Program-made: the position numbers and the translations under genes
The notes under the pieces: model-generated
The model's input: the letters and a program-made list of their open reading frames with translations, nothing else
Database searches by the model: none
What the model was told of the DNA's origin: nothing
Part shown: piece after piece, positions 1 to 64,000 of the stretch
How positions within the stretch are numbered: position 1 is the first letter of the stretch
How the letters are laid out: each line of letters starts with the position of its first letter
Assembly: GCA_020091685.1 (NCBI GenBank)
Contig: CM034612.1
Location: 27,210,655-27,274,654 of the forward strand
DNA from: Lutjanus erythropterus
Lineage: Eukaryota; Chordata; Actinopteri; Lutjaniformes; Lutjanidae
Direction of reading: 5' to 3'
DNA: 64,000 bases

Positions 1-799
1 GTGATAGCCAGTGGGAGTTCTGTAGAAGGAACCACTTCTCATGTACAACCTTAGGCCTGCTCCCTACAATTGACCCGGCACTACCTGTCACATCCTATAA
101 TGTCTGATCAATTACCCCTGTTACAGTCCCTGACGGGAGAGTGTTGGTAGCTGAGAATGAAACCTAGTGTGTGTATGTTCGTGTGTGTAGTTACAAGCAG
201 CACAGGCCACATCTGGCTGCCTGTGTCCCCTGGGTGCTGTCGCACATGAGGCTGGTGACCAGAATAGACCCCCTCCCCTTGTTTATTCTGCCTTGACTGT
301 CAGGGCGGCCGCTCCCCAAACCCAATCACAAAGTGTGTTATTGAAGCAGAGCAGTCCCTGCAGGAGCAATTACATGGCCAGTCCTGTTTAATTTCATACA
401 GTCAGGGCTGTTTCTGCTGCTACAGTGTGTGACTGGAAGCCAGCAGCCCATGGGCTTCCTGCTGGGAGCACCACAACTTGCCAAGACCAAGGAAAATAGG
501 AAAAGAATCAGTACAGGGACACTCATTTTATACTATTATTCCAAATACGACAATATTCCGAATTTGATATGGGTTATGTAAACAGTTTATTATATTTAAA
601 TATTCTGAATAAGGCCTTATTCCAACTGTAGGTACAATGTAAAATGTAGCTGTCAGAATGTAGATGTCAGCTCTGTGTGTTGCAAACAAACCCAGTAACA
701 GTTTTAAAGCTGGGGTAGAGATGTATGCACAAGAGAAAAGCCCTGGTCAGATTAGGAAGCTCCTGCTTTAAACATTATGAATGACTTGGATTAGAGAAG
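1..799. other. AT-rich sequence, no gene recognised
   Basis: Only short open frames without recognisable protein similarity. No repeat family recognised except AT-rich runs around 540-620. Confidence 0.5.
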
Positions 800-1126
800 C
801 AATGATTCATTAATGAGCTCATTATTATTCAGCTATTAAATTAAATGCCAACTATTTTGATAACTGATTAATCGTTTTGAGTCATTTGTTAAAAAAAAAA
901 ATCGAAATTCTGATTTTAGCTTCTTAAATGTGATTCTCGTTTCTTTATTCCTCTGACAGTAAATTCATTGTCTTTGGACACTGGACCAAAGAAGACATTT
1001 GAAGACATCACCAAGGCCTTTGGGAAACAATGATCAACATTTTTCACCATTTTCTGATATTTTATGGTCCAACCAACAAATTGATTAATCAAGAAAATAA
1101 TAGACAGATTAACTGATAATGAAATA
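800..1126 (-). mobile_element. hAT-like MITE, dispersed percomorph family, end-eroded
   Basis: The stretch contains ATTAATC/GATTAATC-type ends, an A-run, then a segment that in reverse complement reads as a conserved core (ATGTCAGAAAATGG-like, then AAGAAGCTGGAATC-like in the sister copy). The same family is on the plus strand at 34030-34340, which confirms it is a dispersed repeat. From memory of teleost genomes it is a non-autonomous hAT-type family ending in TGCAGC-type inverted repeats; those tips are eroded here. Confidence 0.65.
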
Positions 1127-1127
1127 C

Positions 1128-1345
1128 ATATCCAGGAGGCAGACACCAAAGATCTGTGGCAGGTGATCCAGAACATCATAAACCTCAAAGCACAAAACCA
1201 TCATGTGTGAAGCCACATTATCAGAGGACCTTAACACATCTTATGTTTGCTCCTCAACAAAGAATAAGCTGTGAAGTCTACTCCAAAAGTCTACTCATTA
1301 TGAATTGACATGGTTTGTGCATGTCCAAGGAAGGGATGTGAGTGA
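1128..1345 (+). mobile_element. Internally deleted LINE fragment, copy 1
   Basis: The plus strand reads DTKDLWQVIQNI, the kind of sequence found just before the reverse transcriptase domain of fish L2/Rex-type LINEs. It runs into a non-coding stretch ending in CATGGTTTGTGCA. The same order of blocks recurs at 2575-2757, so both derive from one shortened LINE derivative. It has stops and no 3' tail. Confidence 0.5.
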
Positions 1346-2030
1346 CTAGTCGACTACATGATTAAACGTCACACTTGCTAATTGTCAAAAGAAATACTCT
1401 TCAGTTAAACTATTTATCAATATTACATTCATGCCTAATGCCTTTTAACTATTTCCTCTAAGATGTTATGCAGCTGGCCACCACTAATCAGGGGTGCAGC
1501 CCCATCAGACAGCAGCCCCTCTCGCCCAGCATGCCCTGATGTCCCAGGCAACACTTGATGTTATTATCTAAACTAGACTAAACTGGTATATAACTAATTG
1601 ACTGTAGCAACGTGTGACCACATTCAGCACAGACATGGACATTAACCTGCAAGCAGAGCAGCTGCTGCTGCTAGCACTGCTAACGTTAGCCACACTATGT
1701 AACAGCTAACATCAGCTCTGGGTAAAGCATGTTGTTTACCCGCAGACACTGTGATTGTTTTTTGGTCTGAAAAGTTGAAGCATTTAGTGAGCTATAATGT
1801 TTTACAGGTTAATGTGTGATGTTTTTAATACACAGTGCAAAGTGTCACACATTTCAGCAGCATTTAAAATACAATTTTGTGATTGTAGACTGTGATTAAC
1901 AGCTTCAAATGTCCTTATTACACACATTTTTTTTTGACAATGTTTAACATTATCAATTAATAAACTGAGCTCAATTTAACAGCTTTCTGAGTGTTTTGTA
2001 ACTGTTACACTATTCAACTAGTCTAAATTA
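1343..2030. mobile_element. Possible non-autonomous DNA element, tentative
   Basis: GACTAGTCGAC near 1350 and CAACTAGTC near 2018 form imperfect inverted ends. Between them is AT-rich, non-coding DNA with a CTGCTGCTGCTAGC-like patch. Length and ends suit a hAT-type MITE, but I see no target duplication. Confidence 0.3.
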
Positions 2031-2569
2031 AATTTAAATTTCCAGGAACATCCTGGCAAGGCAATGTAAACAACGCTAGACACTGTCTGGACTTCCATAA
2101 CAGTACCCCAACACTATTACTACTAGACTATATATATTACTACTACTATAAGACTGGCATTGACCACCTCACAACTGGAAGCCATTTGGATTTACAAAAC
2201 ACAGGCTACTAAATATCAACCATTGTCACTGATCATCATCATTAATTTACTATGTGTTATATATATATATATATGTGTTTTGATGAATATTGTGGGCTAA
2301 ACAACACCATCTGCTGTGTGTTAATAAGCCTACAACTCCAGGCCAGAACTCCATGTACAAGCGGAAGATTCCTACTGGTGGAATACCACTTTAAAAAGGC
2401 CATTTGATCTGTTTGACAGATGTGGAGATGCATAAGAGTTGTTTGTTTTAAGGTCCAACATGGACACGTCTAGACAATAAAAGCATTTTAATTGTTTTTT
2501 GAGAACACATGTATCCCTTTTCAGAGATCACCTCAAATAAACTCAATTTGAGGTCAGAAAGGACTCCTA
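2031..2569. other. AT-rich sequence with a short (AT)n run
   Basis: An AT dinucleotide run lies at 2259-2274. No coding region recognised. Confidence 0.5.
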
Positions 2570-3027
2570 CTTTGAACACCAAAGATATGTGGCAGAACAT
2601 CACAGGCTACAAAAGCAGGATAGCCCCCCATCATGTGTGAGGCCATGTTGCCAGAAGCACATTTTCTACTTGCTTTGATCTCCTCAACAAAGAGTCAGTT
2701 GCAAAGTCTAGTCTGAAAGTTTACTCATTACAAAGTTTGCATGGTTTGTGCACATCCCAGGACAGGAGGACTCTGCAGTGGGTCATTAAAACTGTCCAGA
2801 ACATCTTTGGTAACCATCTACCAAGCATGATTGATGCCAGTGAGGTGATACAGAAGTATCTGCTGCTGTAACACCAGACTACAGAGCAGCTTCTTCCCTC
2901 AGGCTGAGATTCCTCAACTCTTCCTTTGCACTCCACCATAAAAAAACAGTTTTTCTGTTTGTAGCACAGGAACTTGAGTAGGGACTACAACTTGCACTTG
3001 CACAAATAAATGAACCTTGAACCTTGA
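2570..3027 (+). mobile_element. LINE 3' fragment, L2/Rex-type, copy 2
   Basis: It starts with NTKDMWQNITGYKSR-like coding, then jumps by internal deletion to the ORF2 C-terminal tail. That tail starts at 2758 and reads DRRTLQWVIKTVQNIFG, as in fish L2/Rex-type LINEs. The tail then passes through LLPSG into a 3' UTR ending in AAATAAATGAACC and a GAACCTT microsatellite near 3005-3027. Stops and frame changes make it dead. The internal structure matches the fragment at 1128-1345. Confidence 0.7.
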
Positions 3028-5041
3028 AATGGTCATGAAATTTGCTGAGACCTTTCATGCTCCCAAATGGATGTTCTTGGCAATTCTTCAGTAATGAATC
3101 CTCAGTACTAAACTTATTTTCAAGAACAGTAAAATTACAATCATGCTGTTCATTCTATTCTTCTAGAGGCTTCAAAAGGTTTTAGACTTGTCTTGCTCGA
3201 GTGCCACATACATTACCAGGTATCTGCACTTTTGTTGACATCTGTAAGAGCCACCTTAAATTGCCAAGCACTCATCTGTCATTCTATTCTTCCTCTCAGC
3301 TACCTGTTACTTGACCTTTCCTTTAACCCCTCTCCACTTACCTGACATCCTAGTGATGTGACATCTGTCTTTGAACATGTTATTTGGGACTTATTTCTTT
3401 GAATTTATGAAGTTTGACCCATGGGACTTCTTTTATTTGATTTGGTACATAGATGACTGGACCTGTATCATAATCCCATTGTTGGATTTTAAAGCACTTA
3501 CACTTGTGTATTGAATTTCCATTCAGCCCATGGCTGTATACAAGTATCTGATGGCAAGCGATTCAGAGTTCATAAAGATATTAGACTTACAAAATGAGTA
3601 TTTGCAGGCTGGCTCTTTGTCTTCAGTCTTCAGATTCTACAGAAATGGAAATGCAAAATGCAAATGGGGTCAAAAGAGAACACTGAGACAGTGTAGATAA
3701 GGTTGAGTGAGATAAAAGAGAAAAGTGGAAATTTTTCTTCCCTTTCATATCTCCGGGGACTCAGGATGTCAGGTCATTAGCTGTGAGATTATGAGATGGA
3801 GTTAATAGGGGAAGTGACACAGAATAACAACAGTCTCCCCTCGTATTAGAAGCTGCTTAGTTTGATCTCCTTACTGAACATTTCATTGCAGTGAAAAGGG
3901 GTGGATATTGAACTTACACATTTTGAAGCTTTAGCCAAACCCATAATCAGTGAGCACTTACAACCTAAAACAAAATGAGTCCAGGGCATTTCTTGCAGTC
4001 ATGTTGAATTTTTCTCAACTGATGGAAGCAGAGGGGAAGCCTGAGGGCCTTCTAGGCCTTCACTATTAAAAGTGTTGTATTTAAATATATTATATTTGAC
4101 TTATTTCATTTGATTATCAAGCTATTTTCTTCTAATTCTAACTTAAACATCATTTTCTGTCAGCTTTACTTCAGAAATGAAAGGGTTACTGTCCCGAAAA
4201 CAGCAGATCAGAGTTATCTAATCAGGTTTTTTTGTTGTTGTCTCTCAGCAGAGAAAGGTTAGATCTGGCTCACTCACTGGTCAGGACTTCATCACTGGGA
4301 CAGAAGGCCACAGCCTGTGTGTTTGTTTAGAAAGTGACAGGTGAATTAACCAATCACTTACAGTGGGTGGGACCAAAAATAATTCGCTTCGGCCTTCCTG
4401 AAGGACAGAGATATCTTGCTTGAGAGGAAGCAGTTGAGGCCCATGCTGCTGGTAGGTGGCTAACTTGATAGCACTGCCTTTTTTAAGCCAGACTTCTGCA
4501 GCGTAGCAGAGCATCTGCAAAGGACCGTGTTATTTAGGAGACTGATATTGCGCTCGTTCCTGTTTTTCAGACACCTGAATCTTTTTTAAAGCTCCTTCCA
4601 AAAGTGCAGCACAGCAGACAGGGCTGGACAGAAGCTGGACACAGAGAAATAAGAAACTCAGAATGATGCATAAAGATTATTACAACTTATTATTAGCTCT
4701 TAGTATCAAACACAAACTGAATTATAACTTATCCAAATGATAGTAACAGAGTAAATGTCAATTATCTACTGTTTAATACAACTTGAAGTACAGAAAACTC
4801 TAGGAAAAATGTTTTTATTCTGCTATCATTGTGTGGTGTTTGCTGCCCTCTAGTGGGTTTTTGTTTGTGGCAACTACACACTACAAACACATGTCACAAG
4901 CTACCTGCTGCCTGCTGCTTATTCCAGATCAAGATCTTTTTCCATTTTGCCCAATTGAAGTCCCACCTCTAGTAGTCATTGTTTGCCACAGAATGGAATT
5001 AATTCTAATTCAAATCCAGATATATGTCTTACTTAAAAGCA
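3028..5041. other. No gene or repeat family recognised
   Basis: AT-rich sequence with small chance open frames on both strands. Nothing in them resembles a known domain. Confidence 0.45.
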
Positions 5042-5254
5042 TACCGTATTTTCCGCACTATAAGGCGCACCTAAAAGCCTTTAATTTTCTCAAAAACCGA
5101 CAGTGTGCCTTATAATCCGATGCGCCTTATATATGGATCAATATTGGTTAATTATGGTTACCGTAGTCAGGGGGCGTCGCTGAAGTAACAGCGGTAAAAA
5201 CGGTAATGGGGAATTCCAGTCCCACACCACTTGTGTGTGTATAAAGACCCCAAA

Positions 5255-5362
5255 ATGGCACCTTTCAAGAGACACGCTTACGACGCAGAGTTCAAACTCA
5301 AGGCTATCAGTCACGCAGAAGAACATGGGAATAGAGCAGCAGCGAGAGAATTCAACAACTGA
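5255..5362 (+). pseudogene. pogo-type transposase N-terminal fragment
   Basis: A 35-codon frame starts MAPFKRHAYDAEFKLKAI and continues EEHGNRAAAREF before a TGA. This is the first helix-turn-helix (CENP-B N-terminal/Psq-like) DNA-binding part of pogo-family transposases, which binds the element's own ends. The rest of the transposase, including the DDE catalytic core, is missing. It is flanked by the matching pogo inverted repeats at 5042 and 5739. Confidence 0.75.
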
Positions 5363-5373
5363 CTGACTTATCT

Positions 5374-5542
5374 GGGCCCCGTTTCCCAGAGCCTTCGTAG
5401 CACTACGTGCGTCCTAAGTTGTATTTTAAGGTCTCCCTTAAGGTTGTCCCAACTCTGGGAAACAGCCCGTAACCTTAAGGGAGACCTTAAAATACAACTT
5501 ACGACGCACGTAGCGCTACGAAGGCTCTGGAAAACGGGACCC
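5374..5542. mobile_element. Palindromic foldback MITE nested in the pogo element
   Basis: The left end (GGGCCCCGTTTCCCAGAGCC) and the right end are inverted repeats, about 28 bp with 3 mismatches. The rest of the arms also pair, so the ~169-bp unit is almost one long hairpin. End motifs suggest a Harbinger-like or other cut-and-paste MITE. Target duplication is not clear. Confidence 0.75.
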
Positions 5543-5739
5543 TGACTGTTTTGTTGACATGCCCTTTAGCGCAGCTCCATCTAGTGGATGCATAACGCAA
5601 CCCCAGCCACTACAGTAGTTTCTATTCTATGCGCCTTATAATGCGGTGCGCCCTATATATGAAAACAGTTTTAAAATAGGCCATTCATTGAAGGTGCGCC
5701 TTATAATCCGATGCGCCTTATAGTGCGGAAAATACGGTA

Positions 5740-6977
5740 TTTTGGTGTTGGTGTCTGAGATGTTGATGTGATCACAACACTCGTGGTCTGATTCTGACAG
5801 GGGACTATTGTTTCATACCAACCCCTCTCTCACTCCTCATTCCCTGTGACACCCATACTGCCATACTTGCAAAAATGGCCCCAAAATGTGACTACAGACA
5901 AGCTGGAAACAGACACAACATTTGATATGCATCATTTGAGGCCTCCAGCACGCACTGAAAAGCCAATAACTCCAGCTATAACAGACCAGAAAACAGCTTT
6001 TTAAATGTATGGTTATCATAGAATAGCAAGATTACAACAATAATAAACAAAACAACAAATGAACACAGCACATCCTGGCCACAGTCATAATTAAATTAAA
6101 TGCAGAGCAGTTTTACAAATGTAAAAATACAGCATAGAAAGAAAGGAATGCACAGCCACCCTGAAGAAAATCAGTATTTATTTAAAATTTGAATTTCTTT
6201 AGAATTTCTTTCAGTCTGCAATTAGAAATGAGAACATCACATATAAATCTACAAATTCATGTCAATAAATGCAAAGCCTCAGATACTTCAATAATACAGA
6301 GAAAACATTACAGTAAAGTAATTTAACAAAACTTAGTCTGAAAAAGGTTTTGGCAGAAGCTACAGCTTATGACGCCTACGTTTTTAACAGCATGGCATAT
6401 TTAGCGAGGTCAGATCAAACAACACAACACAAACAAATACACATAATATAAAACACGCCTCCTCCATCATCATCATTATAAAATGATAAAAATCTCTTCA
6501 CATGTAGTTTGTTTACCATGTCTCCCAGCCACAAATCATACGTGGGTACAGACTCCTATGGGGATGTCACGACACTAGAAATCCAGAAGTTGATACCATT
6601 ACCAATAAATTTCCATGATCCTGATAATAAATTCAATTCCACAGACAAAAGGCTGAGGGGGATATTTACTGAGCCTGACACAAATCTTCTTTCAGAGGAG
6701 AATGTTGCAATGTCTGGACAGTAAATACATGAAGTCTGTCACTCTCTTTCCCATTCTCTCCCTCGTTATGCTTTCATGTCCTAACAGTTTATTTTAAAAG
6801 AACAGCAGTACACGTCTGGTGGTCTCTTCTCTGTGTCTTTAGCCTGGTGTTCAGCTGCACTGTATTGAAAAAGAAGTGAGTCCACAGTTTCAGGATTTAG
6901 TTAATTTTGTTGTGTTTTGAAGACCGATCAGCTGAGCTGACAGAGCGCACTGTTCTGTGTGCTCCACTGCAGCCAGG

Positions 6978-6978
<1 letters not shown>
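5740..6978. other. No gene recognised
   Basis: AT-rich. A 71-codon open frame at 6509-6724 (+) has no recognisable domain and no sign of splicing or a promoter. Confidence 0.45.

Positions 6979-7042
<64 letters not shown>
6979..7042. repeat. (TG)n microsatellite, about 31 units
   Basis: Uninterrupted TG dinucleotides. It creates long CV and TH repeats in overlapping open frames on both strands, which are artefacts. Confidence 0.98.
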
Positions 7043-7045
<3 letters not shown>

Positions 7046-8960
7046 TTGACTGGGACAAGGGAGACAGAGAGAGGCGGAGAGAAAGATATATGGCAGTCTA
7101 TTGCATGCAGTGTTTCTTGGAGTCATTAATTCTTTCAAATTTGTTGCCCCTGCACATCACAACTTTTTCTTTTGGTCAAGTCAAAGTGCTATCTTACACG
7201 TGTAGTTAAAAATATATATGAATAGTGTCACATTATCAAAATTTTAGCATCTGTTCTCATGCTATCCCTACACTCTAATTTCATAAGCTAGACTTATTTG
7301 CAATCACCATTCCAAAGAAAAGAGCATTTTTTCATACTTTTTTTTTTTTTGGAGTGAATTGTTCTAAGAATGGCTTTGAGTGAATCAAGCTTTCACTGCT
7401 TCCAAAACATCTGACAAACAATACAAGATGGTTTTGTAAAAAATGTGTGAAATTTGATATATAACCATAGAGAATGTGTTAAATTACCATCAACTTAGAT
7501 TGATTACAAACCAGTGAAACATCAGTATAAAGCTGTGTAACTTTTCTTTTATTCTTGTAGTAATAGTGTTCACACTTTTTTAAACCATAAGAGACGTAAT
7601 CTGATGGAACAGTTATGTATACTAAACATTCATTCTAGACCCCATCTTTGAGCTCTACAGTCAGCTTGTCCACCCACGACTGTTGAAGTCCTGCTGTGTT
7701 CAATCCAGTTCTGTTATGTAGCATCTGATAGTAATGGGAATCTGCCCTGCGAGTAACAGGATCAAAAGGAAAACAGTGTTTTCAATGTTATCATTTGAAT
7801 GCAGGGACTGTTAATGAAGAGGTGTAGCTACACCTAAACTTCTCCTCATCCACTGTGACGATTACATCACCAGTGCAGAGCAGAGGTGAAGGTGCAGCAG
7901 CCAGGATGAGCCAAATGAAGGAGTGTGACTGATGCGTTTTTGGGGTGTTGATGCTGAAAAATAGGACAGCAGCCACTGCTGTGTGTGTGGGTGTGTGTTT
8001 ACGCAGAAAATAACAGGGCCGACTGCTTGATGCATGTCACAGGGAGCCAAGTATATGTTGGAATGAGCAAAAAAGTGCATCAAACATGAAATACTAGGGA
8101 ACATGTACACACACATATACCCCCAAATCATGCACATGTTAAAGATGGCTAAATATTTTTCTCTCTTTGCTTATTAGTTCTAGAAAAAGGAAATATTTTA
8201 CCTCCATGTAGGCAATCCTAATACATGCCATTAAACACCAATACATTTTAATACAATTAAATAAAAACTGTGATCATGGGGGTGAGAGAGGTAAGAAGGC
8301 ATTATAAGTTTGGACACATTTCTTGTTTCTGCAGATCTGAGACTTGCTCGGTCATCAGCTGTTTGTTGAAATGCCTAAACATGACTTATGTTTATCTTTG
8401 TCTGTGAGGAGCAAAGGCAAAAAACAGCATGGTGTTATAGCACAACAGAGCCGCATACAGGAGAGCTCAGAGGCGATGGATGAGTCAACCAAGTGTAAAG
8501 TTTTAGGACAGTACATTGTTCTTCACTTCCCAGTTTCTACCAACAGTCAAAGTCGGGTTTTTTTAACCATGAGAGGGATGCTCCACCAAACCTTACCTGA
8601 CATGATGAGGTTCCCTTACCTTAAACCAATAATTATCTCTGCCAGAGGTTAGTCTTGGGGAGATCATGTGACTCTGTTTACAGGATGTCCCTGTTTTGTT
8701 TGTTTTGCCATCCATGCATCTGCATGGTCTCCATATTGGAGCGTTCAAGGTCCACTGGTACACAAATGAGAAATGCAGACTTCACTACAAAATCAACTGT
8801 AAGTTCTTTAATTGTGAACCAATTTTCATTAAATCTGGTTTGTTGTAAACATGAGAGATTGAACATGACAGTGGTCAATTATTATTAATAATTTCAGCAT
8901 TTTCTCCAAAAATGTAGATTGTGATATCTATTATGTTGTTGTAAAGCTGCCTGGTAACAT
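7043..8960. other. No gene recognised
   Basis: Several open frames up to about 100 codons (for example 8344-8652 +) show no family signature. No repeat family identified. Confidence 0.4.
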
Positions 8961-9090
8961 AACACAATGTTCACAAAATGTTCTAAATAAATTACAAAAT
9001 GTTCTAAGTATAAAACAAAATGTTAAAGATAACAAAATGTTCTAAATGAATAACAAAATGTTCTAATTGAATAATAAATGTTCTAAATGG
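8961..9090. repeat. Degenerate minisatellite, ACAAAATGTTCTAA unit
   Basis: Six or seven imperfect units of about 18-22 bp carrying ACAAAATGTTCTAA repeat head to tail with small spacers. Confidence 0.8.
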
Positions 9091-10239
9091 AGAAGTTTGG
9101 GCTCATCGTCCCGTACATTTAAATGTTGTTTCAAAGCCTCATCTACACTGGTAGAAATACAACTCTAATGAAAAAATCCTGAAACCTTTGTTTATTTATT
9201 GTTATTGTCCTAAAAGTTGTCTTATTTAAATCAGCACTGTAATCAGTGGATCATTTTACTGACAAACATAGACCGTCAGAAACTCCCAGTGTTAGACTAC
9301 AGAGAGAGACCATGACCTCAGTGTCCACACAGTGGACATGAACTTCCTGCCCCGATGAAAACAACAAAAAATCTGAACATAATAAAAGACAAAGCAACAA
9401 CAAAAACTACATTAGCTAATAGGCCACCTGTAGCTGTGATAGTTAGGCTGAGACCAAAATAACATCACCTCCACATAGTACAGATAGACAAGATATGAAT
9501 ATAAACAGTATGAATAATAAGAGATTCGCTGCTCATTGAAAATCTCAGCATGTACTTAATGGACCTCAACAAAGAAGAGGCAAAACCACCAAAGTAATTG
9601 GAAACCATTGGAAGAAGAGAGGCTGAGACAGCTGGGGCTTTATAAAGCTGCACTCATCACAGACCTGTTCACACTGTCCACATGATGAGACGGACAGGCT
9701 GAGCTTGATTAGAAGATGGACAGGTGCTAAATGGAGGTTTGTGTGTGTGTGAAAGTGATGTGGATGAAAGGTTTATGAGTGTCCACGAGGTGCCAAACAC
9801 TGCTGACTGTACAGAGAGGCAGAGAAATCATCTTCAGTGAGAACCACAACACAACACACCATCCAGGCAGTGTTACACTGCAACTACATGACTGTTTGAA
9901 CCAAAAAGATCCCTCATCATGACCATCAAGTTTCTCATAATGATACAACTGCCTCATTACAGCAACAAAAGCATCTCATTATACTGACTACATTTTAAGG
10001 CCTTCACAAATTCACAAAATGCAAATTTTATGGTACAATTCTGAGGTCCACAATGTATGTAGGGGAGGGCTGGGACCAAAGTGTCAGCACGGCACAGGGA
10101 CCTTTTCTCTCGTAACACAGACAAGGACTGAGTAAAAAACACAGTACAAGTAGAATAAAAAATATAGAGAATATGAATTAAAAAATATATACACACACTT
10201 GGGAAGTAAAAATAATAAAATAAAATACAAAATGGAAGT
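9091..10239. other. No gene recognised
   Basis: AT-rich non-coding sequence. No recognised repeat family. Confidence 0.4.
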
Positions 10240-10512
10240 ATTTTCTGTTTTTAAAGTTGTAGAAATATTAGTCAAAACCTTACTTGAGTAAAAGTATGTA
10301 AACATTATCAGCTGTTATCAGTATGAAAAGTACAAGTAACCACTGTGCAATGAAATGCTGCTTGTCAGTAACTAGTAATTGTATTTGTCAGGTAAATGTA
10401 GTGGAGTAAAATAGTTAAGTAGAACTATAAAGTAATATAATATGGATGTAATTCAAAATTGGACTTGGGTAAAGTACTTGAGTAAATGTACTTATTACAG
10501 TCCCCCACTGGA
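10240..10512. mobile_element. Dispersed percomorph MITE (ACTTGAGTAAA family)
   Basis: The segment holds repeated TACTTGAGTAAA-type motifs, GTAACTAGTAA, TAAATGTAGTGGAGTA, and ends TACTTATTACAGTCCCCCACTG. This is the signature of a very common percomorph non-autonomous DNA element ending in CCACCACTG. The left end is eroded and there is no coding capacity. Confidence 0.7.
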
Positions 10513-10718
10513 GATGACAGAAACTGAATGCGTGGTGTTGTTTTTTTACAAACTGATAAAAAACTGCTTTTTTGTGCAGAAAAGTGGGCAACACACCTTA
10601 AAGTAGGTACTTTATATAAACCTGTCAAAGACATTTAACCACAGACTCTCTGAGACATTTACATCTCAGGGAGAATTTACGCACAAAAAGTGAATTTTAA
10701 GCCACAAGATGGCAATTT

Positions 10719-10744
10719 TTAATTAATTAATTAATTAATTAATT
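10719..10744. repeat. (TTAA)n short tandem repeat
   Basis: About six copies of TTAA in a row. Such runs are self-complementary and also match the piggyBac target site. Confidence 0.9.
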
Positions 10745-12209
10745 CTTAAATCTTGTTATAGTATCAGATTTCTTTCATACTTATTAAGGTACTTTTTGCT
10801 GACTTTAGTCTTTCAGCATAAATTGTAAAATAAAATATAATTATTGTAAAGGACTTGCACAAATTGAAGTACCTTAACTCACCTTAAATAAACAAGTTCC
10901 ATTAGGTTATAAAACATGTTTATTTAGTTCTGCAAGTACAAATAAAGGTCTTTTTTCATATATTAAACTAAAACTGGTGTGATACCTTAAGATGTTTGTC
11001 TGACTGGTAAGTGCCTGGAAAATAGAAAACAAAACAGACTAATTTTTGGGAGGTTCATACTGTTTAAATAATTAATAATGAGTATGTAATGATAAAGTAT
11101 GTTATGGGAAAAGTGACATTAGCATAAATACAAATGTGCATCCATTTGAATGATCACATCAAGTCTTCTTTGCTTTAAGACTGTGGGGTCTAGATTGTAG
11201 AGTTGTCGTGCTCTCTGATATGTGAAATAAAGATGGAGGGTAAGATGTTATTATAACTGATAGAAATGATGGGCACACCTATAAAGATGAAATTGACACT
11301 GAATTATAGTTTATTTTACTAATTCTTTTTCTTTCCTCCCGCTCTTTGATGTGTACACTGTCTCATCAGTCTGCGGTGCAGGGAAGCCCTCATCAGAGAA
11401 TGTCAGCAGCTCTACAAATGAGCTGTGAAGAGGTCCTCGAGTCAGAACGAGGTCTGAAATGACGCCTGTCAAACCAGCAGGTGCAGAGCCTCAACCACAA
11501 TCAGCTGCCCTCATTTGCATCTGACATTTCCAGGAATCCCATTTGTTGGGAAATTTCATCCCAGGAAATGTCAAAGGTTTTCACTTAATCTAAAGCTAAA
11601 GGTTCTCTTATTCTGCCTGAAAGTTAGAATAAATAAATTCACTTTGCTCAACAAAAAATACTCGAATTTTTCTTAGCTAACAGTGAGTTGTGTCAAGGAT
11701 GACTTAAAGCTGCTATGGTTGGATTTTTTTAATGTTTCAAGTTATTCTAATGGCTTGATTTGATAGCATTAAAGCCACTTCAAATCAGTTTTCACCACTA
11801 TTGTCCATTTTTCACAAACAAAATCAGAGTTCAACCAACTTGTCATAATCTCTATTTATATTTTTAGTACTTTGTTTGTTCTTATGCACCAATGTACCAA
11901 ATGTCTTGTATGTGAAAACCTACTTGGCAATAAAGTTCAATCAGGCTCAACAGCAGACAACATGTTTAGAAGTGAACCCCAGACCCACGAGATCTCTTCA
12001 CCAAAACTGTGAATAATCTCAGGAGAGTCGTAGGAAAAGTCGTAGGTCATTAAAACTGAGTTGTTTTATCTACTAAGGAGGATGAAGTTGCTCGACAATT
12101 TTTGTAATTCATACAGAGATCTATTGCCTGAAGGAACTTATTGAACTGTTGCAATATTTCCTATATGGTCATCTGTTCACTGAGGACCAGACGGATTGTA
12201 GCTACATCA
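10745..12209. other. No gene recognised
   Basis: Non-coding. The part near 11380-11560 is less AT-rich than its surroundings and carries no repeat signature I know; it could be unique host DNA. Confidence 0.35.
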
Positions 12210-12400
12210 GGGCTGAAATGATTCTTTGAGTAACTCGATTAATAAATGGCTCCGGGCCAATTATTTCCCAGAGGCTTCGTTTAAATCCGGACAACTCTAA
12301 AGCACACTGTGTTTCACATGTGGTTTGTGTACAGACACTTGGAATTAAACGTGCCCCAGGGCTGAATTAGTGACGACCGGAGTATTGATAAACTCCGACT
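12210..12400. mobile_element. hAT-like MITE fragment
   Basis: It begins CAGGGCTGAAATGATTC with GAGTAACTCGATTA close by, and later has AGAGGCTTCGTTTAAATCC. These resemble the left end of another common percomorph hAT-type MITE. The right end is missing. Confidence 0.55.
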
Positions 12401-12476
12401 TTTAAGGTTTAGTGTAATTTATGATCACATACAACATGCTGCCTTCTGTGTCCATGTCCCGCCAGACACACACACA

Positions 12477-12866
12477 CACTGTTAAAAAATAAGAAGTTGA
12501 CAAAACTCAAAACTTCATGGCAACAGACTGCAATAGATTTTTGAATTTTGAGCCCAAACTTAAATTGTTCAGTTTTCAAAAACGGTTACCAACTATTAAT
12601 CTCCTGTTGAGATAATTTACTTTTCTTCTTTAGATAAACTTAATGCTTTGAATTTTAGGAATGCTTTTGAGTTTTTTAGTTTCTAAAACTCAAAAGACTC
12701 AAGTTTATCTAAGGAAGGAAAGAAAATTTTATTTTTATTTTTAATCATTTTAAGATTATAGATCAGCAAAACTTTTTAAAGTTTATTTCAAAACTTAAGT
12801 TGGGATTTAAATTTTAAGTAATCTCAGCTGTTTTTGTTTTTTTTTTTTGTTTTTTTTTTTACAGTG
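12477..12866. mobile_element. Foldback MITE with CACTGT ends
   Basis: The left end CACTGTTAAAAAA pairs with the right end TTTTTTTACAGTG. Inner segments such as AGATAAACTTAATGC and CAAGTTTATCT are also inverted. An 8-bp CACACACA flanks both sides, as for hAT elements, although the target is itself a CA run and this may be chance. No coding capacity. Confidence 0.65.
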
Positions 12867-14116
12867 CACACACAAGGAGTGAAGACTGCTGGTGGAGACA
12901 GTAAAATGAAACAGGTGAAGTAACATTAAGATTATTCAAATTGACAATTATGCTAACTACTGTAAATGCAGTAAACCCTTGTGAGTTAAAAACCATTACT
13001 TTATCAATACACCTGATCAACAAACACAAAATGTAAGCATGAAGCCACAGATAGTTCAATCCAAAGCTGTTTGTACGTTGTCTACCTGTTTGACTCATTT
13101 TAACAGCTGTGGCAAACTAAGTTAAACTGTTGTAACCTTACTGCTGGATGAGACAAACAGCCTGTCCTCTCTGTGAATCGCCTCAGCATCAGAGGGAGGA
13201 GGACAGAGGACACGATGAATGACACTGACTGATGTCTGTCGACATTATTTCTGGCATTGCATTTTCATGTCAGGAATATGACTTACTTTATTGACATTTT
13301 AGATTTGTTTCCAGTGAGGTATTAATGAGTTTATACAGTGACTTTGCTGTTGTAAATGTTACCACTGTCTTACCATTTCAATGCAGATGGACCCAAATGC
13401 AGGACACAGACATGGAGGAAAGTGAGAAAGTGAGCGTCAAACCAGACATACTCTGTACAGGGGTGTGTGTGCTCATACATTGTACACCTACACGTTGTTT
13501 TTAATCATGCTATTGTAACCACTGGTGTCACGCCTGCGGTGTTCTGCATTGTGTTCTGGCGTTTATAATGAAGCGGCAGGAGGCAGGACTGGATCTCTGG
13601 TCTTTAGTAGCGATCTGGTGAAAATATATTCAAAACAAGTTCATCAGCTGTCAGTGTGTGACAGCAGCTCAGCTGGTCTGCTCAGCTGTCCTGACAGACA
13701 TGAAAAAGGAGACAATGAGGTTGTTAGGCTAGCTTCACAATGATCTCAGCACTCTAATGGTACCCTGACTTCTTAAAATATAATCCATTCATTCATTAGC
13801 ACTGTTATGTCTGCTGCATAACTCATTCACTTCCCTGCCTTGTGCAATACTGTATATTATGCTGTGTACAAGTGAACGGTATCTATATTGTAAATAGTCT
13901 TGTGTGAACAGTCTTGTCAAATTTAGTACTTTATATTTTAGTTTTTGTAATTCTGATGAATACATACGTGTGTGTGTGTGTTTGTGTATGTGTGCGTGTG
14001 TGTGTATATATCCTATTTTTTGTCTTATTTTATAGTATTGTCATTGTCTCTCCTTTCTCTCTGTACTGCTTGAGCTGCTGTGACATGTGAATTTCCTCGG
14101 TGTGAGATCAATAAAC
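12867..14116. other. No gene recognised; GT-rich patch
   Basis: An imperfect GT/TA run lies near 13968-14012. The open frame at 13525-13743 has no recognisable domain. Confidence 0.4.
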
Positions 14117-14506
14117 TGTCATGGTTTGGTGTTTTTGCTGGTTATTTCCTGTTTTATTTTGTACTCCTGGTCCTTCCTCATGTGTCTTGTCTTTACTTCC
14201 CGTCTTTATCCTTTTTCCGCTCTTTTCGATTGCCATTCGTTTCACTTGTCTGTCCACCTGTGTCTGATTAGTTCCCTGTCTATTTAGTCCCTGAGTTTGC
14301 TTCTTTGTCAGTTCATCGTTGCCCTTGTGTGTCATTCCGCCTTCTCCTGGTATGTCCTCTGGTGTTGGACCTTGTACTCATTTTCCTGGATTGTATTTGC
14401 ATACTTTTGTTCCTTCGTTTTCTTTATTAAACACATTTCAACTGTTTCTGCTTTGCTGTCTGCATTTTTGGGTCCACTATCTTGTTTAATTTTGACACTC
14501 ATACCA
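14117..14506 (+). mobile_element. Solo LTR, 390 bp
   Basis: It starts TGTCATGGTT and ends ATACCA (TG...CA), with a 5-bp duplication TAAAC at 14112-14116 and 14507-14511. The body is pyrimidine-rich on the plus strand. A TTATTAAA polyadenylation-like motif lies about 80 bp before the end, then CTGCATTTTTGGGTCC. It is clearly related to the LTR at 22080-22499. A Ty3/Gypsy origin is likely but not proven, as no internal region remains. The long open frames across it are compositional. Confidence 0.85.
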
Positions 14507-14511
14507 TAAAC

Positions 14512-15189
14512 TTTATCTCATCTTATCTTATTCTAATCTTATCTCTTCTTATCTTATTAAATACTGTATTTAATTATCTCAAATATTGACAGGATTTACA
14601 CAGAATGAAGCTAATATGGTATAGAACAAGATACAATCATTAGATCATGTAGGTATTACATTTATTGCACTAAAAATGGGCAGAGCGCTGACACGCGTAC
14701 ATGCGCACACACATGCAAACAACAGGGACACTGGTTGGAGATGTAAACCCAGTAACACAACAAAATAAATGAACAAACAGGAACAGGAATGATTTGGTAA
14801 AATTCATAAGATATCAACATTAATCTGTTAAAATTTCAGGAATCCTTGTATTAGGTGATGTAGAATTTCTAAATTTAATTTAAAAATGTTCAATCCAATG
14901 TAATCTCCAGATAGAGAACTTCAATACCAGTGCCTAAGAAAGATTACGTGCAACAGCATCATCTTGCAAAGGTAGTTCTTACCAGTGATATTCAGCTCAC
15001 TGTGGGGTAGACAAGGCAATGCATGCGATTGTCCAATGATATTGACCTGGTATGAAAATGGGTCAATGTATTATTGCTTCATATTTCTGTGGAGCTCATG
15101 GAAATACTTAAAAGCATATTTAATATCTTTAGTGTTATCAACTGTTATGTTGTTTTACTTTTGTTACCAATTATTTTGTCTTTGTTATG
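14512..15189. other. No gene recognised; TCTTATC-rich patch
   Basis: A degenerate TCTTATCTTAT run lies at about 14510-14570. The rest is AT-rich intron-like sequence before the integrase pseudogene. Confidence 0.4.
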
Positions 15190-15335
15190 TTGCTCAGTGT
15201 GTTGACTGTCAGAAAAAGAGGGCCTGTATAAAGGAGAGGACTCAGTACAAACCCATAGAGGTGAATGATCTGATTAAATGTAACATGTTGATTGACAATT
15301 TATCACTAATGTTACACTTTGGTTTGCATTTAAGG

Positions 15336-15930
15336 TGTCAGAGCCCATGTCCTGGGACTGGGTCGCCGGGGCCCCCACCGATGACTGCCACCCAAACCAC
15401 ACTGCATCAGCCCCTTCTGAACCCTCCCACGGGTGATGGGCCTACGGGAAGGCGGGCACACGTTGCTCATATGGGCTGGGCCCGCCTGGTCCCATGGGCG
15501 AAGACCTGGCCACCAGGCGCTCGCCTGCTAGCCCCAACCCTGGGCCTGGCTCCAGGGTGGGGCCCCAGTAATGCCAATCTGGGCGACATAGACGTCCCTG
15601 CTGTTATACCATTCATTGGAGGCACTGGAACCGCTCTTAGTCCGACCCGTCACCTAGGACCTGTTTGCCTTGGGAGACCCTACCAGGGGCAATACGTCCC
15701 GACAACATAGCTCCTGAGATCATTCAGGTACTCAAACCCCTCCACCACGATAAGGTGGCGGTTCAGGGAAAGGATCAGCGGTCTGTTGTGGAAAAGAAGG
15801 AGCTGAGCCGAAAGGTGAAGCTCTCAATTTACCAATCTACGTTCTACCCTCACCTATGGTCATGAACTTTGGGTCATGACCAAAAGAACAAGATTTCGGA
15901 TACAAGCAGCAAGGATGGTGCACCCAAACC
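15336..15930 (+). mobile_element. LINE fragment with inverted 5' part, inserted in integrase
   Basis: GC-rich 15336-15760 matches, in reverse complement as I recall it, the 5' leader of an abundant fish LINE that lies before its endonuclease (landmarks GGCTGGGCCCGCCTGG, CTACCAGGGGCA, CCACCACGATAAGGTGGC). From 15772 the plus strand reads ELSRKVKLSIYQSTFYP then TYGHELWVMTKRTRFRIQA after a frame change, the end of the reverse transcriptase ORF of the same LINE type. Opposite orientation of leader and ORF tail suggests 5' inversion (twin priming). The clade, RTE/Rex3-like or other, is uncertain. Confidence 0.65.
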
Positions 15931-16221
15931 AATCATGACCGACCGTGGCAAAGAATTTGTCAATAAAATAAGCTGAATTCTGAGACGTGATATTATGTTA
16001 GTACACAACACTAGGAAATAAACAACATGGTGTTTCAGAAACATGTTATGCATTTTCACATCCGTTGCTCTTATATGCTAGATAAACGTGACTTGTGTGA
16101 AAAGCTTGGCATTGTCAGAAGCTTCTGTGCACCATACCACCCGCAAACAAATGGCTTGGTGGAAAAGCTCAATGGTACAATTCAAGGGTGAAAATATACT
16201 TTGACTGTAACCTATATAATC

Positions 16222-16228
<7 letters not shown>

Positions 16229-16276
<48 letters not shown>
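16229..16276. repeat. (GT)24 microsatellite
   Basis: Pure GT run inside an intron-like gap of the integrase pseudogene, between TIQG and the next coding block. Confidence 0.98.
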
Positions 16277-16279
<3 letters not shown>

Positions 16280-16827
16280 ATGAATGACCCCCCCCAATTT
16301 CAGGGCTTTAAAAAAATGGTGCATGACCATCCAAGCAATTGGGACAGTTCCATAAAACTTACAGTGTTTGGACTGTGTACCAAAAAACAGATCAAGTATT
16401 CTCCATATTTCCTCATGTATGAAAGGGAGGCTTGTTACCTGTCTGAAATTCCAGAGAAGTGGCAGGTAAGGCATTTTCCTGCTACTTTGACAACCATATC
16501 TGTTTCTCTGCTATTCTGTCCTTGTGTTAATTTATCTACTCTACGTTACAGATAAGCGATGAACAATAAAGTGGCTGAAAATGAGAATGTTTGCATCAGA
16601 ACATCAGATCTCAAAGATGTGTAAACTAAACTGCAGGCCAACATTGAAGTGGGACAAGAGAGGATGCGAAAGAGGATGCTGTCAAGACAGGATGATGATG
16701 GTTTTCTGGTGGGGGACAGAGTGCTGCGAAAAAAATCCGGCAAGAGCAAAGAAAGGGGGGTGGGGATAGAAAGATTGATGGTTGCAAAGCTAAGCTTTTA
16801 ACTAGTCATCTTCTCCACTTGTTTCAG

Positions 16828-16946
16828 TCGTTACAGGTATCACTTCCTCGTCATTACTCATCAAAGCCTGTCTGGTTCTTAGGATTTGTACTGTGTTTCC
16901 TGACACCCAGGGCCTCTATGTTGGATTCAGACCTCCCCTTAGGTGA
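16828..16946 (+). pseudogene. Broken last exon of a P2X7-C-like gene
   Basis: After an acceptor-like TTGTTTCAG the exon begins TCGTTACAGGTAT, aligning with the last exon of the intact gene at 23899-23737 (which begins TCATTACAGGTAT). It ends in the same way: FPDTQGLYVGFRPPL then TGA. It is 119 nt against 163 nt, a 44-nt deletion that breaks the frame. It overlaps the tail of the transposase copy on the other strand, exactly as in the intact locus. The first two exons are not found here; the integrase pseudogene lies immediately to the left. Confidence 0.75.
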
Positions 16947-17927
16947 ACCAGTACACACAACTGGCGACGACCTTCTCCTTGCCTGGCTCCTCATACTGTG
17001 GACTCAGGTCCTCTGGATCTTCATCCATGTCTGGTGCCGAGTCCAGAAATACCTTTTCAAAGATGAGGTCTATCAAGTCAGCTACATATCCTGTGCAATA
17101 TTACACAAAGATTGAAGTTAAACTTAAAAAATGCATTATGTTTGTGTGTGTATTTATGTACTTTATGTACTATGTACTTTTCTTTTTTTGTTAAAACCTT
17201 TACAACAACTGTTACAGTGATACAGTAAATACAACATGTGCATGACAAATAAAAGAATGTAACACTTACAGAACGTGGGCTCAGTCTTCACTGACCCATG
17301 TGACATATTTTTACTAGTTCAAAGTAACCACAATTTCATCTGCCTGCACAGTATTTTAAGAAACGGAAACAAGATTCTTTGGTGTAAAACAAAGGATGAC
17401 GCTGTGGAAAACCTCCACAGATGAAGTCTGGTGGTGGGGCTCAGTTTTGCAACAGTCATCTTGTTATTCAGCAGCTTCTCCAGCTTGTAGAAGACAGGAG
17501 CTGCTAAAAAAAAGGACAAAAATGTTTACAATATAATATAGTACTAATAACTAATGATAGTATGTGTGATGAATTTATAAACTCAATTAAATGAATCAGT
17601 CAGCATGATTATCTTAATAAAATAATTTTGATCACTACTTAATTAGGTTTTGGTCTGTATATGAGTAACACACCTGCTGTCAGTCATTTATTCTTGTCCC
17701 TCGTTTGGTGCAGTCTGTGTGCACTGGGGGAACAGGGTGTCTTCATGTCTCTGGATGTCCTGCACATGGTTCAGGATGGAGGTCCAGTTCACCACTGTCT
17801 CTAGCCTGGTGGCTGATGAGGCTGCAGTCCAGTAGATGTGGTTTCTGCTCCGCATCCACCTCTGGATCTTCTCACAGTCCTTCTTATTGATGTTCTCTAT
17901 TTTTTTTTTTTTTTTTTTTTGAAATTC
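16939..17927 (-). pseudogene. Transposase-like multi-exon pseudogene, copy 2 (exons E-H)
   Basis: Reading leftward: exon E 17927-17674 (KDCEKIQRWMRSRNHIYW, then NWTSILNHVQDI), exon F 17503-17344 (FYKLEKLLNNKMTV), the end of exon G near 17300-17270 (VKTEPTF), and exon H 17090-16939 (DLIDLIFEKVFLD). Each aligns with the copy at 20493-23762, and the introns align too: TGTAG|GAATTTC before E, TTTTAG before F, GTAAGT after G, GCACAG before H. Damage: an A-run of about 20 inside exon E, a GC instead of GT donor after F, most of G deleted, and TAA in H. Exons A-D are not found upstream on this strand. Confidence 0.8.
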
Positions 17928-18699
17928 CTACAATTCATAGGAAACATTTATTCTTAGTAAAAAAAAAAGCCCAAATGAAAGATAAATGTGATATGTTGCA
18001 GCATTTCAAAACCACTAAGTATTGAGAATCAATTATCTCATCACATTACACTGTAACTGTAACAACACCAAGATGCTACTGAAACAATATATGCAATCAT
18101 ACACTGCTATGGGCCTAATATATTTATAATAACAGCTGATGTGTGTGTTGTCACATGACTTTATGAATTGTATTGATAGCAAAGCAAAACGGGTGTCATT
18201 ACAGACGCGTCCCTCTCTTCCTCCTGCATGTCCTGCACCCCCACTGTGTTGTTGTAATGTAATGCAAGACTACTGTTACCGTACTGTTGTCCTTTAGAGT
18301 GTGGAGAAGCACCGTAAACACTGAATAGAGGAGGGGGTGGTGTTGGCCGGAACCGGAAAAAATAAAACTTATTTTCTGATTATTTCAGTTCTTACGTTCT
18401 GAGCAAAAATAAACACAACCACATACCTGTGCTAATCACGCCTGATTTAGTCTGAACACAAGTTTCTCGACTTGATTTTGCAGCAGGTCACTACACATTT
18501 CAGGTATGAGACACTTAGCAGCTTGGTGCTAATCTAAGTTACACAGCAGGCAGAGGAGAGAGGAAGCGTCCATAACAACAGAGCCGAATCCTGCTTTGTA
18601 ATAATCCTTGTTGAAGAAGCAGTCTGAAGTAAAATGTTAGCTAACACACACACAATACTTTACCAAGTGTTGTGGGAACATTTTACTTAAAAATAAAAT
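17928..18699. other. Intron remnant of transposase copy 2, then unassigned DNA
   Basis: About 17928-18050 (minus) aligns with the intron before exon E at 21840-21918. Beyond that no similarity is seen. 18180-18360 is less AT-rich and may be another MITE end. Confidence 0.45.
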
Positions 18700-19122
18700 T
18701 AATACACTGGGTCATCTCTGGGTCAGACGAGGAGAAAAGATGAAGACTTTTGTGCTTGTTCCTGCAGCCAAAAACAGAACAGTTGGTGATGTTCTACATC
18801 TTTGTTTGTTTACTGGAGTGCCGTTAGCAAGGTAAAAACATGGCGACTGTGAGGCGGACTCACAGGGATTCAGTGGGCAGTACAGACACCCCGCATGGAG
18901 AGTGTCAGCTGCCTGGAGGAGGCGCTTCTCCCCTTTTGATGTTACATGATGAGCCAAGACTGAATGGAGCGTTTTGGCCTACAGTCACTGAAAGGTGGAG
19001 AAAGCAAGTGAGGGAGAGAGAGAGGACTGTTCTCATATTATGGGAGCCTACAGGCAGGCTGGGGACACATATTTTCACTGGAAAACCACAAAAAAGTGCA
19101 TTTTAGAATATGGGACTTTTAA
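18700..19122 (-). mobile_element. TTAA-flanked MITE (AAGTCCCATATT family), minus copy
   Basis: The right end reads ATATGGGACTTTTAA, the complement of the start of the copy at 19767. It includes TTTTTTGTGGTTTTCCAGTG and CCCCAGCCTGCCTG in reverse complement. It is a common percomorph non-autonomous DNA element. Open frames inside are not real genes. Confidence 0.7.
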
Positions 19123-19766
19123 GCTTTTCTGCCACACAAGAAGCAACAGCAATGATCCAGTGGTTGCACAGCAGGGATTTTATAGCAGTGGAGATGAGTA
19201 ATGCTGGACAGGTGAGCTGATCACTGAAGATGAGCAGGTGTGAAGCAGAGCAGGGAGCCAGGAGAGGAGGAAGGGATGAAGAAGAAGAAATGGGGAGAGG
19301 GAAAACAGGATTACACTGGGAGATCACATGAGGCATGGCTGTGGCTATTGTTAGTTAAAAATATTCAGTTATAATTTTATTCAGAATGTATTTTTTTAAA
19401 AATATATCATTGTAGCTGTCTTGCTACCACTGTCAGTTCCCCAACACAGACACAAAGATTCAGCCCCAACACAACAACAAAATCATCAGAACACAACATG
19501 TGCTTAAGGCTGCCCTGCTCCTCCAGCACGTCTTCCACTCTGTTCAGTTTAAACCAGAAACTCAGGCAGACTCCCCCCTCTTTCTCTGCGCAGCAGTCAT
19601 CAGAGGGCCAGCACACTGCTGCATGAAGAAGGGAGAGATGCAATCAGAAGAAACCAGCAGCAGCTGTGCCAATCCACTCACCTGACACTCGTCTCATGAG
19701 CCGTCCGTCACCACCTCTCTCTCCTGCAGCTGACTGCTAACCACACCCACCTCCACAATCATATTT
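19123..19766. other. Spacer between two inverted MITE copies
   Basis: About 640 bp. Small open frames on both strands (for example 19407-19643 -, 19500-19685 +) show no domain. Confidence 0.4.
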
Positions 19767-20080
19767 TTAAAGGTCCCATATTATGCAAAATGCACTTTTT
19801 CAAGGTTTTCCAGTGAAAATATATGTCCCCGGCCTGCCTACAGACTCCCATGATATGAGAACAGCCCTCTCTCTTCTTCTCTTGCTTGCTCCCCCCTTAG
19901 GACGTCATAAGGGGGGCCTGCCTACTCTGGGCAGGCAGCACTCCCTGTGCTGTGTGTCAGTGCCGCCCACTGAAAACCTGAGAGTCTGCCTCCTGGTCGC
20001 CATTTTTTTTCCCTGCTAATGCTGCTCCGGTAAACAAAGAGGATCCATTAGAGGGCAGCTCTTCAGTGGTGGCGCCTGCA
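19767..20080 (+). mobile_element. TTAA-flanked MITE (AAGGTCCCATATT family), plus copy
   Basis: It starts TTAAAGGTCCCATATTATGC, continues GCACTTTTTCAAGGTTTTCC and CCCCGGCCTGCCTACAGAC, and fades near 20080 without a clear right end. Same family as 18700-19122, opposite orientation. Confidence 0.7.
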
Positions 20081-22079
20081 GACTCAGTCACAGTTTTAAT
20101 AGAATCACCAGACATGTCATGAGTTATTCTAATGTGCCTCTAGATGTGGATGTGTAGTTGACAATATGTTTGCTCAGATTAATGTAGTATTCAACAGTCC
20201 TGCAAAAAGTCTGTGTTATACTCAGTTATTGTTGAGACTTTTTAGACAGGTGGTGATTCAACTGTGACATTTTTGGAGGAGTTTATGCTCCATAGTTTGT
20301 GCTCTAGCTGCATTGTTGAATTGAAATGCATTGTATTGACAGGTTTTATGTTATTTTGTCCATTCGATTTATATTAGGGAGTGCTGGCTAAATAAAATGA
20401 AATGCCTTGTAAAAGTTCAACTGCATCACAAATGATAAAAGAGCTCAAACCATATAATGACTTATAACATGTTGCTCTATGTTTTTTAACAGAATTGAAT
20501 CATCCAGACCCACCCATAAAATCAAAACATATATAGTTTATGAGACCTGCATTATGGAGCTCTATGAGGTGTGCCTGGTGTGCCAGCGGGTGTGTGATGT
20601 GCGGACCAGAAGGATTGGGACATTCCGATCAGTTGAACAGCGATGTCCCCATTGTCTGTTCTAGCCAGCCTGTTCTGGGAAGTACTCCCGCCGGGAACAT
20701 CCAGCTTTCTGCAGCAGTGTACATAAGTGGAGCATCATTCTTCAAACTTGTAAGGGTAAGAAGTGTATGCACTCAGAGTCTTTGAATATAGAATGTAATC
20801 TTGTTGAATCTATAGCAGTTGGCTCATAAGAAATTACAGAAGACGGTACATTTTTTTTCCATATCATTTTTATCAGTCATCAGGTCTTCAAGGCGATGCA
20901 GCTGCAACTTTTCCAGTATGACACTTTTCAACGGCATACCAGAACCTTCATTGAGCCAGCAGTCATACACCAGTGGAAAACATCACAGGATGTCATGCTG
21001 CAGCATCTCAGTGAGGAGGAAAAAGTCATACTTGGTGGTAACATGAGGGCTGACTCTCCAGGTATTTATCTGTAACTGAAATTACAAAGTTTAGACAGGT
21101 GTTTGATTTTATGTGAAAATATTAGGGGGGTGCCATGAAACTTGGAACACCACTATCAATAAGTAGTACAATATCATATGTGGGCTTTAATAAAATTTTA
21201 ACACTATCTTAACAGGGCACTCTGCCAAGTTCGGAAGCTACATCATGATGGACCTCTAGAACAACACTGTTGTTGACATCCAGTTGCTTCAGGTGAGTGG
21301 AACGAAATCAAATAGTAATAAGGTTCTGCATTTTACTTTGGAAAATATTTGTCCATTTAACATTTTCTAATTATCTGTATCTCAGTTTTTGGTAGGAACA
21401 GAGCAATGAGGTTGGTGGTAGCTACCACATGGAGAAAGAGGGTCTCAAGAGGAGCCTGGCATTGTTGGATGCACGTGGTGTGACGCTGGATTGCATTATC
21501 ACCGACCGTCATCCACAAATCCAGAAATTCTTGAGAGAGGCCAACATCACCCCTTACTGTGACGTCTGGCACATGGAGAAAGGTATATTTCTTTATTTTC
21601 ATGTGCCAACACGAAACACATGATCAAAACTATTTACCTGCATGGGTGATAAGTTTTTACTTAGAAAAAGCACATTGTAGCAGTGGCCAAGCCACACATA
21701 TAGTAGCTGTTACTACAAATGTATTAGGCACACAACAGTGTATGATTGTATATAGTGTCTAAGAAGCATATGAAAGATGCTTGGTTATAGTGTAATTCTT
21801 TGAGACAATTGAAAACTAATACTTGCTGATTTGAAAATACTGCACTGCCCATATATCACTCAATTTGTCTTTCATTTGGACTTTTTTACTAAAAAGAAAT
21901 GTTTCATATGAATTGTAGGAATTTCTAAAAAAGTGGAGAGGATCAGTAAGATGAAGAACTGTGAGAAGTTACAGAAGTGGATGCGGAGCATCAAAAACCA
22001 CATCTACTGGACTGCAGCGTCATCAACCCCTCTGGGCCAGAGAGAGTGGCAAAATGGACCTCCATCCTAAACCATGTAC

Positions 22080-22499
22080 TGTCATGGTTTTGGGTTTTGT
22101 TGATTTCCTGTTTTATTTTGGTAGTCTTGGTTCTCCCTCATGTGTCTAGTCTTTACTTCCTGTCTTTGTTCTTTTTCCCGCTCTTTTTGATTGTCATGTC
22201 TTTCACCTGTTTGCCCACCTGTGTCTTGTTAGTTGCCTCTGTTTAGTCCCTGTGTTCCTCAGTGTCTTTGTCAGTTCGTACTTGTTGTCCATGTTTGTCA
22301 GCCTGCATCCCATTTGTCTCCCTTCTGGACGTTTTTTTGAGTTTGCCTTTTGTGGATCCTGTTTTCTTGGACTTTGGATTTTACCTCCATGCACTCAGTG
22401 TAAGCCTTTGTTTCTGTTTTATTTAATTAAACCTTTTTTGAACTGCTCTTCTCCATCTTGCGTCATCTGCATTTGGGTCCTCCTTGTTAAACTACAACA
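22080..22499 (+). mobile_element. Solo LTR, 420 bp, inserted in transposase exon E
   Basis: TGTCATGGTT...CTACAACA with the 5-bp duplication TGTAC at 22075-22079 and 22500-22504. A TTAATTAAAC polyadenylation-like motif and CTGCATTTGGGTCC lie near the end. Counting only one copy of the duplication, the flanking exon reads NHV on the left and QDIHMHEDP on the right in one frame, so the integration point is exact. Related to 14117-14506. Probably Ty3/Gypsy; no internal genes remain. Confidence 0.92.
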
Positions 22500-23373
22500 T
22501 GTACAGGACATCCATATGCATGAAGACCCTCTTTTCCCCAAGTGCACACACAGACTGCACCAGACAAGGGACAAAAATAAATGGCTGACAGCAGGTGTGT
22601 TGCTCGTATACAGTCCAAAACCTTATCACAATTCATCTTTTTAAAAGTAGTGATCAGAATTATTCTATAAAGATAAAACAAATCACTCCATTAATTAGGT
22701 TTAGAAATGCATCACGCATACTGTCATCAGTAATCAATACTGTTTTCTATTGTAATCATTTTTTATCCTTTTTAGCAACTCCTGCCTTTTACAATCCGGA
22801 GCAGGTGCTGACCAACAAGAGGACTCTGAAGGATGTCACACCATGTCATCTGTGGAGGCTTTCCACAGTGTCATCCTTCATTCTGCCCCAAAGAATGTTG
22901 TGTTTCCATTTCTTTGAATGCTATGCAGGTAAATTAAACTGCGGTTACTTAACTTGTGAAAATGTGTACAGTTTGTCATCATTTACATGTTTGATTTTCT
23001 GTGTACTGTACTTCCAGACTCTACCTGGCTGCAATGTATTACAATGAAAACGGTAACAGACCACAAGCCACAACATCTGGCGGACACCCACTCTTCAAAG
23101 TGCACTTCTAAAGCCATAAGGGGAGCAATCACAGCAAAACCAGTGAAGACAGAGCCAACGTTCTGTAAATGTTACATTCTTTTAATTTTTATCCAAAAAA
23201 TTGTATGTACATGTTATGTACTATTGCACTGTAACAATTGTTGGAACTCACACAAAAGCTGAAAAATCAGTCTTACAAAAATAAAATAGAAAAAATACAA
23301 ACAAAATGCACACATATCAAAAAGGTCTTTGCACACCTGACTGTATGACGGATGCATCAGAGGAAGATTCAAC

Positions 23374-23524
23374 TTGAAGAAAATCAGAAAAGACTCCTAC
23401 ACACTGTTTCGCTTTCTGTTGATTTATTAAATATGACGTTTTGGTCTGGATGACCTTCCATCAGGAAAATGTTGGATATTTAATATATCAACAGAAAGCG
23501 AGAGTCTTTTCTGATTTTCTTCAA
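23374..23524. mobile_element. Foldback element in an intron of transposase copy 1
   Basis: Perfect 23-bp inverted arms (23374-23396 and 23502-23524, ending ATTTTCTTCAA), with more pairing inside around TTTCTGTTGATTTATTAAATAT. The loop carries GACGTTTTGGTCTGGATG, like the centre of the foldback at 48707-48882. It lies between exons G and H. Confidence 0.75.
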
Positions 23525-23736
23525 AATGCACACATAAAAATTTAAAAATCTAAAAATCTTTGTGAAATATTGTACAGGATGTGTGGCTGACTTGATGGAC
23601 CTCATCTTTGAAAAAGTCTTTATGGACCCTGCACCATACATGGATGAGGTACAGAGGATACCCATTCCAGAGGACCTGTGTGCACAGTTTGAGCATCCAG
23701 ACAAAGAGAAGGTCATTGCCAGCTACGTGTCACGGT

Positions 23737-24739
23737 TCAACCAAGGGGAGGTCCAAATCTGACATAGCGGCCCTGGGCGTCAGGAAACTCTGTGCGAATC
23801 CGCATCACCACACAGGCAGGAATGACGACTCTTATTCTCCGTCCAAGAACGCCCCAGCACCAGCTAACAAAGTCCTGATACGCCAGATACCTGTAATGAC
23901 TACAACAATTGGAAAACATGTCCTGGCATTGCAAATATCAAACTCTAGTGTGTCTCAGTCTTATTCATATGGATTGAGTGAATCCTTTAGTTTTTTGTCA
24001 TGGATAGGTCCATCATTTAAAATATTATTAAGTTTTGATATATGTGATAATCAATAAATGCTTTACTTTATCTGTAAAAATTGTCCCCTGTTAAGTCATG
24101 TTAAATACGCACAGTATCTGTTTATTTTGGCTGTGTTTGTTCATTCATGGTGTTTTTGTGATCACTGTAATGTTATGAACCCTGAATGATCGTGAAGCAA
24201 ACTGCAGAATCTTGAATATTTCTTTTCTTAAATACAATGATTACAATATGATTACATCTAAACTCACATATTGAAACTATTAGGATTTTTAAAAAGCACC
24301 TACTGTTCTATTCCTCTGAGCTGTAGAGGAATATAGTCAGCTCGGTAAATGTTGAAAGCGTTCTGCAGGGAGAACACATTGAGGCAGACGGGGTCCAATC
24401 CAGGATTTTCAACCACACATGATAAATCTTCCTCAACCTCCTGCATCCGTCTTGTAACCTACCGTAAGACACAAAAGTAGGGATCATGTTATCTAACAAA
24501 TGTAATGGGTAAACATAAGAAATAGCCTAGTCAGACAAGTATAGGATAATATGCAGTGACCATGTCAGTCTTGTGAAATAAACCCTGACAGGACCATGTT
24601 TTTAGCCTAAATGTCAACTGTAACCTCTCAGACCTGATCCTCGTGCACACACCTGAAGCAGGTACACAAGCTCTTGCCCAAGTGGCGCAGCTGCAGCAAA
24701 GAAATGATGATCCTCTTCTATGTCGAAGTCCTCAGACAT
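23737..24739 (-). CDS. Intact 3-exon gene for a P2X7 C-terminal-domain-like protein
   Basis: Exons: 24739-24653, 24458-24304, 23899-23737; 134 codons plus TGA, no internal stop, phases matching. Donors are CTTCAG|GTGTGT and AACA|GTAGGT; acceptors are CGGTAG| and TTGTAG|. The start MSEDFDIEED has A at -3 (GAAAATGT) and an acidic N-terminus. Exon 2 (about residues 30-80) has LSCVVENPG and FNIYRADY. Exon 3 has YRYLAYQDF, VIPAC, RIRTEFPD and GRYVRFGPP. This follows the pattern at the end of the P2X7 receptor cytoplasmic ballast domain (AYR...W..G...LPSC...RIRKEFP...GQY..F), which binds zinc and guanine nucleotide in P2X7. The Cys-rich WCQCG-type segment and all channel parts are absent. No signal peptide or membrane segment; probably cytosolic or nuclear. 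Function unknown. It overlaps the transposase pseudogene tail to tail by 26 bp. Confidence 0.75.
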
Positions 24740-24990
24740 TTTCTTCTTTGTTGAAAGTTTGCGAAGTCAACTCTGCGCATAACAAATCACTATTTCTAAG
24801 CAGATCTCTCTCTGTTGTCTGAGTCGCTTCCAGTTAGCATGTAAACACAGATGCGAAGGTATTGCGAGATCTCGTATATCTCGTGTCACACCGCTTGGGT
24901 TAGAGCCTGTGTACCTGCTTCAGGCGTGTGCACACGGATCAGGTCTGAGCGGCTACAGTTGACACTGGCTACATTTAGGCTAAAAACATG
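24597..24990. repeat. Inverted repeat around exon 1 of the P2X7-C-like gene
   Basis: Left arm about 24597-24672, right arm about 24903-24990, about 85% identical, both containing TTTAGCCTAAATGT, ACCTGATCC and CCTGAAGCAGGTACACA or complements. The left arm contains the 3' part of exon 1 with its donor. The right arm holds a second, plus-oriented copy of that exon end with a changed donor (CTTCAG|GCGTGT). The 230-bp centre holds the start codon and probable promoter. It may be an inverted duplication or the element's terminal region. Confidence 0.75.
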
Positions 24991-25199
24991 GTGTAAATGG
25001 CGTCTTTTTGGGTTAGATTTTAATGTCACGGCTTACAGACACTTGGATTACACATTTACATTACATACATTTTAAAACTGCTCACCATCCACTTCAATTG
25101 TACTGGATTTGGCTGCAACACTGTTTTCCGCTGAAGCTCTGGGAGTATTTGTGAACTAGAGATCTTCACCCATCCTCACATCAGCACAGGGGTGAGTAG

Positions 25200-25584
25200 T
25201 GTTACAGCCTGGCTCAACAGCTGCAACACATAGGGAGACAGACACGAGGTGGCGGGCTGAAGAACTTAATTTTTTTAACAAAATACTCAGGCAAATCAAC
25301 AGAACGTGTAGGAAATCAGTGGATCAGTGGTATAGTGCAGGTATGGGTGTATGTGGACATGTGTGTGTGTGTGTGGAAGAAACAAAAGAAAACGGCATGC
25401 TGGTCTCATGCTGCTGAGGTGTTGTCTGTCTGGGTGCTGGCAGGAGAAGAGAGACTGTAGGCTGTGGCAGCTATTTGAAGGAGGGAGCACACCGGGCCCA
25501 GGTGTGACCCATCCTTCTAATGACCCTCCTGCAAAGAGAGAGAAGAGCAGCAGCAACTAGTGGCAGGGAGGAGGGGGCGTCACA
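25200..25584 (-). mobile_element. Solo LTR-like sequence, 385 bp
   Basis: TGTTACAGCC...GGCGTCACA with GTAG on both sides (25196-25199, 25585-25588), so a TG...CA element with a 4-bp duplication. Orientation is tentatively minus because the left-end part resembles a polyadenylation region in reverse complement. GT-rich at 25360-25376. No coding. Confidence 0.55.
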
Positions 25585-26000
25585 GTAGATATTGAGTGAA
25601 ATTTCATCTTTGGGTGAACTATCGCTTTAATGGTGTCACTAGCTTGATTTGAATGTTTGTGCACAAAGATGATCATGAAGGTGAATCATTTGTGCTCTCG
25701 TTTGCATCCTTCAGATGACTCTCCAGGTCTTGGAGTTCTGACGCGTGGTCACTGGCTTTATCTGAAGTGGTGTCCCATTAGTGGATCCAATAGCAGTTTG
25801 AATCTCTTATTTCCATGAGCGACTGAAGCCCTTTCTTTCAGAATTCTCGGATAAAGCGAAGTGAGTACAGATGTTGTATGGTAATGCAATGTTTTTTTTT
25901 TTTGTTTTTTTTTACCAAACAAAAACCTGTGTGAACAAACTTGTTAGATGATTAATTTGACCTAATAGGGTTGCACAGTTGCTATGCAACTTCATACCTT
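25585..26000. other. No gene recognised
   Basis: Short T-runs and GGGTGAACTATCGCTTTAA-like sequence at 25611, which resembles the end of a MITE. Confidence 0.35.
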
Positions 26001-26155
26001 GAGGCCTGTACCATAAAGCAGGACTTTGGGTTATAAACATGCTTGTAGCCCAGATAGGAAAACTTCATAGTGCAGGTTATCCAGGACAGCCAGTGTTAGG
26101 TTAAGTGAAGTCACTTAACAAAAAGATAACCTGAGTATGTTGAGCTTGCAACACC
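26001..26155. mobile_element. MITE fragment (GGCCTGTACCATAAAGC)
   Basis: Starts GAGGCCTGTACCATAAAGCA and carries GGTTATCCAGGACAGCCAG, similar to a common fish foldback-type MITE. The other end is missing. Confidence 0.4.
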
Positions 26156-26197
26156 ACCTTCATTATTACAAGTCAATAAAATTAAGAGACCACTTAC

Positions 26198-26366
26198 TTT
26201 CCTCTGACAGAGATGGTTTAACCAATACCTGCAGTGGGACTTTGTTCAGCCTACACACTTGGTAGTCTGGGTAGATCTTCCCCTTTGGCTTCCTCTTTTC
26301 AGAAGTCTTTCGTGGCCTTTCTTCTGAACAGCTCAATTCAGCAGTGGTCATGAAATCATCTTTCAT
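26198..26366 (-). pseudogene. Exon-like open frame with a strong splice donor
   Basis: From ATG at 26366 the frame reads MKDDFMTTAELSCSEERPRK, then a basic KRKPKGKIYPDYQ stretch, and reaches SLSEE before a consensus donor (GAGGAAA|GTAAGT). I do not recognise the protein. It is 3' of the unrecognised coding remnant at 26903-27320 on the same strand and could belong to it or be chance. Confidence 0.3.
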
Positions 26367-26902
26367 ATTCCTTTATTATCTTAAAGACATTATTATAATC
26401 AGGTGTTATAGAATTAATAATATAAGTACAGATAATGTAAGATTGAGATAGTGTAGGATCACTTGCACACAAAGTCAAAAATTGGTGAATAACAAACTGA
26501 AATCTGTCTGGCCCTAATGGATTCTGATTACAGCTGTGCAATTACAGCATGTGCACAAAATTATAATTATATACCTGATAGAACTTTAACTTTCATCAGA
26601 GGAAATTACATCCATCCATTTTTGCAGAGTTTGAAGGTCTTTTTTGATCATTGATCAGACCAAGATACCCAACCACTGTTCCAACAGGATGGTGTGACTT
26701 CCTCCATGTCTGCAGTATGAAAGCTGCCATCATAATAAATATTGCTCTCCTGTGGTGATGTGGGATTTTCATTATTGCACATTATGGTTTGCAAAGAATA
26801 TGGTGACATTTTGTGACATCTGTGCATTATTAAATAGATAAGAGGATACTGGTAAAATATGATATTGCAGTAATAACAGACACGTTAGAGAGGGGTTAAG
26901 TA
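26367..26902. other. No gene recognised
   Basis: AT-rich sequence between two minus-strand exon-like frames; could be an intron. Confidence 0.35.
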
Positions 26903-28696
26903 TTACAAATGGTATTTAATATTGTGCCTTTCACTGCCATGAAGCATTGGTATTAGAACAAAGCCATTTCCATATGGAAGATAGACAGCTTTCTCCCACA
27001 AGTCCTTCTGCTCAATGAGTTTTTGTTTTCCATTTCTTTTTACATCCCTCAGACGTGCTATGTTGAGAAGTTTAGTCACATGGATTGTTGAAGAAACTCT
27101 CTAAACTGTGGTGGTATACATCACGCACACACACTTCATCTGTCCACTTTTGCTTCACAAAGGCATAGTCATCTCCAACAAGAAAACAGGAGTCCGTCTT
27201 TTTGGTGGACACAAATGTCTGCTGTGGTGCTGGTGTGGTGTGAACTTTGGCATTATCCATTTCAGTTATCCTCTTAGCAAGTTGTGAAATCATTCTCGAG
27301 AGGAAATGCACAGATCTCATTTAACACTGGGACCGCCAGCATTCTAGCACCCCCTCCGAGCGCCACAACAGTCAGCCAGGCCGTCATATGTAATTCCATT
27401 GTTTTTACTCAGAAACACACCAAGAATGTTTTGCTTTTTTTTTTTAAACAAATGTACCAGAAATTATGATAAACAAAATATCACAGTCAATAAATTCAGC
27501 AAACCTTTCAATGTCTCACGTCATACTAGTCAGCTTTTTTTATTCATTTAATTTTTTACTGTGCGCATTTTACTTTTTCTTACCGCTGCTTCACGTCTCC
27601 CATTGAAATTGACAGTTAGCTAAAATACACTCTTAAATAATAAATGGTATATAACTTTTAGTCTACTATTTTGTTGACTATATAATGTGTTTTTATAAAA
27701 TATTGCAGAAGAAAAGACATAAAGACCAAAATATTTTTTTTTATTTATGCTGCTGCTCCCCTCCTCTTTGCAACTCGGAAAATTCGTTTCACTGAGACAC
27801 ACACGCAGAGGCGCCATCTGCAGGGGGGCCATTGTGTTCCAGCTTTGTGTGGAAATACTTCAAAATATTAAAGAACAAACATGCAAATTGTGCGTTGCAC
27901 TGGAGGGTTAAAATCCGCTGGACTAAGGACGTTTGGAATATCAGGAAAAAACAGTGAAAGTCCAAAGCTTCAAGAACTCTGAATTTATACTTTATCCAAA
28001 ACACTTCTGAGTGAAATACTAGCAGTATTCAATGGCTTTAGCATCAGCAGGTGGCTGTGGCATAAAGTGCCCCTCACTGAAGAAAGACACCAGAATCTCC
28101 AAGGGAATCCATCTGAAGCCTCACTGACTGACTGAGAGCTAGTTTTCTTTTAACTGTGAGTGTTCATTAACTTTATTAGGCTGACTATGTTGCACAAGGT
28201 GCAAGCTGTCTGCTGCGCTCAGCAGAAGCCTCTGAGCGCGGTTGGAATGTGGGTTCTGTTTCAGCTCAATAACATGGCTTTAAAAACACCAGTTGACTTG
28301 TTTTAACAAATGTTAAGTTTAAAATATGAATTGTAAAATCTCACTTCCATGAGGCTGTTCAGTCAGACAGATCACAGGCTGCAGCGAAGGTCAAGCTGCA
28401 CACAGCATGCACAGTTATCATTATGTTCATTATAATGTTGAAATGATATTCTTCTGCCTCAGTAATCAATAATTAACGATTAATAATCAATTAACTATTA
28501 TTTCTACCACCAGATAATACACTAAAGTGATCAGTTTTGGAACCTACATACATCGGGATAATGCTCCTCTTTTCCCAGGATAGAAAATGTCATTTTCGTG
28601 AAAATATTAATTCTGACCCCTCACCACATCACACCTTAACATTATATAGGCTGACATTTTTGTCCCCCCAATAATCAACCCGAGTTGGCGCCTGTG

Positions 28697-28714
28697 CACA
28701 CACACACACACACA
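28697..28714. repeat. (CA)n microsatellite
   Basis: Short CA run inside the piggyBac element. Confidence 0.9.
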
Positions 28715-29389
28715 CGCACAGGCCAAGTGCACATGGACACATATGAATGGATGAAAAGCTTGAGGTTATTGCTACAATACAGATTAATACAAAAAGCAAA
28801 GAACACTTCAACCAAACAGGCTAGCTATGGGCACTGCCAAACTACGAATTACAAACGAGTGCAAAGATAACTGCAGAAAATAACATGAAAACAGTACAAA
28901 CAAATGAAAAAGGGCAGGATCAGCACCTTGCAAAGTGCCGCAGTACCTATCAGTGCCTTGACAGAGCGTCGCTTTTCCTAAGGCATACACTTAAGGCAAA
29001 AGCTTTCAGTCTTTACGGTGCACTTCACACACAGAGGTCGCTTGCATCCTTTGCAGGAGACCAAGGTCTTGTTTTGTTTGCAGTAGCTGTTGATCTGGTA
29101 CTGCCTCTGTTTTGCTGGCTCTGCTGCTTCTTGTGGCTGCTGTGGCTTCATGGGCACCGAAATCAGACTGGCCTTGACACGCATATGTTCTTCCCACAGC
29201 TCCTTCGCCAACTGCAGGATGGAGGCTCTTCTTGGGATTGTTGTGGAGGTGCATGCCTTGAACAGGACACGGGCATTTATCGCAACTATGTCCAGGAGAT
29301 TATAGAATACAGCAAAAAGCTGTCTTCTAGTTGAGCCTTTTACTGTGTACAGACGAGCCATTTGGTCCAGCATATCAACCTTGACCTAA

Positions 29390-29757
29390 GATAAGATGAA
29401 CTTTATTGATCCCACACCGTGGAAATTCACTTGTCACAGCAGCTCAGCAGTACAGATAGAAAGTGACAATAACTACTTATAAACATTAAGATAAAAAGAA
29501 GAAAGATATGTATGTACATATCAGTTTAAAAATATAAAATCTAAGAAATATAAAATGTAAAGTATTAATTACAGGGCTGTACACACAAAACTATTTACAA
29601 TTTATACACCTTCCACTGTAAACTCTGTTGCCTTGAAGAGGCAGATTGCACAAAGGGTATGATAGATTGCACTAAATATTAATGTTAGCAGCAAGAGATT
29701 TAATAATATTAACAATAACAATGATAACAACAATAGTATAATAATAATAATAACAAT
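29390..29757 (-). mobile_element. LINE/SINE 3' tail inserted in piggyBac transposase
   Basis: It starts ATAAGATGAACTTTATTGAT with TCCCACACCG close by, the complement of a 3' tail very common in percomorph LINE/SINE families, and ends in an AT-rich ATAATAATAATAACAAT run. It separates FYNITK from KVDMLDQM of the transposase, so it came later than the piggyBac insertion. Confidence 0.6.
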
Positions 29758-29887
29758 AATGGCACACCTTTGTGATGTTGTAGAAGGTCACAGTCTCTGG
29801 CTTTTCCTTCTCGTCACACTCAATGGAGACAGTCAGGTGTATGGTGCTGAGGAGTGCGATGACACTTCACGGATGCGCCCCATACTC

Positions 29888-30447
29888 TGTTAGAGTCTGC
29901 TGTCTCTGGACTCGTGGTAGGTTGACTCTGGCTAAGCTCAGCCAAAATACTTAAGTTTTTATGGTTGAGGGTGTGTTTTATTTGCCATAAATGTGGAGAC
30001 AAGCTCCCGAAAACACTAACTAATGTTCTGTGATGATGTTGGGTGGTTGGAAAAGTATATGGAGCAAGTTGCTGTGGAGGTAACTTTGTTAGCTTGTTAA
30101 CCGTTAGCTCGCGGCTAATCCAGGTGATGTAGCTATTTGATTAGCCACAAGTCTGATATGTTTTGTTTTGTCTGAGTGCACGTTGAGCTGCATTGTAAAT
30201 GAGAGCTGGCTGTGGACACTGATTTTCTGTTTTATTCACCAAGTACAGGTGTAATTTTGTCACTTTATTACGTTCCTATGTTAACTCTGTAACAGTCTGC
30301 TGTCTCTGGACTCGTGTGCATGAGACCTGGCTGTGGTTGTTTTATTCACCAGTCAGTGCCTAAATAAATGGGGGTCCAAGCCAAACAGTGACTGAGAGTG
30401 GGTCATCATTTAATGTACACATCGCAAGAGTGCTAACCCCTTACACT
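29888..30447 (+). mobile_element. LTR-like segment in the piggyBac element
   Basis: TGTTAGAGTCTGC...CCCTTACA has TG...CA ends and an AATAAA at about 30363 followed by TGGGGGTCC. The motif GTCTGCTGTCTCTGGACTCG is present twice, near 29893 and 30297, so part is duplicated. I do not see a convincing target duplication. Confidence 0.4.
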
Positions 30448-31736
30448 GGTCAAATGTCAATGGGAAGCCATTCAAAATGTATTTAGTGTCTATCTACAGC
30501 TAACCAGAATTTTATGCCAAATTTGTCTGACCTGTTGAATATATACTGGGTGAAGCAGCAACGGAGAGATCCCATGACTTGTCCTCTTCATTGCAGTGCG
30601 CCTCTGCTACAGTGCAGTCCTGGATGTGCTGCAGCATTTGCCTGTCCAGCAAGCACAAAAAAAGTGCTCAGAGTGTCTTAAATATTGCACCTAGCATGAG
30701 CTGTGGGGCCCACAGATTCTGTCAGGACATTTTGAGACTGCTGTCGCCCTGAGTGTGCACCAGGCTGGACAGCTTCCCAGATGGTCCCACCTTTCCACTG
30801 CTCATATGGGCTTGGGACTGCAAAACATAAATAATTATATACATACCTGGTGAGTAGGCTACATGATTTTCAATATTTTACAAAATAAAGGCGCAGGAAA
30901 ATAATAAGAAAATAACAGATGGGGCAGCTAGCTCAAACTCGGAGTCTGAACTTTCCTCCTCTTCACTCCAGTCCACATCACTGATGTTGGACACTTCTCC
31001 GCCATCAGACTCCCCATCACTAATCTACTGAAGCTTTGCCAAAGCCTCTTCCAAAGAATATTGTTTTGTTGATCCTCTCTTCATCATTGTTTCCATTTTT
31101 CATTTGTCTTTATTTTTTCATCTATCAGTCTGTCTGTTGGTCTGTATCACTCCATCAGTATCTCTCTCTCTGTCTCTCTCTGTTCAGATTTTCCCATATA
31201 TGAATATGGAATATATAAGTATAAAAAATAACAAATAATAAAAAGTCTGTGTGGTCACTGTGGCAGTCAGGAGTATAAATGCTCCCAAATCTTATGTGTT
31301 TTATTCAGGACTTTATAGGAAAAACATACAAGACACATTTAGGAAGTCATAGGAGGAGAGGATTGGAGATTTTCTTTAAACAGAGTTATCTGACTTACAA
31401 AAACCCAAACGGTTTGTCAGACCATCTTGACGGTTCTAGTGTTAAAGAAGTTTAAATAAGTTCCAAAATTCCTCAGATCTTCTGCTAAGTGGGCAAGAGA
31501 GTAACCTGACACGCGATAGTTTGTTACACGAAACCATCTGGGAAGCCGTCCACAGAAACTGAAAGGGGTGGATGCATTCAAACAATGCTGGTAGGTGACT
31601 GGATGAACTGTGTGCCACGTCTAAAACAGACTAACTTCAACCAATTAGATCAACTCACAAAACCGAAGCTGAAATTATCCAAAAGAAGAGTGAAAACATT
31701 CCGCTGATAAAAGCCTTCAGTGTTGTTCTTTGTTCT

Positions 31737-32548
31737 TGTCACAGTTCTGCCCAGTTTCCCTTGACCTGTTCCCCTTTCTCCCAGTTTCCCTCCTGTCCCT
31801 CTCCCCCAGTAAAATTCCACTCTCCCTGCCTCTGCTCCACTCTACCTGCCAGCCACTCCCACCTCATCAGCTCAACTCCACTCACCTGCTGGCACGGCTG
31901 CAGCTCATCCACAATCAGCCCTGCTTATAAGCCTCTCCTGCACTCTCACTCTTTGCCAGACTGTTCTTCAGTATCCCCTGTAAGACTCTCCAGCCCTTTC
32001 TTCTGGATGGTTTTCCGGTTTGCCTACCCTGCCCGCCTGACTCTCCTGCCTGGTTCCCGGATATTCACCACAGCCTTCTGTTCCTGACCGTGAGATCTGT
32101 CTCTACGTTCCTTGTTTTGCCTGCCTGTTCCTGTGGCTGCTTTGTGAGTCTGCCTGTCATTACTTCTCCATCTGGTTCCAACTTCCCTGCTGCTCATCCC
32201 CAGTCTGCTCTGCTGCATCTCAGCCTGCACTTCTGGTTCTGGACTCCTCGCCTTGTCGACCTCGTCTCCTGCAAGCCCCTCTCTGTCACTCCTGCCTGCT
32301 GTGTTACGGAACTGTATGGGTCCGAGGGTTCACGTCCTCCCCCTCGGTTCCGCGTTCAGGCTCAGCTCGACCCAATCCCTGAGCCTGAAACCCAGAGACT
32401 TTGTGTGGGCCCCGAGCCTGAAGAAGTACTGTTTCCTGTGTTTCCTCGTCTGCTTGAGTTCCTGTTCTGTTTCTGTTAAAATAAAGGTCATTCCAACTGC
32501 CCCAGGTTTTCTGCATGCCGCTATTGGGTCCAAAGAACACCCGTTACA
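31737..32548 (+). mobile_element. Solo LTR, 812 bp
   Basis: TGTCACAGTT...CCGTTACA with the 5-bp duplication GTTCT at 31732-31736 and 32549-32553. A TATA-like GCTTATAAGCC lies near 31923 and an AATAAAGG polyadenylation signal near 32481, giving a U3-R-U5 layout. C/T-rich on the plus strand, so the open frames of up to 129 codons are not genes. A different family from the 390-420-bp LTRs, with the same end style. Confidence 0.85.
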
Positions 32549-32561
32549 GTTCTTCTTTCAG

Positions 32562-32815
32562 TGAAGAAATACTCTCCAGTTCTGATAGAACTGTTCTGTG
32601 GCTATGCTAACCTCTTCAGGAGCTGCCGTTGTTTGTTCAAGATGAGCCATTTCCATGGACACTTCTCACTGTTGGTGCACCTAAAACCACACCCAAAGCT
32701 GCCAGTAGTCGCTCTGAGGATGCTGATTGGCTGGCACCACCTCCTGTGTGGACAGAGATAGATAGCTTGGAGCCTGGCAAGATGGATTCTCTTGTGAATC
32801 CAGCTGCCTCACAAG
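32562..32815 (+). pseudogene. Exon-like open frame of unknown origin
   Basis: It is bounded by TTCTTTCAG (acceptor-like) and CACAAG|GTAAGTAAG (strong donor). The frame reads EEILSSSDRTVLW, a TAA, then LPLFVQDEPFPWTLL and ADWLAPPPVWTEIDS. I do not recognise it. One in-frame stop means it is a broken exon or the wrong frame. It touches the LTR at 31737-32548 on its left. Confidence 0.35.
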
Positions 32816-33417
32816 GTAAGTAAGAGAGTGGATGTTATACAAAGGGGAGATGGGGCTTTGTAGATGTTTTGTAAAAATACATCAGTAATTCTTCAGCACA
32901 GGTAGTGTATGCATTTCTTGTGTAGTCCAACAGTACGGACATGGCAACAGTCAGTGTCAGGAATTGGTCAAAGAAGTTGTCAGGCAGCACAGCATGGAGA
33001 GGAACAGGTCCAGTATACAGTAAAACCTGTCAGAATTCAGTTGCTTTCCTCCATCCATAAATGTGGTTGTCTGGAAAATTCGCTTGGCAGTTTGGATGGA
33101 ATTTCACGAATTTGTCTCTGGGACAGTTTACATTCTCTTGGACCCTGTTTTAGGAAGACCACTCCCAGTTAGACCAGATGCATGTAGTCTAATACAAATG
33201 ACTACACACACTAAAAGCCTGCATCCACCAGGGGTGAGCGTCCACTTTGGTGACCTGCCCGCTAAATTCCTCATCTATTCTTGGGGAAATCACCTCTTGT
33301 GATTGGTAGTTATACACAACCCTGTAATTCACATACTGACCTTCAATAGTGCATTGCTCAGAACTATAGTATGCATTGTGTCCCTTTATGCATTTCAAAA
33401 AAGCTCTCGCCGGGACA
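32816..33417. other. Unassigned; open frames on both strands
   Basis: 32930-33310 has a plus frame (VWKIRLAVWMEFHEF) and a minus frame (GHNAYYSSEQCTIEG), neither recognised. Part may be downstream sequence of the Penelope-like element. Confidence 0.35.
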
Positions 33418-33830
33418 TCACATATGAAGGCAGTAATTTTCTAGTAATTCATGGATCCAAAAGACCTCCCTTCTTAAAAGCCAATCCAGGGTTTTTCTTT
33501 CCAGTGTAGTGCTGGCATAATGAATGTTCCCATTTCTAATGACAGCTGTATGTTCAGCAGCTCTCAATCTGACATGACGCTCTGGCCCACATACATTAAA
33601 CCACAAGGACATTTAAAAATATCAATGACATTAGCAGAGAGACAGTTAATGAATTGTTTTGGTATCAAATGTATTTGAATAGTGTGCACATTTTCTACAC
33701 ACAATATCACAATATCTCTGACATTTCTACCTCCCTTAAAACAAAAGCAAGGTTTAGACCAGCAGTTGAAATGGGAGCATGTCAGAAAAGGTTTGGGAAC
33801 CACTGGTTTAGACGACAACAAATGGTAGTA
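33418..33830 (-). pseudogene. Penelope-like element remnant, GIY-YIG endonuclease end
   Basis: The minus strand reads KGGRNVRDIVILCVEN, then FKCPCGLMYVGQS, then after a break VRLRAAEHTAVIRNGN and LLRREVFWIHELL. CPCG-YVG then R..EH..AIR is the GIY-YIG nuclease at the C-terminus of Penelope-like retroelements; RREVFWIH is its usual closing motif. The reverse transcriptase is missing and frames shift at least once. The neighbouring frame at 33189-33398 is not assigned. Confidence 0.7.
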
Positions 33831-34029
33831 GTATCTCTGTTTTCAGTGTGTTGAGGGGAAGGGTCGAGTAATTCCCTCTGTTTTGTTAACTTTTTCAATA
33901 GCTTGATCAAACAAGTGTCTGATCATTATCTAAATCAGTGGAGGCTTCCATCCTGACCATCTGATCGGGAACATCCTGTATGGTCAGATGATGTCCCAAT
34001 GTCCCAGTGTTTGAGTCTTTTTTGTAATG

Positions 34030-34340
34030 ATTGATTTTATTATCGATTAATATGTTGATCATTTTCTCTATTAATCATTAAGTGTTTGGCCTATTAAATG
34101 TCAGAAAATGGTGATAAATGTTGATCATTGTTTCCAAAAGTCCAAGATAACGTCTTCAAATGTCTTCTTTTGTCCTCAGCTCCTAGTTATTTGGTTTATT
34201 GTTAGAAGTAAAGAAACCAGAATATGTACCCATTTAAGAAGCTGGAATCAGAATCTGGACATTTGGAAAAAAAAAGTTGTAATATTTAAAAATGATTAAT
34301 TGATAGTCAATTAATAATTGATTAATCATTGCAGCTCTAG
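34030..34340 (+). mobile_element. hAT-like MITE, plus copy of the 800-1126 family
   Basis: ATTATCGATTAATATG near the start, ATGTCAGAAAATGGTGATAA, TTTAAGAAGCTGGAATCAGA, and ATTGATTAATCATTGCAGCT at the end. Better preserved at the right end than the copy at 800-1126. Confidence 0.75.
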
Positions 34341-35774
34341 TTGTCATGAGCTGCTAAGCGTCCAAAACCGGAACCACCTCACACAGAAAAAAAACAGCTA
34401 GTGTGACCGTTGTTAAGTCTCTTAACACTCCTGAGCTTTTTCTGCCTTTTCTCAGAAACACTGTGGCAGAAGAATTACAAGATAAACCATAAGTCAATAC
34501 AGTTTCAAAGTTAATCCTAGTTAGTGCAACTCATCCTCTATCTTGAATAACAGGCTTTTCAACAGAAAAGAGGTTTACATGGCTTTGAAAATCAACATTT
34601 GAGGCACACAATACCACAGTGTACATAATGATGATCATTGATTCACACAGCCGTACCGCGGGAGGGATCAATAATTGACATGACATGTCAGATTATGATT
34701 ATAAACCTCCCCATCTGTGCCGGCGGCGGTTTGCATCGCTCCGGCACATATTCCACAGTGAGAGTGACAGTGCGCCGTGCTTGGTTAGTCCTGCTCTGCT
34801 CTGCTCATTCACACTGTGGGATGTCATTTTTCGAGGCACAGCAGCTGGCACACGCTCTGCCTCTGCTTGCCAAGAACACAAAGCAGGACGCATCACTCTC
34901 CTCCAACACTTCTCACTTCAAACCTTCGTTCTGAATGCGAGCCCACAAGCCAGCCAATGGGAGCGCTGGTGTCAGGTGCCGAGGCAGCGCGGATGAAGCT
35001 CTGGATGTGTGCCTGCGTGCGTGGGTGTTGCATTGTTCATGTGTTCTCTGTGTTGGCGTGACGGCGTGTTTATGTGAAGTGTGCACACCTGCATGTTCAG
35101 GCCAGAGATTTGGGAAAATAATGATTTTGTTCAAAGAGAGCTGACCTTTGCTGGAGAGGGAGAGAACCTGAAAATAGCTTTTTCCTGCTCTCTCCTCTTT
35201 CTCTCCGAGTCCTCTGAGCACGCTAAAATAAAAGCAGCATTCGTGTAAAGTGGCGATGGAGACAGTGTGGTACCTCTAAGTACTTCTTTGGGCCTTCGGA
35301 TAATTAATTCATCATGTGGTGTTTAGAATTTCCCTCAGTTCACCACAATGTTGGCTGGAACTGTGGGAAAATGTTGTCATGACAACAAGGATATAGTGGA
35401 AGGTTGTCTCACCATTGTCTGAAATAGTTTTTATGGATGCTTATGCTCCTGTGATGATAACCCCCTGCCTTCCACACTGGTGTCAATTTATCAGCTTTAT
35501 CATCTGTTTTATCTTGTCTGTCTCATTGTTATTGCTTCCATCTCGCCCCAGACACTTTCAAAAGAGAGTTTTTATGTCTGTGAGGATTTTCAGATTAAAT
35601 CAGGTTTTAAAGATTAAATAAAAAGAATACCAGCCTCAAGTACCTTAAAAGAATAGTCCAAAGTTTTGGCAAGTGCACCGTCATGTCTGTGCAATACTCA
35701 TGGCGGCAACTCAAGAGATTTGCATTGTAACACACCCATTTTTGGCCCTTTACACTCACACAATACATCCTTAT
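34341..35774. other. No gene recognised; less AT-rich part at 34630-35240
   Basis: 34720-35060 has CpG-containing stretches (GCCGGCGGCGG) and open frames on both strands, none recognisable. Could be unique host DNA, for example a regulatory region. Confidence 0.3.
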
Positions 35775-36281
35775 TTATGGCATTATACTTTGAGAAAGAG
35801 GCAGGACCCTCAATAAACTAATGGAACAAAACTGGAACAAAAGGCTTCAATTTGCTAGGGAGGATAAAGATTGGACTCTGGAACAGGGTAAATCTGGACT
35901 CATCAGACCACATGACCTTTTTCCATTGCTCCAGAGTGATGGGGCCATCGGGGTAATGACAAAGCCAGGATTCATCGGGCTCAAACTGTGAAAGAGTGGT
36001 TCAGGGAACATGAGACATGGATTGTCCGCCACAGGGTCCAGACCTTAACTCCATTAAGAATCTTTGGGATGCGCGGGAGAAGACTTTACACAACAGTCCG
36101 ACTCTCCATCATCAATACAAGATCTCTGAGAAAAATTAATGCAACTCTGGACATAAATAAATGTGATATTGTATAAGCTTATCAAAATGAGGCCATGGCA
36201 AATGTGTGCCATAATCAAAGCCAAAGGCGGTCCAACGAAATATTAGATGATGTGATTTTTTTTTTTAGCCAGGCAGTGTAT
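35775..36281 (+). pseudogene. Tc1-like transposase relic with an internal inversion
   Basis: From 35955 the plus strand reads KARIHRAQTVKEWFREHET, later LTPLRIFGM then INATLDINKCDIV, the C-terminal third of a Tc1-family DDE transposase. It ends near an AGCCAGGCAGTGTA tip at 36268-36281. But 35840-35940 encodes the preceding part on the opposite strand (WKKVMWSDESRFTLFQS, around a catalytic aspartate). The two halves are therefore head to head, with an inversion point near 35945. Confidence 0.7.
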
Positions 36282-36892
36282 CTCCAAATCTAATGGGCAC
36301 ATTTCTATGGCATTCCTTCACATTCATGTTTCCCAGATGATCCATTTTAATCACCCAGAAAACTCTAATCTATGAAACTGAAATCAGTGATGTTCTCTGA
36401 GCCACACGTAAAACAAGTCATGTAATCCAGAATCACAATGAGGCTGAGCGTGTTCAGCATGCAGGAGAACAGCTCTGAGTTTGGATCAGTAAACTGTTAG
36501 AGTGGGGATGTCAGGTGAAGAAGGTGAGGGAGAACAAACAGCAATAGATGACAGCAACTGGTGCAGTGTGTGTGTGTGCGTGTGTGTGGTGGGGGTGTTG
36601 AAGGGATGGAGGGGACATAGAGGAGGAAGGTCGGGTCACCTCATTTACTCTGATGGCTTTCCCATTATTCCAGTGTCACATCTCCGCTGGAGAATCAGAC
36701 ACTGCATCATTCGCCTTGGACTCACTAATCATCTCCATTCATCAATAGTGCGCGCGCACACACACACACACACACATACAGAGGGAGACACCCCCACATG
36801 GCCTATTTGTTTTAATTATTATCACATAGCTCATATCATCATAACAGTATCAACAGCTTTACGTCTCATTGAACGTGGAGATACTTAAAAAA
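36282..36892. other. No gene; CA repeat at 36749-36776
   Basis: (CA)n at 36749-36776 and GT-rich 36566-36590. The 128-codon frame at 36502-36888 runs through both and is an artefact. Confidence 0.5.
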
Positions 36893-37385
36893 AAAAAAAA
36901 AAACTTGGGACAATGTAAAAAATGTAAATAAAAACAGAATGAAATGATTTGCAAATCCTTTTAGAGACATTATTAATAAATGCAATACAAACACAAGGTA
37001 TTTAATGTTTAAACCGATAAAATTCATTATTTTTTGTAAATATATTCTTATTTGATTTGATGCTTACCACAAAAAAGTTGGGACAGGAGTAACAAAAGAC
37101 TGGGAAAGTTGTGGAATGCTCAAAAACACCTGTTTGTAACATTCCACCGGTAAAGAGGTTAACTGGTAGTACATGACAGTACGAAAAGCTATGAAAAGGA
37201 CTCAAATGGTTCTAGGATGGGATGAGTTTCACCACTTTGTGAAAAAATGTGCGGAGAAAATGGTCCAACAATGTTTTCCCAATGCACAATTACTATGAAT
37301 TTAGAGATTTCACCATCTACAATCCATAATATCTCACCTGAGCTCATCTGAGATGGACTGACACAAAGTGGAAAAGTGTGCCAGA
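36893..37385 (+). mobile_element. Tc1-like element, internally deleted
   Basis: Starts ACTTGGGACAATGTAAAAAA with GTAAATAAAAACAGAATG and GATTTGCAAATCCTTTT, then GTTGGGACAGGAGTAACAAA and GACTGGGAAAGTTGTG. These match the 5' part of a common fish Tc1/mariner-type element. The middle is deleted: after a CATCTACAATCCATAATAT block it jumps to CTCATCTGAGATGGACTGAC (LRWTDTKWKS, just before the catalytic region). Confidence 0.65.
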
Positions 37386-38534
37386 TCCTCCTCTTCACAG
37401 ATCTCCCTTGTCATAGTCGGTCGATAGTTTGGACTGAGTTGCTGCTCCACTACTGCCTCAGGCTTGTGTGGAGGGAACTAGCAGATCCAGTGAACTGCAG
37501 TTCACATCATCAACGTTGTTCACGCTCCTCCAGATGTTGCTGACCCAAGCGGGCAAAACAGGTGTTGAACGTGGACTTTGGTAGAATGTCTTGATAATTC
37601 TGTGAGGATAATGAAGCTAATTTCTTCTGCGACACAAGATGGTGAAACAAAGTTTGCAGTGATCCAATTTCCTCAAAGGGGGCTGAGAGTAGACGATATG
37701 AGCAATGCATATACTAGGGTTAATAGGGGGAGGATGGTACCCCCTGATTGGGCAGTGAGTTCATAGATTTTTTCACAGGTGCCAAGGCAGGAAACCAATA
37801 GCGAAGAGGGTGGAACGCATACAATATAGAATTCAGCTAACTCGGTCAATATAGCATGCACTGAGGAATTTATTGCTTCATTTAACTACATTTGTCATCA
37901 ACACCGATTGGACATCCAAATGAAAAGTGGTGAATTTTCCCTTTAACTACTTCCATTACCCCTGTTAATTATATTAATGATGTTCAGTGTAAACCCAGCT
38001 GTGAATTTATGAGGTTGTTTTTTGTACAGATGGCTTTTGTGAATTGATTTCAATGACAAACAGAGGGGTAAATGATATGATAATTCCTACTCAGCATTTA
38101 TTATAACTCTGAAATCCCATCCAGTGCTCCTGTCAGTAGTGCAGTAATTAATACAAGTGAGTGCAGGCCATGTTTTGCAGTCCTCGTGCACTGACAACAG
38201 CTCCGCCTGATATTTGCGTCTGTCTGTTCAAGGACTCCTCTAAAGAAAGAGATGCATTCAGCAATGACCGCCTCCCACGCAGCTGGCAGGAATCAAATTA
38301 TGGTCTGCCAGCTCTCTGCTGCTTTGGCAGGCTATTAATTGTTCTTTTGCAATGAAAGATCACATGCTGAGGAGACAATTGTTCTTTTTGATGCTGTGAA
38401 TTTGTTGGGTGTAGTTTGACATGGTACAAGTCCTCACCTTTGTGAAAAAAGAGCTGTGCTGGTCAAATTTCAAACAAAATACAGTTTGTAAAACCTCATT
38501 TCATTAACTGAAGGAAAAAGTTTTCCAACACATG
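37386..38534. other. No gene recognised
   Basis: 38160-38370 is less AT-rich and lacks repeat signatures; it might be unique conserved sequence. No splice-framed exon seen. Confidence 0.35.
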
Positions 38535-38830
38535 TGAAAAAGTAATTCCCCTCTTGGTTACTTTTTCAAGCAATGACTAATTTTAATTAAAAAATGTGTT
38601 CAATTAGACAAAACACAATCAGGTTTCTAGTTACTGCCAGAAACTGGGAGAAAGACAGCTGTTGAATCTAAATATCTCTTAAATAGAACCTTTCTATCAA
38701 TATGAAGTTTTCTAAAATGTCTCAAGAAGCAGCACAGTATCAAAACAGTTCTTGAAATTGGCTCTGTTTTTAAGAACCACATTTATAAAGATTCTTGGAA
38801 CCTTGGCACTATAGAGAAGTTAAAAGAGTC
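38535..38830 (+). mobile_element. Tc1-like element, 5' fragment
   Basis: GTGAAAAAGTAATTCCCCTC, later ACTGCCAGAAACTGG, GTTGAATCTAAATATCTCTT and AAATAGAACCTTTCT match the leader of another fish Tc1-like family (tip GTGAAAAAGTAATTGCCCC). The transposase itself is lost. Confidence 0.55.
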
Positions 38831-41694
38831 TGGATGAGAAAATGTTTGAGGAGATGCATCAACACAGGTTGTTTATTCTTCAGCCAGAACAGGAGGAGAG
38901 ATTTTATGAATAATAGAATGCTCATGGCTAACATTTGTCTGAAAAGCTAGAAGGTTTAGAAAGTTGTTGCTGTGACGTTACTGTCTGTGTCGTTGTGTGC
39001 ATGATGTCACCATTGTGCAGAGCATGTGTGTGAGGCGCTGACTGACTGGTTCTGGTCACTGGCCAGTTTATCAGTGCCTCCTTAATTATCTCCAAATGGA
39101 GGAAACTTGCAACAGTGGTGAAAACAAAATTATTTCAATAGCACATCTGCAACTAAGGAAGTCACAAAGACATAGACACCCAGGCAGCAATCATTACACT
39201 GGGCATAATAACTCTGTCTCAGAAGCAAAAGCAGTGTGATGTTGCAGCACCTCAAAACCCCTTAATGAGGGGGGGGTGTCATACCACAGGGGCTGAATCA
39301 TGTGTGGTACTTACCATAGCTAACACAAGCTGGTGGCCGTGACAGAGAGCCTTTCACATTAAAACACTTTCCTTTCACAGTGGTTTTTCATTTTGGCATA
39401 GATATGTGCTGCATTCTCCAAGTAGCCTGGTCACTTTGTATGGTAGCTATTATGTATTTTGGAAGGTATTTTGACTACGTTTGCCTGCATTTATTGTATT
39501 CTGCACTTTAAATTTTATTCATTGGATCTTTATTACAACCCTTAGCGCGTGGTGGAAAAGGGAACATACATAAACCAGATGTAATTGGTAAGGTGAAAGT
39601 TATTTATTGACATAAGCTGGTGAACTGACAAATAATACAAAAGGAAAGAACAAACCTAAACAGGTGACAGGGCCAACGGGTGCTGCTCAACACAAAGAAA
39701 GAAATATAACAAAAGGAAGGCTCACTGAAGGGGGAGCTAATAATTACTTAAAGTGCCACAAAGAAAAGATGTAAGAACCAAACTTTAACAAACTATCCTT
39801 CTCAGATTTAAATCATAAGTACAACAAGGAGTCAGCACCCCTATGTCTAGTGTATCCTCATACAAACTGCAATCCTACTAAGTGTGTGACGACTCTATCA
39901 GTTGTTGAAACTGTTACCTGGCCCAGTCCCTTTGAACATATATCTTGTGCCTCGTACAACATATTACATATTACTCTAAATGAAATAACAAGGCACTTGT
40001 GGCAAGCTGCCTATGGAAAAGCCAGCCGCCCCGACTGACATGCTTACCGCGCTTACATGGTGTCGGCTTCCAGCTGCATTCCAGCGATTGGTGGACGGAT
40101 GAAAGGACACCAATCAGCAGGCTGAACAACATAGGGGTCGTAGCGGAGGTAGGCCACCACCCCCCCATCATCTGGACCCAACCACAGGCCAGAGTTCACA
40201 CACTGTATTTAACATAAAGCATAGCTACATGACAAAAATAGTTAAGACACGAGGAAGAGGACATGGCAGTGGCCGTAACAATCTGTGTGTTATGTGGTTG
40301 ACTACAGATCAGATCAATCAGCATCGCACTAAATCTGGTGTAATCATGATTTCATTTCACATTGCATGCTGTCCTTTTCTAAATAAAATAAACAAAACTA
40401 AACTCCACCTTGGGTGCAAATAGCATTACTGGCACCTGGGGGCTAATATTTGCTATTTTGTATTGTCAGGTCTGTATTTTCCTTTGCTGGAAAACACTGA
40501 AATATGATACACCTCTTCACTTTCTTTGCTTTGGTGTGATTTGATTGTATTGCGGCATGAAAAACTCAAATCTTTCATAGTTCCACCACCAGCACAAGAC
40601 AAACAACAGAAAATGTATGACATCTGCAATTTACATGAACTCAAAATTGTGCTTAATAACATTCAAAAGAAAGTGTTGTGGAAACAAACAGGATGAAACT
40701 AAAATGTTCAGTATATGGTTAGTTAGAGAGAGGAAAATTGCATTTTGATTACACCACTTCTGTCTTTGCACTGCCATGAAAACATCAGGGGTGCTGTGTG
40801 AGAGAAAAGCTTTACATTCATGTCACTACATTGTTGTTTTGGAAAATTAAACTTTTAGCTCAAATCCCATTAAAACTAACTGCTCTGTTCTGTGAGAAAT
40901 CAGGCTTTATTATCAATCCTAAAAGAGGCTATATTTATTGTCTTTGTTTCCTCTCTGGTCTCTGCAGAGCTTGATATACATTTCACAGTGCTGTATCATT
41001 GTGAAGTGGAGGTACAGAGGAGGTTAGAATAAGACAAAGATCAGGAGAGAGAAAGACGACTCTCCCTGCTTCTATCTTCTCCGCTCTGAAATGATTTATT
41101 ATGTGTTGTTACTGAATCAGGAGCCATGCAGGCTTAATGGTGGCTTGAACACAACACGGCCACCAGACTCATTCTATTCATGCCCCAGTGCATTGTGGTA
41201 TATCATTTATAGACCTGTGACACACACACACATGCACAGCCAGCATCCTGATAATAAAAAGAAAAAGAAAAGAAAAATTGAGTATGATTCAATGAGTTAT
41301 TGATTGTGAATCCCAGCTTTGATTGAATGTGAGGAGAGCGTCCTTTGCTCTCTGTGGCAAAACACATCAAGCAGCTTCTAATCAGCAACTCCTGCAAAGC
41401 ATATTTGATGTCAGAGGGAGATGCTGTGAGTGGGTGCTATTCTTCCAGATTAGATCACCTGGCAGGTGTGACTGCTGGAAAAAGCCAGTATTTGTCATAA
41501 AAAGGCATATTGATAACGGAACAAATGGAAGCAAAGGTCATGTTCTAAGAGAGGAACACAGTTTTGGTGTCATAAAGCAATTTCTGATCAGTTCAAGTCT
41601 TTGAAAGATGAAAGATAGCTTTCATTTTCTGTACAACAGGCAAGAAAAAACAATTATATTTGTAAAATGCATGTATATTGGATAGTAGAACTCA
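38831..41694. other. No gene recognised
   Basis: AT-rich DNA with a G-run at 39270 and short open frames. Nothing assignable. Confidence 0.4.
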
Positions 41695-42461
41695 TACTGA
41701 TCAATCACAACATTAAAAGAGTCAGCAAACAGTTCAAGTCTAAGACTTCTTCAAGTTGATGTGTTGGAAGGAGAAGAAATGGGTAGCATGAAGACCTGAG
41801 CGATTTTAGCAAGGGTCAAACTTTGGACTGGTGGACTGGACGACTGGCTGAGAGCATCTCCAAAACAGGAGGTCTTGTGGTGTGTACCTGGTATGCAGTG
41901 GTTAGTATCTATCAAAAGGTGGTCCAAAGAAGGACAACCAGGTAGCTGGGGATAGGTTCTTGAGTGCCCAAAACTCACTGATGCTTGTGGGGAGTGAAGG
42001 CTAGCCCATCTGGTCTGATCCCAAAAAAGTGATATTGCAGCACAAACTGCTGAAAAGGTGAATGCTGGCTATGTTAGAAAGGTGTCAGTGAGGGCTTCAG
42101 ACCAATCAGAATACCCATGTTGACCCCTGTCCACCATCGAAAGTGCATACAATCAGCCCAGGAGTGTTGGAGCTGGACAGTCAAGCAATAGAAGAAGGTG
42201 TTCTGGTGGTGACAAGGTGTTGATTTGTTCCCCAAATTCTCCAGATTGATCTGATCTGTGGAATGTGCTGGAACAAAAAGTCCGATCCATGGGCTTCCCC
42301 ACCTCATCATGTACAGGACTTAAAGGATCAGCTGCTAACGTGTTGGTGCCAGATACCACAGGAAACCTTCAGAGCTCTGTTGAGTTTATGCCTCAACAGG
42401 TTACAGCTGTAGAGGGACCTTCACAATATTTGAGCAATTTGGGCAGGATGTGTTAATGTAA
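41695..42461 (+). mobile_element. Tc1-like element, decayed plus copy
   Basis: Left tip TACTGATCAATCACAACATT, then TTGATGTGTTGGAAGGAG, GGCTGAGAGCATCTCC, GGTCTTGTGGTGTGTACCTG, and GCAGCACAAACTGCTGAAAA. These are landmarks of a widespread fish Tc1-like family whose tips read TGATCAGCCATAACATTAAA. The same family lies inverted at 49132-49908. The transposase frame is destroyed by stops and deletions. Confidence 0.7.
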
Positions 42462-42559
42462 AGAAATTCATGAAACAGTGCATCCATACAAAACAGTGGT
42501 TGAAAGATGCACCCGTCTTTGAACTTGCACGACTGCATTTTGATCAAGCAAGCAAGTTA

Positions 42560-43390
42560 TATATGTTATATTTAGTTATATAGCACATTTCATACACAGG
42601 GGCAATTTAGTGTGCTTCACACAGTTAAAAAGATCATCCATATGATAAATACAATTAACAAGAAGGAAAAATTACATAAAACAGTAATTAAAAGGGATTA
42701 AGAAAAGTTAAAGAAAAGTAATATAAAAGAGGCATAAGAGAGATAAAATACAGTCAGTGAAATAAAAAGACATTGTCAGTGACTTCAGAAAACTGTAGAC
42801 CACAAACCTGACAGTAGAGCTCAGCTGTAAGTCCAAGACATCGCTCCCAGTGGGAGTGACAAGAGTTCCACTTCAGGATTAGAGTGCATTAAGTGCAAAT
42901 TTGACTTAAAAATTGCTACATTAGCAGCACATCAAATATGTTCTGGCAGTTTATTCCAGGCACAAACAGTATAACGGCTAAATGCTGCTTCACCATGTCT
43001 GGTTTGGACTCTGAGCTGAACTAATAAACCTGAGTCCCTGAACCTCAGAGCCCTACTCGGTTTATATTCGTGGAGCACATCAGAAATGTACTCTGAGTGT
43101 AAACCATTCAGTGATTTATAGAGAAGTAGCAACACTTTAAAATCTATGTTATAGCTGACAGGGAGCCAGTGCAGAGAATTTAGGACTGGTGTAATGTGCT
43201 CTATTCTCTTGGTCTTGGTTAAGACTTAAGCAGCAACATTCTGAAAAAGCTGCAGTTCTTTAATGGTCTTTTTGGGGAGACCAGGTAAGAGACCATTACA
43301 GTTGTCCACTCTACTTGATATAAATGCATCGATGAACTTCAACTATACATCTGTGATGCATTGTGACTGCATCTGGCCCAGTTGTTACAC
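42560..43390 (-). mobile_element. L2-type LINE remnant with ORF2 C-terminal end
   Basis: The minus strand from 43135 reads LLLLYKSLNGLHSEYISDVL, then SRALRFRDSGLL, GEAAFSRYTVCAWNKLP, then CAANVAIFKSNLHL, the C-terminal tail of L2-like ORF2 proteins after the reverse transcriptase. The flanks (TATAGCACATTTCATACA on the left, GGAGCCAGTGCAGAG and TCTTTTTGGGGAGACC on the right) are also common dispersed fish sequence. Reverse transcriptase core not found. Confidence 0.6.
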
Positions 43391-44954
43391 TGTTGGGTTG
43401 ACAAAATCTGTCCACATACATATTTACATGCTGAAAACCGCTGAGGTAGTTCCTGCTACACTTTGCCACAATGACACATTTTTAGTAACCAGCCTTGACT
43501 TACAATCAGTCTCAATGTTTCGCTCAATAGAGACTGAGATCTCCCAACTTCTGTTGTTGAACTTGGTTGGAAAAATTAGGGCCATGTCTTATCTAAAGTG
43601 CATGGTTCCAACCGCAGAGCGCAAGGTTTTAATTTATTCAAGGCATGTCCAAATCCATCTATGCCATATTGGAATACATTTTATCACCTGCACACAAGTG
43701 CCTTGATTAATTCATGGGTGTGTTCTGGATGCAACATGCAATGAATCAATCAGAAAGTCAGTTGTGATCACTTTAAAGAAGCAAGTAACTATGAAAATCC
43801 AAACCATGTACGTCTCAACGAACCACTTCAATGGTGTTATTTACCCTTTTTTTTTTTTTTTTTTTTGTATTTTTACTATGTCAGGGGTACTGAAAGGAAC
43901 ATAAAGTTCATCATTGTTAATTTCATTTTTAGCTCCAAATTGATTTTGCGTCTTTGTGGAATATCCCCCCAGGTTCTTTATTTATAAATAAGGCATATTT
44001 TGTTTAAATTTTGTTATTTGTCATTTTTGTAATAGACTTTGATTTTTAATGAATAATCCAAAACTTAACTTTTTTTGCACTATTCACTTGCTCTCACAAT
44101 TTCATTGCAAAGAAGTCTAAAAACCTCGCAATAGCATCAGAATTTAGTTGCCATGAAATCAGGCATTTTAGGCGGCAGCAATCCCAAAAAAAAAGGCTGT
44201 GACTTCCCAGAGAGACTCTGTAATGCATTTTTTTTTGAGAAGTCAAGTTAATTTTGTAAATATAAACCAGGCTCAAAAAGCAGGATTCTGTAATATATTA
44301 CTGCATGATGTGATCAGTCATTTAGTATTGAAATCACATATATTAGCTAGGTAAAAAAAAAAGAACATAGAAAAGGGTGTTTCCTTTGTTCACCAACATG
44401 TAAATCACAACTAGAATTATGTTAATAACTCACACACACATGGAGCTCATTGTTATTCACCAGCCTTATGGATGTCAAGAGGATATGCTCTCATGATTGC
44501 CTTGTGATTTAGAGCCTTGTTCAGCAAGGTCCCGAGTAATAAATCAGCCTCCCCTCCTTCAAATGAAATGTGTCTGTGTGGAATAAGTTCATAAATACTG
44601 AAGCTCACAGTTTATTACCCCACCATTAGTCCATAAATCAGCCTTTGGCAACAATACAATACTGATAATATTTTCAAAGTTCGTCTGACTGAAGATGTTC
44701 TCTGATGAATACAGAATATACAGCTCTGCTCTTCTCTTCACTCTTGCTGCTGTGTTCTGGGTGGATCGTATCCATCCAGTTTCTGGCTATTATTTAGGAT
44801 GAGACGGGCAGATGGTGTTTTCACTGCTTTCTGCCTTCAAGGTGTGTTTGTGGCCCAAAGCTGCAGAAGAAGCAGATGCATTTCCTGTTTGAGTTAATAC
44901 ATCATCTGCTCTCCCCTGACCCATATCTGCATTCACCTTGTTCACCGAGGCAGT
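43391..44954. other. No gene recognised; long T-run at 43849-43866
   Basis: AT-rich. The 147-codon open frame at 43263-43706 (+) partly overlaps the LINE remnant and shows no domain. Confidence 0.4.
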
Positions 44955-44979
44955 TACACACACACACACACACACACAC
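44955..44979. repeat. (AC)n microsatellite
   Basis: About 12 AC units. Confidence 0.95.
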
Positions 44980-45500
44980 TTCCTAATACCTGCTACTTTC
45001 ACCTGCTTCCCATTTGTTTGATATATTTTCATGCATTTATAGGTAACAGCCTCCCACTAATTTGTACTAATCCTTTCAATCAGCCTGCCATCTGCTCTCA
45101 CCTGCTCTCACACAGGCTGCTTTTCCCTCTATGTGGCCTCTCGTCACAACTGATGCAGCTGAGTGTTGATAATCAGGTTATGTATGAACGAGGTATCTCT
45201 GATAGAGTGTTACTGGCTGCAAGGATGCATTCACATTAATTATTATTGTTTTATTGAAAAGACTTGCTACAGGTGTATTATAAGTTGAAGGACCACACCA
45301 GATGAGTGTGAAAGTGCCAGAGGTGTAGATGTTGAACTCTAGTAAGACTCGTGTCACAAATTTGATGACTTTTGATTTGAAAAAAATAAAAAAACAAACA
45401 AACAGCTTGACTTGGACTTTAACACCAATCATCCATGACTTTGCTTGAACTTGAGCCATTTGAGTTGAAAATAATTGATAGCTTTCCCCAAGCCTCAAGA

Positions 45501-45830
45501 TTAAAGTGACAATTCACACCAAAATCAAAAATACATATTGACCCCCTTGCCTGTAGTGTTATTTATCCATCTAGAGTTTTTTGGTGTGAGTTGCAGAGTT
45601 TTGGAGATATTGGCTGAGGAAATATCTGCCCTCTCTCCAAGGACTAAATGGTACCCAAAGCAACCAAAAAATACATTTGAAAAATTTAAAACCAGCGTCT
45701 CTTTCCAAACATCATGACCCAGTTACCCAAGATAATCCACAGACCTTGTTTGAACAGTTTCGTGTGGGAACTACTTACTTTCTAGTTGAAAAGAAAGTAG
45801 TTCAGGTAGATTCTTCTGCAGAAGGATGAA
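45501..45830 (+). mobile_element. TTAA-ended MITE, right end truncated
   Basis: TTAAAGTGACAATTCACACC, AAAATCAAAAATACATATTG, CTGTAGTGTTATTTATCC and GGTGTGAGTTGCAGAG, then ATCATGACCCAGTTACCCAA and GATAATCCACAGACCTTG. Same family as the MITE at 48922-50058. The right end runs into the LINE at 45841. Confidence 0.7.
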
Positions 45831-45840
45831 TGAAGCAGTC

Positions 45841-46423
45841 TCACAGCCTCTTTAGTCTGGTGGTACAGCAGTGGACACTTCTGTATCTTCTGTTGGGGTG
45901 GATGTTGTCTTTTAGTATCCTCTGTGCTCTGAGCCACCTCAGCTCCACAGTATCACTGATGCTCAGTAGATGGGTACCAACGATGTTCTCGGTGGTTTTA
46001 ATCCCCCACTGTAGAGTCCTCCCATCCTCAGCTGTGCACATCCCATAATGCCAGGTTGTCATGTTTCCAGTCAGGTTGCTTTCAATTGCTCCTCTGTAGA
46101 AGTTGACAAGAATTTGGCACAATAAAATTTGACTTATTAAGCTTCCCTTTTTCTGTGTCTGAACCTTTTTTTTCCAGGATTGAGATGTATGATGTCCAGG
46201 ACAGGCTGTCTGTGATGTTGATTCCCAGGAACCTAAAACTGTCCACCTGTTCCACCTCAGCTCCACTGATGTAGACACACATATGAGTCTTTGCCTCTTT
46301 TTTAAAATCAACAATCAGCCTTAGCTGGTTTTGCTGATGTAAGACTGTTGATTTCCTCCTTAAGTTAGGTCGGGAGTTGCAGTCATGGACCAGGAACACA
46401 CATATACCAGCTATTTTTAGCAA
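45841..46423 (-). pseudogene. LINE ORF2 C-terminal fragment, L2/Rex type
   Basis: Frames on the minus strand overlap: LIVDFKKEAKTHMCVYISGA, EVEQVDSFRFLGINITDSLS (palm/thumb part of the reverse transcriptase), then after a shift LVNFYRGAIESNLTG and CTAEDGRTLQWGIKTTENIV, ending NRRYRSVHCCTTRLKRL. This is the usual C-terminal end of fish L2/Rex-type LINEs. It is 5'-truncated, with at least one frameshift, and related to 2570-3027. Confidence 0.8.
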
Positions 46424-46519
46424 GTCATAATGTGGCTAGAGCAAGCCTGCTAGTGTATCTAGTGAAACAGCCTGAGTGGCACTGGTGCAGCAGTTAGCAG
46501 AAGTGTGTAAAAAGGCAGT

Positions 46520-46790
46520 GGGTAAATCAACTGCATTTCTGTAGCACTTTGCTAGCCCATTGACAACTCACAGCACTTTCACAACTACAAGCCACATTCA
46601 TTGTTTCACACACACAATCACACACATTCACACACTGATGGAACGGCCATTGGGGGCCATATGGGGTTCAGTATCTTGCCCAATTGTACACTTCAACATG
46701 CTGTCTAGAGAAGCTGGGGATCAAACTGTAAGTCTTCTGATAAGTGGACAACCTGCTCTATCTCCTGAATCACAGCCATGGGAATACAGG
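46520..46790. repeat. Dispersed fish repeat (GGGGTTCAGTATCTTGCCCA)
   Basis: CACACATTCACACACTGATG, then GGGGTTCAGTATCTTGCCCA, ACACTTCAACATGC, GAAGCTGGGGATCAAACTG and ACAACCTGCTCTATC: landmarks of a very common teleost repeat that I cannot place in a class with certainty. Confidence 0.6.
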
Positions 46791-48706
46791 AACTTCCAGT
46801 CATCTATCTCGTGCTATTAGTACTACAGTTAGTTGCCTACTGCAGCCTCCCTCCACAGTGCTAGGCAAAGAGGAGGAAGTGGAGGAGGGAGCGGGCAGAC
46901 TGAAATAATTAACGAAAACCTTCAACAGTTCTTGCATAGAAGGAGACAACAGAGGGTGACAAAGGTTTCACAGAGTGGTGAGTGACAAAGGGAACCAAGT
47001 GACAGGTGTGGTGCTGTTTCCTTTGGCTGATGAAGATCTACAGTGAAGATTCAGACTAAAAACATGGTGTAAATAAAAAAAAAAAACATTTTATTAGTCA
47101 ACTCAGCATACTGGGGCTTTAGTGTGTATCTGGGCAAATAATGAAGCTGCTGGATAGTGAGCACTGTACATGACAGGAAGTTGAGGCAATACATACATAG
47201 TCTGATCACAACTGACAAAAGTCACACACTCAATTCACAAGCATAGACACTTTATATCTGAACACCCAGCTTCGAAATGCTCCTGAAAAGCTTCCTGATT
47301 TACAAACATATCACCACCACGAATATGAACAAGGGAACCAATCTGCCTTCTTATTAAACTCAAACATCAATCCGAGGATGACTCCCGTCTGTAAGCGCTT
47401 AACATTGATCGGAGTGAAACTGGACTAATTAGGTCATTACGTGGCGATTAAGGGGATTACACAACAGCAGAGGCCAGTCTGACATTTGCACAAAACTTGC
47501 ATCTGCAAGCAAAACTGAATACTAATTCACACTAATGGAATGTATAATATTCTGTGCAGCTGGAAAAATATGCATCTGGGAGCATAAATATGCATTGAGA
47601 AATGGGCAGGAGCTGTAGACGAACTCCTGCAGACATTTATTTTGTGGCACAGACACGCTTTCTGGTTGTAAACATGGCATTTGTCTCTCCGGTCATTTAT
47701 TCAGTCCAGAGCTGTATGCGGTCTGCCTCCTGAGTTCCATTTCATTTGGCAGCATATATGCAAAATATTCTCCAAGGTAAGTTTCCTTCTTCTGGCATTC
47801 TATTGGCTTTATGATAATGAGAGAATTATCAAAGTAGAATTACACAGTGTTCAATTTAGTGTAGTCCTGAGGTCATTTGACCAGTGGCGGCCCCTGTGTA
47901 AGATAGGCTTACTGAGGTTTCTGAGGGATGGGAAGGCGCTTTGCCATGTGCGATAAAATCAGAGCCTCTGTCTGCGTGATTACGGATGAGTCATGCAGTT
48001 CTTCTCCAGCTTAAATCCAACACCAACTCCAGAGCCTGTGACCCTGCTTTGCATACAGCACTATATAACTGCCAGTTTCTCTAGGCTAAAAGTGGTTCTG
48101 TGAATAGTGTTGGATAAATCTGTTGTGGCACCAGTCCAGCAGTCAGCAGTAGGGCAGATATTCAGAACCCAGAACCAGTGAGCGACTCCAGGACTGGGCA
48201 TCCATTCATTGAACAGAAATACCTCACAGAAATGTCCCTCTCAGACCAAATAAAGGCTTCGAGTTGTCCAAAGTCTATTCAAACAGAGCACAATTATATT
48301 CTGTTTTCAGCAAGAAAAGAACAGAAAGAAAATGAGGAAAAATGCTCAGCAGAGCAGTGTCTGTGTGAACACTCATTTTCATTCCACTTTCCAACTGCAT
48401 CTCTTAATTGATTGCATTACACAGACAATTTCACTTTTCGTGTGAGGCAATTTAACGGTTGATGAATATGGCACAATCGGGGTGTTAATTCCATGAATGC
48501 TTGTAAGAAGATTGCTAGTGGAGTGGAAACCAAACAAACACATGGTGATAAGTTAAACTGCAGTGCGTGCGATTCAGTGATTCATCATTATAGAGGCTGG
48601 CCTTTATAATGCAATGATGACGATTTAATGCTTTACAGATCATTTCTTCAAAGGAGATATCCAACTATCTAAGAAGCAGGTGTGTTAGAAAATGTCAGCT
48701 CAGTCT
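46791..48706. other. No gene recognised
   Basis: 47350-47560 and 47900-48060 lack repeat signatures and may be unique DNA. No splice-framed coding exon seen. Confidence 0.35.
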
Positions 48707-48882
48707 GGTGAAAAGAAAATCCCCACACATTGCTCTGGCTCAGTATCACAATTTATGATAACACCAACATTTCAGTCCCTCTGGACCTTCATCAAGAGTG
48801 CTTCAAATCTGTCAGAAGGACTGAAACCTTATCAATAATCTGTGATGCTGAGGAAGAGCAGTGTGTGGGATTTTCTTTTCAC
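48707..48882. mobile_element. Foldback MITE
   Basis: The left arm GGTGAAAAGAAAATCCCCAC pairs with the right arm GTGGGATTTTCTTTTCAC. The next bases (CTCAGTATCAC / GTGATGCTGAG) also pair. The centre has ATTTCAGTCCCTCTGGACC and TTCATCAAGAGTG, as in a common fish hairpin element; compare 23374-23524. Confidence 0.7.
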
Positions 48883-48921
48883 AACACTTTACAGATCAAC
48901 ATGTCATGAGAAAGGGAAATA

Positions 48922-50058
48922 TTAAAGGGACCCAAAATCCACCCCCAAATCAAAGATACATATTTTCCTGTTTACCTGTAATACTGCCTGCTTTCTCTTG
49001 GATATAATGGAACTAGATGACACTTGGCTAATGGTGCTCTTGAGTAAATGGGTCATGATATCTGAGACTCTACTGCTGAATTTTTCAAATGTACTTTTTG
49101 TCACTTAGAGCATCATAAGCTGGGTGCTATCTACACCTGTACATAACATCACCTGTCTAATATTGTCTAGGTTGCCCTAGTGCTGCCTCCGCATGGACTC
49201 CACAGACCTTGGAAGATGCCCTTTGGTATCTGACACCAGGACCAAGCAGCAGATTCTTTAAGACCTGTAATTTGTGAAGTTGGGCCTCCATGGTTTGAGA
49301 TTGAGATCTGGGGAATTTGGAGGCCAAGTCAACACCTTGTCAACACCAGGTCACCTTCTTCCATCGCTTGATGGTCCAATTCTGAATGCTCATGCGTCTA
49401 CTGTAGGCACTTTCGGTGGTGGACAGGGTTCACTGTGGGTAATCTGACCGGTCTGCAGCTGCACAGCCCCATAAGCGGCAAGCTCCGATGGCATCTTTCT
49501 ATCATGGCCAGTATGAACTACAATAGCTCCTCTGTGGGATCAGACTGGCTCACCTTTTCTTCCGTTACGCATCAGTGGACCTTGGGCACTCATGACCCTG
49601 TTGCCAGTTCACTGGTTGTCTTTCTTTTGACCACTTTTGGTAGACACTAAGCTCTGCATACTGGGAGCACCCCACATGACCTACTGTCTCTGTTCTGACC
49701 CAGTCATTTAGCCATCACAGTTTTCCCCTTGTCAAAGTTGCTTAGATCCTCACACTGCCCATTTTTCCTGCTTTCAACACATCAACTTGAATGGCTGGTC
49801 CCTTGTTGCCTAATATATCCCACCACTTGACAGGCGCCATTGTAACAGGATGATTTATGTTAATCACCTTGTCTGTCGGTGGTTTTAATGTTGTGGCTAT
49901 TCAGTGTAGTTCCATTATATTCAAGAGAAGGCAGACATCTCTACATCAGATGTCTCTGACATTTGACAACTCACATCAAAACAATCTAAATGGATAAAAA
50001 GCATTTCAGGTAAGAGGAAAGATATGTGTGTTGGATTTGCAATGAACTGTCCCTTTAA
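48922..50058 (+). mobile_element. TTAA-ended MITE carrying a nested Tc1-like element
   Basis: TTAAAGGGAC at 48922 and GTCCCTTTAA ending at 50058 are inverted tips. The left arm (ATATAATGGAACTAGA) and right arm (TAGTTCCATTATATTC) fold back. Without the insert at 49132-49908 the element is about 360 bp. Same family as 45501-45830. Confidence 0.75.
49132..49908 (-). mobile_element. Tc1-like element nested in a MITE
   Basis: TA at both ends (49132-49133, 49907-49908). The right tip is GTTTTAATGTTGTGGCTATT and the left tip ACATAACATCACCTGTCTAA. Inside are GGGGAATTTGGAGGCCAAGT, CACTTTCGGTGGTGGACAGG and CCCATTTTTCCTGCTTTC. Transposase orientation is minus; the segment for the first two catalytic residues is largely deleted. 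Same family as 41695-42461. Confidence 0.78.
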
Positions 50059-52225
50059 GAATATAAGGCTGAAGGCTGGTATTCGAGGGGCAGCAGGATG
50101 GCAGCCTCGTGCTCTGAATCTCAACACATGTACACTGATAAAGTGCATGTAATGGAAAATCCAACTGTGACCAGGACAAGATGAAGAGAAATTTACTGTG
50201 GGTGGCAGTGATTGTCCCGAGAATTCATTTAGATTTTCACTTCATTTCACACACAATGATGGAGGGGTGAGAGCAGAAAAGGCAGGGACTTTCTTTCACA
50301 CGGTAGGTACAAATTACAGCCAGGGTGACATAATCAAGGGAGGTTGTGCCTTTAAACTGTTATCCACAGCGAGGTATCTGATACGGTTTCAACCCTGCAA
50401 AGTCACCTTGTCACTGCTGGCTGTAAAATAAGGTGGGGCTCTGTCGAGGAAAAATCTCTCTCTCTCCAGTACCTCGCCTGGAACAGTGTTCCTGTCATTT
50501 AGATCTGTATCAAGCCTGAAATTACACACACTGAAACACTGGATTGCTTTTGCAGAGCATGAAGACTTGTGGCAAGAATTCATGTTTTACCAACATTTAG
50601 ATGGGTTTAACACCAGATAGAACACTTTCTACAGCACCAAACTTAATGTAACCTGATATTGATTTCACTATAAATCCGAAATATATTAACAGTGTCAAAG
50701 TGACAGAAGGAAGAAATCAATTCATTTCTAAATTACATTTCTCATTATTTTATTACAGAGCAACTTGTGACTGGAAACAGTGTTTGGATTATTAGACTAA
50801 TGCAAAGCCAAGAATAATACTTCACTCCACATCACTGTATCAGCTTCCAGTTTATTATCCATAATGAACTTCAAAATTCTGTGTCCCAAATCCATACTAC
50901 ATACTATCTGTATACAGTGGCCATGGCCACCATGCCCCCTTAATTTGACTTTGTGCCACTAAAAAAAATATACACCCTACACCCACAGTAGAGTGGACTT
51001 GATGCCCCACCCTAGGTGATTTCACCAATTTCTCTAAGTCGTTACAGTCTTTAGACACCAATGTCTTTTGTTGAGATTCTGATTGGGCAGCATCAAGTGA
51101 CACACCGCACACACAACCAGTGGTGGCTTAGATTTGAAGCCAGGTATGAACTGCTGAAAAACCCCAGCATGATGTGGACTCACAACAGAGAGATTGTGCT
51201 CAGGACTACCATGAGAATATGGACAGAAGTGTTGATGTGATATAAACTTTCCTCTCTGCTCTGAACACAGCCACTGACACTGTGCACACTGTCGTGCTTA
51301 TGCTACAGTCACATGCATGGTGTTGATGTAAAAATAGCTCCATATCAAAGGAAAACTGCACACTGCACAGGTTTGTCTGCTCATTTTCTGCTGATGCTTT
51401 GAAATGTGCGGACAAGAGAGAAGCAGTATAGACAAACATTTCAACAAACAAGTAGTGCAAACACTGTTGTCATCCAAACATGATGCAGACAAGATGTTTG
51501 TGGTCTACACACAAGCATCATGTCAGGCTCAATTAATTCAGTGAATCAAAATGGCTATTTTGGGAATATTTCAGTGAACAAAGTTAGAATTGTCACATTT
51601 GGGTTTGATACGTTGAAGTGTTCCATTACTTTCTTCCAAAAAACAAAACAGGTTGTGAGTTAGAAACTTTCACTGTTCTCATACGAACTTTTCCACCAAA
51701 AGCTCTCATCCACTGGTCTTTATAGGTCAGGTAGGCACCCTCGCAGCACGGCCCCTAAATTTCCCTGGAGGAGTGAATGTGATCTACCGTCACTGCATAA
51801 TTGATCTAAAAGTCCCTGCATCATTCATTTAGGCTGTAGCAAATCTTCATTAGAAATACATGCCTCAGAACAGGACCACTGCAGAGGAGTGGTATAAATA
51901 GTCATGTCCCTCCTGGAGGGCTTTAATCAAAGTACAGATGAATGGAGAATACGTGCACAGTGTTGGAGGCGTGTAGGCCAGCAGGGTTCGTGCTGCTGGT
52001 GTGAAAAGTCCACTTTGTTTGATAATGTAGAGCCTCGCCAAGCAGCTGGTAAAAGTGTGAAAAGCAGCAGTGAGGGTGCTCTGTCACACTCCAACAAAGG
52101 TGAAGACATTTGACAGAGAAAATAAAAAATGGGTATGGAAACAAATCAAATGAAATGAAGTGCTCTTTTCTCTATAATTGGCTCCAGCTGGGGTCATTAT
52201 ATATTCTGTCATTGTGTTGTGCTTC
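50059..52225. other. No gene recognised
   Basis: Short open frames on both strands without domains. A TATA-like GGTATAAATAG at 51890 is followed by a 69-codon frame with no similarity; I do not call it a gene. Confidence 0.4.
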
Positions 52226-53275
52226 TTAAAGGAGACCTTTCATGATTTTCTGACATATAACATGGCCAAAGTGTCAAATAATAAGGTATTATTTTGTTAG
52301 ATGATGGTTAACATAGGCATGTCGTGTATTTCTTTATACGGTCATCTGCTTGGGCTGTCTTCGCTCAAATGGCCTGGTCAGGATTATGTTTGCAATCAGT
52401 TTGACTCAGAAATGGCTATTCTGGTTGTAGAGAAGTTTTATATATTCTTATTTCCCTCTGATGTCCTGCTGCTCTCAGTGATTTACAGAGTTTCTGATGG
52501 ACAGACATCTTGACTTGAGCTAACTGAGCTAACTAGCAGTTCGTGAGTGATGTAGCTAACTAATAAGTGCTAACAACTAGTAAAACTTTGTCCATCAGCT
52601 AATTCCATAAACCAGAAAAAATGTCATTCATAAAATATGATTCACCAGAATCACTATGTGAAGTAGCAAAGTTGTACGCTTTACTCTCCACTCAAATTGT
52701 TTTTACAACCTAATTCTTACCTCATTTTTGGTCTGATGAACAGTATATTTATTACATTCAGTGTCTAATATCACCATTTTCCATGCTTAGATGATGCACA
52801 GAAGCACTCTGGGTGTTGTAGTCTTACATAGCCAGACTGACTAACAAGCCAATTAGCAGCTACAGTAGCTACAACATGTAAAACTTGTCTGTTGATCAGA
52901 AAACTCTGTAGCATAAATCGCTGACAGTTGAGGCAGAGCAGCCGGAGGACAACACAGGGAAGACCAGAAAATATTTTCTCCATGAAATACAGTCCAGTAC
53001 AGTACAGTACAATAATTAGTGAGGATGAAAATGGGTCCATCCCCTTGGAAGGCTTCTGGGAAGCTTGAAATCAGAAAAAGGTGGGCTTTTAAGAAGGGGA
53101 GCCTAAAGTGACAGGAGCTCGACTTGTTTCAGATAGAGGGTGAATAGAGGGCCTGCATAAAGGGCCAGTATACCATAAATAAGGATGTTTTTGAACTGTG
53201 AATCATGTAATGCTACTCTACTGGAGTCCAGAATGAAAATGCAGAGCTGGAAATGACATAACAGGTCCTCTTTAA
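52226..53275. mobile_element. TTAA-flanked non-autonomous DNA element, 1.05 kb
   Basis: TTAAAGGAGACCT at 52226 and AGGTCCTCTTTAA ending at 53275 are inverted tips with TTAA outermost. The right end has GAAATGACATAACAGGTCC, typical of a common fish MITE group. TTAA suggests a piggyBac-type origin. No transposase. Confidence 0.65.
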
Positions 53276-55699
53276 TCAGTGCCCAGTGTTCCTGTAAAAT
53301 GACGCAATAAAATAAAAGGTGGTGCTAAAAGAAAGGTCAGGAGGTCACTAAACCATGGCAGTCTGGCCTGTAGCTGTTGTTGGATGGACCAAACATCATC
53401 ACCATCATTAGTAGTTGAGGGTCATTAAAATGAGGTGCAAAAAGATAGAAAAACTGAATGTCCTCTGAAGAGCTGGGGCTCTTTTGGACAACAGTACAGT
53501 GGTGAAAAGCCCTCTGGCTTAGAAAACAGCTCCAACAAGCACTTGAGCCAGTGGTTCAGGGCCAAACTCATTAGAGGAGTGGGCATCTTGTGGCAAAAAG
53601 CTTGTTGGAATGACACAGTTCAATGATAATAGTCTTTAAGAAAGTGAAGCACTAGAGGAAAATAAGAACCAGCGTATCATTAGTGGTTCATTCATTGTGG
53701 TAAGTTGTTGAACTACAGCTCTTTTGAGACATGGAATTTTTAACTGCAGGCTTCATCTGTCTGATAAATACTGAGTCTGACATTCAGGAACAGTATTTTT
53801 CAAATCTCTCCAAATCACGCTGTTGATTGCTGGTTTTAGGAAAAAGGAAGCAAAGACACACACTCCTGTCTACATAGCAGATGAACCATTTTAACATCAT
53901 AGAGAGCCTGTCATGGACATCTCACATCTCCACCCTGGTAGAGAAGGCTCAGAAACAACTGTCTTTCTGAGTAATAAATCTGTAACATATTTACTGTACT
54001 AAATCATAAAATGACCATAATATGTCAGAGAGTAAGGACATATGCGAAACTGAAATACTGGCCAACAACAATGGTACAGCTGTGATGTACTCCTTTGAAA
54101 TTTCCATTCCAGTCCTGAATGTGTTTTTGTTGTGGCCTGTGTCCACATGCTGCCTGTTTCACGTTTATTCACTTTACATGGAGTTAAAATTAATAGAGAA
54201 TGTTTACCAAATGTGTAAGTGCATGTTTATGAGTGAGCAAGAAATTATTATGAATGAATGAATCTGCACATTGTCTGATGAGCTAAAAAAAGTCACTATT
54301 ATAAAATACTGCTTGTAACCAAGGTTGGAGGTTTGTTCTCAGCATCAGGAGGGTTCACAACTGCCCAGTCTCTAACCTGGCGAGGACGTGTCAAGGGTGC
54401 AGCTTTCCATAAAATAAAATTCATTGATTTAGTCACATCTAAATAGCCTAAATAACAACAACGTAAGGGTGTGTGTACTCATCATGTTTTCCTCTGGCAG
54501 TGTGCTGGGATGAAGTGCTTGTGCAGTGAGACAAACGCTATATGGACACAAGCCCTAAAGCTACTCTTTCAAAATCAAATAATACATTTGTTAATCAGAG
54601 CGCTCTCATAAGAACATAACACTATCAGAGCACTAAATATTTTTTAATTTATTAAAGATTCGGTGCTAAAATCAGCGGTGCATAGAAACAGCTGTTCTCT
54701 CTCAGCACTGTCCATGGTTCTGCAACAACATTTTAACAAATGCTCACTCAAAACATATGTAAAAGAGTTTGTTTATTGGTAGAGACAATTCTGTCCTCCC
54801 TAAATATTGCTATGGACATGTCCTTAGCATCAACGTACAAACCAACATCTTTTATCATTGTATGAAATCAAATTTTCCCTGTTGCTGCATGGCAGAGCAC
54901 TCTGTCCTTTGCATCCCACACAAAGCCCATCAAAAAAATGTTTAAGTTTTTAAACTGTGCTTTTTAATGAGCATCATGAATATTTCTCACCTCCCGCAGA
55001 ATTGTGCTTTATGTCTGCCTGAACACCATCTATTGGCAACTCCTAAACATTTTCTGAGAAGAAATTTTCTAAATTGAAAAAGATGATTGAAATGCTTTTA
55101 GCCCTTAAAGTAAGACCAAAATGTGATGTGATACTCTGAATTTTTGGCCTGTTAGGACCAATTTCCTCCTCTGAGGTACTTGATAAATGCAGGCTCAGAC
55201 ATGGATTTTCTACCTTAACTTTCCCTAATGGCTTTATTCAGGCATAACAGGATTGTTATGGAGAGAGCTGATATTTCTCACCTGGTTTAAGAGAGGGATT
55301 TGTGGCACCTGGAGAAAACAGTGTGGAGGTGAAGTGTCAATATCAAGAGTAATGTTATCAGTTCTCCTAAAGGCTGGAAACTATATTTTTCCATCAAGCG
55401 GCTGTTTATCTCAGTGGCTTTATTAATGACCAATGTGCCGGCAATCTGACCAGCCCTGTAGATCATTTAATACAGTTTCTTCTACCATACAGGTTAGAAT
55501 TCTGCACTGTATTATAGTACAATGTGACAGCACATAAGCAGAGATAATAAATGACAAGAAATGTGGTCGTGTAAAACCTATATCTGTCAATATTATGTAT
55601 TTCTTTGATGTCAACAAATCCTATTAAGAGAACCAAACCAACAACCAAAACAGAGGACAATGCTCAGTGTAAATATAGCGACACCAGCTTGAATCAGCT
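53276..55699. other. No gene recognised
   Basis: AT-rich; small open frames only (for example 54022-54261 +). Confidence 0.4.
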
Positions 55700-56110
55700 C
55701 CAGTACAGTCAGTGTTGTACCACCTGAACAGTCAGCATCCAACAGTTGCAATGCAAGTCAAAAGCAGTACATCATCCTCCCAAAGAAGGAGGCTGTAGTG
55801 ATGTGTATCATGTGAGGCAATGACTCGGAGGCTTTGAGGCCGATACCAGTTGTGAACACAGAGGAATTTTGTGAGCTACTTTACTACACTGAACCAGGCT
55901 ATTGCATCCTCTCAAGAGGTACAACTTCTAGCCATGTGTGGAAGCAACACAATAAAAAGAAAGGTGAACTTAAGACAAAGTTTCTTTCAACTTACAAGAT
56001 GACTACAACAACTGATTTTTGGACTGCTTTAAATGCAACTACATCAGCGAAGACTAGCATTTGACATCAGCAGCCCTGCAAACTGAGGCCATACCAGTCA
56101 GACAGACAGT
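55700..56110 (+). pseudogene. hAT (ZBED-like) transposase N-terminal fragment
   Basis: 55730-55760 reads HLNSQHPTVAMQ, as after a BED finger. From 55834 it reads MRPIPVVNTEEFCELLYYTE, then PGYCILSRGTTSSHVW, MTTTTDFWTALNATTSAK and a TGA. PVV..E.F..LL...EP.Y..PSR and TTD.WT around the first catalytic aspartate are hAT hallmarks. The rest of the DDE domain and dimerisation tail are missing. Confidence 0.75.
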
Positions 56111-56133
56111 AGTCTGACTCACAGGATGCACAG

Positions 56134-56205
56134 TTTGAAAACATAGATAGTTTCACCATGGGCCACGGTATCACGGCCAACGGTGGAACTATCTATGTTT
56201 TCAAA
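56134..56205. ncRNA. 72-nt hairpin resembling a miRNA precursor
   Basis: TTTGAAAACATAGATAGTT on the 5' side pairs with AACTATCTATGTTTTCAAA on the 3' side; pairing continues (CACC/GGTG, GGCC/GGCC). The stem is about 31 bp with one G-U and two mismatches and a 10-nt loop (ACGGTATCAC). Size and shape fit a miRNA precursor, but a small foldback transposon remnant is at least as likely. Confidence 0.4.
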
Positions 56206-57536
56206 GTCCCTGGGAAACAAGAACAACCTTCAAGCTGCAACCTCCAGCTGCACCTGGGAGGCTAATAGTATGAACATATACAAGCTAACAGCTGTTACCA
56301 GTGATGTAGTCATTTTGCCAGGGGCTCACCTACCAACATGCAAATGTTCCACCAAAAGTTCCCCCTTGGCACTATTTTGCACCATTTCTGTATCCTTGGC
56401 TTAGCACCATCCAAGATATTTGTAATTGGTTTAAAAAAATGTAAACAGGGCAAGGTGTTTTTTTTCTCCTATAGCAGAATGTGTGTATGTAGAGCCAGAA
56501 GTTTTTCCAGTGCTGAGATCCATCTGGCTATGTGAGTCTAGATGCACAGCAGACATATTATTCTGTTCTTTTAAATTGTTTGTGCTTCACATATTGTTTC
56601 TCATATCTCATGTATCACTGGCTTGGCCAGTATAAATATATAATGGTATACCAGCGTATTAAAGAATCCTGAAGGTATGATCAATTATACAGACACTCTT
56701 CATTCTGTTAAACTGATGTGGAGATGCTGCAATAAGTTGATGTATTGTAGTACACAGCATGCTCCACCAGAGGTCAGACACTCTACTGGTGAACAAGACC
56801 ACCTAGCTGAGCTGAGAAACATCGGGAATAAAGTTACACGACTAACTAATAAAAAAGAAAAATACCTCTGCTCCTGTTTTTCAGGTTTAGTCCTGATGAT
56901 GAAGGTAAACTAATGTAAAACACAAAAATCAGCTGTATGACTGCTCACTAGTGGGCCTTGCCCTATAACTGAATGGATACTGCAACTGCGCGTTCTGTGA
57001 GAGATCTCCAGTTTGATTCCCAGTCTAGACTACCCTTGGCTCTTCAGGGTGGGCTCTAACTGAGCTCAGATGTTACATGAAGAAACAGACTACTGAGTGG
57101 TTAGAGTGAGTGTGTAGCAGCTGAGGGAGCAGAATGATGATGAGTGGAGGAAAAGATGAGCATTGAAGTTGTCTGTCTGGCAGTAAATGTACAGTTTAGG
57201 TTTGAGTTTCTCAGTGAATAAAAGCTGCAGCTTATCAAGACTAAAGCAAAGCTCCTGAGTGTGTGTTGTTTCCAAGCTGCAGGAATAATGTTGCTATGAC
57301 AGTCAGCTCCATCTGTGTAAAGGAAGTACTTTCTACAGGGTAGTAGAGAAAAGCTGAGCTTTTTTAAGGCCCAGTCACACATGCACAAATCAATGATGTG
57401 TTCCATTATTGAGTTCAGATTTGGTGAACTTTGAGTGGGCGGAGTCACAGCCTCGACCAATAGCAAAGACAATCAGCCTCGGCAGGCAGTGGCCAGTCCC
57501 AAACATTACAGAAGTTTTGCACAAACACCATCATAA
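56206..57536. other. No gene recognised
   Basis: AT-rich; frames at 57090-57472 (-) and 56183-56535 (+) have no domain. Confidence 0.4.
56955..57035 (+). repeat. tRNA-like relic, possible SINE head
   Basis: TATAACTGAATGGATACTGC resembles an A box region and CAGTTTGATTCCCAGTC a B box, with about 45 nt between. Too degenerate to be a tRNA gene. Confidence 0.3.
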
Positions 57537-58161
57537 TACACTCTTAGAAATAAAGGTGCTAACTAGAACCATAAAGAGTTCTTTGGCTTGTCCTAATAGT
57601 AGAACCCTTTTTAGTTCCTGATAGAACATTTTATAAGGGTTCCACTTGGAATCACTTGAGAGAGTTCTACCTAGAACCATCTGTGAAAGGTTTCACCCAG
57701 AAGCCCCTATGAGAGGTTTTACAGAAAACCCTTCTGTGGTGTAATGGGTTACACTCAGAACCTTTCCACCTGTAAGGGTATTAACAATAACACACCAAGG
57801 GAGTTCAACTGAGATATTCCACAGGATTTATCAAGAACACACATGGGGCAGTCTGTTAAGATCCTTTTTATATTCCAAAGGTTTTATCCAGAACCCACCA
57901 AGGGGGTTCTACTGAGAATCCTATACCGGGATTATGGTACAAAAACCCAGAAATGAAAGAATTCAAGGATTTAAATAATCCTTGAAAGTCACTTTCCTCT
58001 AAAAATGGTTCTTTGGATAAAAATGGTTCTTAATGGAACCCTTAGTCATACAAAGAAACCTTGACAAACCCTTCTTCAAAAAAAGGGGTTATGCAGAAGC
58101 AAATGGTTCTGGTTAGAACCTCAGGAAGAACACTTTTGGAACCCTTGTTTCTAAGAGTGTA
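57537..58161. mobile_element. TA-flanked MITE with internal repetition, 625 bp
   Basis: The left tip TACACTCTTAGAAATAAAGG and right tip GTTTCTAAGAGTGTA are inverted, outermost TA on both sides as for Tc1/mariner. The interior is filled with imperfect alternating AGAACC(C)TT and AAGGGTTCT motifs. No coding. Confidence 0.75.
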
Positions 58162-59682
58162 TGTATGCCCTCATTACATGTCAGAAGGTATGAAAAAACA
58201 GATGCTGCTCAAGTCCAAATGTGCCTCTATGATTGTTTAAATAAAACTTAAACAGAGAAAAAAGTGCATTTTGTATCTTGTGTATTATTAATGATTAATT
58301 GATTGAACTCCAGTAGATTGTAATGAGAGTTACAGGCCACATTAATGCCTCTCTATTTCATGAAAGGTTCATTCTACTTCAAATCAACTTCTATCACCTT
58401 TCGTGCTGTACTACTGGTGAGTCTGAAGAGCAAACATGATGAGTTTGTTGTCGGGCCTGTCTATCATTCTTATGGTGAGGAGTAATGAACACTGCAGCCA
58501 GACAGGGCTTTATATTTTAGTCTCGTTTGCTCTTTGACAAGAAGCTGTCAACTCTAGAGTCATTATCTCATGACCTGCATTTACACCAGTAAAGATGAAC
58601 AGCCGTATCAAATCCCATCAAAATCTGCCATGGATGCTTCTCTGCTTTCCCACATGTATGTCTTCTTAAGTGATGTGGACACCATATCCCCTCCCCTCTC
58701 TGTTCATTTATTTTTAGAAGGCTGGACTAGACGATGTATTGATATTCTGAGTCTCAAGCCTCACAGCAGTGACATGTTTTAAATTGCCTGCAGAGGAGAG
58801 ACAAAGTGACTGAGAATAAGACACACGAAAGAAAACAGACAGAAGGAAAATGGCAGTTTTGACACACTTCAATGGACTGGGATTTTAAATTGACACAGTG
58901 TCAGACTGGAGAGAGCCTCCTTCTATAGGGTGTTGAAAAGCAACAAAGAGTGGACTAAGAGATCATCATAACTGTACTCACCAAATTAAGTGTAGGTGGC
59001 AATGCTGAAGAGGAAGTCTAATGTGGCTAAAAACACCAGTGGTCTGATGTGGAGATGTTAGTGAGCCCAAAATTCAGACATGATCTGTAGAACCAACTTC
59101 AATCATTTGTCTATACACAACTCAAAATGCAGTCAACCCCAAACAGACCCATATTGAGAAAGCAGCCACTGACACTGGCAGCAGCACAATGTAGGTTTTG
59201 CTGGACAAAAGTGGAAAAGAGCATGTCATAATCTCTAAACTCCCAGCCTGTTCTCACTCCCAACCAAACTATGACTATGACTTTGAGGGTACCCTTATTG
59301 CATAACTTCAGGAGATGTCCCTGTAACATAAGTTAAAATAAAAAATAAAACATATAGCAAACTTAAACTACACAGTCCAGCATGCATGATGGGAACTGAC
59401 TGGGGAATGTTTCTGACATTACATCACCTGTACCAGACCAATTTGTCTATATTTAGTGATTTTATGAGAGTCAAAGTTTGCGTGCCCACAAGTTCTAACT
59501 GAACACACACGCAAACTCTTTCTTTTCTGGCACTTTTGTGCCACAGTGTCATGTTTAACCAAGCAGCTCTGAACAGTTTTGCAAGCTGTCAAATGGAATG
59601 ACTACGGAGCGATGACTTCTCAGAAGAAATATTCCAGATCAAGACTCGGGCCAACAGGAGACTCAGGAAATGAAGACTGCGT
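58162..59682. other. No gene recognised
   Basis: AT-rich with short open frames. No known repeat signature identified. Confidence 0.4.
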
Positions 59683-60015
59683 CTGTGTCCAAAATCACTA
59701 ACTACTCACTATAGTCCTCTGCATAGTGAGTTTTCAGTTTTACAGAGTTGTCTGAATATAATTTAATAATTTTTACATCCTATATAGTGAACTCCCACAA
59801 TGCATCATGAAACATAGTGTATAACCAATGGTCACGAAACAAGAACGATATATCATAATGCACTGAAAGAAAAACAACAGTAATGGTGTAATTAAGGGTG
59901 CAGAGAGTAGTGTCCAAAAGTTTTTGTTTTCCTACATAGTGAGCTCACTGTTAAGTCCTGTATCTTGAAATCCACAGATAGTGAGTAAAGGACAGCGGAT
60001 GAATGTATCCCTCCA
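59683..60015. mobile_element. MITE-like repeat with ACTCACTATAGT / ATAGTGAG motifs
   Basis: GTCCAAAATCACTAACTACT and CACTATAGTCC at the left, CCTACATAGTGAGCTCACTG and AGATAGTGAGTAAAGG at the right, resembling a common percomorph MITE built on TATATAGTGA. Ends not resolved. Confidence 0.5.
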
Positions 60016-61605
60016 TGAATTCTTGGTGGGAGGGACTAAGACACAAGGAAGCGACACATGTGAGGGATGCAGGGATGCAATTTAAGAGATGTGTGACGTA
60101 CCCCCTGATTTTCTGCCTTATGGATTTTTTTGTGGGGCCGCAAACACCATTATGATTATTCTGGCAGGTCTTGACTCAAAAAAGTTGAGAACTACTGACG
60201 ACTTAGGGAAGTAGACCTCTAGGCTCTGGACCTACAGGTGCATGCTGAGTGGAGGTGGGGCTTATGAAATGCTGTATGAACAGCAACCGATAGCAGCAGT
60301 GAGAGGATGGCCCTCAGCAGAGCAATGTGGCAGAAAAGGAGTGGGCAGATTACTGGATTAGGTAGGGCCATCCCTACCAATATCCAGAGATGACTGAATT
60401 GTCAGCAAAGCACACTTACCAATTATAGAACCAAACAATTTTCAAGTTTTGAAAGATTGCATCCTCTCCCTCATGCCTCACATTGGTTTGCTCCACTACC
60501 TAAATGCCAAAAAGTTATTCAGACCATCAGGGAAAAAGTGAGAAACACTAACAAATTTCTTATTTTGTAATTTATTTCCATGAGTGCTGTAATCTTAGTC
60601 AGCCCTCCTCTGGCAGCAGCAGAGCATGTCTCCATCCCACCTCACACTGTGTACCTCAGGCGGGAGACTGACAGCTTTTACTCTGCCTATGGGAACATGC
60701 TGTACATCTGAAACTTTGTGACAACATGGCTGTCCCCATAGTTGTCTTGGGACACATTTATTGTCCCAACTAACTATGACATGAAATGTCCGCCCTTGGT
60801 TGGATATTTGTAGCAGTATGTGAGTTTAGCAGCAGACTCATGCTCACTGCCTTGGATTTGTGCAAGTGCATTTTTTTTCCCTGAACAATGAGGAAATATT
60901 AGTAACATTTCAGTTGTGCTCTCTTTGATGAATAAATCAAGTGGATTAAATAATCTGGAGAAACAGTTGACATGTTTACAACCTGTCTGACTGCTTCTTG
61001 TCTTTTTCTTTTTATGACTTTGTTGTAGTGACATTATCATGTTGCCAGATATCAAAATGATTTTTAAATGAAATGACAAATTACAAAAATAAAAGGTTTT
61101 AATAAACCTGAATTTTCATTTAACACTTGAAGACAAGTGAATTTTCCAGATGGTCATATTAAGTTTTGCCTGTTTTTACCTTTCAATGACAAATATATCT
61201 GCCATCATTTAACAGGAGCTCTTTCAGCTTTGATTCGGTTAATTTAAACATGTTGTGAACTGGCCAGTGATCCAGCATCAGCAGCGTGAACTGACTAAAG
61301 TCTTGTCCACGCTGGCAGTGATCCACCGCTCACGGGGGATACCAGGAGGCTGAGCTGGAGTCGGAGCCGAGCCCAGCAGATGTGAGGCTTCTGCCGTGGA
61401 TTATCCCAGCCGCTCCCTGGAGAACAGAAGCTTGGCTGGACGTGACCACGATGGAGCTGTTAACATATGCTGCTCGTGCTAACAAGGGCTCCCCTGGTGA
61501 CATCAAATGTGTAAAGTCGTCATGCTTTGCTGGACACACTTCATTTTTCCCCTACTGTGTTTTTTTTTATACAGTGTGTTTTGCAGTTGTCTTTATTTTT
61601 ATTTT
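60016..61605. other. No gene recognised
   Basis: 60170-60205 carries a CAAAAAAGTTGAGAACTACT hAT-type tip fragment. 61290-61500 is less AT-rich with no assignable function. Confidence 0.4.
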
Positions 61606-62468
61606 TCAAAGTGTTACTGACAGATGCCAGTCTGTCTGTCTGTCTGTTTGAGGAGATAAAATGTAATCCTACATTTCACATTAAAGCGGCATTAATTTAA
61701 CTTTTGGCCACTTGGGGGCAGCACAATAAGCTGTTAACACTACAACTGTTGCCTATTTACGCATCCAACAGACAAAGAACATTTTCTCTGAAAATACCTG
61801 TCTGCTACTGGAAATGATGGTGATGAGATCTGTGAGAGACAGGCCATAAGACCACAACAATGAGCTGAAAACCGCACAGTTAGTGATCATGTTGTATTAC
61901 TCATCACATCATGACTGACTTGTTATGTTGTTGGCTTCTTATGTCTTTTATATTGTTTTCATCTTCTTTTGTTGTTTTTATCTTGTTATGATGTTTTCGT
62001 CTTCTTATATCTTTTACTTTGTTTTAGTCTTGTCACATAAATTTTATCTTATGTCATTTTTGACTTGTTATGTCCTGTTACGTTGTTGTCATGTTGTTAC
62101 ATAATTTTTTTCTTCCTTTGTCTTTTGTCTCTACTATGTCCTATGTCTTTTGCGTTGTTTTCATCTTATTATATCATTTTTGTCAGTTTTCATCAAGTTT
62201 TTTTGTTTGTCATTTTTGGCTTGTCATCTTGGTTTGTCAATTTCTTCATCTTATGTCTTATTACGTTGTTTTTGTCTTGTGTCTTTTACATAATCTTCTT
62301 CACCTTTTCTGTTGATTTTTTTCGTAATTTTACATATTTTATGTCTTTATGTATTCTTATTCAAAGTGTTACTGACAGAAGTCTTTTTGTAGCAGACACT
62401 TTTAACAAACACTTAATCCTAAATGTCACATTAAAAGTGCATTAATTTAGCTTTTGGCCACTTTGGCA
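61606..62468. repeat. Direct repeats enclosing a T-rich minisatellite
   Basis: 61606-61718 and 62361-62468 are diverged direct copies: both start TCAAAGTGTTACTGACAGA and both have CATTAATTTA and CTTTTGGCCACTT. Between them, 61918-62335 repeats a degenerate CTTGTTATGTCTTTTACGTT unit of about 24 bp. Open frames inside (up to 126 codons) are low-complexity. Confidence 0.75.
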
Positions 62469-63417
62469 TCTTATTTTTACGGTGATTAATTTGCATGTCA
62501 TATAGAAACATCACTAAATGAAACAACACATATTCTGCTGAAATGCAGCATTTACCTCACCATCACGTAAAGGTAGATTTTCTCCTGTAAAGAGAAAGAT
62601 GTTCAGCCAATCACAACATGTGACTTCACACATGGCAACAGCCACTTGACACCCTCACTGTATAAAAACACAGGTACAGGCACTTTGGCCCCAGCCAGCA
62701 GTAAAATGAGAACACACTTCCTTTACTGAAGCTTATAGTTCACAGAGGTGTTATAAACACATTAGGTGCTGCACAAGTGTGCACTAAACCTACAAGTAGT
62801 CTCTGTGGATTTTATGACGGTAAACTACATTTATCTCACCAGGCTGAGGCAACGGAGCTGTGCATACATATACATAATACATAATGTATTTATAATACAA
62901 ACCATGACGTCTGACATCCATGCACACCACAAGAGGCAACAATACTGATGGAAAACAGAACAACAAAACACCACAATAATTCAAAAGCCTGTGTTGTACA
63001 AAATACAGCTCTACATGATTGTACCACCTATTACAGAGCTAAATCAATAAAGCAACATACATGCTCTGATCACTAATCAATCAGGATGATAACTTTCTCC
63101 ATCGGTATCACATCTTTCAGAATAAAACCAGGGCCATATATGGCAACTCCATTTCTCATGTAAGTAAATACAATCTTATCATTTTATTAAAACCTGCTTT
63201 TTTTAAATACCTGGTCATGAATTCCATGAAGCTATTGCTCAATATTTACTGTTCTGTTATTTACTGCATTGATCCAGTTCTACATGGAGGCAATAAAAAA
63301 AGACCCTCAGGTGATGTGTATGTAAATGATGCCACCAAGCACCCAACATTGTTTCAACATTCTCCTCTGAGCTAAATCTCGTCAGTCTGTTGTGGATTTT
63401 ATTTAGGCAAAAAAAAG
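62469..63417. other. No gene recognised
   Basis: A TATA-like TGTATAAAAACA at 62660 without an identifiable downstream gene. Confidence 0.4.
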
Positions 63418-63925
63418 ACATTGAAAACTGGGCTGTGCTTAGTCTGTCCAATGTGCTCCAAATGTTACCCAAATATAAATGTTGAAAACTGGGCCTTGTT
63501 TGGTCCTTCTAATTCAATAATTACATTTGGTCCAAATGTAACCCCAAAACTAGAAAAACTATGTTTAGTCCATCCAATTTGGTAACCCAAAAATAGACAT
63601 CTAAATTTGGCATCCAATTTGGTCTAAATGTAAGCCAAATATAGATGTTGAAAACTGGGCTGTGTTTTGTCCGTCTGATTTTGTCCAAATGTACTGTAAC
63701 CCAAAATTAGATGTTGAAATTTGGGTCCAATTTTGGCCCCAAAATAGATATCTATATTTGGACTGTGTTTAGTCTGTCTGATGTGGTCCAAATTTAGCCC
63801 AAAATTAAGAAACTGAAAATTGGACCATGTTTAGTCCATCCAGTTTGGTCCAAATGTAACCCAAACATAGATGTTGAAATAAATTTTGGCTGTTGTTTAG
63901 TCCATCTGATTGTCTTTTTAACAAC
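63418..63925. repeat. Minisatellite, about 60-bp unit, roughly 8 degenerate copies
   Basis: Units contain GATGTTGAAAACTGGGC, TGTTTAGTCCGTCTGAT and TGGTCCAAATGTAACCCAAA in order, with small indels. The array reaches almost to the window end. Confidence 0.85.
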
Positions 63926-64000
63926 ATGAAAAAGATGTCTTCTCACTTTTCTTGTTCAACTACAACCGGACATAGATTGATGTCCTTAAATAGTTTTCAA

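Follow-up and report, generated by a model that had tools for sequence, protein, structure and literature searches.

The locus was identified as very probably a Kolobok DNA transposon copy of Kol0 type, now dead, in which exons 2 and 3 of the KolX gene are left and from which no working KolX is expected. In this explanation, the open frame of the two exons is a survival by chance. The coordinates given below are those of the window, i.e., the whole 64,000-nucleotide stretch of DNA that was analysed. According to PMC9587614 (2022), two proteins are encoded by Kol0 elements, a transposase and KolX, of which the latter has the P2X7 ballast fold and seven zinc cysteines; Kolobok elements use TTAA and 5'-RR ends. 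The P2X7 tail and nanor both likely derive from KolX according to the same source, and the mobile-element link of the P2X7-C-like gene is already known there as KolX of Kol0 Kolobok. Stand-alone ballast (ZCD) proteins across animals were described in PMC7016195 (2020), from the main text of which the terms 'transpos', 'mobile' and 'retro' are absent. The present locus is a fossil of a known kind and, as a locus, an ordinary one, being a single decayed copy. Neither of the two proteins can be made in full by this copy (copy 1).

KolX exons and the P2X7 C-terminal domain

The minus-strand gene and its overlap with the plus-strand transposase gene comprise the following features:

23737 to 23899, minus strand: KolX exon 3, authentic (tblastn with P0001, 74.5% identity, E 1.7e-22; alignment of relatives)
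24304 to 24458, minus strand: KolX exon 2, authentic (tblastn with P0001; alignment of relatives)
24653 to 24739, minus strand: exon 1 as first proposed, without KolX homology and probably a chance open frame (alignment, protein search, chance-frequency test)
23737 to 23762, both strands: 26 bp shared by both coding regions (stop-codon positions)

The sequence-only reading had joined three minus-strand exons (24739-24653, 24458-24304 and 23899-23737) into 134 open codons, had placed a 26-bp tail-to-tail overlap with a transposase gene at their end, and had likened the product to the C-terminus of P2X7, and all three observations were reproduced. The phases agreed and the splice sites were GT/AG. 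The overlap followed from both stop codons, which lie at 23739-23737 (KolX, minus strand) and 23760-23762 (transposase, plus strand); the KolX stop is antisense to the codons for Phe and Asn in the final VSRFN of the transposase, as the codons were read by eye. In a Pfam scan, the 134-residue product matched P2RX7_C (PF20478) with E=5e-12 and 46.6 bits (cut-off 23.5), the match being confined to positions 105-191 of the 192 profile positions. Four PDB sequences of P2X7 were also matched (E 5e-5 to 5e-4). P2RX7_C was the sole Pfam match of the 134 residues, and the P2X channel domain was absent from them.

A search that reached protein lengths of about 74-234 residues returned 24 related proteins of fish type. 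The homology of the 15 relatives that were aligned was limited to exons 2 and 3, and the identity of these exons to the stand-alone fish proteins was 54-68%. The tblastn match of P0001 to the exon 2 region was 66% identical over 24458-24273, a range that includes intron residues (E 8e-23). Thirteen of the 24 relatives are named P2X purinoceptor 7 or 7-like and one (P0016) is named nanor; the former naming would mislead readers of the databases. A fragment of the gene for a P2X7 receptor, or a P2X7 duplicate that had been retained, would share the C-terminal domain with the window product. However, the stand-alone fish proteins were matched at the above identities, whereas P2X7 itself was matched at E ~5e-5; the homologous part is split over two exons here and occupies one (exon 13) in P2X7 as described in PMC7016195; P2RX7_C stands alone among the Pfam matches; and the gene is associated with a transposase. 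This origin has next to no probability, being already contradicted by the identity, exon structure, Pfam and transposase results.

Transposase gene and element ends

The plus-strand gene, the 5' ends of the element and a second copy nearby (copy 2) were delimited as follows:

19767 to 19793, plus strand: 5' terminus of copy 1, TTAA followed by AGGTCCCATATTATGC, where the inter-copy homology begins
19107 to 19122, minus strand: 5' terminus of copy 2, TTAAAAGTCCCATATT, where the inter-copy homology begins
20497 to 23762, plus strand: transposase gene of copy 1, broken, corresponding to residues 216-700 of P0025 (tblastn with P0025, P0026, P0027 and P0050)
22078 to 22497, no strand assigned: insertion in the transposase coding region, missing from copy 2 (comparison of the copies)
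16930 to 18787, minus strand: remnant of the copy 2 transposase, including a remnant of the THAP region at 18574-18787 (inter-copy comparison, tblastn)
16807 to 16946, plus strand: what remains of KolX exon 3 in copy 2, tail to tail with the transposase of that copy (tblastn, inter-copy comparison)

The decayed plus-strand transposase gene with varied damage that had been read from the letters was borne out. Four exonic frame switches (near 20660, 22030, 22837 and 23108), two stops and one exonic insertion were present, and part of the insertion (22078-22300) is a dispersed repeat that is 79% identical to 14115-14334. The read-through of the gene, with X at the breaks, had 518 related proteins at E up to 0.001, and the species named among the best 120 of these were fish. 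The closest protein matches point to a bony fish as the host. No Pfam family was matched by the read-through. A THAP domain was found in all three transposase relatives tested, one of which passed the Pfam cut-off for a Mutator-like transposase. The THAP part of copy 1 gave no match in tblastn with residues 1-215 of P0025; near 20045, a few residues resemble P0025 around position 180 by eye. In copy 2, 18787-18574 matched residues 9-79 of P0025 (tblastn). A near-perfect hairpin with arms of 23 and 26 nt occupies 23374-23524, probably within the last transposase intron.

The window retains the catalytic D, D and E, each of which is present in 14 of the 15 aligned relatives. The H of DxxH is kept in the window and in 11/15 relatives, and is missing in P0025, P0026, P0030 and P0054. 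In the presumed zinc finger, which precedes the last E, C and H are invariant in the window and the 15 relatives. Hence, with residues assigned by eye from the signature described in PMC9587614, the DDD/E triad, the C/DxxH motif and the zinc finger of the Kolobok superfamily were all found in the read-through. Judged from its sequence, the plus-strand gene encodes a transposase of Kolobok type and is broken; the putative assignment of the locus to Kol0 draws on KolX, the second protein.

Both copies open with TTAA-RR-GTCCCATATT (19767 on the plus strand and 19122 on the minus strand), and the inter-copy homology at the ends pairs 19767-19898 with 19122-18991. The terminus pattern was derived from the two copies, by which construction they match it exactly. 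The RR dinucleotide is AG in copy 1 and AA in copy 2, in keeping with the 5'-RR feature of Kolobok. TTAA was seen at both 5' ends; paired TTAA was not seen, the 3' end of neither copy being found. A search of up to three mismatches for a 3' or further terminus gave only one chance-level match at 5252. Elsewhere in the window, ten other open frames had no match in a Pfam scan, and a 93-nt inverted repeat (983-1075 and 34083-34175, 33 kb apart) was 85% complementary.

The failure to find a 3' terminus counts against the dead-transposon explanation, as do the H of DxxH missing in 4/15 relatives, the read-through without a Pfam family and the one Mutator-like relative. The undamaged exons 2 and 3 and the few second-position differences to copy 2, described below, also count against it.

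Pairing of KolX and transposase

The two copies (16807-19122 and 19767-23920) stand head to head with their TTAA ends ~645 bp apart, and their DNA identity is 74-78% over the three longest blocks. The KolX stop of copy 2 was read at 16944-16946. Just before this remnant, plus-strand stretches at 15900-16470 resemble a retroviral-type integrase by eye. Three of the 24 database frames related to KolX run past the KolX end into antisense transposase, with matches at 23709-23545 for P0021 (E 5e-15), 23703-23575 for P0006 (E 0.001) and 23677-23603 for P0023 (E 5e-4). The next residues in these three frames are W and T by eye, as expected if TGA had changed to TGG before ACN.

Chance might have placed a fragment resembling KolX tail to tail with a transposase to which it is unrelated, and the complete element was indeed not seen at the locus, nor was its 3' terminus found. 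However, the same arrangement in copy 2, the three database frames that continue from KolX into antisense transposase, and the two-protein element published in PMC9587614 make such a chance neighbourhood extremely unlikely. Because copy 2 repeats the layout and the three frames read into antisense transposase, the pairing of KolX and transposase is not accidental. The earlier suggestion of an accessory gene of a mobile element is thus upheld by the P2RX7_C match, the layout of copy 2 and the antisense database frames, and has already been published, under the name KolX, for Kol0 Kolobok (PMC9587614).

In a live element, as its layout suggests, each end would drive one gene inward and the messages would end tail to tail. 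KolX would then be an accessory protein encoded beside the transposase. The Myb-like helper of Harbinger elements offers an analogy for such a role. By this analogy, KolX may be a zinc-stabilised helper of the transposase, acting in protein or DNA contact or in nuclear delivery, a proposal whose chances are evenly balanced.

First exon of KolX

The minus-strand gene had been called intact. In full-length relatives, the coding sequence starts with an exon carrying WCxCxxC...CC, and among the 24 related proteins WCxCxxC was found in 13 and CC, in an ENxCCxE-like setting, in 19. Both motifs precede VTRR, and it is at VTRR that exon 2 of the window begins (15 of the 24 relatives aligned); P0022 seems by eye to retain an unspliced intron before VTRR. 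When three such cysteine-bearing exons were compared with the whole window by tblastn, only chance matches were obtained (best E 0.68). When the minus strand was scanned for the motif over 24459-26500, one CTCFRC was seen near 24666, with no W before it and no CC after it. The 134-residue product has four cysteines versus nine in P0001, none of the four matching the five first-exon cysteines of P0001, and the full set of seven zinc cysteines described in PMC9587614 was not found in it.

The proposed exon 1 did not replace the missing one. A protein search with residues 1-41 of its frame, among proteins of about 135-428 residues, turned up one candidate but no match with an E value of 10 or less. 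Of the 1008 splice-site combinations tried, 84 likewise led to an open frame running into exon 3. Moreover, an exon that starts with ATG, spans 29 codons or more and ends at a phase-0 GT was present in 565 of 928 arbitrary 500-bp stretches of the window (61%) and in 813 of 920 1-kb stretches (88%). The in-phase fit of the proposed exon 1 is therefore no evidence for it, because chance exons as good are common. Since the authentic first exon was not found and the proposed one is not homologous, the KolX gene is not intact; its homology starts at exon 2.

The end of the proposed exon 1 is overlapped by an inverted repeat (24593-24685 and 24891-24992), whose arms are 82% identical and ~205 bp apart. 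No target-site duplication was recognised by eye at this repeat. It is very unlikely that the proposed exon is real and was captured from the adjacent repeat, giving a new ballast-domain protein without N-terminal cysteines. If this were true, the locus would show a newly formed chimeric gene still next to its source.

Tests of selection on exons 2 and 3

Both exons are undamaged, and their splice sites are usable. At the rate of the transposase gene (7 damages in ~485 codons, counted by hand and with the missing THAP part left out), ~1.5 damages are predicted in the 105 KolX codons; none was observed, which has a probability of about one in five (P ~0.22). The conserved columns were counted with 15 of the 24 relatives, P0012, P0015 and P0018-P0024 being left out as short or odd. 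The window copy departs from 7 of the 57 columns conserved at 85%, the third highest number among the 16 sequences (relatives 0 to 9), and only P0016 and P0017 depart at more. At columns invariant in all others, the window copy differs at 2/27 and the relatives at 0 to 4. The differences between exon 3 and copy 2, in an alignment that is partly gappy, numbered 13/39 at first, 5/39 at second and 12/41 at third codon positions. The lower number at second positions fits constraint, which may date from the time when the element was active. These tests of selection are all weak; only the codon-position test leans towards constraint, and none demands retention. The loss of the first exon is itself disabling.

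A gene retained by the host would be a KolX kept after the death of the transposon, perhaps with a new adjacent first exon, and nanor-like without N-terminal cysteines. The 134 open codons with GT/AG sites are in line with such retention, as are the two undamaged exons beside a transposase with seven damages, the second codon positions being least different from copy 2, the changes at invariant columns inside the range of the relatives, and nanor, which is described in PMC9587614 as a likely domesticated KolX. However, the zinc-cysteine first exon was not found in the window, the proposed exon 1 has no protein match and a fit that is common by chance, the absence of damage has P ~0.2, and 7/57 conserved columns are changed. 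Retention by the host is hence considered unlikely. The sequence-only reading had allowed that selection maintained the gene once the element was dead; with the cysteine first exon and the 3' terminus not found and the tests weak, this part was not sustained.

Comparison with known systems

The raw sequence backs what was stated in 2022, namely that fish genes encoding a P2X7 tail on its own are part of Kolobok transposons. The layout is also given here at base level: convergent genes, a 26-bp overlap, and a KolX stop antisense to the last conserved motif of the transposase. Like the ballast domain of P2X7, the window product has Pfam P2RX7_C and the RIRxEFP...G.Y..F series; unlike P2X7, it is without the channel part and is split by an intron. 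Nanor and the stand-alone ballast proteins share the same domain without the P2X part (PMC7016195). Nanor, however, is a complete gene, whereas the window copy lies beside a dead transposase and its cysteine exon was not found. According to PMC9587614, a few piggyBac families carry a KolX-like C-terminal part without most of the cysteines. The window copy is also without most of the conserved cysteines, but its neighbour is of Kolobok type with 5'-RR ends, which sets it apart from the piggyBac proteins as described there. The window copy differs from KolX of Kol0 Kolobok (PMC9587614) in the loss of the first exon, where most of the zinc cysteines lie, the broken transposase and the 3' terminus that was not found, and is like it in encoding a ballast-domain protein beside a Kolobok transposase and in having TTAA and RR at its 5' end.
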